Shown one piece after another: positions 1 through 64,000 of a stretch of 64,000 nt of DNA. A program made the position numbers and the translations under genes. Positions within the stretch are counted from its first letter, which is position 1. Every line of letters begins with the position of its first letter. The notes beneath the pieces are model-generated. The model did not search any database. It had not been told where the DNA came from and was given only the letters and a program-made list of their open reading frames with translations. The DNA is from Rhytidiadelphus loreus (taxonomy: Eukaryota; Streptophyta; Bryopsida; Hypnales; Hylocomiaceae). Location: contig OX344762.1 of NCBI GenBank assembly GCA_947034895.1, forward strand, positions 27,136,760 through 27,200,759, written 5' to 3'.

Positions 1-84
1 GTCCAAAATTAAATTTAAATAGAATGAAAGTATAATAAAATTTAATCTACCAACATCAAATTTAATTTAACAATCTGAATTAAA

Positions 85-800
85 TTAAATTTAAATCTAA
101 TCTACCAATATTGAATTAAATTTGACCATTAGAAGATTTTCAGGCCAAAATAAGACTGTAAGTTCCCAAGTGTTCCCGAACAGTGGGGAACGCTGGGAAC
201 TATGCAACAGTAGCGATCCGACGTGGCCACGACTATACCATGTGAGCTGCTATTAATTTATTAATAATTAAAAAATAAAATTTTAATTTTTTTAATCAAT
301 TTTTCAATTTTTCAATTTTTTCAATTTTTTAATAATTTTTTAATATTTAAAAATTCTGACTACTCCCAAGGCACGGAACAGGCCCGAAACAGCCCTCCCT
401 AGCCCTGGAATCTCTTGTAATGAATTTGAATTAAATTTTATTTAAATCTAATCTACTAATATTGAATTAAATTTAACCATTAGAAGATTTTTCAGGCCAA
501 AATAAGACTATAAGTTCCCAAGCGTTCTTGAACAACGGAGAACGCTAGGAACTATGCTACAGTAGCGATCCGACGTGGCCACGACTGTACCACGTGAGTT
601 GCTATTAATTTATTAATAATTAAAAAATAATTTTTTAATCTTTTAATAATTTTTTAATATTTTATTTTATTTTAATATTTAAAAATTCTGTCTATTCTCA
701 AAGCACGGAACAGACCCAAAACAACCCTGAAACAGCCCTCCCTAGCCCTGGAATCTCTTGTAATGAATTTGAATTAAATTTTATTTAAATTTTATTTACC
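85..800. repeat. Two tandem copies of a ~350-bp AT-rich unit
   Basis: Two successive units share the same order of blocks: an AT-rich lead (near 85 and 445), a block starting accattagaagatttt (about 118 and 476), a GC-richer core with tagcgatccgacgtggccac (near 211 and 565), a run of AATTTTTT, and a tail with ccctccctagccctggaatc (near 394 and 747). The copies differ by scattered substitutions, so the duplication is not recent. A weaker related block (gtgggaaacagcctgaaaca) appears near 18900. No coding potential is seen. Confidence 0.7.
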
Positions 801-857
801 AATATTGAATTAAATTTAAATAGAATTGAATTTTTTTTAATTCAATATTGGTAGATA
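798..857. repeat. Short AT-rich inverted repeat
   Basis: The sequence taccaatattgaattaaat is followed about 20 bases later by its near-perfect reverse complement ending attggta. It closes the tandem repeat above and could be a small fold-back element or the end of a larger decayed one. Confidence 0.5.
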
Positions 858-1444
858 AAAAAATTTAAGCAAAAAAGGTTCAAAGCCTTAAAATCTTCTT
901 TGGAAGAGTCCAAAAAAATGTTTTCTTCACTAACAACACAAATACCTTGCAATCCAGAAGATCAAAGTTTTTGAAGTTTCTTCTACACATTCATATAATT
1001 ATTAGTCTAGTACAATATCTTGTGATTAAATATGCAAAAGAAAAAAATTCTAAAGTTTTTTTGGACTTTACAATAGATATGGTAGTTTTGAGTGAACTTT
1101 CAAGGGATAAAACATTATTGATTAGTAACTTGAAATATATAAATTTAGACATTCAATTCATTGCAAACTAGTAAAAATTAAAGTTTCTAATTTAAATAAT
1201 TTTGAGTTCTTATCACAAGAGAGTGGAAAACTTTTAGTCTTTTACTAGCAAGATGATATTAAAAGTTTTAAATAGTTAGACTAATAATTTTAAATCTATG
1301 AATTTTTAACTTTAAACGTAAATTTAACAAACAACAATTTTCAAAATTTACAATTTACATGTTTATAGCTTTCAAGAATTTAAGATGTTGAAATTTCAAC
1401 TTTTGCAAATTCCATAGTCTTCAACTAGTCACTAGAGAAGTGGA
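858..1444. other. AT-rich non-coding stretch
   Basis: No convincing gene. A short open frame at 947-1171 has low-complexity AT-driven composition and no recognisable domain, so it is not annotated as coding. Confidence 0.5.
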
Positions 1445-2412
1445 GCCCTAATATAAATTGAATTTGATCTACATGTAAATTGAATTAAAATTGTTTATCA
1501 ATTCTTACACAACAAAATTCAAATTCCATTAGTTGACATCTTACTTTAATTTAATTATTGTTTAGTGAACCACAATGGCTAATAGATTTGATGATGGCAA
1601 TAAACTAATGATGTACTCTACAAGCAAAATGACCAAAATTACAGACTAAATTCTACATTTTGTGAAGTTCTTTTTAGTATTATCGTAGTTCTTTTGTAGC
1701 CCAATGCTTGGTTTCTTCACTTCTCAACATTTTAGAGTTAATAATGCCATTCAAACCAAGCATTATATTCTTATTTTTTCCTACTTATTTTCTTACTAGC
1801 ATATTAGAAAATTTGAAATAAATCTATGTACACATTTTATTGAAGCTTTGTTGCTACAAATTTTAAGAAAGAAAGAATGATGTTTAAAATTTATAAAAAC
1901 AATCAAATCAATATTCAAGCAATCAAGCAATTGGAATTTTTAATATTTAAGAGCAATATCATTTTTGAAATTTGAAGTTTTCTATGAGAAACTAAAGTTT
2001 GATAAACAATAAATGATTATTAAGAAAAATTGTAACTGTCTGAAGTTTTAGTTTCAGTTTTTTGTACATATCATTCATTACTTTCAAAAATAGACTCATA
2101 GAACGATGATTATATGGCATGCTTTTAAAAAGATTCTATTATTTTCTTAGAAAAATTATTTGCAAAATTAAATTACTATGACAAACTATGGTATATCTAA
2201 AAAAATTACAAAAATTGGATGCAAGTTTGAGTTTTAAATTTGTATTAATTTTCAATTCTTTAAATAGTTTTTCAAATCTTCCTATCTAAAAATTAGAATT
2301 GTAAGATACGCATTGGCAGAGTTCATGTGCGATGAACTTCGACAGTCTGACTAGTACATGTCTTCTTCAAATTGTAAAAATCGCTATTTTTCCTTGAAGA
2401 GTTCAATTTATC
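1445..2412 (+). repeat. Dispersed repeat R1, copy 1
   Basis: This stretch is collinear with 21205-22108 in the same orientation. Shared landmarks include ccaagcattatattctta, a block about accaaaattacagactaaa, and a tail with attgtaagatacgcattgg. No open reading frame spans either copy. Copy 1 ends exactly where the left arm of the kinase inverted duplication begins, so the repeat may mark a rearrangement breakpoint. Confidence 0.65.
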
Positions 2413-2715
2413 CCCTCCCGTTGAATGCATGCTCTGAAATTTTAAGAAATCCCAGCAAAACCATCCAGGAACATGACTGTACAATTTCAGACTCAGTTCC
2501 TTATCGAAACGATTCTCACACTACAATGCTAAATGGCCAAGATAATCAGTGCATCCGCAGTTTCTACTTGAATGCCAGAAGAATGTTCAAGCCACGGGCT
2601 CATATCAGATGAGAAAAAGCTTTCAAGGTATGAAAAAAAGGTCCTAAATAGTCCATAGCTACAATGCCTGCAATGTTCACGACCAGAGTTGCAGATTCAT
2701 AGTTCATGAGCACTG

Positions 2716-5700
2716 TCAATTGATGACAGTGCCTTTACGCGTGAAGCTCGAAGATTTGGGCTTCAGACTGAGGCTACGACAAATGTTGTTGCAACGATGG
2801 GTTTCAAAGAAACTGTCCATTCCTGCATTGCTCCAGTTGGTCTTGGTCCTGGCATAGCAGTAGACATGCTTGCAATGAACTGCAGGATCACACAATATGA
2901 ACACTTTCTTCCCATCGGAGTCCTCCACCTGCACGCCTTGCAAGTCGGTCACCATGAGCAAACCATTGGAGCGTTGGTATGTCCAGTGAGAGAAGGCGTG
3001 CAGAGTGGCCGCGTAATCTTTGGTATTCACATAATTCACATTGTTGCTGTAACGAATCCATTTTCCTTCCAACCACTTTTCCATGTTGTAGTATGTTGAA
3101 TCTCCCACCTGGAGAACCGAAACCGCCGTGAACTGCACGGTCTTGTATTGAAGGAGTACCGATAATCTGTGTCAAAACGACGAGATAGAGCAATCGTTCA
3201 TAAACCAATGGACGTACTAGTTGTGACGGGATTATATATATTAGTCAATGTTGAATCCAGTATACAAAGATTCTGAAAAATCGAGATTTCTTGCATACTT
3301 TTTTTTCCCTTTTCAATGTTGTTTCATGGAACGAGAAGTGTTATGAATTCATTTACCCCAGTCAAGAAATGAATTTTTACCTCTCAAGTTCCTGGTTGAA
3401 ATGCTCGGCCATGAAAGCGGCGACTGTCTGCACCTCCATTTGCTCACGATACGCGTCTATTGTGTGCACATTGCGAGCATGCACTCCAACAAGCTCCTTG
3501 AATCTTTTCACCACCATTTTTCTGCAATGTTCCACTGTGTCAAGCACATTCAAAGTAACCTTCAAGCATGTCACAAGGGACCCAAGTTTAATCAGAAACA
3601 GATCATGCACGCTTTCAAAACTAGTTAAGGTATGCAAGCTATTTGGAAGCAGTCAATGCCATTACCGAGACTGTGATCATCTGGGGAATGAGCAAATCCC
3701 TAGTCTCAATGAACGCAAATTGTACAGAAAGTCAGAGCACGTGTTCAGAAGTTTTTACTTAAGATGGATTTGAATGCTTAATATCCTGCAATGTTCACTA
3801 CTTTGCTATGCTTCAAGACTCTCACTGCTGGCTAGGAGGTGTACGCACCTTGGTGGAGTGCATGCACCCTCGTGAACTTGTGCGTAATATGGCCACCTCA
3901 CGTTCCCTTCATCCGAGAAAGGTCTAAGCGCTATCTGTACGATTAAAGCAGGCTTTTGTTCCAACACCAACGATCTGTCTTTATCCACAATCCTGAACAA
4001 ATCTTCCAAAGTAGCCGGGAGCCTGCAGAACTCAGGAAATCGAACAATTTGAAAGTTCAGCTTCAGAGGTCATACATAAATTGGCACTGAAAAATGAATT
4101 GAGAGGGTCCATCAACTGTGTTCTTACTTGTAACTGAATTGCACTCCTTTTTTCCGCTTGATATTGTTCCATTGTGGTGTTTCATTCTTCCATGCCACCG
4201 GCAAATACCTGGGCACAGATGGACCTGCGGGGTTTCCATGAAATTCGCACCAAATTATGCAAGGGAGGAAATAGAGCTAGGCAGGTGAATACATACAAAA
4301 AAATCCCCTGTGCGATAACAGGGGAATCTACACAAATCCCTTGGAAGTGAAAAAGCAGGAATGTCTACAGTCTCACCTTCCCCTGAATATTGCAAATTCC
4401 TTGTATGGCCGCAACTGAAGAGGCTGATTTCAACACACTGGGGGATTCATGTGCAAATAACTTTCTTGCAATTCGTTTTATAAAATCTTTATTAAAATCG
4501 CAAAAGGTTTGCTCCATAGCATTAATTGTATTCCTGCAGAGTTATCAAAGGAAAAGCAAAAGCCCCTAACGTACTTAACTTGCGCATCTCATTTTGGCAT
4601 GCAATGGAATACTTGCCAATAGAATTGAAATTTTCTTTACCTGTACCAACTGCTCGAGTAGAGACCGCGATACTCCTGCAGGAAGCACTCACCACGACCT
4701 CCAGTAGGTCACTAATCTTGTCAAGCTTCTCCTCTTGGATCCATCCCCCTTGAGGAGTGCGCTCTCGGAACACGGTCAACATCTTCTTCGTGTTGTCGGT
4801 GATGTGACAAAACATGTAGTTCAGGATCTTGCAGTCATGGCGAAGAGCTGCCAGCAATTTGCTGATGTCCCGGCCCTTGGAGTCCCCGTTCGGGTAGTCA
4901 TCTCGCACTCCGTCGTGAAATTCCTTGCCGTGGCAAGGCATATCAGCGATGTGAATGAGGACTCGAGTTTTGGAGCTCCAGCTCAGAGTCGCGGCGCGCT
5001 CCAGCCCGGAGAACACGTCCTCGGGTGCGTCCCCACCCCCTGTTGCTTTCACTTTCGCTATTGCGGAGACGAATACGCTCTCGGGACCTGCGGAGATTTC
5101 CATCAAATTCAAGCCTACTTTCAGATAAAATGGACAAAATATGTAAAATTGCACCTGCCCTTGTCGTCAAAGGAAACCCCTCGAGTGCGTCTCAGTAGTG
5201 GAAATCGGGAAACTCCCCAAACTGTCGGTGAAGCCTGACCTTCAAAACTGTCGGTGAAGTCGCACTTCTGGGATTCGTCCTGATCGTACTCAGCGTAGTC
5301 TCGGTATGGCACAAACGCCACGCGTAGCTTTAATTTCGGAAACGCCTTCCTGACTTCAGTTGCAATTTCTGGAACCACATTCTTCACCTCAATTATCGAC
5401 CTCTGCACAGACAATTTATTTGTCTAGCACCATATATGAGAAACTTTCACTGGTTGAAACGTACCCAAAGATATTGAGTGAAAGGGGTTTGATGTCGTGC
5501 CAACTAGCTATTTGCATACTACTTTTTGAGGAAATGGAGGCATAATAAATGATTATATGGTGGGTTGTGTGTCAGTAGATTACCGACATGCTGCCCGTCG
5601 CGTCCACGAGGAAAGCCAGGTCGACCTGCTGCGCTTGCCGAATTCATTTCTTGAGCTCAAGGTTTCGAATCCTCTCGTCTCTTCTCTTGTCCATGAGAAG

Positions 5701-6138
5701 CTGCTGCTCACGATCGACGCAACGAACCGAGCCCTCGCACCATATTGTCGACATGGGATCCTCCCCGGAAACTCTCGACTCTTTCATTCTAAGATTCTCC
5801 AACCTCGCAAGCTGCTTCTCAAGTTCATCGTTGCGCCTCTGAAGCGCTAACGAAGCAGAGCTGGTTCCCAATGGTCGACTTGGCCCTGCCCTTGCGGTAC
5901 CTTCTGCCACGACCTTTTCCAGCTTCGCCAGCTTCTGCTCAAGCTCCTGGTTTCTCTTCTGGACAGCGAGAGAAGCAGAGCTCAAGCCAGCCGAAATCAC
6001 CGTCTTCGTCGTTCTCGGAGACTCTGCAATTCGGCAGCCGCGCGCAAATGACAATTCTGGCTCCGGCTCTTCTTCAATCCCGTGCTGAGGTTCCACCAAG
6101 TAAGAAGTCGACAGCCCTGATCTTCCTGTATGAGACAT
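2716..6138 (-). pseudogene. vWA / alpha-kinase gene, copy A, with a premature stop
   Basis: Seven exons (5584-6138, 5240-5402, 4641-5087, 4128-4224, 3849-4022, 3381-3521, 2716-3166, all complement) match the exons of copy B. Exons 2-7 have identical lengths and no frameshift. The encoded order is a coiled-coil N-terminus, a vWA domain (MIDAS-like DATGSM) and a C-terminal alpha-kinase domain ending ETHRCNNICRSL. The start chosen is ATG at 6138, matching copy B. Codon 165, at 5644-5646, is TGA where copy B has ATG, just before the vWA domain. As written only a 164-aa N-terminal fragment would be made. Because everything downstream is otherwise intact, a recent null allele, an assembly error, RNA editing or readthrough are all possible. 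Family knowledge: vWA/alpha-kinases of the Dictyostelium VwkA type are Ser/Thr kinases unrelated in sequence to classical protein kinases. Confidence 0.8.
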
Positions 6139-6590
6139 GACCCTTAATTGCGCAATAGCAATCACAGAAACTGACTGGAACTTTCCTTTCGGTCGATGAG
6201 CTACTACAAAATGCAATATACCAGTAGCAATCAAGCTGCATGTACCATGGATCAGCTAGATTGCACTGAACTAAGTGGGATTTCGCTCTCCTGCAGCAAT
6301 CCTAGCCTTGGACTTAATTTGTTTGCTGATGCGAACTAGCTAGCGATATTGTAACAGTTCGAACTCCAGCAAGCGTAAATTAATAAGCAAAGCATGCCAG
6401 GATATGTCTGTGAATCAGGCCGGAGAGATGGAGCTAGCTAGAGCGAGTGGGGGAATGGTATGGAACTTGTGCAGACAGGGAATCTGCTAAAGAAAGGCAG
6501 ATGATCTACACAAAATGCAGCTTGAAAAACAGACTGAAGCACTTGAGGATAAACGAACAGACTTGGAGTTTACACTTATACTCGTACGAG

Positions 6591-6600
6591 TCCGTATATC
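6591..6600 (-). promoter_or_regulatory. Degraded TATA region of copy A
   Basis: On the minus strand this reads gatatacgga, aligned with gatatataacgg of copy B. The TATATAA core of copy B is lost here by a small deletion, so copy A may have a weaker core promoter as well as the premature stop. Confidence 0.35.
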
Positions 6601-7049
6601 CGAAGCCCACTGTCTACAGGACTCGGTACATTAAGTTAGTGTAGCGGCTCTCCCTAATTACATCCATTAAAACTCTAGTAAGCTACCTACGCGCGCTTGA
6701 ATGGGATTACGGCGGCTCTGAGTGTAAGAGCAACAGCCGGCAATGACTTACATTCGACTAACAGAATCAATTTTATCTGACTTTTTTGCATCCAGGTCTA
6801 TTTATTGATCGATGGCATGCATGTTCTCCTCCTTGATATCACTCAGGTCTTTTCTTTTTCTTTTTTTAAGAAGTGCAGGGATGGGGATCACTTAAAATTT
6901 GGTGAAAATTTATTTTGGTGAAGCCCTATCTTTCTAGATTCATCCATCTTTTAGACCCAAAACACTTTTCGATGAGGATCATGCACTTTTTCATCCAAAT
7001 TTGGTGACTTAATCCACATTTAACCTCTAACTAAAGAGACCAATGAGCC

Positions 7050-7900
7050 CACTTTAGACTTTTGAAAACTTGGGCAAGCTTTATTGAGTTCATATTTTTA
7101 AAAAAATTTGCATGAATTTCCTTAAATGGATGTTGACTCATTATAATCTATATGTGAAGCTTTGTTTCATGTCATTTTGATAAATATTGCAAAAGTTAGA
7201 AGGATTTTTTCAATTTCAATGTCAAACCTTGCAACAAAAAATTTATTCTAAAAATTTATTAATTCTTTTTTTGAGATTTTATATACTGATACCTTCTATT
7301 ATGAGGAGTTTTATTTTACAAGCAATGAAGGTAGAAAAAACATACAAAGTCATCTTTTGCTCTCAATTTTGAAAATTTTCAAATAAAAATAAAAATAAAG
7401 GATAATTATTAGTTATTTACTAGAACATTTTCACCAATAGGATTAACAATTCTCAAATTCTTCCAAAAGTTATTAGCACATTAGTTATATATTTCATTTA
7501 GTAACACCTTCCACTTTATAATTTTTTTTTAAATGAATATGAAAGTTTTTTTGGTTTAATTTTCTTATACATCTTATCAACCTATTTTTCAACTCATTGA
7601 CTAAAATGCACAATCAAGTTATAGGATAATTGCTAAACATGTTGAAAGACAAAACTTCACCTTTTGGAAGGGCTAAAAAAGCCTACATTTTGAGGTTTAG
7701 ACACATTAAACTTGCAATCAGTGGAAAAATTCACTTAAAATTTTTGGGACAATGTACTTGAATAAGTTAACCAAGGATCATGTGTTTGGATTTGTCAAGA
7801 AATATAATTTGATGAAGATTTTGACCTTGCTTTGGAGATTATAGAGAAGTTTGAAGCAATTTTGAACTTTTAAATATGAAAGATTTATTTTGAAATCTTG
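7050..7900 (+). repeat. Dispersed repeat R2, copy 1
   Basis: Collinear with about 18560-19520 in the same orientation. Shared landmarks are aacaattctcaaattctt, catgttgaaagacaaaactt and the block following ttcacc (near 7657 and 19352). A third, more diverged relative may lie near 47890-48060 (agctttgttt ... aaaagttacaagg). No reading frame is conserved. Confidence 0.6.
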
Positions 7901-9284
7901 GAGCAATTTGACACCATGATGGTGCAAAAAAAAAGGATAGGTCTTCATATGTAATTCAACTCATAGAGGTTAATTTTTTGAATTGCATCATTAGAACATG
8001 TCTCCTCATGCAAAAGATTGATGACATTAGATTTAATTAAAAGCTGTGGGGCTGTCTTTAAGGTTCAGTAAGTAATGAACTAACAAAAAAATTGTGCAAA
8101 TTAAAGAGAATGTAACAAAATTGTAATGAATGAAATTATGCTACACTTTGTTTACGAGTTTGTTTAACATGATATATTACAATCATAGAATTACTACCAA
8201 GGTTTTTAAAAAAATTCGTGAAGAATCATCAACCATGCTAGCACGTAGTGAATAGTTGAGCAAATATGGATTATTTAAGTCAAGGGATATGTTTTGGAAC
8301 AAATTATATGGCATATTATTTGCACTACTAAACTTTTTGTTTGTCAAAAATTGATTATAACATTAATGATGACTTTATTTGCTATAAAAGAATATGACTC
8401 TTTTATAGTTTAGATTGACGATTTGAAAATGGCACATGACATATGCCATTTTAACAAAATTCCCTATATATGCACAAAAGTTGAGCTCAACACAATCTTC
8501 TCAATGCAAGTGAATTTTTGAGACTTTTTTATACTACTTTTTTCTTAAGAGTTTTAGAGAGGCTACAAGTGATTTTCTATGGCTCCTAGGAGATTTAAAA
8601 ATCAACAACTTAGAGCAATTTTGGGGATGCATGAGCAAAACAATTCATATGGCAAAATTTGGGTAGTTTTGAGTATTTCCAAAGCACTTGCAGTGACATA
8701 GTGCAAAGGTTTGGTGAAAGACGGAATTTGACGATTGGAGCTTTATATCATTGACCTAAAATTATTAATAAGTCATAAATGTGATGACTATGATGTTGTA
8801 AGGAGGTTAAATGATTGATGTACTTCTATATTTGTGCACAACTATAGGAAGAGGATTAGGATTTATGGGTATAAAGTTGAGTGATGGCTTTGTTTGAAGG
8901 AGCCTTCAAAGGCAAGGGGTGCAAGCATGTGTGAAGACCAAAAAGCCAATTTTGACAAAGAAGCATTAGGCAAGTGATTTTAAAAGGAAAAAAAATGCAA
9001 GACTGTAACTTGAATAGATTGAAGTTATGTCATTTTGTAATGTCAAAATTTAACCTTTTGGACTTAGATATGTAGAAATATTGTTGAAGAAAGAATGGAG
9101 TGTGTCTCTTAGACCAACATATGCAATATGCAGTACAATATGGAGGAGGAAACATAATTGTATGGACTTGTATGAATTGGGAACAAGTTCGCAAGCTTCA
9201 TTTGGTTGAAGAGAAGATGGATAGATTTTGGTAAATTACTACTAGAAAATTCATTTTTTTTGTTGATTTGGTTTCTGTTGATTT

Positions 9285-9332
9285 GGGTCACTTTTCTATT
9301 GATTTTGATAGAAACCAATAGAAAAGTGACTC
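9285..9332. repeat. Small perfect hairpin
   Basis: Stem gtcacttttctattg and its reverse complement caatagaaaagtgac flank a ~15-base loop. It sits in non-coding sequence; no family is assigned. Confidence 0.5.
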
Positions 9333-10193
9333 TTACTTACTCCTCAGCCTCAATACAAATCACTAGGGGACGTTGCCAAACACCAATGCAAAACACATGA
9401 TAGACAATTGTGGCTTCATTCTGTCAACGTCTAAAGGATGTTTGGGAGTGGAGGTCCTTGAAGAAGAAACTACGGGAGATTGTAAGCCAAAGATCTATAA
9501 GTAGTAGCAGATACAATTGAGGACCTAAATTATTCAAGGTAATAGAATTGCTAAAGAGTAGGTCACATTTGTAGTAGGTAGATTCAGGAACAAGGGGGTA
9601 GATCTTTCTTTCTTTCTTGGAGTGGAGATATAGAATAGAATATCAATTTCACTAATTTTTTTTGGATGTAATACAAAACTTTGGATTCCTAATTATATAC
9701 TATTTTGTAGCAAAGAACCACACTTAGATTGTAAATATCCTAAAACCGTAAATTGTTGCAATCTTGCTAGCTATGTATGTGTTATTTGGAGATTGTGGTG
9801 GAGACATCCGCACCATTACAAGTAGGAACTTGTAATGAAGGCATTAGAAAAAATTTAAGGCCTCTGGATGGCTGCTTCGCAATCCTTCGAGGTACCTTGA
9901 AATTTTTATTTTTTTTGCTCAAAAGTTTGTTTTTCTCCTATTTCCGCCCAACTGAACCAGCAGCAATAGTGGCTTAGGAACCAAAATTTACGAGTAAATT
10001 TTATTTTAAATTTTAATCTTAAAAAAATTATTTTAAAAAATTGCGATTTTTGACTGTTTTGACGAGCATATGCTGAAATTCACACAAGCTAACAATGCAT
10101 TGCAACTATAAACTGCTAATAGACTTCTTATGTCCCTTTCTAGCAGCCCTCCTAAGGCTTCAAAATTTCTCTAATAGAAACTTGGCATTGAAG

Positions 10194-10460
10194 AATGAGG
10201 TTGATGGCAATGTTTAGCGACCACCTAAGTCAACAATAGAGACAAATGTAAGAAAGGAAATTTCAAAATTATAGAAACAAACCATGCCGTTCTCTTTTAC
10301 AAGTACTCTCATAGACTGCACTTTGCACATTGCAGTTTTTGAGAGTACTTGTAAAGAAGAACGGCATAGTTTCTTTCTATAATTTTCAAAGAGTTCTTTT
10401 CCAACATTTGTCTCCAATGTTGATTTAGGTGGTCGTTGAGCATTGACATCAACTTCTTTC
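10194..10460. repeat. Long imperfect fold-back (possible hairpin RNA or MITE)
   Basis: Two arms of about 120 bases are reverse complements with scattered mismatches. The left arm includes gaccacctaagtcaacaat and catgccgttctc; the right arm includes gaacggcatagtttc and aatgttgatttaggtggtc. The loop lies near 10320-10335. Arms this long with dispersed mismatches fit either an old MITE or a young MIRNA-like locus made by inverted duplication. Confidence 0.6.
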
Positions 10461-10972
10461 TTTGAACACCATGGGCTCCAGTTTTGGCAAGCAATCAACA
10501 TGCAAGGCTATTGATGTCTCCACCATAGTCTTTGAACATGTACTTCAATTTGCTACCCAGAATGCAACAATTCATGGTTTACAATGCTTCTACAAGCTCT
10601 CATTTCACGGTGTATACATCCAACACGTATATAATTATTCAATGTTTTGATTGTGGCAACAATACAAGGCACACTACTATTATATTAAAAAAATGTGTCA
10701 CGGTTCCATCCGTCACAATTTTGTTGCATTCGCACAATTTTTCATCAGTTCCTTATTGAACCCTGAATTAAGACATCTCAAAGCTTTTAACTAATAAGAT
10801 CTATTGTAGTGACATTAACCTTTTGGGCACCAACTGAAATCTCAGTGTTCTAGTTAGATATACATAATTCATAAAAATAACTTCGAAGAGTTGAATTACA
10901 ATGTAACCAAAAGAGGCAAGCAACCGTGTGACCTGCCTCTCGCCGGGTGCCAAGAAAACCTGAGCCGTCGAT

Positions 10973-11217
10973 CATAGGAAGATTTCACTACGTTAGCCCC
11001 AGGGTCTAATCTTCATTGGGGCCTGAACTCCCTAGCTGTAGACCCCTGGGTTTTTGAACTCCCCCACTTTAGCCCGACCAAGGTGTGCAATTTTGGGGTC
11101 TAAAGTGACGTCCAGAAAGAAAATTTGAAATTTTTCGAGTCCCTTGTAAAAAGGGGCTAAAGTAGGGGTTATTGCATGAAACATTAGCCCCTGCTAATCC
11201 CTCGAAATCTTCCTGTG
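10973..11217. mobile_element. Putative ~245-bp MITE
   Basis: The left end aggaagatttc is repeated in inverse orientation as gaaatcttcct at the right end, and both ends continue into similar ttagcccc/ggggctaa motifs. No open reading frame is present. Target duplication is unclear, so the superfamily is not assigned. Confidence 0.35.
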
Positions 11218-11919
11218 GATGTTTTCAAGAAAATATTATAACCCGGCCCCCAGCAACCATTGATTCAATTTGAAAAACAGTACTCCTTAGGTGTCGTTCC
11301 ACCTGCACCGTGGATCTCGGATCAAGTGTTGTTGAAAGGAAAACAATAAATAACACGGTGGACGACTTGCATGAAATCATTAGGGTTCGCGCCATTATTG
11401 GTCGGTTGTCCTCGCGAGTCTGCAGAATTTCTATATCACTTGAATTGTGGCACTGCTTCGTGGTGATTGCTAGCTTCGTTGGGGCTCCCAATTTCGTGGC
11501 GAAATATATCCTGACTTGCTTGGAGCTTGGTTGTAGGTTCGTCAGCAGACGTGTCGTTCTAACTTGTGAGGTATGTCGTGATTTGAATTTTGTCACGGCA
11601 GGGTTTTGTAGTCAGTCTTGTCTGGTGGAACTTGTGAATTTCTACGTGAGAAATTACATACGGAACATAATGTAACCCAAAGTGGCAGATCCACACATGA
11701 GGACGTGAACATGCCTGCCATCAATTTACCTCGATCGATGAAAAAGAAGAAGATAAAATTGATTCTGTTAGTCGAAAGTACAGTACAGTGAGTCACTGCC
11801 GGCTGTTGCTCACGTCTTCAGAGCCGCCGTAATCCCATGAGTAGGTAACGTAATGGAGTTTTAATGGATGTAATTAGGAGAAGCCGCTACGCTAGTGTAC
11901 AGTACAGTATTGAAGTGGA

Positions 11920-11926
11920 TATATAA
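11920..11926 (+). promoter_or_regulatory. TATA box of kinase copy B
   Basis: TATATAA lies about 490 bases upstream of the chosen ATG and is followed by a pyrimidine-rich stretch (about 11940-11975) typical of plant transcription starts. The implied 5' leader is about 450 bases. The aligned position in copy A lacks the core. Confidence 0.5.
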
Positions 11927-12412
11927 CGGTAACCTCCAGTCCTCTACCATCTAGTTTCATCTTCTCCCTTCAGGTTTCAGCTTCACCTGAGCTCGTCGCA
12001 GCCCTCCCCAATTCATTTCTCCTCGAGTGTTGCAATCTGTAATTCAAGCTGCACTCTGTATAGATCTGCCTTTCTTTAGCAGATTTCCTATCTGCATAAG
12101 CTCCATCCTATTCCCACACGCACTTTTTCTCTCCAGATTCACAGATCCTGGCATGGTTTGCAAATGAACGCTTGCTGGAATTCGAACTGTTGCAAGATAG
12201 CTGGCTAGTTAGTATCAGCAAGAAAATCCTATGCAAGGATTTCTGCAGGCATCTAGAAGAGTGAAAGCCCACTTAGTTCAGTGCAATCTAGCTGATCGAT
12301 GCATGCACGCAGCTTGATAACTACTGATACGTTGCATTTTGCACTAGCTCATCGACCGGACGGAAAGTTCCAGTAAGTTTCTGTGATTGCTAATATTGCG
12401 TAATTAGGGGTC

Positions 12413-15400
12413 ATGTGTCAAACAGGGAGATCAGGGATGTCGACTTCTTGCTTGCTGAAACCTCAGCACCGGATTGAAGAAGAGCCGGAGCCAGAGCCAG
12501 AACTTGCAATTGAGCCTTGCTGCCAAATTGTAGAGTCTCCGAGAACAGCGAAGAATTTGCGTTCGGCTGGCTTGAGCTCTGCTTCTCTCGCTGACCTTGA
12601 GAGAGACCAGGAGCTGGAGCGGAGGCTGGCGAAGTTGGAAAAGGTCGTGGCAGAAGGTACCGCAAGGGCAGGACCAAATCGACCATTGGGAATCAGCTCT
12701 GCTTCGGTTGCACTTCAGAGGCGCAACGATGAACTTGAGAGGCAGCTTGCGAGGTTGGAGAATCTTAGAATGAAAGAGTACAGAGTTTCCGGGGAGGATC
12801 TCATGTCGATAATATGGAGCGAGGGCTCGGCTCGTTGCGTCGATCGTGAGCAGCAGCTTCTCATGGACAAGAGAAGAGACGAGAGGATTCGAAACCTTGA
12901 GCTCAGAAAAATGCTTCGGCAAGCGCAGGAGCTCGACCTGGCTTTCCTCGTGGACTCGACAGGCAGCATGTCGGTAATCTACTGCAGGAGACACCACCAT
13001 TTAATCATTTATAACGCCTCCAGTTCATCAAACACGAGCATGCATATAGCGAGTTTGCACGACATCAAACCCCTTTCATTCAATATATTTGGGTATGTTT
13101 CAACCAGTGAAAGTTTCTCATTACAGTGCTCGACAACTTAATTGGCTCTGCAGGGATCGATCGTTGAGGTAAAGAATCTGGTTCCAAAGATTGCAACTGA
13201 TGTCAAGAAGGCGTTTCCCAAACTGAAGTTGCGCGTGGCGTTTGTGCCATACCGAGATTACGCCGAGCACGATCAAGACGAAGCCGAGAAGTGCGATTTC
13301 ACCGACAGTTTCGAAGGTCAGGCTTCACCGACAGTTTTGGGAATTTTCCGATTGCCACTACTGAGAAGCACCCGGGGGTGGGGTGGGTGGGGAGGGGGGG
13401 CTTTGATGACAAGGGCAGGTGCAATTTTACCAATTTTGTCCATTTCATCTGAAACTAATCTTGAATTTTATGGAAATTTCCGCAGGTCCCGAGAGCGTAT
13501 TCGTCTCCGCAATAGCGAAAGTGAAAGCAACAGGGGGTGGGGACGCACCCGAGGACGTGTTCTCCGGGCTGGAGCGCGTCGCGACTCTAAACTGGAGCTC
13601 CAAAACTCGAGTTCTGATTCACATCGCTGATGCCCCTTGCCACGGCAAGGAATTTCACGACGGAGTTGGAGATCATTACCCGGACGGGGACTCCAAGGGC
13701 CGGGACATCAGCAAATTGCTGGCAGCTCTTCGCCATGACTGCCAGATCCTGAACTACCTCTTTTGTCACATCACCGACTCCACGAAGAAGATGTTGAAGG
13801 TGTTCCGAGAGCGCGCTCCTCAAGGGGGATGGATCCAAGAGGAGAAGCTTGGCAACATGAGTAACCTGCTGGAGGTCGTGGTGAGTGCTTCTTGCAAGAG
13901 TATCGCGGTGTCTACTCGAGTAGTTGGTGAAGGTAAAGAAAATTTCAATTCTATTGGCAAGCATTCATTTGCGTGCCAAAATGAGATGCGCAAGTACATC
14001 AGGGGCTAGAGCTTTTCCCTTGATAAATATGATGGAATATAAATGCTATGGAGCAAACCTTTGCGATTTTAATAGAGATTTGATAAAACGAATTGCAAGG
14101 AAGTTATTCGGTCATGAATCCTTCAGTGTGTTAAAATCAGACTTTTCAGTCTCGGCCATACAATTCCGAATTTTAATATCCCCCAATTCATCAGGGGAAT
14201 GTGAGACTGTAGACATTCCTGCTTTTTCACTTCCAAGGGATTTGTATAGATTCCCCTGTTATCGTACAAGGGATTTTATTTGCATGTATTCACCTGCCTA
14301 GCTCTATTTCCTCCCTTGCATAATTTGGTGCGAATTTCATGGAAACCCCGCAGGACCATCTGTGCCCAGGTATTTGCCGGTGGCATGGAAGAATGAAATA
14401 CCACAGTGGAACAATATCAAGAGGCAAAATGGAGTGCAATTCGGTTACAAGTAAGAACACAAGTTGATGGACCCTTGAGCAATTCATTTTGCAGTGCCAA
14501 TTTATATGTGGCCTCTGAAGCTAAACTTTCAAATTGTTTGATTTCCCTGAGTTTTACAGGCTCCCGGCTACTTTGGAAGATTTGTTCAAGATTGTGGATA
14601 AAAACAGATCGTTGGTGTTGGAGCAAAAGCCTGCTTTAACCGTACATATTGCGCTTAGACCTTTCTCGGATGAAGGGAACGTGAGGTGGCCATATTACGC
14701 ACAAGTACACGAGGGTGCATGCACTCCACCAAGGTGCGTACACCTCCTAGCCAGCAGTGGGAGTCTTGAAGCATAGCAAAGTTGTGAACATTGCAGGATG
14801 TTAAGCATTCAAATCCATCTTAAGTAAAATCTTCTGAACACGTTCTCTGACTTTCTGTACAATTTGCGTTCATTGAGAATAGGGATTTGCTCATTCCTGA
14901 GATGATCACGGTCTTGGTAATGGCATTCCCAGCTTCCAAATAGCTTGCATACCTTAACTAGTTTTGAAAGCGTGCATGATCTGACTCCTGATTAATCTTG
15001 GGTCCCTTTTGGCATGTTTGAAGGTTACTTTGAATGTGCTTGACACAGTGGAACATTGCAGAAAGATGGTAGTGAAAAGATTCAAGGAGCTTATTGGAGA
15101 GGATGTCAGCAAGGTGCACACCATGGAGGCATATCGTGAGCAAATGGAGGTGCAGACAGTCGCAGGGTTCATGGCAGAGCACTTCAACCAGGAACTTCAG
15201 AGGTAAAAATTCGTCTTTTGGCTGGGGTAAATTAATAACACTTCTCGTGCCATGAAACAACATTTCAAGTGAAAACAAAACATGTAGGAAATCTTTCACT
15301 TTCAGAATCTTTGTTATATATTGAATTTAACATTGACTATAATATAGAATCCCATCGCATCTAGTACATCCACTGGTTTTTGAATGATCGTTCTATCTTG

Positions 15401-15865
15401 TCGTTTTGACACAGATTGTCGGGACTCACTGACTTCAAAACCGTGCAGTTCACGGCGGTATCGGTACTCCGGGTGGGAGTTTCAACATATTACAACATGG
15501 AAAAGTGGTTGGAAGGGACATGGATTCGTTACAGCAACAACGTCAACTATGTGAACACCAAAGAGTACGCGGCCACTCTGCACGCCTTCTCTCACTGGAC
15601 ATACCAACGCTCCAATGGTTTACTCATGGTGACCGACTTGCAAGGCGTGCAAGTGGAGGACTCCGAAGGGAAGAAAGTGTTCATGTTGTGTGATCCTGCA
15701 ATTCACTGCAAGCATGTCTACTGCTACCCCAGGACCAAGACCAACTGGAGCACTGCAGGAATGGACAGCTTCTTTGAAACCCATCAGTGCAACAACATTT
15801 GTCGTAGCCTGAATCTGAAGCCCAAATCTCCCAGCTTCACCTGTGCGGGCACTGTCATCAATTGA
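12413..15865 (+). CDS. vWA-domain alpha-kinase, copy B (677 aa)
   Basis: Predicted exons are 12413-12973, 13154-13316, 13486-13932, 14354-14450, 14560-14733, 15062-15202 and 15415-15865; all junctions keep frame and total 678 codons. The N-terminus (about 20-170) is charged and coiled-coil-like. A vWA domain follows, with the MIDAS-type motif DSTGSM at about 181-186 and the later signatures GGGDAPEDVFSGLE and LIHIADAPCHG. The alpha-kinase domain occupies about 425-677: RPFSDEGNVRWPYYAQ, VVKRF, a tract with TDLQGVQVED, and a terminal zinc-type motif THQCNNIC. Family knowledge: VwkA-type proteins are atypical Ser/Thr kinases; the vWA domain is thought to mediate metal-dependent protein binding. 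The plant substrate is unknown. Likely cytosolic, since no signal peptide or membrane segment is seen. It lies head to head with the broken copy A. Confidence 0.88.
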
Positions 15866-16259
15866 CTGCATGAAGTTTGAGTCTGCAACTCTGGTCGTGA
15901 ACCTTGAAAGCCTTCTCTCATCTGAGCCCGTAGCCTCAAGTACATACTAATCAGTGGCCTTCAATGAGAAACTGCGGATGCACTGATTTCTTGGACTTCT
16001 AGCATTATAGTGCTGTGGGAATCGTTAAGGAACTGAATTTGAGATTGTATGAATTCCGGGATGGTTTTGCTGGGTGTTTTGTATTTTTATTTCAGAGCAT
16101 GGATGTCTGGTGATATGCATTTGTTTTGTTTCAGGGTGCTGAACTCTGTGGTGATATGCATTAATTTCTCATGAAGTTCAAAGTATGGTTTTTAATAATT
16201 TATGATATTTTTGGGGTTACACGCTGAGATGGAATGTCCTCGTCCAAATCACAAAACTC

Positions 16260-16540
16260 GTCCGTGATAATCATCAATGTGTATGCCATTCTTACTGTTC
16301 CATTGAGTCTCTGTTTCACCCTGTTTATCAACGTCTGTGTGGTGTTGTATTCTTTTGTAGTTATTTGGCACTCTCCAAATGCTGCAAGGCTGACTGAATT
16401 CAATCGTAAAACCTGGTTTGGCTTGTGCTTAACCACCTCTACATATTTTCACATACTAAGAATAGTTGAAAATCTGGAGTTTGGTTGCGGAAAATTTTCC
16501 ATGGTGATATATCTTTGCGGGATGTAACTATTTCACGACT
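16260..16540 (+). repeat. Kinase 3'-flank segment shared with 55290-55680
   Basis: The landmarks tatgccattcttactgtt, a block ending ccctgtttatcaa, ggtttggttgcggaaa-like sequence and gggatgtaac recur in the same order near 55299, 55341, 55635 and 55670. The segment is non-coding and may be a transcribed 3' region or a repeat captured twice. Confidence 0.5.
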
Positions 16541-16749
16541 GGCGGGTGCCGGGGGCTGTAGATTTTAACCCCAAACGACGGGCCATCACCTTCAATTCAT
16601 CATCATCTAAATATTATCCTCTAACGAGATGAGTTGTTTCATTTCGGCATCTTGTCTGACTACAGAAATTATGAAAAGCATACATCAGGGACATTTGATG
16701 CGCAGTTGTGTTACTGGAGACGTGGCCTTCTCTTGATAATCAGGCAATA

Positions 16750-17035
16750 AGGTGGGTACACCCAAACCCGTCACTTTTTTACTACTGAGCCTAGTTGCTA
16801 TTATAAAACTGGTCAAATTTTCACATATTTATGTTGGCAAGTGAAAGGAGGTTCCAACGCACCAAAGAACGCCACACTTGGATATTGTATGCAAAAGTTA
16901 TTAAGGGTCAAAGTTCGTTTCTGAAAGTGCTCCATCCAAATAGGTACATAACTGAAATTCAAAATGTACAAACCTTCTAGATGGCACTTTAAGGTCAGGT
17001 GCCATTTGATAGCATACTACCTTAGATGTCTATCT
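16750..17035 (+). mobile_element. MITE family M-GGT, copy 1 (degraded ends)
   Basis: Collinear with 62392-62658, sharing gtgaaaggaggttccaacgc and gtatgcaaaagttattaagg. The left end ggtgggtacacccaaa matches the terminal inverted repeat of the better-preserved copy; the right end is eroded. No coding content. Confidence 0.6.
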
Positions 17036-17382
17036 AATTAGGGTAACTTGATCAGTTTCGAGTGATCCTACAATAAAATTAGAATTTTCTAGAGATAGTA
17101 GTAGCAATGACTGAGGCATAGTTTCCATTCTTGAATCTCTTACTTCTTTTTGAGGACAGATGGGGAATTTCATTGAAGTGGTGGTGTTCTATGATCCATT
17201 TCGAGACCGTTCGGTATGAACTATAAAAGTGATATCCAGGATTGGTATATATTTCAACGATCTTTGACTTATATAGTTATTAAAAATCTAGGACTTGTAT
17301 AGATTTTAGACTATGATTGTGGTCTGAATTGTAAAAGTGCCATCTATAATATATGTAGATTTTAGACATGTAAGAATGATAT

Positions 17383-17614
17383 CACTACAAGAGAAAAGGG
17401 TGTTTTAAGTATAGTCCTAGAGATAACATTTTAAGTAATGACCTTTTTATGAGATTTTCAGTAAGAATTTACAAGATATTTGTGTCTTTCAAGTAAAATT
17501 TTACTTGAAAGACACAAATATCTTGTAAATTCTTACTGAAAATCTCATAAAAAGGTCATTACTTAAAATGTTATCTCTAGGACTATACTTAAAACACCCC
17601 TTTCTCTTGTAGTG
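17383..17614. mobile_element. Fold-back CACTA-type MITE, copy 1
   Basis: The 232-bp element starts CACTACAAGAGAAAAGGG and ends in the inverse (ccctttctcttgtagtg). It is flanked by a 3-bp direct repeat TAT (17380-17382 and 17615-17617), the CACTA hallmark. Almost the whole element is inverted repeat: arms of about 110 bases are nearly perfect complements around a centre at about 17498. Transcription would give a long hairpin RNA. Confidence 0.8.
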
Positions 17615-17837
17615 TATAGATTTAGAAAAGCTAGGACTATTGTGTATTTTAGGTAACGTGGTCTAACCTGAAAAAACTACCAAAGTTGAAGAATTTTTCC
17701 ATTTTAACAAAATTGTCCATACACCCAATCTTTACACATACTTGGCATACCATGGGTCATCCATCCAAAACTCTTTTGATTTGATTATCTAATCCCTAAA
17801 GGTGTAGCAAGACCACTTTGGTTTTATTGAGAACTAA

Positions 17838-17905
17838 AACATGCTTTAGTAATTTTATATTTTGGACTCTAAATCCTAAATTACTAAAGCATGTTTTAGT
17901 TTGGA
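17838..17905. repeat. Small inverted repeat
   Basis: aactaaaacatgctttagta and its near-complement tactaaagcatgttttagtt lie about 25 bases apart. Possibly a MITE remnant between two larger fold-back MITEs. Confidence 0.5.
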
Positions 17906-17985
17906 GTTTTTAAATGAAACTCTTGGGACTGCTTCTATTCATCACATTCTATGTAAGGTCCAATAAAAAGTAAAATTAGATTTTC

Positions 17986-18164
17986 CACTATAAGAAAAAG
18001 GGGTATAGTACAAGAAAAAGGGGTATTTTAAGTATAGTCCTAGTGGTGTAGTATGATCTTTTAGGAGATTTTTAGTAAACTTTTACTAAAAATCTTCTAA
18101 AAGGTCATTATTTATAAGACTATACTACTAGTACTATACTTAAAACACCCCTTTACCTTGTAGT
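17986..18164. mobile_element. Fold-back CACTA-type MITE, copy 2 (degraded)
   Basis: Same family as the element at 17383: it begins CACTATAAGAAAAAGGGG, has an internal second start-like tacaagaaaaaggggtattt, and ends ttaaaacacccctttacctt then gtagta. The arms pair around agtaaacttttact. The terminal base is mutated and the 3-bp duplication is not clear. Confidence 0.65.
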
Positions 18165-18559
18165 ATTCCCTCGCTAATTTCTTGACATTCTACACAATAT
18201 AAATACATACTTTACTTTAGAGGATGCAGTAATGCCAAGAAACCATGTGTGTTGAATGGTTTGATGCACTAGTTCATGGCCAAAATTCTCGCCCAAGTTT
18301 AGAGTGTTACATGTGCCTCTATGTGGACAAGTAGTGAGTCATGAGGTAACTTCTTTGAGTAAGGCAACCTAATTGATAAGCAACCCAAATTCACTATTTA
18401 GTATAGTTTGCTTTTAAAGCGACCATTTAAGTCTACCTAATTCATCTTTGACAACAATAAATAGTTCAAGCAACATGTCACTCATTATTAAATAAGGGTT
18501 ACATTTAGAACATGGTTACTTTTAGAATAGACTATCTACCTTATGAAGCATTGAAGCTT

Positions 18560-19520
18560 TCAGTTACACGTTATTTGGTCATTCCAATAAATATTACAAA
18601 AGTTATAAGTTTTTATCAAATTTCATTGAATGGATTGATACCTATACAAAAACATTAGATGAAATTCAACCTTTGTTAAGGGCTCCGAGTTCTCCCTACG
18701 TTCCCCTATGTTTAGATCTTAGCCACGCAGCGTGATGATGTGGTTGAGAGACTACCACATCAACAAGCATTAAAAAATTTAATTATTTTATTTTATTTTA
18801 TTTTATAGATTTAGTCTTTAATAATTTTTTAGTTTTAAAAAAAAAAAATCAATAATTTTTTTAATAATTTTTTTTCCAAACAGTGCAGGTTGGTTCTCAA
18901 TAGTGGGAAACAGCCTGAAACAACCCTTCCAATAGGCCAAAAAACATGTAATGCCTTTGAGCCATTCAATTTTGACCTATGATATGAAAGTTATGAAGAG
19001 TTTTGTGATGTAGCACTAAAGGTAGAATTACAGAAAAAAAAATTCACTTGTTTAGGATATACAAATTTTGAATTTTTTTAATAAAAATAGTCAAATATAG
19101 GATACATATTCCTTATTAGAACACTCTCACCATTGGAATAATTGACAATTCTCAAATTCTTGTCAAAGTTCTTAGCAATTTAGTTTTTTCTTTCATCCAA
19201 TACTACCTTCTATTTTATAATCTTTTTAAAGAAGAATATGAAGGATTTTTTGGTTCAATTTTTTTTCTTGTATTTTCAACCTATTTAGAGACTTGTTGAT
19301 TGTTATATGATATACATGTTTTTCTTTCTAAAATGTTGAAAGACAAAACTTCACCTATTGAAAGGGCTTCAGAAAACAAGTTTTTGAAGTATAGATACAT
19401 CAATCTTGTAATTGGTGGAGGGTTTCAATCTAAATTTTTAGGGAGGATGTACATGAACAATTTTTTTTAGATTTATCATAAAATAAATATAGATGAATAT
19501 CATAGCCTTGCTTTGGTTAT
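18560..19520 (+). repeat. Dispersed repeat R2, copy 2
   Basis: Collinear with 7050-7900. A ~270-base block at about 18690-18960 that resembles the GC-richer core of the 85-800 tandem repeat interrupts it and may be a separate insertion. Confidence 0.55.
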
Positions 19521-20486
19521 GAGTATTTTAAAGCAATTTTGGGCACTCAAACCACCACAAAACTTTAGAAGTTGATAAAATATATCACCAAAAGGTTTGA
19601 TGAAACTTTGTTTAAGGAAAAATAAAATAAAATTTGAATGAATTATATTACAATTTGAATATGATTTATACAATTTTCATTGAACTATATAATAAATATC
19701 AAAAGCCAAAAATATGCATAGGCTTTACTTATCAAAATTACTATGCACCCAAAAATGTGCTATATGTCCTATCCCATGTCATACAAATGTGGATATGCAT
19801 ACAAATATGGATACTTGCATATAAGGCTAGTTATTCAAGTATATAAATTATCCCATATCTTTTGTACCTCTAGTGAACTTGTTGATTTGTATATAAAACA
19901 ACTTATATTTATTATTGTAATCTTTTCAATCAAAAAATAACAATACCATGGTGCATAAGACATGTTCCAAATGCCCATCTTATCTAATATAGTCCTAAAC
20001 ATTTATATATAATTACTATCAAGGGGATTAAGCAAATTTGTTTCCTTGAAACTCAAAAAAACTTCAACTTGCTTTCAGATTTGTGAAAAGAATATTAAAA
20101 CTTGTTTTCAATTGATATAAAACCAATCTTAAAACTTTGAAAGAAAATATAATTCTTGTAATAAAATAAATTGAATATTTACAAAATTATATTAAATTTA
20201 GTGAAGTAATTAAATTAATCCTTATATACACAACTATCCTCTAAATGGATGTTGAATGTTTTGAATAGTGCACTTCTGCTTCAAATTTTCAATGTTTAAG
20301 TTGAGATTTAATTCTATTCCACAAACCCTAAATTGATAGAAAATAATCAACGATGCCACTTATCCAACAATCTCAAGCAACAAGAATTAGGAGGAATTTT
20401 TTCCTTGCACTTTTAATTGTTCAATTCTTATTATGGTGATTTTTTAAGATTTTTTCTCACTTATTTATTCAAGTCAATTTTGACGG

Positions 20487-20687
20487 CACTACAAGATAAA
20501 GGGGTGTTTTAAGTGTGCTTTTAAGTATAGTCCTAGAGATAAGATATTAAGTATTGACCTTTATGTAGATTTTTAGTGAAAATTTACTAAAAATTCACTA
20601 AAAATCTACATAAAGGTCAATACTTAATATCATATCTCTAGGACTATACTTAAAAACACACTTAAAACACCCCTTTATCTTATAGTG
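20487..20687. mobile_element. Fold-back CACTA-type MITE, copy 3
   Basis: Begins CACTACAAGATAAAGGGG and ends ccctttatcttatagtg. The arms, about 95 bases each, are near-perfect complements meeting at agtgaaaatttactaaaaattcact-like sequence. The flanking trinucleotides are CGG and GGG, consistent with a mutated 3-bp duplication. Confidence 0.75.
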
Positions 20688-21099
20688 GGGGTCATTTTTT
20701 CATTGGAAAAATCATATTTTTGAGGTGAAACATAATTACTTTCTACAAGTATTAGCTAGTATGTGCAAAGTAAATCTATACCGTACAAACAATAGAACAT
20801 AAGAATTGACAATAATTAGATGGATGAAAAAAACCAAAACTTTGTGTGTAAGACAATCATGTTTGTGTTCTTGTGATGTTCAAATTCAAACTTTGCATCC
20901 TTATAAAGTTAAGGTTTACAATACTTTGTAAGTCTCTTGATTTATGATTAGAAATTTGAATAGAAATCACATGTTTAAAAAAACTAAACTATAATTATAG
21001 TAGAATTTTTTTGGAAGTTATCCACTTTGATAAACAAAAAATATATAAATTTGTAAGTTTGAGATAAAGTTTGAGATAAAATTACATGTATTTTTTATA

Positions 21100-21201
21100 A
21101 GTTTTCACTAAAAATCTACATAAAAGTCATTATTTAATATCTTATCTCTAAGACTATACTTAAAAACACACTTATTTAAAACACCCCTTTCTCTTGTAGT
21201 G
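21100..21201. mobile_element. Half copy of the fold-back MITE family
   Basis: Only the right arm is present: cactaaaaatctacataaaa through acaccccttt to ctcttgtagtg, matching the right arm of the 20487 copy. The left arm is missing. Confidence 0.65.
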
Positions 21202-21204
21202 TAA

Positions 21205-22108
21205 TATAAATTGGTGAAACTAAATGTAAATTTAATTAAAACCTTTTACCAATTTTTACTTTAAATCAATAATCAAAATCCATCAGCTTCTTAATTTAAT
21301 TATTTTTTAGTGAGTTGCAATAATTGATAGATTTGATAATGACCAGAAACTAAGGAGATGACCAAAATTATGGACTAAAGTCTAGTTTCTTTTAGTATTA
21401 CAGTAGCTCTTTGTAGCTCAATGTTTGATTTCTTCATTGCTCAACATTTTAGACTTCATAATGCCATTTAGACCAAGCATTATATTCTTATTTGTTATTT
21501 ATTTTTCTGCTAGTATAGTATATAAGTAAATTTGAAACAAACTGATGTGCACACCTTACTCAGACAAGCTTTGTTGCTCCAAAATTTAAGAAAAAAGCCA
21601 TGGTGTTTATAATTTGTACAAATAATCAAATGAATATTCAAGCAATTGGAATTTTTTATTTATAAAACCAATATCGTTTTTGAAATTTGAAGTTTTCTAT
21701 GATAAAATAAAGTTTGGTAAACAACATATGATTATTAAGAAAAATTATAAATGAAATTTTAGTTTTAATTTCTGTGTCATTTGTTATTTTCAAAAAAAGA
21801 CTTCATAATATGATGATTGTACAAGAAGCTTTACAAAAAATTATATTATTTTCTTAGAAAAATTATTTGCAAGACCAAATTAATATGAAAAAGTATTGTA
21901 TATACACAAAAGAAATTACAAAATTGGTACAAATTTGAGTTCATAAATTTACTTATTTCAAATTATTTATTTTTTGAATCTTTCTATCCCAAAAATAGAA
22001 TTGTAAGATATGTATTGGTAAGGTTCGTGCATGTGAGTTAGTTTTTCAAAGATGAACTTATATATTTTCTTGAAGTTGTAAAAATCTCAATTCTTTTGTG
22101 AAGAGTTG
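21205..22108 (+). repeat. Dispersed repeat R1, copy 2
   Basis: Collinear partner of 1445-2412, starting immediately after the half MITE and ending near gaagagttgaatttatc. Confidence 0.65.
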
Positions 22109-22679
22109 AATTTATCAAGTTAATATTGTTCAAGAGAAAATAATGAAAATTCATATCAATTTTAGAAAATCTTTAACCCCTAAAGTTCTTTTACTATTTT
22201 TCACAAAAATGACCCAAACTCCACTTTCTAATGCATTGAACATAACTAAAATATTAAAACATTTTTCAAATGTTCAATTATACAATTTTCTACTTTAAGC
22301 ACTAATTTAGGAATTTGTGGAAAAAATTTCAGACCATTTGACTATAAATTGAGAGTTTATAATGTTTGAAGTTAGGAATTTTGGTCTTATCCAACAAGGT
22401 CCGGATAGTTTGACTCAACTTTGTGGAGGAGGCATTATGGCCAACTTTGGACCATTGGGTAGCTGGCCACTTTCATTAAAATGGTGGTATTCCATGTGCC
22501 ATTTTTAGACTGCCTGGTTTGAACTATGAAAATGACATCTAGAATAGCTATACATTTTAGAAATCTTTGATTTATGTAGATTTCAGACCGTTGGATCGGG
22601 GAATGCTAGTACATGAGCGTAGAGCGGCGAGCGGCGAGCAGGGAGCGTGGATTGGTGAGTGGGAAGGGACAATTTTGGA

Positions 22680-23000
22680 ATTTTTGATCAAATAAATTGA
22701 AAAAAGTGGATGATAATTTAAACGGAAATTGAGGAAAAAATCTATGAAAATTAAAAAAGGAATACATGAAAGGGTTAGTAAAATGGATGAGTCAATGAGA
22801 TATTAGGCAAAATTTTTGGATATTGGGTGAAGATAAACGGATGAAAGTGCTTAAGAAAATGGATGCAAGAAGTTTAAACAAACGGATGACAATGGATGAA
22901 AAAAATGGAGGAATGTAGATGAAAAATATGGAAGTAACTCGTGAAAGTGGATGAAAATAATGGATGGTATTAGATGCATGATATGGATGTCTAAAATGGT
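22680..23000. repeat. Degenerate ATGGATGAAA-type repeat
   Basis: The purine-rich word ggatgaaa / atggatga recurs irregularly (aaaatggatgag, aaacggatgaaag, gaaaatggatgc, aatggatgaaaaa, gtggatgaaaat). It looks like a decayed simple repeat. A similar patch appears at 23340-23410 beside the methyltransferase-like gene. Confidence 0.5.
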
Positions 23001-23568
23001 TTAGGGTTTAAAAAATCGACTTTTTTAGTTCTACGGTTGACTGTACGATTTTGTCATCACCCAAGCCCTGAAGACCTTCCACATAGTTAGGGTTATGCAT
23101 ACAGGGTAGCGTAGTTCATTTTATTATAATCGATTAAAAACTGTAGCAAATTATAAGCACATGGTTATAAACTTGCAATATCCATCCAACACCGATTAAA
23201 GTGTTCTGTAACAAAATCAATCATGCCAAATGGTCCATGCGTGCTATGACTTGTGAACCATATCACTCTTAGCGAAGGTATTGTGATGCCAAACACCTCC
23301 ACAAAATTAAGCAGAACATATCCCGCGAGGTACTTCCGAATATAGATGAAAAATATGGATGATAGTACATGGAAGAAGGGAAGAAACAAATGGACGAAAC
23401 TAGATGAGACGAGGATGACAGAACATGATGACAAGTGTTTAGACCGAAAGAACTCTGGCTTCCAGAATGCATTTAGATGTTCAAGTAGAACTGAAAAAAA
23501 ATATATAATAGAAAATGTTGAATATGCAGATGCATATTCAACAATGTATAGTACTGCACATCATCACT

Positions 23569-25658
23569 TCACATAGACTGGGCTGAGGTCGAACTTCCCT
23601 CAGTATCCGATGTCTGCGAATCTGACTCCAAAGCACAATCATCTACAAACTGGAGAACATGAGGATGTACCGAAGAGGCCTTATAAGTGGGTTTAGGGTT
23701 GAGGGAAACAAATTCTTTGGAAATCGCCTCAGCATATATAGGTAGCTGAAATGGACGTGGGGGGCTTGGGAAGAAATTCTGATTGGCAAAAAAAGGAACA
23801 TGTTTTGAGGACCTCATTTCTTCGGCTTTCCTACAAATTTCAAGAAACAACAAATTAGAATACAAGAGAATCAAATGAATCAACGAAGACCAAAAAGGAG
23901 ATTAAAGTACAACTTACTTACTGAATCGTGATGTCTTCACGATAAGCTGTGCCGGTACATCCTCGTCGTCCATGTCTGCAAGGTCATCCCGTGGTCTTGG
24001 TGGTGGCTTAGAAACGACTGAAGAAGCGCGCATGACTGGAGCGATAAGGGCTTCAAATAATGCCTTGTCTTCCTCAAATGCCAGAATATGGCGTTGCGTG
24101 GCGCGACAAGCTTGAATGCTAGAACCTACAAACATTCCAAAAAATTATTAGTACACGTGGATTGGAAATTTCTAGTTCACTGCAATGTACCGCCCAATTG
24201 GAATTCACTACAAAGAAAGCTATACCTGTAGCCGCTGTGCAGTCGACGACAACGTCTCCTTCTTCTGTTAGCCCCTCAACTAGCATCTACATAAACTGTC
24301 GGGCCTTCTCTCGAGGGCCCCTCCATGGGATGGCCCCATTCATGGTGACGTCTTCCTTGAAACAAAGGTTGGAAAGGATGTCGTCACTGCCTACGGTGAC
24401 CCCAACCGCGTCATGGGATGGAACAAATTGGAAAGGAAAATCCTCCCCAGACTTTGGACCCGCTTCCTTCACCACTAGAGAGATTGAGAAGCGCTTAGTC
24501 TGGAAGAAAACTGAAGTTAGAAGCATGTTTACGGGAATGGAAGATCAAATGAAATACACATGATACTGGAAGGGTTGGTACCGTTTTGGTTGGATCTGCA
24601 GGGGAAGTCAGATGGAGATGGTTATTGCCAAACCAAGTCAGAAGTACACGAAACTTATACTCTTGACAACATCCGAGTAGTTGGCTTCGGTGCTTTCTAG
24701 AAGGGGCAGGGTATATCACCAACAAACCGCCGTTGTCATGCAGGTACTCTTGGGCAAAGTCAAAAACAGCTACAAGCCAGTCATTGTTGAATTCATTCCA
24801 CTTGGGAATGGGTGCTGGCGGTGCAGAAATGGTTGGCACATGAAGTCCTTCGGGGACGTCAACGATGATCATATCAACTGCGGCCTGTGTGCTCAATTTA
24901 CCATCAAAGTAGCGATCTTTGTCACTGGAATGCTGCATAAATCACACAATGAATAGAATATTAGAGTGATAGGAGGACATAACTAACCACGCTCAACATA
25001 ACAATTCAGACACGTACGCTAATGAAAAGCAGACATTGAAAGGAAGGAAGTCAAGAGACAATGGTGGATGACTAACCATGTCCAAAAAGGCTTCAACATC
25101 CTTAAGTTCCTTCTCATGATCGCAGAGAGAGGCTAAGGACAAGTTTAGGATGCACTCATCAACGTCGGGAACTGGGGAAATGTTCCGAGGAGTCGGTGTC
25201 AAACCGTGCACAAGTCGCTCTTGAGTGAGAGAGAAACCAGAGGATGTATCTTTCATTTCAACTGCGCTTGTAGCTGGTTCCTGTAGGGCTGTCTCGGACT
25301 TTCGTTTTGTCCCCTTTTTCTTGCCCTTTGTTGCCTCTTTCTTTGCCTTAGCCACCATCCTCTTCTTCTTGTTGTCCTCTGTTTTTTTCTTAGCCTCTTC
25401 CCATTTCTCCTCCTTCTTCTTATCCGCCAACTCTCGTTTTGCGATTGCTTTGGCCCGGGCCTCAGGATCTAGCCCTACAAATTCATCAAATTCCGGCTCG
25501 CCAACTGCGCTGTCCTTCAATCGCTTGAACAGGGATTCTTCTTCTGGTGGAGTGGTGCCAAAATTGCACTCCAAGTACCATGGGCATGCCTGTAGATGTG
25601 GAGTGGTCCACTTTTGCAGCTGAGTCGTTGAGAACATACAGTCGACCAAAGACCTCAT
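23569..25658 (-). pseudogene. Decayed amino-methyltransferase-like gene
   Basis: Five minus-strand segments splice in phase: about 25077-25589, 24582-24932, 24226-24509, 23918-24125 and 23569-23830. Segment 1 is Lys/Glu-rich with likely nuclear-localisation runs. Segment 2 holds VDMIIVDVPEG, in the place of motif IV (normally D/S/N-P-P-Y/W) of N4/N6 amino-methyltransferases. The junction of segments 3 and 4 forms DVVVDCTAATGSS then ACRATQRHILAFEEDK, the pattern of the SAM-binding loop (D-x-F-x-G-x-G-S). Motif IV before motif I indicates the permuted (beta) order. An in-frame TAG at 24287-24289 lies just before the SAM motif, and the first segment has two competing plausible frames near 25590-25670. 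Probably non-functional, or with an unusual catalytic loop. It might be a relic of a mobile element. Confidence 0.55.
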
Positions 25659-25679
25659 TAAAAGACAACATTAACTATA

Positions 25680-27180
25680 AAAAAAAAATCTCAAGTTATG
25701 GGGTTTGAACTCTTCACCTAATACTTGTTGGTGAGAAACTTTGGTACTTTGCTACATCTTGTTTCATACATGACATCAAACTAAGACCTTTAAAGTGTCT
25801 ATTTAGTAAAGTCCCTAGTGACCAAAAAAGACAAATTTTCAATAACTAGTGACCAATAAGGACAAAATTTTAGTAACCAATGACCAAAAAGAAAAAAGAA
25901 AAAAGAAATTTTAATGACAAATTAGTATTGTGAATTTGACATATACTTATTATACACATTAAAATTGACCTTTTAGTAACTAGTGACCAAAGAAGATAAA
26001 TTTTTAGTATTGTAAATGACCTATTAGCATTGAAAATTTGTAGCATACTTATTATATGCAACCAGTTTGACCATTTAGTACTAGAAACAACATTTCAATA
26101 TTTCTTAACTAATTGGTCGTACTTAATACTACCATTTTTTTTGTAGTGATATCAATTTAATTTACACTAAAAGAAAACTGTGTTAGAATCCCTAAGAACA
26201 CGTCACCTTGTTTTCGTTAAGTTCCCATTTCAAAACGCAGTCACAACGTAGAAAAACACAGAAAAAGCGTTTTTCTATGTTTTGACTGCGTTTTGAAACC
26301 GGAATTTAATGAAAATAAGGTGACGTGTTTTCAAGGATTCTAACACAGTTTTCTTCTACTGTTAGTATTCCAATTTTAATTTGTAGTCTCCATATAAAAG
26401 AGGCCAATTTGAAAGCAAGAAATTTGAGCAAGTCACAAGCAAGGCTACATTAACAAATCTACTAAAGTATCTTCTAGGAATCTTAAAAAATGCCTTTTCA
26501 AACAATATTCTATTTTATGGGAGATTATTAAGCCACATGGCTATGGTACAGGGCCTTGCTAGACAAAATAGAGTCTAAATTAAAATACTTTTATAGAGTA
26601 GCTTCACTCATGAATATGTGTATATTTATTGGAAAGTAGTGAAAATATTTGTTAATCAAGTCACTTGATTTAGAGCATTGCTACCCTTGCTTGGAATGAA
26701 TCAAAGAATTGACTTGGTTGGACCAGGAGGGGGCTTCAAAACAAACCCACCCACCCACCATTTTGCAAGCCAAATCACCACTCTATTCTGCAAGATAGGT
26801 GGTGATGCTCTTAGAGCATGTCTCCATTGGAAATTGGAAATGGGGGGTCAAGCTTTGCTTACAGTTTAGAAAGAAAGCTCTGGCAGAGGGTCCGGAACAA
26901 TGATCTCCAAATGGATTCAAGGTAATTAGTCAAATGTTCATTTTTGGAAGACTTTTTTGAATTTTCATTGAGAGCATGAAGAAATTAAGTAGCAACTGAA
27001 CGAAATTTAGCCAGTTTTGGGATTGCTAGTCTGGAAGGTCCAATTTTGCTTTCAAGTTTTACAGATCTGGACCCCTCCAGCCACCAATGACAGTGGGCTC
27101 TTACAGCCCGTCTCCATTGGAAATCGGAACTGGAGGGCCATTCAGGTTGACCACGGACACAGAGCTCCAAAAATTCTGAA
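25680..27180. other. AT-rich intergenic region with MITEs
   Basis: No gene is supported. Repeated short phrases (agtgaccaa, agtaac) at 25800-26050 form a loose repeat. A CACTA-type MITE lies at 26165-26361. Two related patches, tctccattggaaattgg near 26821 and tctccattggaaatcgg near 27111, suggest fragments of another MITE. Confidence 0.5.
26165..26361. mobile_element. CACTA-type MITE, second family
   Basis: Starts CACTAAAAGAAAACTGTG and ends in the complement (cacagttttcttctactg). It is flanked by TTA on both sides (26162-26164, 26362-26364), a 3-bp target duplication. Internally it folds back over most of its length, sharing aaaacgcagtc with gactgcgtttt. The body differs from the 17383 family. 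Confidence 0.75.
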
Positions 27181-27502
27181 ATCTTGCTCCCGTGCCTCTT
27201 CCCCATCCTCGTCAGACAGGGCGAGTCTGCCGCGACGACGCGGTTAGCGACAGCCGGCGTCCGCGGCGAAACCGCCACCTCACCCATTCCTTCTCCTCCG
27301 TCACTTCACAAGTGGCAACATCTCTTGTTCCTTCGGTCTCTCAGCCAGCCAGCTTCTTCCTCCATTCCGTCGCAAACCCGCTCTCCCTCTCTCGCAAAAC
27401 CTGCTGCCTGCCCCTGCCGCCCTTCCCTCCTCTCGCCAATCATCGCCCTCGGGCACCTCTTAAGTCACAGACGCGCCGCTCGCTAACTGATTTGATCAGC
27501 CA

Positions 27503-28891
27503 GTAAGTTATTTCATTTTCGCCAGGTGCGTGTCTCCGGCCGTGTCAATTGCACGGCCTCTAATTCCTCGCCATGGAAGCTGTCGATCGTCTCGTTTGGA
27601 ATCCGGCTATGGATGGATCGTTCTGTTCGGTTTTTGTTATCAGGATTTTTTGATATTAGGATTTTTCGGTATGAGGATTTTATGCTATGAAGTCCGTCGC
27701 CGTTGTCTGGTGTCATTCGTTGCTGGAGACTCACCTCGTATAGGACTACCATGTTTGGAGCTTTTGTGTTCTGTTTGTTATTGATGTCGTGGCGTGCTTC
27801 TTCGAGGTGCGATTGTGCCCTGTCATTTTCTGATCTTTCACCACAATTTTTCATTTTTGCGAATTTTGAAATTTTATTGAATTTCTGTGAATTTCTGAGG
27901 GGGACCTAGGCCTTGACTGTTAATTTTGTTTGTTTTATTTTAATTTTTAACTTTATTGGTGCTGTGTACCTTTGGTGCGCACATACCTCTGTGCTTGCTA
28001 CCTCAGTTTAACCTTTGGATCTTCTAAGTAGCTGTGATTCGTCGATGTCTGCCGGATACTGGTCTAGGTATTTAGATCAGTTGTTATTGTTACGACAATA
28101 GGTGGATCTTCGATTTGTTACGCTGTTTGTGAATTTTGTTCCTGTTCTACGAAGCTGTAGAATCTAGGTGTAATTTGTGGCCTTCGGATGACTTGCTCTT
28201 GCGCTCATCGCATAGGGTTTGGGAATTGTGTGCAATTGAGTTACTTCGGGGTTTCGTTCATTGAGCCCTAATTATGAGATAGAGTGGCTGGATTGTCACT
28301 ATAGAGCAATGCGCCATGGCCAGAGAAATGGCTTGGATTTTTAGCTTTGTTTTGGCAAGTCGACGGCGAGCACTATTTTGGATCCGCCCTTGTCTTCACA
28401 CTAAGAGTTACTAAGACGTTGAGTTTTTAAGTATGGAGGAAGAAACATTTTGGCAGTAGGAGAAGCTTCCGAAGACCAGCAATGAAGGTTCAGATACTGT
28501 CCAATTATGGAATTGAAGTACTTGTATGTGCAAACTGTCTCTTGTTAGTATGACCGGCCCGGAAATCCTTCGCTTGCTGTTGAGACTTCATACTGATTTG
28601 ACGATACGAGGCAGCTCTGAAAATGCTTGGCAGAAACTGGATACACATTAGCAAGTCAAGCCCAGTTCGTGGGATGTTTGCATTATTGAATTTCACATGC
28701 TGGAGTTGTGAAATGCGATGTATGAGCTTTGGTTTTCGAAACTCGCGGGCTCAAACTTATTTCTGTCGTTGTGGTGATCGCATGTGGTGGAATGGGTCAG
28801 CCTTTAGACGATCTCATAGAATTCGATCCTGTTTTAACCCTTCCAGCGGTATATTATGGAAGAAGAGTATTGACCGAAGGGGATTTATCAG
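27503..28891 (+). other. Probable 5'-leader intron of phosphoglycerate mutase
   Basis: A pyrimidine-rich leader (about 27270-27500) is followed by a good donor (cca|gtaagtt at 27503). A good acceptor (tttatcag) lies 10 bases before the start codon at 28902. The ~1.4-kb span has T-rich intron composition and no conserved frame. Long leader introns are common in highly expressed plant genes. Transcript boundaries are inferred. Confidence 0.5.
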
Positions 28892-28901
28892 GTGTATCAA
28901 A

Positions 28902-31900
28902 ATGGCGGAAGGAGCAGATAGATTCAAGCTCGCTCCACATCCCAAGCTGCCCAAGGGCAAGAAGCTCATGCTGATTATCCTGGATGGTTGGGGCGAACAG
29001 ATCCCAGATGAGTTTAATGCCATTCACTGTGCAGAAACGCCAATTATGGATTACTTGAAAACGGTAACGTTCATTTTCTTTTTCCGCTTACTGATCTGGT
29101 GACTAGAACTAAACCGTCTCCCTAGACGAGTCCTATTTATTTTTCAGGCAAAGTTTGATCTCTTCCTCCTAGATCAGATTTTGAATCGAGTAGGTATTCT
29201 TATGTGTAATGGCCTTTCTAGAGTCTTATCTCAGCATGTGACGACGTAATCTTTCTCGTGTCTCGTGAAACATTTTTTTCCTAAAAGCTGCTAATTTATG
29301 ATGCATGTGCAGACTGCTCCTGAGAAGTGGAGGCTGCTCAAGGCCCACGGGGCTGCGGTGGGTCTTCCTACTGAGGAGGACATGGGCAACAGTGAGGTTG
29401 GCCACAATGCTCTTGGTGCTGGACGCATTTTCAAGCAAGGGTATGTCTTACTTGTCTAGTTTGAGTGAGAGCCCATTGATTTCTTATCAATTGTAGTTTG
29501 AGTCCTCGCTTTTAGGTTTTTGACCTTGTCGTGCAGCATGAAATGAATACGGTCGGGAGAAACATACTATTCATTTAGACAATGGTTTCAGATGCGCTTA
29601 CTTTTCCAGATCTAACGTATGAAGTTGCCAGTAGAGAAAGCTCTGTACTTAACTTGCTCTTATTTCGGTCTGCATGGAGCTTTCGAATCACTGGGACCGA
29701 GTTGTTAAGATGTTGCATCTAGAAGACTAATGTCCTGCGAAGTATTCTGTAAATAAGGATTGCCACTATGGTTGTTGAATCGAAGAGGTCTGTTCGTTCA
29801 ACGGAATCAGCTGCAGCTTGGTGTTCATGTGAAAGTTGATCTGTGCAGGGCAAGTCTTGTTGACACCGCACTGGAGACTGGTTCGATTTTTGAGGGCCCC
29901 GGTTTTAAATACGTGAAAGAAGTGCTGCCTAATGGCACCCTTCACTTGATAGGTCTCCTAAGTGATGGTGGAGTACATTCTCGTTTTGACCAACTCCAGG
30001 TTTGTGCAATCACGCTCGATAGTTTGATCGTACCCCATGATTCTGACTGATCGTGACAATAGAGTCATGCCAAATGGTGGTATTGGAAGCAATAAGGACA
30101 CAGTGGAAACTTCTCGATGGGGTGGGAAATATCGATTTTCACCTTAAGCATCTGCATTAATTGACTTACTTGGCTACAGATTTCATATGATAACGGTGTT
30201 TTCAGAACTTTCAGTTGACACAGGGCTGGGTTGTTTCTTCCTGCAGCTTCTTGTGAAAGGGTCTGCTAAGCGGGGATTTAAAAGAATTCGAGTACACGTC
30301 TTGACGGATGGTCGAGATGTTGCAGACGGCTCAAGTCTCAAATTTGTCCAGATGCTCGAAGACACATTAAAAGAAGTGCGTGAGGAAGGCTGCGATGCAT
30401 TGATTGCTTCGGGTGGTGGTCGGATGAAGGTTACTATGGATCGATATGAGGTATCTGAAGGAGATCTGGAACTTGAGCTTGTCCGTTGTGCCACGAGAAT
30501 ACATTTGACATTTAAGAATATAACGTTATCTATCCTTAAGTCAGAGTTTGGTATTTTCGTGATATCGCTGATTCAAAATTTGAACTTTGAACTAGGTGAT
30601 TTTTTCCTCACCCCTGGAGAAATCAAATCCTCATCATTCTGGGCTCTCATTTTTTACTTAAGAACTTATGTGTCTTCTGCAGAATGACTGGAATGTTGTG
30701 AAGAATGGTTGGGATGCTCAAGTTCTTGGAGAAGCGCCCCACCGCTTCACCAGCTGTCTTGAAGCTTTAAAGAAACTCAAGGAGGAGGACCCCAGCCTGA
30801 ATGATCAGTACTATCCCCCTTTTGTTATAGTTGATGGATCCGGTAAGCCTGTCGGACCCATTTTAGATGGGGATGCTGTCGTCACCTTCAACTTTCGAGC
30901 AGATCGCATGGTCATGCTTGCCAAGGCGCTTGAACACGAGGACTTCGATAAATTTGATCGAGTACGAATACCTAAAATCAAATACGCTGGTATGCTATTA
31001 TACGATGCCGATCTCAAGCTCCCGACCCATTACCTGGTGTCCCCGCCAGAGTTTACGGAAACTTCGGGTGAATACCTGGTCCACAACGAAGTCAAGTCAT
31101 GGGTGTGCAGGTGAGAGCCTGAGTCTGGTACTGCTCTTTGGTTTAGTGTCTTGCTACTCACAGCATTAATCGCGCGTTCTGAAGGGTGTAGCTTGCGAAA
31201 ATTATAAGTTGAGCCGCGATGAATTATGCTGCATTGAACTGCTCAATAGACTGAGCTTCCATCTTAAAGTAGTCTTTGTAATGGCCTTGGTTGGTGGCAT
31301 ATTTCGGATTGTCCTCTTTTGACCGATATGTTGTTTGCTTTGCAGCGAAACAGTGAAATTTGGTCATGTAACATTCGTTTGGAATGGAAATCGTTCTGGC
31401 CAGTTCAGCAAGACCCTTGAAAAGTATGTGGAAATTCCGAGCGATCAAGGTATCAGCTTCGATAAGAAACCAGAAATGAAGGCCATTGCCATAGCTTTAA
31501 AAGCTGCTGAAGCTCTTCGCAGTGGGGAATGGGACCAGGTACTTCTCCTCCCTCGTTCCGCCGTATTTGTGTCTAATGTCACTCATTTCTTTGAATCAAC
31601 GATTCTTGTTTTCTTTAATAACTTTCATTCAATACTAATAGGTGTCGATATTTGAAGCATTTTTTGCTAAAATTATCATGTGATAACTCTTCTCCATCGA
31701 TTCCTAATGTTGTACATAGTTTCATCTCAAATTTCGTAGTGCCTGATTCGTATGAGCAACATGATTGACGTGGTGGACGCTGTGTTACAGGTTCGAGTGA
31801 ACATTGCGAACGGTGATATGGTGGGTCACACAGGAAATCTTGAGGCTACCATTGTTGGCTGCACTACTACTGATAAGGCTATTAAGGTAACCCCTCCTCT

Positions 31901-32569
31901 GAGTTGGTGTAACAACAAAGTTCCTCTAGTATAATGAAACCAGTCTATTTACGCACCTGAATTTTGTCCATGTAGAATTTTGTGACCTTCATTAGTCACA
32001 CCCGGTGTTGTATGTTTTTTGCGAAATATTCCAAGACGTTTTAGAGAACTATCCCTGACGGTAACTTTTTTGCAGATAATGCTAGACGCCACAGAGGAAG
32101 TGGGAGGAATTTTCATGATCACAGCTGATCATGGCAATGCTGAAGATATGGTGAAACGGAATGCCAAGACCGGTGCACCAGTTAAAGATAAACAAGGGAA
32201 TTACCAGATACTCACATCACACACTTGTGCACCGGTAACATCAGCCTTCGCTGCTACTGCCTATCCACTTGTCTAAAGCTGTCGTTGGTTAGAATATAAA
32301 CTAAATATGCTAACTAAACTTCATATGCTAATATATGGTGTAGTTTCTATCAATCATCGTTGCTACAATGTTTGAAAATTCTAATATGATCACATGGTCT
32401 TTTGTAGGTCCCAATCGCTATTGGAGGTCCAGGTCTGCCAAAAGGTGTACAATTCAGAACAGACCTTCCCAATGCTGGACTCGCTAACGTGGCGTCGACC
32501 TTCATAAACCTTCATGGGTTTGAAGCTCCGAAAGACTACGAGCCCACATTGATTGAGATTGTTGATTGA
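28902..32569 (+). CDS. 2,3-bisphosphoglycerate-independent phosphoglycerate mutase (560 aa)
   Basis: Cofactor-independent phosphoglycerate mutase interconverts 3- and 2-phosphoglycerate in cytosolic glycolysis and uses two metal ions, usually manganese, in an alkaline-phosphatase-type fold. Nine exons keep phase throughout: 28902-29063, 29313-29440, 29849-29999, 30247-30450, 30683-31110, 31346-31538, 31791-31886, 32076-32234 and 32408-32569, giving 561 codons, the usual plant length. Diagnostic motifs are ILDGWGE (first metal site), [16 protein letters not shown] with the catalytic serine, [18 protein letters not shown], and [11 protein letters not shown] (second metal site). No transit peptide is apparent, which fits a cytosolic enzyme. 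It appears intact and is the best-supported gene in the window. Confidence 0.97.
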
Positions 32570-33080
32570 GTTTCCAGGCTGAAATTGGAGACGAGGCATC
32601 GGACAATTGCCCCATTTTGGATTGGTTTTAATTCGTCAATTCTGTGCTATTATCCAGGAAGAACCTGGCAACATTCCAGAACCCCGTAAGTTATGTATTG
32701 ATTTGAGTAATTTTGCAAAACTTCTGGAGCTTACTCTACTACATCAAAACTTTGGCAAAATAAAACATTGGTATGCATTTTATTCGATGATTTTTCTCTG
32801 ATAATATTCTATTCTACTTTAACAAAAGGTTGCCGGAGATTCTGAGGTGTCTTTTTTCAGAGCTCTGAAAATAAAGTAAGTTCACCCCATTTGTGACATT
32901 TTCTGTTCTCCAACACCTACTGTACAGTACCAGGCAACTCTCATTCGTCCACCCCTGCTGCAGCTGAAATTCAGCAGTGAACCTGTAACTTGAAAATGAC
33001 ATCAGAGGCTCAAAAATTCATGGAATTGCAAACCGTAAATTGGGTTTGAAAGATAATGAAGTCTGGTTTCATGGCATAAG
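32570..33080. other. 3' flank of phosphoglycerate mutase
   Basis: AT-rich sequence following the stop codon, presumably including the 3' UTR. No independent gene is supported; the short frames here have no domain. Confidence 0.5.
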
Positions 33081-33647
33081 GTAGGAGGCTCGAATGTTGG
33101 AGGGTCATTTAGAACCGTTCATGTAGAATCACCTATAATGGACTTGAAGTGGTCTTCAAATGGACCTTCTACTGTCATTGAATGGATCAACAAAAAAAAT
33201 GTTATTTATTATAAGAGCCACTCATTCGCTTTGCTTTCTCCATTTCTCTCTAAAAGCTGTAAGTGAACGATTTATGGAAGACCTATGGTCAGAAATAGGG
33301 ACCTATGACTCATCTTGTTTGAAAATTCATAAGTAATTCAAAAATGCTTCAAAAAATACAAAACGACTTGGGTTACAATCAGAATCTATTTTTCTTTGTC
33401 TGAAAAATGAGCTAAAAATAATCCCATACAATAAACGACATGAAAAAGGCGAACCAACCCTTAAGTGCATGCTTTAAGAGCCTCCTACTTTACTCATTTT
33501 ATTACATTGAAATAGTCAAAAAATAGAACAATAGAACATTTTGTGGCACACTATCATCTAGTGCTACTGCCCTTTGCATTAATTTGCCTTCATCCGGTGA
33601 GGCATGCTAGCAAGGAAAATTTCAAGAGTCTCCATGGATACAGCTTC

Positions 33648-34567
33648 TCATGCTTGCTCAATGCTTTTGATCAATTCATCTTTGTTGCTTGGCATGGTCT
33701 CCTTTTGTACAAAGTCTTTTAGAATCATCCATATATTCTCTATGGGATTCAAGTCCGGTGAGTTTGCAAGCCATGTAATCATTCTAATTTTATGAGCTTC
33801 TCGCCATTGTTTGGATAAGTTACTACGATGCACAAGGGTGCCATCCTCCATGAGGAAAAGACTTTGAAGATCATCATGCATATAGAAAAAGCCACTCAAT
33901 CGACCTTCGTATACAACGTCAACAAAATCAACACTTGTCCGCTTATCGGATGGCATAACAACAATGGAGCACTTGTCATAACCTATGAAAGCACCCCAAA
34001 TCATGATGGATGTGCGGCCAGATTTGAAAATGGGTACCAAGCAATCCCACAAATAACGTTCATATGGTCGTCGCCAAACCTTCACTTGTTGTGAATTTTT
34101 GCCTATCTCAAATGAAGCCTCATCTTTTATATTATATTCATCCATTTTGAAACTTTCCAAGCCTAATATTTTTGGGCAAATGCCAATCTATCGGCCTTGA
34201 ACTTGTCATTAAGAAATGGCTTCTTCGTTGCAACGCGATGACGAAATCCTATACGTTTAATCTCCTTCCGTAATGTGCACACACAAACTTCCTGGCTCAT
34301 CTTTTCTATAATGGAGACAAGTGGAATGCGTCTATTTTGTATAAGAATACGTCCTAATTCCCTTCTACCTCAATCGGTTAGTTTGCAATGTCACCATACA
34401 ACCTTATGAGTGACCATTGTTCCATAATTGTTGAATTTCTTCAATACATATTCAACAGTGGAACGTGGCATGCCTAACTTTGTTGCAATGCTACGTTGTG
34501 ACATCCCTGAACAACTCATGCCGACTATGATACCTTTTTCCTTTGTGCTCAAATGACGACTTACCAT
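33648..34567 (-). pseudogene. Tc1-like DD34E transposase, broken
   Basis: From ATG at 34567 a helix-turn-helix domain is read (LSTKEKGIIVGMSCSGMSQR ... TKLGMPRSTV), as in Tc1/pogo-type DNA-binding regions. In-frame TGA codons lie at 34391-34393 and 34370-34372. Linker sequence follows in the same frame, and a frame change near 34165-34175 leads into the catalytic domain (33648-34160). That domain shows KVWRRPYERY, MIWGAFIG, the second aspartate in LMEDGTLVHRS, and LANSPDLNPIENIW with the terminal glutamate. Thirty-four residues separate that Asp and Glu, so it is DD34E like Tc1, not the DD39D of typical plant mariner-like elements. It is inactive as written. Confidence 0.8.
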
Positions 34568-34657
34568 TTTCACACAATCAATACACTTAAAATTGCAAAT
34601 GAACCTAGTCAAATCAAAAATAATGTATGATTTGCAAGGAACATCATACCACAATGC

Positions 34658-35597
34658 ACTAGAAGAAAAACACGTCCGGCACAACCAACTACTATGCAAC
34701 TAGTGCCCTATGCAACTGTCATGCAACTAGTTTCCTCTCTATTTGCACCAAATCTAATGTAGTTGTTTTGTGTCATTGTTTTACAACATTCATTCATTGT
34801 TTTAGTTGCAAAGTAGTCATTCTGTAGTTGCAAAAAAAGACTAGGAAACAACTAGTGTCCTATGCAACTATTATGCAACTGTAAATTGACCATAGTTGTT
34901 TCCTAGTTGTACGCTAGTTGTTTCTTAGTTGCACTCTAGTTGCTTCCTAGTTGCTTTCAAAGTTCATTCCCATTCGTGTTATATCAATTGACCCATATCA
35001 ATTGTAAAGAGTACCATTAGATTGAACATATAAGACTTGTAAGTTGTTATAGTTTTATGTAATGAATTCTTTTGATAGAATTCTAAGATTTCTATAATTT
35101 GAGGGTTTCTACAATTTGTAGATTTTGTATATAAGAATTTAAAAAATAATTAAAATTCAAGAAATTTTATAATCTAGGAAATTGAATTTTGAAATCTAGG
35201 AAGAAGGTAGATCTGAAATTTTGAAATCTAGGAAGAGGGTAGATTTGAAATTTTGAAATCTAGAAAAAGGTAGATTTGAAATTCAAAAATCTAAGAAAAA
35301 GGTAGTTCTGAAATTCTAAAATCTAGAAAGGAGGTAGATCTGAAAATTTGAAATCTACAAATCATTGAGATTTATATTTTAAAATTTACAAATCTACAAG
35401 TTGCAAGCAAGTTGCACACAAGGATGAAGTTCTTTGTATGGTGTCGGATGACAAAAAACCTTGCAACTAGACTGCAACTAATGCGACTTGTCCACTGCAA
35501 CTACGGACTCTACATTGTCACCTAGTTGCAAACGTCCTATGCAACTACAAAATGAGTTGCATACTATAGTTGCAAAACCCCTCATTTTCTTCTAGTG
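34658..35597. mobile_element. Non-autonomous CACTA element, 940 bp
   Basis: Starts CACTAGAAGAAAAACACG and ends in the complement (cattttcttctagtg). It is flanked by ATG on both sides (34655-34657, 35598-35600), a 3-bp target duplication. TAGTTGCA / TGCAACTA and close variants occur many times within about 270 bases of the left end and 200 of the right, as expected of CACTA subterminal transposase-binding repeats. The interior has a ~42-bp tandem repeat and no transposase. It sits about 90 bases upstream of the Tc1-like start codon. Confidence 0.85.
35180..35378 (+). repeat. Tandem ~42-bp repeats inside the CACTA element
   Basis: About five imperfect units of the form gaaatctaggaagaaggtag followed by atctgaaattttg. 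Units drift in sequence, with gagggtag, aaaaggtag and aaggaggtag variants. Confidence 0.7.
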
Positions 35598-35600
35598 ATG

Positions 35601-37071
35601 TTATCAAGATAGGTATTATAGAACATGATCTGTTTGCCAAAAATTAAGCTAATGGATTGCCAAATCATCTTCATTAATGCATTTCAAATTCTAACCATCA
35701 ATAATGTAGGTACTGATGTGTACAAAGACTGAAATTGGCCTAATCTTGTAGCATTCAAGAAATGAATTAACACTCTCAATTTGCAAATCTCCAAATGATG
35801 CAAGCATGCTTACCTCTGTAATTCAAGCACTCCAAACTTTGCAAACTCCACTTGAAGACACAAAAGCTAGCCTTTGTGTTCAATTTGCTATCATTCACAA
35901 GGCTTCAAAACAATTGCATAACAACAGAAGACTTGGATTTGCCTAAAGAGAGAAATAGAGAGAGAAATAGGAACTACAGATCCACACGTTCAACATCTCC
36001 TTGAACAAAATTTGTGTTGATTGAGTGCATATACAAGATTCATTTATAGAAAATTTCAGCTGGATTTGAGCAAATGTATGACTTCCATGTGCATCCATAT
36101 TTCTAGAAGTTGTGTATACGAGTTGCCACTGCAATGACACTTATTTCTTAATTTTGATTTTTTATGAAGATTTTTCTAATATCTCATTAATTGCTTAATG
36201 ACACATGTTTAAAGACTACTAATCCTACCTAATGTTACTAATTAGAGCTCATGATTTGAAGAGGTGGACAGTTGGGAGCTTTTTGAAGTAGCTAGAGTGC
36301 CACTTCTCAGAAGTCAGTTTTAGTGTGGTGGACAAATGAGACTTGCCTCCTACTGTAGGAAAGGCTGGGTGAACCGACCCCCTCGCTCATTCCCGAGGGA
36401 AAATGCTGAAATTTGTTATTTGCCACTCATGATAAAATTTGCAAATTTGGAATTCATATTTGCAATCAGAGGCCCCAAATTAGTTGGGAGGGGTGTAGAA
36501 GATAAATTAATCAGGCACAAAATAGGGGGTCTTTTATTTACATTCACCCTAGGAATGACTTTGGGGGACAAGTGAGGGAGGTAGTTCACCCTGGCCTAGG
36601 AAATGAACTTGAAAGAATCTTCTCTACAACTTTTCAAAAGCAACCAATGAGAGGTGAGTTTTTTTAAGCAACTAATGAAAAGTGAGATATTTTGTTCTTT
36701 AAGGATGTCTATTCAAAGAGGATTTAAACTAAAATTATTATAGAGTATCTTTATTATTCAAAGAGTTAGAAAATTACAAAACTACTTGGGGTGCATTTCT
36801 CTTGAGTTTGTTAACAATTTCATTAATTTTTTTTGGAGGGGGGCGTTTGCCCATTGAGATAATGGGAACCCCAAAACAATCTCATATAGGTGTTTCTACC
36901 TTTCTTCCCATTAATATAATGGGAACCATTTAGTGTGATCTATCTTCAATAAGCATTGCTTGAGATTTATTTCTCTAATTTAGTTTAGACCATTTCATAT
37001 ATAGAGGCTATGGGGTTCATAGCCTTGTCTTTGAAAGGCATACCTATAGAGGTATTAAAAAATTGGAGAAG
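35601..37071. other. Intergenic region before the large element
   Basis: No gene is supported. A frame at 36336-36575 has no recognised domain and lies in sequence with several stop-rich neighbours. Sequence composition changes sharply at 37072, where the GC-richer element begins. Confidence 0.5.
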
Positions 37072-37100
37072 CATTAGAAGAAAATTCGGGTCTCCAGATG
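37072..37100 (+). repeat. Left terminal inverted repeat of the large element
   Basis: Begins CATTAGAAGAAAATTCGG and ends gatg. The first GTTGGCAAC motif follows six bases later. Confidence 0.88.
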
Positions 37101-37604
37101 CCTAAGTTGGCAACGCAATTTTCGTGCTTGGAAATTGCTGAAAATGCCACCTTGCACGTTGCCAACGTGGAGTATAAGGTGATGACGAGGGATTTAGCAC
37201 CCGTTGCTACCAATGGGAGTGACGCGTTGGAAACAATATTTTATTGGCGTACCGTTGTCCCCTGTCCTGTGTGTAGGGTTATAAAACGAATTTCCAATTG
37301 GGCGTACCAAACGCAGGGACTAGTCCCGCATGCGGACCGGTAGTGGAGCCGCGCATCGTTGTCAATGATGCGATGTGTTTGACAACTTGGAGGGAATTTC
37401 AAACTTGGCACGGAATTGGCTGAGCTCCAATTTCAGAATGGGTCCAAACGCGTCACTCGTTCAATGTCACAGTTCCATGCATTGTAGTTCCATGAATTGT
37501 GTGGATGCCAGTGTTGTCGAGTGCTGCCCAAATTGTGTGATCACTGGCAACTCGTTTCCAACAAGTGTTAGGTGATCAATTGTGCGTTGGCAACGTCATC
37601 AAGA

Positions 37605-39103
37605 ATGGAGAATCGCAGACCGCGTTCGGAGGTGGCAGCAGTGACGCTCCACAACACACACAATGACCAGGGAGAGTGGATTCCAACGAGATACGAGAGG
37701 TTGTCGTGGGTGAGGTTGAACCCTGGTAGAAATGGAACTTGGGCTCGAGAGGCTCGTCGGCATGGAGGTGAGAGCATGAGGGGATCTTACAAGGCTCAAA
37801 TCATGGACTTCCGGTTCAAGTTTGATGGGCGCAAGACCGTTTCCAACAAGCCGGAATTGGAGTCCGTGTTGGTTAGACATGCTTACCACCGGCATCAAGT
37901 GCTCTTAGATCCAGAGATTCGCCACGATCGGGTTCCATGCAATTGTGAGAATAGATGGCGCTTTGTTTCCACCTTTGATGCCATGTTGTTCTTGAAAGTT
38001 TGATGGCCATCAAAGTAAACGTGGCTGGGGCTTTACACTGCTTTGCTAATTTGGTTTGTGGTATTGTCTGTTGGAAACAGTTCTGTACCAATCCTTTTTT
38101 GAAGACTGGGTGGACCCACTTTCTATCCTTGGAGTCATCGTTGTTGTGCACAGCGAAATTGGTGAAGCCACTCGGAATGGGAGGTCCTACAATGAGCTTC
38201 TGGAGAATGGGATATTTTTTTCTAACCTTGTCTATGTGCCACCTACACCAGGGCTTCTATATGGATCAGTTGAGCCACTGTCGTTGCCACCTTTCACTGA
38301 TCCCGAATGGCCTCTCCCCGACATGCACACCAGTGAAGCGTTTCGGTTCAAGCTTCGGGCCGATTTCCAAGCTGTCACCAAGGCCACCACTGGAAGCCGC
38401 ATGGGCCACCTCCAGTGGTTTATGCCCTTGCATGTATTTGTAGATCTTTTTGCGTGTGAGGAGGAGAGGATGAGACGCACTGCCGTCCTGTACGTTGTCA
38501 ACAGCCCCTCCGACGAGTTGTTCACGAGCCTCATGGACGCAGGTTGGCATCAGAAAGTAGTCTTCGGCAAGGACATTGTCAGGTGCACAATCTCAATGGA
38601 CACTGTAGCCTTCAGGTAAGGAGACTTTTGTTGCCAACAGACTGTTGCATGTGCCATTGAGAGTGTTTTAGGGTGTAGGGTGCTTGTGAATTGTTGCGAA
38701 CGTTGAAAACAACCTTTCTTAGACGTGTCGGGTGTGCTGTAGATACCATGTTGGGCGAGCAACGTTGTACACAAATTTCAAGTACGGCCGAGAGCGTCTG
38801 GCGCCAGATGGTGTTAGTTGGCAACAGATAGACGAAGTGCAGGAGGAGGACATGGTGGTCCTCCCATGTTTGTTTGAAGGTGTGACGGTGGCAAGGTTCC
38901 AGGTGGGTCGAACATGGCCGTTGGCACACATTCGCAGAGAGGTGGATATCACCTTGGGAGGTGTGGTTCCAGAAGACTTCCGCTTCTCTGTCCGTCAGCA
39001 AGGGTTTGCAGACATCCTTGTAAACCGGAGGCAGGAGGGTGCCAACAGGGTAGCAGATGTCCTTCCTCCGTGGACGTTGGAGATAGTGGCAATTACCAAC
39101 TAA
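37605..39103 (+). CDS. Element gene 1: protein of unknown function (411 aa)
   Basis: I do not recognise this protein. Best exon model: 37605-37944 (donor gtgaga), 38081-38615 and 38743-39103; phases agree and no stop interrupts. The second and third exons are well supported by composition; the first junction is less certain. The N-terminal part is basic (MENRRPRSE, GSYKAQIMDFRFKFDGRK). The middle contains FFEDWVDPLSILG, PLSLPPFTDPEWPLPDMH and HLQWFMPLHVFVDLFACEEE. The C-terminal ~120 residues (YTNFKYGRERLAPDG, GRTWPLAHIRREVDITLGG) look like a compact globular domain. There is no signal peptide or membrane segment. It is transcribed away from the left end and converges with element gene 2. It may be an accessory transposition protein, a sequence-specific DNA-binding or anti-silencing factor, or cargo; none of these is shown by the sequence. 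Confidence 0.65.
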
Positions 39104-39329
39104 GTGGTAGAGCATGGTTAGTTTAGAGAACTATCAATGTCAGTTTTGAGACATTTTAGCACTTACATTCCTACAGGTGCCTCTTTCAACGTCACGTTGG
39201 AAACAAGTCGGTTTAGGATGATATAGAGTTAGATAAGGACTTATGTGTAAGCAACAACCGTCATAGGAAACACTGTAAGGCTGAATTTTGATAATCAAAA
39301 AAAAAATTGGACGTTGATAGTTACCTTCG

Positions 39330-39476
39330 TGTTTGGGACGTGTTTCAGACTTGGTTGCCACTCGGTTCATGATGAGAAATGACTGTGTTGGAAACAAAAG
39401 AACTCCTCATGTTTGGGACGTGTTTCAGACTTGGTTGCCACTCGGTTTATGGTGTTTGTGACTGTGTTGGAAACAA
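39330..39476 (+). repeat. Tandem ~78-bp duplication inside the element
   Basis: The unit gtttgggacgtgtttcagac ... gttgccactcggtt occurs at about 39335 and 39411, each followed by gactgtgttggaaacaa. Each copy carries one GTTGGAAAC. A shorter relative (gtttgggacgttacatt) occurs at 42480. Confidence 0.75.
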
Positions 39477-39975
39477 GAGGAGTTCCATTACATCACGGTG
39501 ATTGTACATTTGACAAAATGAGGCAACAACTTCACAATGACTGCGTTGGAAACAAGATGACTCTCATTTCCTCTAACTCTATCATGACTCGTGACTTCCT
39601 GTTCCAACAATGCTTTCTTTTGTACACGTCCATCTAAGTCATATGGCGTGTGTAAACAAGGGCAAATCACAGAAGGGAACTGCATTCATACAAAACATGT
39701 TGACAACAGAGATGGGTACCGAAAACTTGCGAGAGAGTTGAAGAACTAATGAATGCAAAATCACAATGAAAATATGCGGAAATGCAGAATTTTCATATTC
39801 GTGAAAGGCAGGTGAACAAAAATGATGGAAAGAAGTTTCTGCTTCCTATGACTGTCCTCAAAAACCCATCAGTGCCATTTCAAGTGTAGGCCTGCTAAAC
39901 ATCCACTGTTTCCAATGTCTACTACTACCTACACTAGCTTGATGTACAGAAGGCGCTTCTAAACACGACAAAAAA

Positions 39976-42194
39976 TCAAATTTGGTCTACAAGCGCATCC
40001 AAAACTTCTGCATCCGCCGAATCTATGGATGACGAACCCGCTGCCTGAGGCCTGCCAGCAGATCCACCCTCAGATGAAAGATCGACGTGCACTGGTGCGG
40101 CAGGCGGGCCCACTGCGGGAGGTTCACGCGACGTTGCCAACTCCGCCTCCGCCCCATCTGTCGGTGCCAACGGGGTCGCGTTGGCAGCAGCCCCCGAATC
40201 TGAAGGCATGGGAGCTTTGCTTTTGTTGTTGTCCTCGAGCGGCAAAGGTGGTCTTCTTTCGGGCTTCGTCTCCCCTCTGCTTGCAGCTACTGCTTCATTT
40301 GCTGTTGGAAACAGAGCACATCCCACATGAATATTACCACAACATTGTAAAGAAAAGACAGAATTCCAACAATACAAAAGAGAAGAGCAAAGGTTTGAAC
40401 TACAGATGTTGTGTTATAAATTTGAGTGACAATTACCAACTAAGTGCATATAGTACATTACGCTACCAGAAACGTACTGTGAAAGGCTAAGTCTCGCACG
40501 GCTGCGTCAACCGCTTCTGTATAAGGAGATCCTTTTCGCCTGAATGCAAAACAAGGAAGTGCCCAAACGTATTCTCTAGGAGCAACAGGAGAGAGCACTG
40601 AATGCTGGGCCTTACCAGCCAAGGGTGATGCACCTAGCGGTGTCTTTAACAACTTCGGAGCTATTTCACCTTCAGGGATCACAGAGGCTTCCCTCTTCCG
40701 AATGCTGACACCATAAGAAGCCCCCTTACGCGGAACCTCATTCTCGCCAACACAAGTCGGGATCTGTGTTTCCAACGCGTCAAAGCCCCATGCTTCCAGC
40801 CACTGACGGTCACCTCCTTTCTTGCACCTTGGACACACCCGACTCCCCGAAAGAAGTTCAGACCACAAACACCATGGGTGAAACAGGCAACCACATGAGA
40901 AGGGCACAGCACCGTTGGAAACAAACAGTTGAGAGCACAAGCCGCAGGGTGAATCCACTTCAAGAACTGGCTTGACACCCGTTTCCAACGCCTTGTCGTC
41001 AGCCAACTTCTTCGGCTTGATGGAATACTGGCTTGCTCTCTCTGTTGCCAACTGCTTCTGGAGATCCCCCAGTCCTTCCTCGCTCAACCTGAAGGCTTCC
41101 TCCAGTTCCTTAAGGCATTTGGACTTCTCAAGGACCGAATCTTGAACTTCCTCCAACTTGTCGTTGTTGGCAGTGATGTCCTTGCACACCTCCCGCTGCT
41201 CCTTGTCCACCGTTGCCTTGTCATACAGGTTCCCTGCTGCCGCAAGCTCTCTACTCCGCCTCCGCAAGCAATCCTTCACAGAGTTGAGGCGTTCGTCTTC
41301 TGCTTCCAACGTGAAGATTGTGCCTTCCAGTCCCTTTAAGGTACCTCGCAATCGGGAAATGCACTTGGATTTGCCCTTGACGTCTTCCGACTTCTCTTTC
41401 ACCTGCTTCTCCAGCGCGGCCACCTTGTTCCCAACATTGTCAACGCCGTCAGTGTTGCCAACGGCCTCAACTTCTCGCTGCTCCTGCTCCTCGCGCCCAA
41501 CTTCGCTTCCAGCGGGCCGAAGTCCAACTTCCTTCTGGAAATACAGCCGGAACTCCTTCAGAATGGACCACATCTGCTCCCTCAATGCTGGAGGGCCCAA
41601 TTTCAGGGGATTCAGGCCCGGATGAGCGAGTCGTTCTTCAGTCAATTGGGCCGCAGCCGCTGCCCAATTCACCTTGTTCCTGCGCCCCTCCTTGTAGAAG
41701 TACACACACGCGCGCAAGAATGTTTGGCTGAAGGCTTTGTTGTCAGGTGCATCGCCATAAACCCTCATGTACATCCGAAGGTATAGATCCCGCGAATTGA
41801 GGTCTCTGCACTTGTCCAAGCAGTACCGTGTCCTGTTCAACCCCTCGCCAGGAACCCAGATGGACTCGTACATGTAGGAGGGAACCATAGCCTCCGTCAC
41901 CTCTTTGGGCATGATCCCTTCTTTGCACAATCCGTAAACCCTGTGGAAGAACTCTGCGTCATACACCGCCTTGTGCCTCCCCAACAAGCACGGTGCCAAC
42001 GTCACCAGCCTCTTCTGCAACGCTGGTGGAAGCCCGCTTAAATCCGCTGGAACCTCCCACGTTCCCCATCCCGGATCGGTGGGGAGAAGCACTTGGTGCT
42101 TCTGGGGAGGAGCAGACTCTGCCAACACTGCCGCCATGAGAGCTTTGCCTTTGACAAGGCTTTTCGAACGAGCTTTCCTGCTTGACGCGCTCAT
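39976..42194 (-). CDS. Element gene 2: coiled-coil RING-type protein (680 aa)
   Basis: Two exons (40478-42194 and 39976-40301, complement) join in phase through a gtacgt donor, totalling 681 codons. The start is ATG at 42194 (MSASSRKARSKSL), just after a pyrimidine-rich tract ending ttgcag. An upstream in-frame extension to 42362 is open but looks like leader. Domains: a basic N-terminus, an unrecognised globular region (about 35-230) including YMYESIWVPGEGLNRTRYC, a long coiled coil (about 235-395), and a RING-like zinc finger (about 414-460) with CGLC, CGCLFHPWC and CPRC. The C-terminal exon is Pro/Ala/Ser-rich and acidic. RING domains usually confer E3 ubiquitin-ligase activity or mediate protein binding. 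Vertebrate RAG1 carries its own RING; here a RING is encoded separately beside a RAG1-like transposase. Function in transposition is inferred only from context. Confidence 0.75.
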
Positions 42195-42285
42195 GGTGAG
42201 ACCTACAATTGACCTGCTGCAAAGACAACAGGAGAGAAGAAGTGCAATTGGAATGTGTAACCAACAGCGCGAAACTCGCACAAGA

Positions 42286-42299
42286 GAGAGAGAGAGAGC
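42286..42299. repeat. (AG)n microsatellite
   Basis: A pure AG run in the 5' leader of element gene 2; on the transcribed strand it is a CT tract just upstream of the likely leader acceptor. Confidence 0.7.
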
Positions 42300-42694
42300 A
42301 ATGGCAACGTAGAAGTACTTTGAAGTTTCACTTGTGCCTGAGGCTGGGGGTTTATGGGGCAAGTGCCTTGCTTATGACGCCAGTAACTCCCAACGTGCTC
42401 CATGATGGCACAGCCGCCTCCTGTTGCCAACGAGCCAATGAGCTTAATGATTAGATGTCGCTTTAGGCCCTAATTGAGTGTTTGGGACGTTACATTATGG
42501 TCAGTATCTTATGATTCCCTCATCCACTGATGGCAACTTGTTTCCATCATGGCCTAATTTTGTGGAGTGGGCACATCACCTCATAGTGTCTCCTGTTGGC
42601 ACATCATGGACCCCAGCAAGAGAAGCTGGTACTTCTCTAGGAACCCAGTCATTTTATTTTATAAGCACGGTGCCAACAGGAGATCACAAATTTC

Positions 42695-42755
42695 TAGGGT
42701 CGTGGGTTTAGGGGTTAGAATCTTGGTTTAGGGTTTTCGGTTTAGGGTCCCTCTT
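42695..42755. promoter_or_regulatory. Telo-box-like TTTAGGG cluster
   Basis: Within 60 bases are gggtttaggggttag, ggtttagggttttc and ggtttagggtccc, i.e. the plant telomere word TTTAGGG in an interstitial cluster about 500 bases upstream of element gene 2. Single related words occur near 45270 (accctaaacc) and 46687 (cctaaacc, beside the start codon of gene 3). Telo-boxes are known plant promoter elements; this role is inferred. Confidence 0.4.
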
Positions 42756-43137
42756 AAGCATTAAAATTGCCTAGGTCTGTGGGATCAAAATGGGTACATT
42801 TGACAATTTGTTGGCAACAAGATTTGGGCAGTACAAACTTTACATTTCTGATGTGGAAATTTTTCCGCTTGCTATGAAAATTGGTGGTTTATAGTGATTT
42901 TATCCGAAAAAGTGAATGATACCTAAAAAAACTTGCAGAATCCTTCCATGAGTGGATATTGTAGTAAAAAAACACTATGGTGTAAATTCAAAGGCTTGTT
43001 TCTAACTTCTACACATGGAAGCGCCACTAAGTACATTGGTATGTGGCCTCGTTAAATAAACCTCAGCCACCGTCGTTGCCAACGGCCTAAACTCTGTTGC
43101 TATGGAAATGGTGCCGCTGTTTGCTACACCCTCCATT

Positions 43138-46100
43138 TCAAGACGTCGCCACCCAAGCACGGCCTACTCGTGATCTACCTTCCCTCCAGATTCTAGCTGC
43201 ATCCATTGCATTTGACGTGTTGTAGGCCGTCCTCTTTCTTGTTGTCGCTGCCGTTCTTTGGGCATCATCTTCCATCGATGTCGCGTTGGCAACGTCCTTC
43301 AGTCGTTCCTGCTTGGCAAACCTGTGTTGTATGTTTCTGTACCAATGTTGGTATTGCTGAACAATGGAGCTTGTTCTCTCTTTAGTGCCTCCATGTTGAG
43401 TGTGATGCTGATTAGCAGCCTTAGCTGCGTGATGAGATTTTTCCATGCCCTGGTTGTTCCAAACAGCGAGACTTCCATACGTTTCCACATACCAAGGACC
43501 ATGGCGCACCAGATTATGCTAGCAAATCACAGCATTCAAGGAATTAGTAGAAGTACGTGTAAAAATGTTGCACTGCGTGAAACGAGATGCCATGAAATGT
43601 GTCAAGTTCACATACCATCACACCCTGGACCCCCTAAGCTTGTCAAATGAACTTCCCACATGACGGCAAACATTGACTTTGAACTGCAGATGTACGTTGG
43701 CAATAGACGGTACTCACCATATAATGAGTCACATGGTCTTCCCCGAAGCATTTCAAGTAGAGGCTCCCCCATCTCTCAATTTTACCTTTGAAAGTCTCCC
43801 TTTGCTCTTGATCCAAGGAAAGGCCAACCAAATAAGGGAACACTGTTTCCAACGCCTGCCACATTTCCACCCTGTCTAGATATTGCCTCCCTTGTTGAAG
43901 AGTGTTATTTTCTGAGCGCAAGACATCCTTCCATACTCGATCTTGCCCTGACCAAGTCGATGGTTGGAACATCCTAGTTGCAGTCACACCACTGAGGGAG
44001 GGTTTGATGGGGACACTGTTGGAAGCGCCACTGAGTACTGGGTCCTTCATGATGCGGACGTTTCCACCGTGAAGACCAGCTGCTGACAGAGTCTTCTCCA
44101 TATTCTCTATGGCTTGTTGCTGACGCTCCTCATTCTTCATGTTCCAAATGAACATGAAATGGAGGTGAAGAATTTTCTCCATCATTCGAGTTAACGCATG
44201 TAAGGTACAAATATGTACCCTCTCAAGTGGAATGGGTAGAATAGGCTTCCACCGTGATTCTCTGTCAGTGGCGAGCGGTTTACATTGCACGTTGCCAGCA
44301 AATAAACCTCCATGCCATGTATGTTTTCTCCGCCTAGCCTCTGTAGCAGCAGACGCGGCTGTTCCCAGCACTGGTTTTGTCCGCTGTTGGTTACAGTAAA
44401 TGCATGAGTGTATCGCGTTGGCTCCATGCTTCAGCCCATACAAACACTTAATTGTCTTCATGTCAGCTGACAAATGCCACTCTACTTTGAAGTCTCCAAC
44501 ACCCTCAACTCTTAACAGTTGACCCTCATCTTGCGCTTTGATGAGTGTAGGGAACTGAGTTTGTTGGAACACCCAGTGGAGAACTTCATACGACTCCTTG
44601 GCCACCTCAAAGCATGCGATAGGCCAGATTTCGGTTTCCGATTGGACTGAAAAATATCTATCATCTGTTTTTTGTATGCTGGTGTCTAATGCACGATTCA
44701 TGAGCGTCAAACTCACCCTTTCGAATTTTCTCCCATGTACAATCTCTGCTTCGTCCATCTTCAAGACGAAAATTAAAGGCTTGTTTCCAACTTCTGGACA
44801 TGCAGGTTCAGTTTCCAACGTCAGAGCACCCTACACCGCTTGATGTACAGAAGTCAATAAGAAATCACATTGGAAACAAGTACCGTTTGAACAGGAATGT
44901 TTTGAAAAGAAGGATATTCACCTTCGGTCGTGAATTGGTATAGCTTCACCATAGTCCTCTGCACCACTTCGATGTCAACAAACAAAGAATTCTTGGGCGT
45001 TAGAACCACCCTTGATATGTCTGATTTCTTCTTTCTTCCTTTTCCAGTGGTAACTGAAGGTTGCACCACCAACTCCAGCGTACTGTCAATATGGTAATAG
45101 TTGCCAACAAGATCCGTCAACTTTGAATTGAGTTCTGTTCGCAACAAACTGACCTGTTCAACATAGTCCATATTGTGAGAACACCACGTAAGCCTAAACC
45201 CACCACTAACATGCCGTTGGAAACAAGATTTTCCTTATTGAAGTTATGTAAATCGCCCAGAACCCTGAACCCTAAACCAGGTTTTGCGACTGCAAACACG
45301 TTACCACCCTCCCTCTAGCAGCGTTTATGGGGCCCCTGCTATAATTCTGTTTTCCAATGCTCCGATCGACTAGGCTAATGCAAGAACCCTCCAGTATGTC
45401 CTATATTGAAATTTTCCATCGTTTCCAACAAGGCATAGCAATACGCTCTACTTTGAATGTAAGCCCAACTCGTTTCCAACAATGCATAGCCAAAATTCAT
45501 GGAATGGGAATAATAACTTCAAACCTTGTGCGGGTTTGGCAAGAATGTTGGCTTCAAGCGTTTGTCAACGAGCTGCACTCGCCCTTTGATCGTCTTGTAG
45601 ATCTCACCATATCCTTTCTGTGACACTCCAGTCATATCGCACGCTGCTAGTATTGCTTCTGTTCCCAACTCCGTCCCAATTTTCTCAAGGTAGTGGTTCG
45701 TCATGCTGGTTGCAGCATGACTATGTTGCGAACTTGATATCAACGCCAGCGTCTCTCCCTTTGACATCAATAGTCCAATCGCCTGCCCGGTCTCATCTTG
45801 GGTATCCTTGTCGCCACACAGACGTTTCCTTCTGTTAGACGTCCTGTTGCCAGCGTGTATAGCTTGAACTACCTGCGGTTGCAACAAACTTCGAATTTTG
45901 GCTATACGAGCCCTCGACGCGCCACCACTCTTCGCTAATTCAACGAGGCCCTTCGATGGTCTTAGTTGTGGTCCTGCTGGAGTCCTGACCATTCTTTCCA
46001 TTTTCCTTTGGAATTTCACTATGGACTTTCTTGCTTCCATGAGTTCATGCTCCAACTGCAAGACCTTCTGATGCGCACCTTGTCGTCCTTGTTCGTTCGC

Positions 46101-46685
46101 CAACTGCAAGTTGTTGTTGTGTTGGTCCTCATTCCTGTGCAACTCTTCTTCGACTGCTACACATCGAGCCCTAAAGAAGTCTAAACCGCTCTTCAAAGTG
46201 TCAATCTCCTCTTTACTTCTTGCAACAAGTTCCTCTGAACGTTGTGCCCAGCTACTGTTGGCAACGTCCAGATCCTGCGTTAGTAACGCAATGGAATTTT
46301 GCAAGGCTTCCCTCTTCCGAATTGCATCAGCTTGTGTCTCCTGTAATTGCCTTTCCAAGCCTTTTATTGAATCACAGGTGCTAACAAGGTTTCTAGAATA
46401 TCCTAGGAGTCCAGAGTCACCGTGACACACAAATTCTAAGCAACTCTTGATTGTTTGAAACGGTGGTGGCTTCCCTGTGACAGGATCTGTTGGGTACAAA
46501 TTGCCATCCAACCATAAATCAATGTTGGTGGCTCCAGAATCTCTCAACGCTGGAAACTCTGCTTTTGAGGCTTGCTGATCAATTCGAACCCCTTTCCTCA
46601 CAATAGGGGCGAATTTACTATCCAATATAACAGCTGCTGTATACGAACTACCCTTTCCAACATTGGTAATGTCCTGAAGTGCCAT
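43138..46685 (-). CDS. Element gene 3: RAG1/Transib-like DDE transposase (974 aa)
   Basis: Four exons (45525-46685, 44884-45153, 43718-44830, 43138-43518, complement) are each a multiple of three and join without a stop, giving 975 codons. The start is ATG at 46685 (MALQDITNVG). Residues about 100-235 form a coiled coil. The catalytic region starts near 480. Acidic and zinc residues are D503 (FVLKMDEAEIV), D600 (WHLSADMKTIK), C620/C623 (SCIYCNQQR), H849/H854 (HNLVRH) and E874 (NQGMEKSHH). In mouse RAG1 the corresponding residues are D600, D708, C727/C730, H937/H942 and E962. The Asp-to-Cys distance is 20 here and 19 in RAG1; the last His-to-Glu distance is 20 in both; GL at +9/+10 after the second Asp and GS-x-x-x-W before the Glu are shared. 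These enzymes cut DNA by a hairpin mechanism and move elements by cut and paste. It is presumably nuclear and acts on the TIRs of this element. Confidence 0.8.
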
Positions 46686-47249
46686 CCTAAACCGAAATCT
46701 CTCAAATCGTGTGCCAAAGCCACCCCAAAACCAGTTGAGGGATGCCAATGAGCCTGTTGGCAACGGCAATGAGGCCAGCTCATTTGGCGGGAAGCAATTC
46801 CAACAATTGAGAACTTGCGAGCATCTCCACGTTGACATTCCCCACATCCCCCAATTCACACGCTCGTCAACTGGATTGTACATGTTGAGTACACTAATTG
46901 GAAATAGTGGCTTCCAAATCAGAATTCCAAATCGTGGATTAAAAGATTATAATCCACAATTTGGTACTCGCAGTCAACATTAAAATAGTCACCGAACTAT
47001 ATTAATCTATGTGCCAAACTCATTGCCCCAAGTGTTGAGTTGCCAACATGGCAAATGTTTGTACAGAGTCCTGGTGCACGGCTGTTGACAACAAGGCGCC
47101 ACTTGAGTGCTTCAGTGACAACTCGACCTGTACCGTCCACAGCTCATTGGCGTGCAGGTTTGATGGCAACAAGCGCCAAGTACCCATGATGTTGGAATTG
47201 ACCATTTTCTAAAAAGCAAAAAATTATTTTTCAAGCCCAAAGTACCGGC

Positions 47250-47278
47250 CATCCAGAGACCCGAATTTTCTTCTAATG
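47250..47278 (-). repeat. Right terminal inverted repeat of the large element
   Basis: Read on the minus strand it begins CATTAGAAGAAAATTCGG and matches the left TIR at 27 of 29 positions. The adjoining 200 bases contain further TTGCCAAC / TGGCAACAA variants. Confidence 0.88.
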
Positions 47279-49980
47279 GAATCAATATAGGAAAAAGGAT
47301 TTTTAAAAAGGATTTTTAAAATAGGCATTTAGCCTTTCAACATGGATAAGGAGCTTGCAAAATTTGCTACTACCTACCCATCTTATCCTTGAAAGGACTA
47401 GTACCAAGGTAGTTAATTTAAAATTATTAAATTTTAGAATGAATAGTAGCATTGATTACTTAGCTTCATTCATTATACACTTTTTGTCCTCCATATATAG
47501 TGTTTCATAATAAACCCTATGTTAATAAAAATTTCATTTAATGGATAGTTGATCTCCAAATTCTCAAAAAAAATCAAATTTGAATGGGTGGTTTTGGAGG
47601 TCATGATTGGAAGGAAAAGTTCAAAGGTTATGAATCCATACTTTGGGATCCAAGTTCATATGAGAGAATTTTGGACTCACTTACAATTTGTCCCCTCTTG
47701 TATTGAGTTAAAAATACTTAATAAATATCTCTAGTACATACTTTGATATTTGTACTTTTAGAAAATAGTGTAGTATTTCCAAAAATAAATAAAAATTGGT
47801 TATTGTTTATAATCATAGTATAAATTTAATCTCTAAAGCCTTATTTTATCCAAATTGGAGTTTTATTTTGGAAAGTTGGGCTATTTGTAGAGGCTTTAGA
47901 TTTATTTTCATTTTCTGGCATTTTTAATGTAGTTCCTACTCATCATTTTTTTCGTTATAAGCTTTGTTTTGAGCAATTCTAACTAGTAAATTTGGCAAAA
48001 GTTACAAGGGTTCTTTGATTTTGGAGTAAACTTGGACAGTCTAAGCATTTAAGAATTTTTTTTGTTTATAATATAAAAGAATGTTGGAATTTGTAGGCAT
48101 ATAAGTTGAAAGCTATAAGAAAATCATTTTATTTTTATTGATGAAATAAAAACAATGGCAGTTTCATTTTGCAAACAATTATTACATCATTTCACATATT
48201 TAAGATTTAAAGTTTAGTGATGCACAACTTTTAATAGTTTTCAAAGAAATAAATTAGAACTATAAAGTGTAGTATATATATTATAAAATTTTCACCATTG
48301 AATTTTAAAACTAGTTTATTAGTAATTTAGAGTTTGTTGTCAATCTTGACAATGCTAAGAGTACAAAAGAAATAGTGCAAGGGTCACTTAATACAAAGAT
48401 GTATATAAGTTTTTCTTCATCCAATGTTATTTAGGTGGACTCCAAGTGCCAACAATATCTGGAAAATCGAAAGCAACTCTTATGTAGTCCTACAAATACA
48501 CTCTCTACCACCCAATGGTGACTAACGAGCCTTCAAAAGTGACCCTAATAGCATCTCTCTATATTTTTTGTCTTGGATATGATTCTGTTTCTGTTCGTGT
48601 CTTTGAAGAATAGTTTCCTTGGGCTTCACCATCAATACAAAAGGTTGGTGTTTCATTAAAGACAATGCTTTGAAAAAATTGCATGATATTTTTTCTTTGC
48701 TTTCCCAGATTTTTTGAAATTATGAATAATCCATTATGGCATCATTGATCCTTGTTTTTTTTATTTTGTGTGAAGTTCATCAAGAACAACTTTTCAAATT
48801 CATGGCATTCTAGACAATCACCAATTGTAAAGTGGTCATTGTTAATTGAATAGAACCTAAGTGTCCACAAGAGAATGTGCTTCCCAAAGATGGGGTGATT
48901 AAATTTTGTAGCTCACCAAAAAGAAGAATCTTCTTTCTAAAGTCGCTAATTCTTGAGACTTCTTCATCATTGTTATTGAATGTTATATTGTTCTATAATG
49001 TGGATCTCCTAGCTTCCAATTCCTATGCAAGTACCATATATCTAAATCAAGGAATTACACCAGCCTTATCTACAATAGAAGAGGGAGGGGCTAGCTAGAA
49101 GATTGTAGACAATCACAAATTCACAAGCCTAGATTGAAACATAGTTCGAAGAGTTGTAGGTCCTACAAATGGATTTGGCTGATCATAATGTTGTTTATCC
49201 TTGAAAAGTAGCCCCCTACAGTGAACAAAATTCTCTTATATTACTCCTCAACCAACCCCATCCTTGAATTAATTGATAAGTCCCTCCCAAGCATGGCTAG
49301 CAAACCACAATTATACCTTTTTAGCATCAGTAGCATGGCGGGGAGGACCATTGCCTAGTTATACAATACAAATAGTCACACCTTCTTCACTTGGCACTTG
49401 GAGAATGAGAAGTTGGTGAGGGTTTGGAGGAGCCAATGGGAAGCCGTGGTGGGTGAAGAAGGTGTGCCCCCCTTAAAAGATGTGTCAACAGTGGAAAATG
49501 AAGTAAATGGAGAATCCATTTACCTAGACGTAAAATTAGACGTAATGTTGAAAGTAAATCGGCAACAACAAAGGTGAAATTGGCAATGAAAAGGTGAAAG
49601 TGTAGAGTACAAAAGAATATTCTGAGTTGGATATATCTTCCGCACTTCCAATCTTCACCTCCGGAGGTAAAGACCGAGAGTGCAGAAGATATATCCAACT
49701 AAGAATATTTTGCTATGGAAAACCAACACAAAGCCACCACAATTCCGTTCTCCATGCATTATCCAAGTGCCCAGTGAAGACTAGGTGTGACTACTACCCC
49801 TAATGTCATGATCTAGCCCTACCTTGCGCTCAACCTCAAAGCCCCGCCATTGTCAAGAAGTAAAAAACTGCCCCCAATTTTGTAGGTGGTTACTTTTTGT
49901 ACTTCGCCACTCAGTTCTCAGTTCTCACTTGCTAAATAATTGTACAAACTCTCCAAACGGCGCCTGAGGTCCATCAAGTT
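47279..49980. other. AT-rich non-coding region
   Basis: No gene is supported. A possible diverged R2 repeat lies near 47890-48060 and a fold-back lies at 49611-49711. Frames at 47549, 48877 and 49387 are short and without domains. Confidence 0.5.
49611..49711. repeat. Near-perfect 100-base hairpin
   Basis: The left arm (aagaatattctgagttgg, atatatcttccgcac) pairs with the right arm (gtgcagaagatatatccaac, taagaatatt) down to a central palindrome cacctccggaggt. Only a few mismatches occur. Size and mismatch pattern fit a plant MIRNA-like fold-back or a tiny MITE; no terminal CACTA or TA hallmark is evident. Confidence 0.6.
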
Positions 49981-50940
49981 CCATCCGTGGTAAGTTTAAA
50001 CATAAAGTTTCAAACCAGTTCAGCGCTCCTTCAGTTTCCACCAGCCGGCAGTGAGATGGAGCCGCACATGCTGAGTGTTCATTATTAGTTCTCCACTCAC
50101 AGGCTGTTCTCCCGATCGATCCCACGAGTGGACGGAGACTCCGGGAATGATGCCCTTAACACGAGTTACCTGGTTCCCGAAAAACTGCGGAATCTGTCAT
50201 GTGAAGGCGGGCGGGCGGATCCGCGGATGGCCCCAAGTGAGTGCACAACTGCACATGACTTCAAATGAATGCAGCTCCGGGAGGCCGGCAGGCCGTGCAT
50301 GTGAACCCAATTTCAGGGAGGCGGCTGAAGGTGGGCGACTGACTGACGCGAATTAATGAAGTTAATCCAGCTCGCGCCCACCCACACGGCAAATCAAACG
50401 GCTTCCAGAGTTTGTTTCCTCCGAAATCCGGGTCTCCAGTCGGCCATGACCGGAACCCACTGAACTGATTTCATGCTGCCGCAAGTGCCACAGGCACGGC
50501 AGCATTCGCAGGAACGAAGCTTGGGATGAATTGGGATGAATTGGGGGACTTTGTGAGTCAAAGGCGGCTGGTCACGGACCATTTTTAGCAATGAAACGGA
50601 CGGCATCGTCGGAGTGAGGCAATCAGTGCTCGTGCTGCTGAGCAGCCAAACAGTTGTGGCGACTGCGGATCCCATTGGGCCCATTGCTCATGCACGACGC
50701 GCGCCCTGGGTCTGCTTGGAACTGGCACACGGAGTTTTGAGAAAATGTTCCAGGCTACGCGCGCGCGCTGCACCAGAAACACGGCAACTGGCCTGGAAAC
50801 AACTCTTGAATGTGAGCACCGGAGTTTTTTTGGGATTTTTTTTTCTTCCATGTTGGTGATGTCAGATGAAGAGGAGGAGGAGGAAGCATCTTTGGCTTGA
50901 TTGCTAACTCAATTGAACAGTTGTTGTTGTTTTCCATCAT
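49980..50940. other. GC-richer island without a clear gene
   Basis: Composition shifts to GC-rich with CGCG words, as in gene-bearing parts of this window. Overlapping frames exist on both strands (for example 49925-50125 minus, 50075-50356 plus, 50585-50851 minus), but none shows a domain or splice-consistent extension. Possibly the 5' part of a transcribed locus or an eroded gene. Confidence 0.35.
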
Positions 50941-50941
50941 T

Positions 50942-51027
50942 TTTTTTATGAAGTGTCAAAGTGGCAATATTAAATGTTATATTTTTTTATGAAGTGTCAA
51001 AGTGGCGATATTAAATGTTATAGTGGG
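50942..51027 (+). repeat. Direct tandem duplication, ~44 bp
   Basis: tttttttatgaagtgtcaaa followed by gtggcaatattaaatgttat is repeated immediately with a single A/G change (gtggcgatatt). It is probably a recent slippage or insertion footprint. Confidence 0.8.
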
Positions 51028-51029
51028 AC

Positions 51030-53510
51030 TCCCAATTTCAACATTCATCCACATATTGGATAGAAAATATCACATTAGGAGGCACATATCACATACGTCG
51101 GTCGGGAAAATACAAACAATTGCAACAGTACTGCAACAATGCGGTGGCAATTGCTTTTGTTCACAGTACAACAAACAAGATTGTTTCAAACGCTAATTTG
51201 CAATATTGTTACATGTTACCTATTGTTGCAATGAATGTTGCTTTTGGAGAGTTCTTGCAAAATTATTGAAGTGGTATTGAAGATAGCAATTTATGTTAGC
51301 AAGCTTGTTGCAATATTAAAACTAAAGTTCACTTTTTCTTGATGAGTATCCACAATTTGGTGATTTCATCCAATTTTTTTTTTTTTAAATTGGAAGTTTT
51401 TTGGCAAGTTTACGCCTTATCAATACCATTTGTGTTCCAAGGGTGTGCTGTAGGGCCCATTACTTTGGTGCAAATGGCTACCAAATCACTAAAACCCCCG
51501 ACTAATGTTGATCCCTATCGATGCATTTGAGTTAGATAATTTACTATAATAAAAAAGATTTGGTCCAATCTCAGATGGAATTGACAAAATGTTGCTCTGA
51601 AAATTCTCAAATTTTCCTATAGTCTTGCCCTTGGCCTTTGGACTAAGTTGGTTTCTCGAAAACAAATCGCCAAAAACATTTACACTACTTGTGAGGATAA
51701 AATCTAAGGGAACACATTATGCACATGGGGTCCTTGTTCTTGTCTAAATTGGATACTTGTTGTAGATTAAGATCAATGTTTTAAGATGGTAGCTTCTACC
51801 AAACTGTAAACTTAGTGATAAACTCCATATGCAACTATCTTAGTAACCTCTTTTTCAATTCTTTTTTTTGAGTACCAATTTGAGCTAGGATTTAATTATC
51901 CAATGTGGTTGAGCCTTCAATCACCTCTATAATATCACTTTCTTTGATGCCACATCCTCTCCAAACATCATAGTGATCTTTTTTGTCTTAGAATTTTTGC
52001 TATATATCCCTTGAAGACCCCCTCCAACCAAGGTAGTCACCAAAGTACTTCAATTCTTGAACCAATAGGTGCATTCTTTGTTTCTATAGTTAACAATGAA
52101 GTCACTATCCATTGAACCATTTAGATTTGTAGCAACCTTATATATTTTTGCATATTATAAATATTGTACTTGACCATATTATTGTATTTGAATACACCAT
52201 ACCATTACAAAAAATCTGAGGTCAAAACAAGGTCATTTAACTTTCACCCCCAAGTGCAAATATAGGAAAAATAAAAATTTGAAATTGCCAAACTGATGTG
52301 GCACTATTAGTGTCATGTTAGTTCTTGAAAATAAATTTTTATTTATTTTTTAAAGTGTAATTGCACAAGCTACTTGTTGTCTCATGGCCTTCTCTAGGTC
52401 TAAAATTTTTTGGAATGAATAATATATAGAAGACCAAGGAAGTTTAGTTGATATGAAATATTGAGTCCAAGCACTAAGAGAAATCTTGACACATCCCATA
52501 TGATGTTTTATGTTACATTTGCATTATTTGAAACACAATTATGTTAGTTTCAATGTTATTTTAACCCTTAAAGGATGTCAGTTGTGGCCATTATTTGTCT
52601 CATGAATTACAAAGAATCCTTCTATGTAGGACAAAAGTACAACTACTCATCTTCCAAATTTTGTTTGAAAAGGGGAAGTCTTGCACAATAGTTTGACCTC
52701 CAATGAGTATTTTTTTTTTCCAAAGTAGATCATGTCACACAACACCAATGATTTCCACTGTCACTAGCCCATCTTTTAAAGGTTAATCACAATTTTGTTA
52801 AATCTATCAATATATATTTTGTTATTTTCAACATAGATGTATCGCTCCTATAATGTCTAATGAATGACTTTCTTTAATTCATACAACTATTCTTCCCATC
52901 AAAGGATGATTTCTTAGATGATAATTACAATGATGGACCCATCATTTCAAAGTTCACAAGCCTTTTATAAGTTCTAGAAACTTGATGTTGATGCATTTTT
53001 GTTACCACATAAAACAAAAGTGTTTGCCAAATCATTTGTTCTTTATGTGGTCCCTTAGTTTAACACACAAACTCTCAACCTTTTCTTCCAATCATAACCT
53101 CCCAAACCACTTATTCAATTTTCATTTTTTGGGGGAATTTAGGATTCAACTATCCATTCAATCTAATTTTTTTATTTAACACAACTAATATCATTCCTCA
53201 AACTCTAAAAACTTCACCTATCTCTAGAACATCTCTATTTCCTTATGGTTTTTTCATAAATCTTTTTCATTTAACCAATACAATATTCATATTTCATTTT
53301 TCTATTTTTTTTTCTTCCAAAGCTCATAGTACCAATTTATATTAGGGCTCAATTGTTGACATGATTTCAAAATCACCAGAATCAACTAATAGGAATGCTA
53401 ATATCCTTAAATTGGGCCATCATAATACTACCCCATTTCACAAAAATCAACATTTGTTTCTTGCAATGCAACTTTCACATTCAAATTATAACGTGATTCT
53501 GCTGGTTCCT
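51030..53510. other. AT-rich intergenic sequence
   Basis: No gene, RNA or clear mobile element is recognised. Short frames (51002, 51339, 52982, 53361) are AT-driven. Confidence 0.5.
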
Positions 53511-53539
53511 CAACTGCCCAAGCAAGATGCAGCTCAAAC

Positions 53540-53735
53540 CTGTACGCAAGAACTGAAGCTTTACAACATTCTGCTCAACTTTGTAACAATCTGCTCAAAT
53601 TTGTAAACAAGTATTGAACAGATTGTTACAAAGTTGCAGTACTCGCAACATTGGGCTCAAATTTGTGTACAAGTACTGCGACTTCGTAACAATCAGCTCA
53701 ACTTTGTAATCAAGTACTGAAACTTTGTAACAAAT
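53540..53735 (+). repeat. Degenerate repeat of a TTTGTAACAA word
   Basis: Phrases such as ctgctcaactttgtaacaat, ctgctcaaatttgtaaacaa, gggctcaaatttgtgtacaa and cagctcaactttgtaatcaa recur, partly also inverted (gattgttacaaagttg). It looks like an irregular tandem array of roughly 30-70-base units. Confidence 0.6.
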
Positions 53736-53815
53736 TTCCACAGAACAATGGCGGGCGAGATCGACGAGCTGAGAGCGCGAAGGAAGCTGTAAACGATGTC
53801 GACCAGGAGTAGTAT

Positions 53816-54045
53816 TTGCGAGCAAGTGCATCACACACACCGGAAGCTGATCCTGAGAATCAGAGAACAAGGGCAAGCAGTAGGGAATCGAGCAGGAATT
53901 GTATTTGTGAGCAAGAGCACCACACCCACCAGAAGCTGGAGCTGAGAATCAAAGAACAAGGGCAAGCAGTACGAATCAAGCAGGAAAAGAATTTGCAAGC
54001 AAGAGCACCAGAAGAACAAGGGCAATCAGTAGGAAATCGCATGAG
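53816..54045 (+). repeat. Tandem ~85-bp repeat, about 2.7 units
   Basis: Units run from gcgagcaagtgcatcac / gtgagcaagagcaccac / gcaagcaagagcacc, through agaagctggagctgagaatc, to agaacaagggcaagcagta. A plus-strand frame stays open across it (53816-54091) because the unit suits that frame, giving a Gln/Glu/Arg-rich repetitive peptide. Without a domain this is better called a repeat than a gene. Confidence 0.7.
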
Positions 54046-54480
54046 CAACGCAGCCTGCAGCAGAAAGTTCAACAGAGGAGGAGCGAGATGAAGCAGCGAG
54101 GCGCGCGTGGCACCGTAGCAACGGAGGAGGAGCCGGAACGAGAACATGGCAGATTCCCCTCGTTGGATTCCAACCCTAAAAGCCCCCAATCACTGGGCTG
54201 GTTGAATTCCGATGTTGGCATCAAACCCTAAAGTACCCAAATCCCAGCGATGGCAGGCGCCTCTCCAGCCTGGCCCACCCGGATTCTGGATCTCACATTG
54301 GCTCCTGGGCTTCGGGGACCGGACCCATACCCGCCTTTGAATCCCGGGTATCAAGTTTGTCCTCCCCAATTTGTCCCTCCAGTTTTACTAGATCCTTCTT
54401 GTTCAAATTGCAACCGGTGATTTGGCCAGTTTCACCGGCTCACGTTCTCATCGATGGGCGGTTCTTCTCTTCTCTTCCCA

Positions 54481-56305
54481 TATGGCGCGTGCGATGAGGA
54501 AGCTTGCCAAGCGAGGGTTAGCCATTATGACCCGCATGTGGAACCGATTTGAAGTGAAGTGAACTGAAACAGAAGAGCAGCTTTTAGATTTATGCAGCAC
54601 GGCGCTGAATTCGCCATGGAGAGTGCATGGATGGTATGTCACGATGTTGGGTTGCTGGGGTTTGAAGGGATTGAGGGGTGAGCGGTCGTTCTGAGGTGCG
54701 AGATGATGTTGCATTTCGGTTTAGGGTTGGATCTGCGCCAAGAGCTCGATTCTTGATCTTAGGCATGGTGAGGGAGAAAGTGGTGGAGGGGGGAGGGGAG
54801 GGAAGGGAGGATTAGAGATGAGTAATAATTATGTTGCGTGGTAGTGGAGATTGAGAATGAGGGGTTTTTCGTGGAAGGAGTATTGGAAACGGCCGAGTGG
54901 ATGTATGCCGGGGAGAGTGTCAAAGCCTTTTGCTAAGTATCCACGGCCGTGTAATAGTCTGGTAATCTCCACGATTGTAGAGCCAGCCAGCTTCCCAGAT
55001 GATTCAAAGTTCAAATTTCGTGAAACAGCGTCGGAAGAAATGAGAATGTCGGCCTGAATCGTGTCGATTGTGGTGCCCCATTGGTGATTGCAGGGGCTCA
55101 ATGGAAGCGAAGAGAAGATGAAGGGCACGGATCGGAGTGTGAGCTTCACTTCATCGAAGGGAGCTGATTTCGTAGTCGAGTTTACCTTCGTGCCACGACC
55201 GATGGAGCCTAATGACGTCGACAAACTGGTGTGCTGTCCACCTCCGGAGCCTTGCATTGTACATGTACGAGCGCAAACTTCTTCTTAATAATCTGACATA
55301 TGCCATTCTCACTGTTACGTTGATTCACTGTGTTTCCCTGTTTATCAAATGTAATGCTTTAGAAGTCAATGTTCCCTGAATGCACTCAATCCTCTTCAAG
55401 CTTATCACTTTTTCAGTATTACATAATTTGAATGTGTGAATTGTGCTACAGTCAATGGTAGTGTGGCAAGCGTACTGGATATTCTAGAACGTCAATTTCG
55501 AGAAGGTCACAATAACGAGGATTGAGTGGTTCGCAATGCTGATTAAAATTCAAGTTTGACCTACTGTAGCTTGGCTGTATGCTCTCGCGTCTATAGTTTT
55601 ACAGTTTCATGTACGAGGTAACTGGAATCTAGAGCTCGGTTGCGGAAAGTAATATATGTTGAGCTTTGAAGGATGTAACCTTCCATAACTAGACTCGATG
55701 TTTAAGTTACCTAGGGTAATGAGGAAGCTACGATCTTAAGTGATTCAATAGTGAACCAAAAAAATCTAAGGAAACTAAGTGTTGGAATAGAAAACAGAAT
55801 GAGGGGGATTGATATGGTTTATAATGCAACTGCGCTTCTTCTGTGCCTGCCTGCCACAAGTTCTTATTGAGATTATAGCTTCTGCAATTCCCGGAGGGCA
55901 TGTGTCATTGTTAAAGTTTGAAGCTCATGATACTTGTTGTTCTTCTCATGCTCCGGGTGATTTGTATTGGAAGCATTGGAAGCCAAGAAATGGCTACAAT
56001 GTATTCTTGCTGCTGTAAGTTCCTCTGTGTCGCTAGCGAGTAGGAGTGCTCAGGAGTGCTACAAATGGTAATGTGTAGTGTTTTTTGGTGTGAATGATGT
56101 TCAGGATGGAATTCTGTTCAGAGACAGACTTGCAAATTCACGGCGTCGGGGTACTGATCTTCTGGGTTCCATGAGAGAAACTGATCACATAGAATATTAC
56201 AGCACTCCTCCCTCTCGACGTCGCATGAACAGGAGCTCGCAAGAATTGCTTCAACCGCCGGCTTTGATTGCCCCAGACTTAGTAGCCACAAAAATCATAG
56301 ACTGA
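54481..56305 (+). other. Possible spliced gene of unknown function
   Basis: A GC-richer stretch carries several protein-like segments on the plus strand: about 54900-55057 (SKPFAKYPRPCNSLVISTIV), 55093-55288 (after the acceptor gattgcag; SFTSSKGADFVVEFTFVPRP, ending HVRAQTSS) and 56104-56305 (after the acceptor gttcag; DGILFRDRLANSRRRGTDLL). I recognise no domain and cannot link the segments into one confident model. Sequence after 55290 resembles the 3' flank of kinase copy B, which supports 55288 being a real gene end. It could equally be a fragment of a duplicated locus or a non-coding transcript. Confidence 0.3.
55290..55680 (+). repeat. Segment shared with the kinase B 3' flank
   Basis: In order it contains tatgccattctcactgtta, ccctgtttatcaa, gagctcggttgcggaaa and aggatgtaacc, matching 16260-16540. 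The similarity is partial and non-coding. Confidence 0.5.
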
Positions 56306-57842
56306 ACCCAGTCGTCTGCTGCAAGGTAGTGTATTTACACCCAGACCTCTTCAATGTCAAGTCCAGGGCGCTCAAAATTCTCATGATGATATGGAAATTT
56401 GTAGCGCTGTGACAGCGTAGTGTTGAATATGAAAATGACATCAAGAAGTACTTGTGGTCGCAGAATCAAGAGAGGTGGTCTAGATCCCTTTTCAGTTACT
56501 TATTATCACATTTTCACTTAATTTCTTGTGGTATATAAGTGTGATAGCGAGAGTGGAGAGTGAGTTTTGAATTGGGTATGTTCATTCCCTAAGGTTTGGT
56601 AAGAGAGCAGAGGATGTGATACTAGAGAAGGTGATATTATAAGAGTTTGGGCGTATCCACAGAGACTGCCAGATGACAGCGGTCTTAATATTTTGACAGT
56701 TAGTTGTACTGCAGAGTTGCAATCATTTTTACTAGCCAGGGGATAAGTAGCAGTTTGTCTTCTAAAGACTCGGATGATGCTTAGGACAGATGGACCGGAA
56801 GGCCTTTTTTTTTCTGTATCGCTTTCTCTTGGCACAACTGAATTTCTTCCAGCTGAGGCAAAGATACTGAAATATCTTCCAGGCATGATTATCAGGAAGT
56901 TTGAGATCTGGACATTCATACAATCTTCTGAGCCTTCAAAAACTAAATCTAATTTAGTGCCATGTTATGAAGTTCGCAGGAACATAATGTGCCATTTAGT
57001 GCACTGAACTGAAAAACAAGAAAGATTCCAGGAACTAACATAATATTTTCAGTTCGCAAGGGTGGACTTCCGTGCTCTGTGCAGTACAGGCGGGTACAAA
57101 CTGACTATTGTGCCATTCAAAGAATCTTGCTTAATATAGAATACAATTGGCATTTTCTGTCTTGCATAATTAACATTTTGATTCTTATGCAATCCCAATC
57201 AAACATACCAAGTTATAGTTTCAGCAATGCAAAACTTCATTTTTGGTGAATTGTTTTGTCTCTAGGTCTACTTTTCATCAAAAAATACTCAAATCTGCTT
57301 ATTGTAGTACAAATAACAAAGAATTCTAAAATGATATATTTTTTTGCATATCTATCTGTAAGATCTTGCAGTAGACTTGTATGAGAATGTGTGGAAAAAA
57401 CATCAAACACTTTGACCACAAAGATTGCAAGTTAAATGCATTCAAAGAGAACAAATCATGGTTTTGGGCATCATGACAAATTGGTTATGAGACTTTGAAT
57501 CTTCTAAACTTAACTATGGATTTTGAATTAAAAAAATTTTATCATGAAGAATTGAATTGAGAGTATTGGAAAAAGAAAAGTTAAGAAATTAATGTGATTT
57601 TCATTCTTTAAGAAATTATTAAGTTGAAGAAGTTTCTTGATAGAGGGGAAAACTAAATCATTAAAAGCTCTAAGATGGAATTAAAACACACTAGTCCCAA
57701 TAGTGAGATCGTTCTAATAATCAAAGTTAACCTATGGACCTTTTTTTTAAAATGTGAAAATTGAATTCAAAAATGAATCCTATACATCATTTTTTTCAAA
57801 AAATGCTCTAATGAAGAACTAGTGTACCTTGTGTCATTGCCA

Positions 57843-58268
57843 CAGCCAAAATAAAAGTAAAAGTAATTTTTTAATTTTTTGAAACCAAAAATAACTCAAA
57901 TATCCATACCTTTTACAAATGCCACAAAACAAAGCACATGCAACCCTCCTAACAAAAAGCTTTCCAATGGTAGCACACAAACGGAAGATGCACAGATCAA
58001 GAGCTTTCAACTTAACAAACAAAACAAACAACCTAACTTAAGGTATCGACAAGTGTGCTCTATACCATTACTACAATCAAAACCAAAATAAAAATAATTT
58101 TTTAATTTAGAAGAAATTCAAAATTCAATATCTTTTCTATTGAAAATCAGAATGCAACAAAATAAAGCCCGTGCACACCTCTTCGCAAAGAGCTTTCCAA
58201 CGACCATTGGAGGATGCATAGTTTAGAAGATCTCACCGTAACAAAAAAAAAAAAAAAAAACTAACTTA
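57843..58268 (+). repeat. Two degenerate tandem units of ~235 bp
   Basis: Both units contain gccaaaataaaa / accaaaataaaa followed by taattttttaattt, then a block with caaaacaaagcacatgcaac / caaaataaagcccgtgcac, then gagctttcca-type sequence and a tail cctaacttaa / actaacttaa. The second unit ends in a poly-A run (about 58242-58260). Confidence 0.6.
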
Positions 58269-59265
58269 ATGGATGGATTGTGGTTCCCTCCAACCAAGGC
58301 TAGTCTAAGGTCCCAAGCCACCTTTGCAATCGTAGACACTCAAATGATTGATTGGTTTTTCTCTCTAGGATACTACTTGAAGATAACTTAAACCAATTTA
58401 GACAAATTTAAACAAATTCATTGAACATTTTACTTTTAGTTTGTACAAATTGGATTAGAAAAATTATTGAACATTTTATTCATACTTCAAAAAATGGGAT
58501 TGAACCCACAAAAGCTAAATATGTAACTAAAATGACTAACTTTCTTTAATGTTTTTAGTCACATTAATCACAAGAACCCATTTTTGTGTCCAAATAAACA
58601 TGTGAATAACCCCCATAGAAAGAGGTTAGTCACATTAGGAAAAAGAATTTAATTTTGTGCTCAAATAATTATGTGAGTACTCGTGTGAGTAATGTGACTA
58701 ACCTCCATCTTTATGGGGTGTAGTCACAATAGTCTCAAGAATTCATTTGTGTGAGGAGAAGCTATTATGAAGAGTATATTGGTTTATCTTTGATAAATGT
58801 TTTACACATTGAAATTGCTCTTACCTAAGTTTTTCATCAATTTTTACTATTTTTTAGATTGAAGTGATTGTAGCCAATTACTTCTTTGTATAATTCAAAG
58901 TACTCCATTAATTTCAACCTTATAGAAGTTCAATGTTGATTAGAACGCTCACCTCCATTACTATCATTGGATATGGGTTTTGTCCCACCACTCATAACTT
59001 CCTTCTCGAGGCTTATCCATTTGCCATCACATTTGTAGAAAAAGAGATGTAATGTTGCTATCTTGCATATTACATAGTCAATGCAAATAAGTGCATGTTG
59101 GAATACACAATATTGGATTTTGTGGTAGCTCATGTGGTAGAGCATTTGCATTTCCTACCCTTATAAGAGGGTCTCCACCAATCCTAGCTACGTTGAATTG
59201 GAGATGTGTCATGGGAATCTTTGCTACAAGCAACTTCTTTAGTAGCTCCTTATAGATTATGGACA

Positions 59266-59483
59266 CACTATAAAAAAAGTGCATTTTAGTTGACAAGTTC
59301 AAATTTTTTTAAGCAAGTTTTAGGTGACATCCAATGGAACAATCCATGTTTTTATGTCAACAAAAACATCCAATGTAACATCAATGTTGACAAAAGAAAA
59401 CATAGGTTGTTGCATTGGATGTCATCTAAAATCCATTTAAAAAAAATTAGGCTCGTCACCTAAAATGCGGGTTTCTTATAGTG
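59266..59483. mobile_element. CACTA-type MITE, third family
   Basis: Starts CACTATAAAAAAAGTGCA and ends in the approximate complement (atgcgggtttcttatagtg). It is flanked by ACA on both sides (59263-59265, 59484-59486), a 3-bp target duplication. Internally acatccaatg... and ...cattggatgt form inverted arms. No coding capacity. Confidence 0.75.
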
Positions 59484-62391
59484 ACATATTTACAGTAGTT
59501 ATGTCAAGGAGGAAGAAGAAATGTCAAATGTGATGACACCATTTGTAGCTCTTCACTTGACAACTATAAAAAGTGTGAAGTTGATAGGATATATCCACTT
59601 CCCTCATATTCGTTGTGTACTTAACAAGAGTCAACGAAGTTTGGATTCTCTCAATAGTATTGTCATTTTCGAAGTGGTGATGTGACTACTAAGAAACTTA
59701 TTGGATGTTAAATAGACATTGTATGGATAGATAAAAAGAACACAAGACTTTTGAATTTCCATAAGATAAAATAATTCATGGTACAAGACACATACATCTC
59801 CCATTTAGTAGTATATTGTGGTGTGTTCTTTAAAGACTTGGTGTCTTTCAAGTTAGTGATATACCAACTCTATTGCTCCTCAAAGTACCAAAAGAGTACA
59901 TATATGCCATTTGAAAACAACTCTACAAAGAGAGGGATAATTGAAAAATGATTATCGATGACGACCAAGTGCCCCTTGGACTAACTTCAAAACAACATCA
60001 TGAATCAATTTTGATTCACCTTGAGGCACTAACTTTTCTAGAATAGAAGTTGTACTTTTTCTAGATTATATTTCAAAATTCCTTGAAAATAAAGTCTACC
60101 AAACACCACACCTTCAAAAACCCTTTTGAGGCTTCTTTAGCATGTATTGGTAGATAGGATTATAAGCACCCTTGCACCTTATCATCATCTTTTCAATTGT
60201 CAAATTATTCTTAGGATTCCATGTGGCCTTACAATTATCTCTAATGCTCTCCACTAACCACGTGTGCTTGCAAGCTATATTCTATTAGTTCCTAGATAAG
60301 TTCTTTGTGCACTCTTGTATACTCAACATACACTTTTGTTAGTTTTGATAAAATTTTAATTTTCAAACCATTCAAATGTTTGGCATTGTATTATTACAAA
60401 TTCAAAAGAACAAGTTTTAGACATATGTATAAATAAATAGAAGATTGAAGTTTTAATCTACCAAAACAAATTATATTGAAGATATGGAATTTTGAAACTT
60501 TTCATTCAATAATACTATGACCAAACAACAATAATAATTTTAAGTTATTTTGTTATTTTTTTAATTCTACATCTGAATTTTCATTATAAAGCCCACTTAA
60601 AGATTTGAACTCAAAACCAAAATCAAAAACCAAAATCAAAAACCAAAATCATCAAAAAGTTTTTAACTTAGAGGTATAATGAATCATCTAAAAAAAATTT
60701 AATATAAAAAATCTATTGTCTACAAATACAAATAAAAACAAAAATATTTGATGATTTCATTTTCTAAATTTCTTTAATAGAATAATTTAGAGCTAAAAAT
60801 TTCATTCACAATCTTCTTTTCTTTGTCTTTTTTTGAATTTTAGAGTGCATTAAGATTCAAAGTAGGATTCAAAGTAGTATATGTTTCAAACTCACAAGAG
60901 TAAATTACTAAAGACTAATTTAAACTATTAAAAACACTTTTTTTTTCCAAATTTTCTCTAAAGTATTTGATAACATGTTCTATTTGTATAAATATTTTTT
61001 CACAAAATAGTAAGGCACAATTTAATGGGTGATGTTTTTGAAATTTTGATAATACTAAAAAAACAATAAAAAATAGTGCATTGCAATATGAGAACTAATG
61101 CACCTTGTTTGATGAACTTTTTCATACTCCAGATCATCCCTAATGACATTTTTATACTGCACTGGATATATTTGTGATGTGTGAGCATCTTTGCAAATCC
61201 TAGAATTAAGCCCTCCAAATAATATTGGATATCATAGGCAATCAAAGAGTATACATCTCATCCAATATATTTTGTAATTAATTTCAAATTATGAATCACA
61301 AATCTATATATCATTTCATCTATGTCAATTGCAATATTTAAGAAATTAAAAGCATATGACCCACTTGATCTCAACAAACTAATACTGGACAACAAATTTT
61401 TATATTAATAAGTTAGTTCATTGATCAAAATTTATACTATGTACAAAAATTCCTTGAAGGGTTAAGTTTGTTTGCCATTTTTTTTAATAAACATTAAACT
61501 TTCATAATATAAAACAAAGTTGTTTTTAATAAACTTTAAAGTTATTCTTGTAAATTTTATATACCTCTCTATTCATATTGTACAATTCAAATATGTAATA
61601 TATACTTGATATAATATTCACATATCAAGTATCTTAAATGTTTTTTGAAATTTAAACCTCTTGAATGTCAGAGGTCTTCATTGCAAATATTCTTCATTGT
61701 GTACAACTCATCATTAACTAAAACCACAATTTGAACACAAACAAGTCATAATAATTATAGGCTTCTTTGAAATTTATCCATAACTTTTGAGTAGAGGTTC
61801 TAAATATCAAATGGATTTTTGGAGATGAAATTCAACTTGATTTCCCAACATTTCTAATTTCAAAGTTAAAATTTTTAAATATTCTACTATGCTTGAATGA
61901 GGTCTAAGATTCTACTTCAAATGCAATTCTTGCTTTTTACATAACTATGAGCAGTTGAGCTCCTACTAATTCAGTAATTTCCGTATTCCTCATGGGTTGT
62001 TTTACTTCCTACCACCCCATATGTATATAAAAAGAGCTCATCTTCTCATTTCCAAACACAAATAACAAATGACTTTTGAAGCAAACAACTTTTGAAGACA
62101 ATTGTTGAGTTCATTGTTCTTACAGGCCATTAGAGGTGCTTGCAATGTTCGTAGTGTTATGTAGTTGCCCATATCTGCTTGCATTATAAAAGAAGCTCAT
62201 GAATGCTCAAGAATCTGCTCAAGAATCTGCTCAAGAATCTACAGAATCAAAAGGTTGAAACTTACGTAACAATAGCCTGCAATGTCAAAGAGCTATGACT
62301 AGTCTTAAAATTTTCCTCCACTAAACACCACTTGTAACCCTTCACCCACCTAAGTTGAACGGTTACCAAGGAACAATGGTCTATAACACCT

Positions 62392-62658
62392 AAGGTAGGT
62401 ACATCCAAAACCGCCACTTTTTGCTACTGAGCCTGTCTACTATTATTAAACTAGTCAGATTTTCACATGTTCTTGTTGACAAGTGAAAGGAGGTTCCAAC
62501 GCACCAGAGAACGTGGCATTTGGATACTGTATGCAAAAGTTATTAAGGGACAAAGTTTGATTCTAAAAGCGTTTCTTCCACATAGGTACAGAACTGATTT
62601 TGGAGATGTACACATAGTGTAGATGGCGCTTTAAGGTCAGTGCCACATTTGGGTGTAC
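62392..62658 (+). mobile_element. MITE family M-GGT, copy 2
   Basis: The left end ggtaggtacatccaaa and the right end tttgggtgtacctacc are inverted repeats. The body is collinear with 16750-17035, including gtgaaaggaggttccaacgc. Target duplication is not clear, so the superfamily is not assigned. Confidence 0.65.
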
Positions 62659-62775
62659 CTACCTCACCAGAAAAGTCACGTCCCGTTGCAGCAAAGAGCG
62701 CTTCCTAATCTAAGTCCAGGGTGTCAATGTACCCGCTTTCCTGTTTCCGCACGTTTCTTGACCTCTCTGGCAAAT

Positions 62776-63172
62776 CTAGAATCTCGTCGCATGTTTGATC
62801 GTCAACGCACAAACTGCACCGATTGTCAAGAGGCCGTAACAGAGGTGTTCATTCTTGAACGCTTTCTTAGTAGTTGCTGAAGTCGCCTTTGGAGAATGGT
62901 CTTTGAATATGCCTTGATCCTGGCCTGTTGACCAAAGACGACCTTGCTCCCCGTTCGATCCAGGCAGGGTACGCACAAGAGGCTTCTACAGTAGCTCGAG
63001 ACACTGTAGGATGCCTTTCAGCCTGTTTAATGTGCTCGGATTTTGTGTAAGGTGGAGAAAGGAGAGAATTGTTCGGTACACCCAGCTTTGGAAATGGAGT
63101 GAGCGAGCTTCGATCAAGACTTTCGATTGTGGAGATAGAGCCGGCAGTCTTAGTTAGCGCTTCAACGAGCAT
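62776..63172 (-). other. Uncertain minus-strand ORF pair
   Basis: A frame starting at ATG 63172 (MLVEALTKTAGSISTIESLD) runs 101 codons to 62867. An overlapping frame continues to 62776 and ends with a hydrophobic stretch, HLCYGLLTIGAVCALTI. The two could be joined by a splice or frameshift near 62900-62970, but no decisive site was found. Codon-like composition is reasonable; no domain is recognised. It may be a small gene, or a shadow within the promoter of the gene at 63916. Confidence 0.3.
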
Positions 63173-63174
63173 GT

Positions 63175-63915
63175 GGAGGAAGTAATGAAAGCGTATACTA
63201 GCTAGCTAGTTCCACAAATCGAAGTAGTTTTAGCTTTCGCTATTGAACCAGTTGAAGAACGCCAATGCAATTCAAGAGCAGTTAGTAGCAAGGATTTCAT
63301 TTCATCAAGCCGTTGCGTCACTTAGCTAGCGAATTAGCGGTTCTGTCACTTCGCTATGCTGTGATTGTACTCTGATTGCCATTATGAGTTAGTTTCTGTA
63401 ATCGGACGAAGTTATGGCGATGCAGACATAATGGAATTGATGAGTGGACTTATCTCATCTTGTAGTTAGGGGCTGGACTGAAGTACGACGAGTCGACTTG
63501 GACTTAGGGTTCAATTTGATAGTGGAAATACCGGGTCTGTTTCGTCCAAGGCGAAGTGAAGTGAGGGCACAATTTTCTGGATTCCGGCCGAATCTCTGAT
63601 GCATGATTGCTCACGCATAGTCCTACAAGAGGGGAGTCACAGTAGCAGCGTTAAAATTTCAGTAAGCTTGTTGAATTTCAATCTGCATCTTTGTTCTCTC
63701 GGCACTGGAAAGGGAGTTGTAAGCGGCAAGCTCTATTCATTCGCCATTTACATTTCGTTTTGCAAATTTCATTGCCTCAAGCTCTTGATGAATTGGATTT
63801 CAACTAGCTTGCTGAAAACACATGCAAGGTGGAGAACTTTGAAGAGGTCATGTCCCCAATTTGAACCAAAAATTGTAGGAGAATCATTTTTCACCCTATT
63901 GAGACACCGCCCAAG
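63175..63915. other. Probable upstream region of the gene at 63916
   Basis: GC content rises compared with the flank. No TATA box is convincing. The frame 63599-63925 overlaps the start of the next gene and is not supported as coding. Confidence 0.35.
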
Positions 63916-64000
63916 ATGTCATTAATTCGTCTACATGGGCTGCTTCTGTCAGTGTTGCTGGCGTGGGCAGTGGCAATAGCGCCCATGGTGGCTATGGCAC
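63916..64000 (+). CDS. 5' end of a gene with a signal peptide (truncated by window)
   Basis: From ATG at 63916 the frame is open to the window end and encodes MSLIRLHGLLLSVLLAWAVA followed by IAPMVAMA. This has a short positively charged start, a long hydrophobic core and small residues suited to signal-peptidase cleavage, so the product is likely secreted or a type I membrane protein. The first 28 codons do not identify the family. Confidence 0.5.
   Translation, partial: MSLIRLHGLLLSVLLAWAVAIAPMVAMA

Follow-up and report, generated by a model that had tools for sequence, protein, structure and literature searches.

A probable CMCT-clade DNA transposon with a predicted RAG1-fold transposase in the moss Rhytidiadelphus loreus

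Overview

The 64,000-nucleotide stretch of Rhytidiadelphus loreus DNA analysed here (the window) very probably contains an autonomous, apparently intact plant cut-and-paste DNA transposon of the CMCT clade. Its gene A is predicted to encode a DDE transposase that folds like RAG1, the enzyme behind antibody-gene rearrangement. Support for this reading comes from terminal inverted repeats, from reading frames and splice sites that homology corroborates, from residue conservation, from a predicted fold and from the enrichment of a nine-base motif within the element.

Extent, ends and content of the element

The element spans window positions 37072 to 47278 (10,207 bp), with its bounds taken from paired inverted repeats. 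The preliminary description had placed the feature at 43138 to 46685; a gene does lie there, but this extent is too small. The left repeat (37072 to 37100, plus strand) consists of CATTAGAAGAAAATTCGGGTCTC, which is the perfect 23 bp, followed by CAGATG. The right repeat (47250 to 47278, minus strand) gives the element a 3' terminus of ...CTTCTAATG-3', and thus CA..TG termini. The pair comprises 29 nt at 93% identity, of which 23 bp are perfect; taken at full length, the termini read CATTAG..CTAATG. The flanks are GAAG and GAAT (identical at three of four positions), with TA/TA as an alternative target duplication. TA as the sure target-site duplication (TSD) was rejected because the inverted repeat runs outward through CAT..ATG.

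Three genes make up the content: gene A (transposase) and gene B on the minus strand, and putative gene C on the plus strand. The two longest stop-to-stop reading frames inside the element reach 637 and 475 aa, against 245 aa for the longest outside it in the window; the element therefore looks young. Rfam and tRNA scans gave no matches. Comparison with viral_contigs gave seven pattern matches and no relatives, and the terminal inverted repeat (TIR) had no match there.

Several other features lie in the window. A fragment of a DDE_3 (Tc1/mariner-like) transposase is found at 33648 to 34187 (minus strand). Matches to Metalloenzyme and iPGM_N at 28602 to 31114 (plus strand) represent pieces of a BPG-independent phosphoglycerate mutase and are probably host-gene exons. 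At 2716 to 6255 (minus strand), an open reading frame with an alpha-kinase domain (E 2.5e-33) has a weak match to von Willebrand A (VWA) close by; a second weak VWA match lies about 7 kb off, at 13410 to 14009 (plus strand), and both VWA scores are below the Pfam cut-off. Alpha-kinase together with VWA is unusual in plant DNA.

Gene A and its homologues

Homologues of the transposase came from a pair of searches in which some 8000 candidates apiece were scored; the first returned 59 proteins (31 to 86% identical to the query) and the second 57, 39 of these new, giving a family of 98. Two of the 98 bear an organism name, P0088 and P0095, both from the fern Adiantum nelumboides. In these two annotated proteins, pieces of the transposase core appear to be fused to sequence of another kind, for which Pfam lists PF25070 and PF03492; they would be either chimaeric gene models or gene captures.

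Gene A runs on the minus strand from 46685 to 43138, with GT-AG exons in phase. Exon 1 (45525 to 46685) supplies the start codon, a coiled-coil-like stretch and a conserved N-terminal segment that aligns to homologues P0044, P0045 and P0048. Exon 2 (44922 to 45153) is joined to exon 3 (43718 to 44793) by homologue P0007. Exon 3 matches P0001 to P0003 at 84-86% identity and holds the RNase-H core, with D478, D575, a CxxC at 595/598 and the motif RVHICTLHA. Exon 4 (43138 to 43518) carries H824/H829 and the proposed catalytic E849 (GSLAVWNNQGMEKSH). The preliminary description had proposed four in-phase exons encoding 974 aa. The minus-strand gene and the GT-AG phase stood, and enumeration of GT-AG pairs gives many in-phase models near this length, but the exon 2/3 junction had to be moved because P0007 reads through it without a break. 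This points to the donor at 44922 and the acceptor at 44793; the resulting protein has 949 aa, and its gene has introns measuring 371, 128 and 199 bp. All residues named earlier are present under the numbering of this revised model.

The exon with the glutamate was compared with two proteins only, P0044 and P0045, and matches the full-length P0045 at E=5e-24. The position of the last intron is conserved: 58 of the 98 homologues reach T-x-Y-M, after which 56 continue with V, as read-through of a GT donor would give. The remaining two, P0044 and P0045, continue directly into exon-4-like sequence and may be transcript assemblies.

Conservation was assessed in an alignment of 72 rows (A3; 71 of the 98 proteins plus window exon 3). 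The first Asp is kept in 61 of 63 rows and the second in all 71 rows with a letter, while the two Cys of CxxC are conserved in 69 and 68 of 71 such rows. The Glu column is occupied in two rows only, both with Glu and both with HxxxxH, because most homologue records end near the last intron. Outside the alignment, the pattern around the second Asp recurs in 80 of the 98 homologues, and 73 of these 80 have a CxxC beginning 18-25 residues further on; among 74 homologues measured, 71 have a spacing of exactly 20 between the Asp and the Cys. This recurrence is more than chance. The window protein has the CMCT catalytic motifs, the H and E part being based on the window and two homologues.

Profile libraries assigned no transposase family. 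Full Pfam lists for ten homologues (E up to 10) contained none, TNP2 (Transposase_21) included, and for 20 family members the 25 listed families included neither Transposase_21 nor any other transposase. Pfam scans of the pieces of genes A, B and C found no transposase either; matches were weak, mostly to coiled coils and under the curated cut-offs, as in the homologues. NCBIfam gave nothing relevant for four homologues.

Comparison with RAG1

The mouse RAG1 sequence used here was verified against the PDB. The context GS-x3-W-x5-E around the catalytic Glu is common to the window protein and mouse RAG1, which bears out the GS-x3-W previously reported ahead of this residue. Two further details, the HxxxxH-to-E spacing and the GL after the second Asp, do not extend to the whole family. 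The spacing is 20 in the window protein and in mouse RAG1, but 19 in P0044 and P0045. After the second Asp, the window protein has GL at +9/+10 and CxxC at +20/+23, and mouse RAG1 has G717 at +9 and CxxC at +19/+22, but GL occurs in only 45 of 80 homologues.

Structure prediction, proposed as a check in the preliminary description, was run with AlphaFold2 on homologue P0044, which is 41% identical to window exon 3, rather than on the window's own protein. Foldseek searches with this model placed RAG1, BbRAGL and HzTransib clearly ahead of other folds, in support of the RAG1-fold DDE transposase originally suggested. The aligned region comprises about 410 residues and stretches from the part for DNA binding/dimerisation as far as the Glu; TM-scores are modest (0.37-0.49 by target length), and the rmsd is 8-18 Å. 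The two Asp are on the expected RNase-H elements, in confidently modelled parts. The Glu of P0044, E779, is in a segment (774-813) with pLDDT <50, just beyond the end of most structural alignments; gap-free extension of these places it at about RAG1 962-964. The fold matches listed included no CACTA, Chapaev or Lanisha structure, and a BFVD fold search gave no matches at E<=1e-3.

Significant sequence similarity to the RAG1 or Transib core was found neither by phmmer nor hmmsearch against the PDB (no match better than E 0.94 and no matches with the family profile, respectively), nor by hhalign of the family profile with mouse RAG1 (E=0.38, probability 0.2%). The predicted fold nevertheless supports gene A as a transposase of RAG1 fold.

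Genes B and C

The long exon of gene B (40458 to 42196, minus strand) encodes a conserved N-terminal domain, a coiled coil and a RING-like Cys/His finger (CGLC...CGCLFHPWC...CPRC); a possible 3' exon with a low-complexity tail (39976 to 40320, minus strand) is an open reading frame only. The RING-like finger of the element sits on the gene B protein, separate from the transposase. Four homologues are 38-45% identical, three of them spanning 99-100% of the query and one 57%, and the finger is kept in all three that reach it (alignment A4). A structure model of the protein is weak, with a mean pLDDT of 56 and a pTM of 0.29. The predicted gene B protein is a conserved companion of the transposase.

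Gene C is a putative three-exon gene of unassigned family (37606 to 39103, plus strand), proposed from open reading frames and their likely splicing. No Pfam match was obtained for any of its three pieces. Its product is a candidate reader of the motif described below.

An array of nine-base motifs

GTTGGMAAC occurs in 34 exact copies between 37106 and 47047, in both orientations and with a mean spacing of 301 bp. All 34 copies in the window fall inside the element, and none in the surrounding 53.8 kb. The expectation is 1.46 per window (sd 1.37), with a maximum of 5 in 100 shuffles; order-1 Markov copies of the element contain 0.35 on average and 4 at most (n=500). The two forms of the motif, with 18 and 16 copies, rank first among all 9-mers of the element; in seven further stretches of 10.2 kb, which overlap in part, the top 9-mers are poly-A (20) or otherwise reach <=11. 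Coding or putative coding sequence holds 15 copies (2.4 per kb) and the rest of the element 19 (4.8 per kb); density peaks in introns 1 and 2 of gene A, with three copies and one copy, and the motif is absent from intron 3.

Most simply, these dispersed copies would be binding sites of an element-encoded protein. It is rather improbable that the array is instead a side effect of tandem duplication or codon bias. A tandem repeat with a unit of ~79 bp (39327 to 39573, plus strand) does contain three copies, one GTTGGAAAC in each of three unit pieces, and four of the five copies in gene A coding sequence share one reading frame. However, leaving aside the tandem copies and a pyrimidine/purine preference at the bases next to the motif, the sequences flanking the 34 copies show no obvious resemblance, both orientations are used, and copies are distributed over all three genes, two introns and the spacers, with the surrounding DNA devoid of them.

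The nearest parallel is the VANC motif in the anti-silencing system of Arabidopsis VANDAL elements, likewise nine bases long, dense within the element and rare outside (PMC5735166). VANDALs are MULEs and thus of another superfamily, and VANC motifs are there described as mainly non-coding arrays of one orientation (PMC5735166), whereas GTTGGMAAC occurs in both orientations and in exons. A more tentative suggestion, on balance doubtful, is that this plant lineage combines a RAG1-fold transposase with its own genome-marking system. An element protein would read GTTGGMAAC, kept about every 300 bp across exons, introns and spacers alike, and coat the element against silencing or for transposition assembly, as a convergent counterpart of VANC.

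Placement within the CMCT clade

The CMCT clade holds CACTA, Chapaev, Transib/RAG1 and Lanisha, and is marked by C(2)C and H(3-4)H motifs, TSDs of 2-5 bp and, in most cases, CA..TG ends; the signature is common to its families, EnSpm/CACTA included (PMC12730594). The same paper reports HHpred similarity to RAG1, along with CMCT motifs, for the transposase of the fungal lineage ESTA (PMC12730594). The present element resembles ESTA in its CMCT motifs and in the likeness of its predicted transposase fold to RAG1, and TA/TA is one possible TSD reading here; some ESTA members carry a TET/JBP gene (PMC12730594), whereas none was seen in Pfam scans of the element pieces. RAG1 and Transposase_21 fall in different clusters by other methods (PMC3985635).

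This bears on the initial verdict of a RAG1/Transib enzyme and not a TNP2/CACTA one. The absence of TNP2 stood (ten homologues, E up to 10), but the contrast is not supported: the signature belongs to the entire clade, the profile comparison with RAG1 is not significant, and no CACTA structure was among the PDB matches to compete. With a clade-wide signature and an ESTA transposase similar to RAG1 (PMC12730594), the either/or between RAG1 fold and CACTA is therefore too sharp.

No RAG1-like transposase in plants was recognised in the literature searched, which consisted mostly of open papers and the openings of abstracts, exclusive of Repbase Reports, and is weak evidence on this point. Matches listed there for 'Lanisha', besides one transposon source, look like personal names. 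The earlier remark that no such transposase was known from land plants loses force in view of Lanisha, whose authors, Maumus, McDaniel and Carey, are said to come from the genome project of the moss Ceratodon purpureus; the plant group may be the same. As a CMCT lineage, Lanisha was proposed in Repbase Reports 2020 (PMC12730594). The chances that the present element belongs to this already named kind are about even. As described, Lanisha has the C(2)C/H(3-4)H signature of its clade, which in most cases comes with CA..TG ends (PMC12730594); the CATTAG...CTAATG termini found here would fit.

An aberrant plant CACTA/EnSpm element of the TNP2 type is quite unlikely. Like En/Spm, with its TNPA and TNPD (TNP2) proteins and repeated TNPA sites, the present plant CMCT element pairs a transposase with another protein and carries short motifs in large number. 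The catalytic signature is also the same (PMC12730594). Against this stand the lack of a Transposase_21 match in ten homologues (E up to 10), termini that read CATTA and not CACTA/CACTG, and motifs along the entire element, coding exons included, not just near its ends.

Less likely still is a true Transib/RAG-family member, nearer to RAG1 than to CACTA: the structural matches, the residues D, D, CxxC, HxxxxH and E and the spacing around Glu do recall Transib, RAG1 and ProtoRAG (BbRAGL), but no CACTA, Chapaev or Lanisha structure competed for these matches, the sequence link is not significant, the TIR lacks the CACAGTG-type end of Transib, the N-terminus with its coiled coil is different, and the companion is a RING-like coiled-coil protein, with no RAG2-like kelch match in Pfam scans of the element pieces.

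In sum, the element is a real CMCT transposon, probably autonomous, whose transposase has the predicted fold of RAG1, and it is possibly a Lanisha member.

Proposed mode of action

Activity, chemistry, zinc binding and a motif reader are inferred from these features. The gene A protein would bind and pair the 23-29 bp inverted repeats and cut at the 5'-CATTAG ends by DDE chemistry, in which D478, D575 and E849 would coordinate the metal ions. A zinc site formed by C595/C598 and H824/H829 may brace the catalytic centre, as in RAG1. RAG and Transib cleave with hairpins on the flanks, and cleavage here would perhaps proceed in the same way, followed by insertion with a short target duplication. 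Protein B, protein C or the N-terminus of the gene A protein may bind GTTGGMAAC, coating the element for transposition or against silencing.

Significance

Accounts of the origin of RAG1 usually stay within animals and start from Transib. A family in plants with a RAG1 fold predicted well past the RNase-H core, and with a similar Glu context, suggests that the parental clade may be wide, and would provide a structural bridge from RAG1 to plant CMC elements. The motif array may add an example, open to testing, of an element whose coding sequence itself carries a recognition code written by the element.
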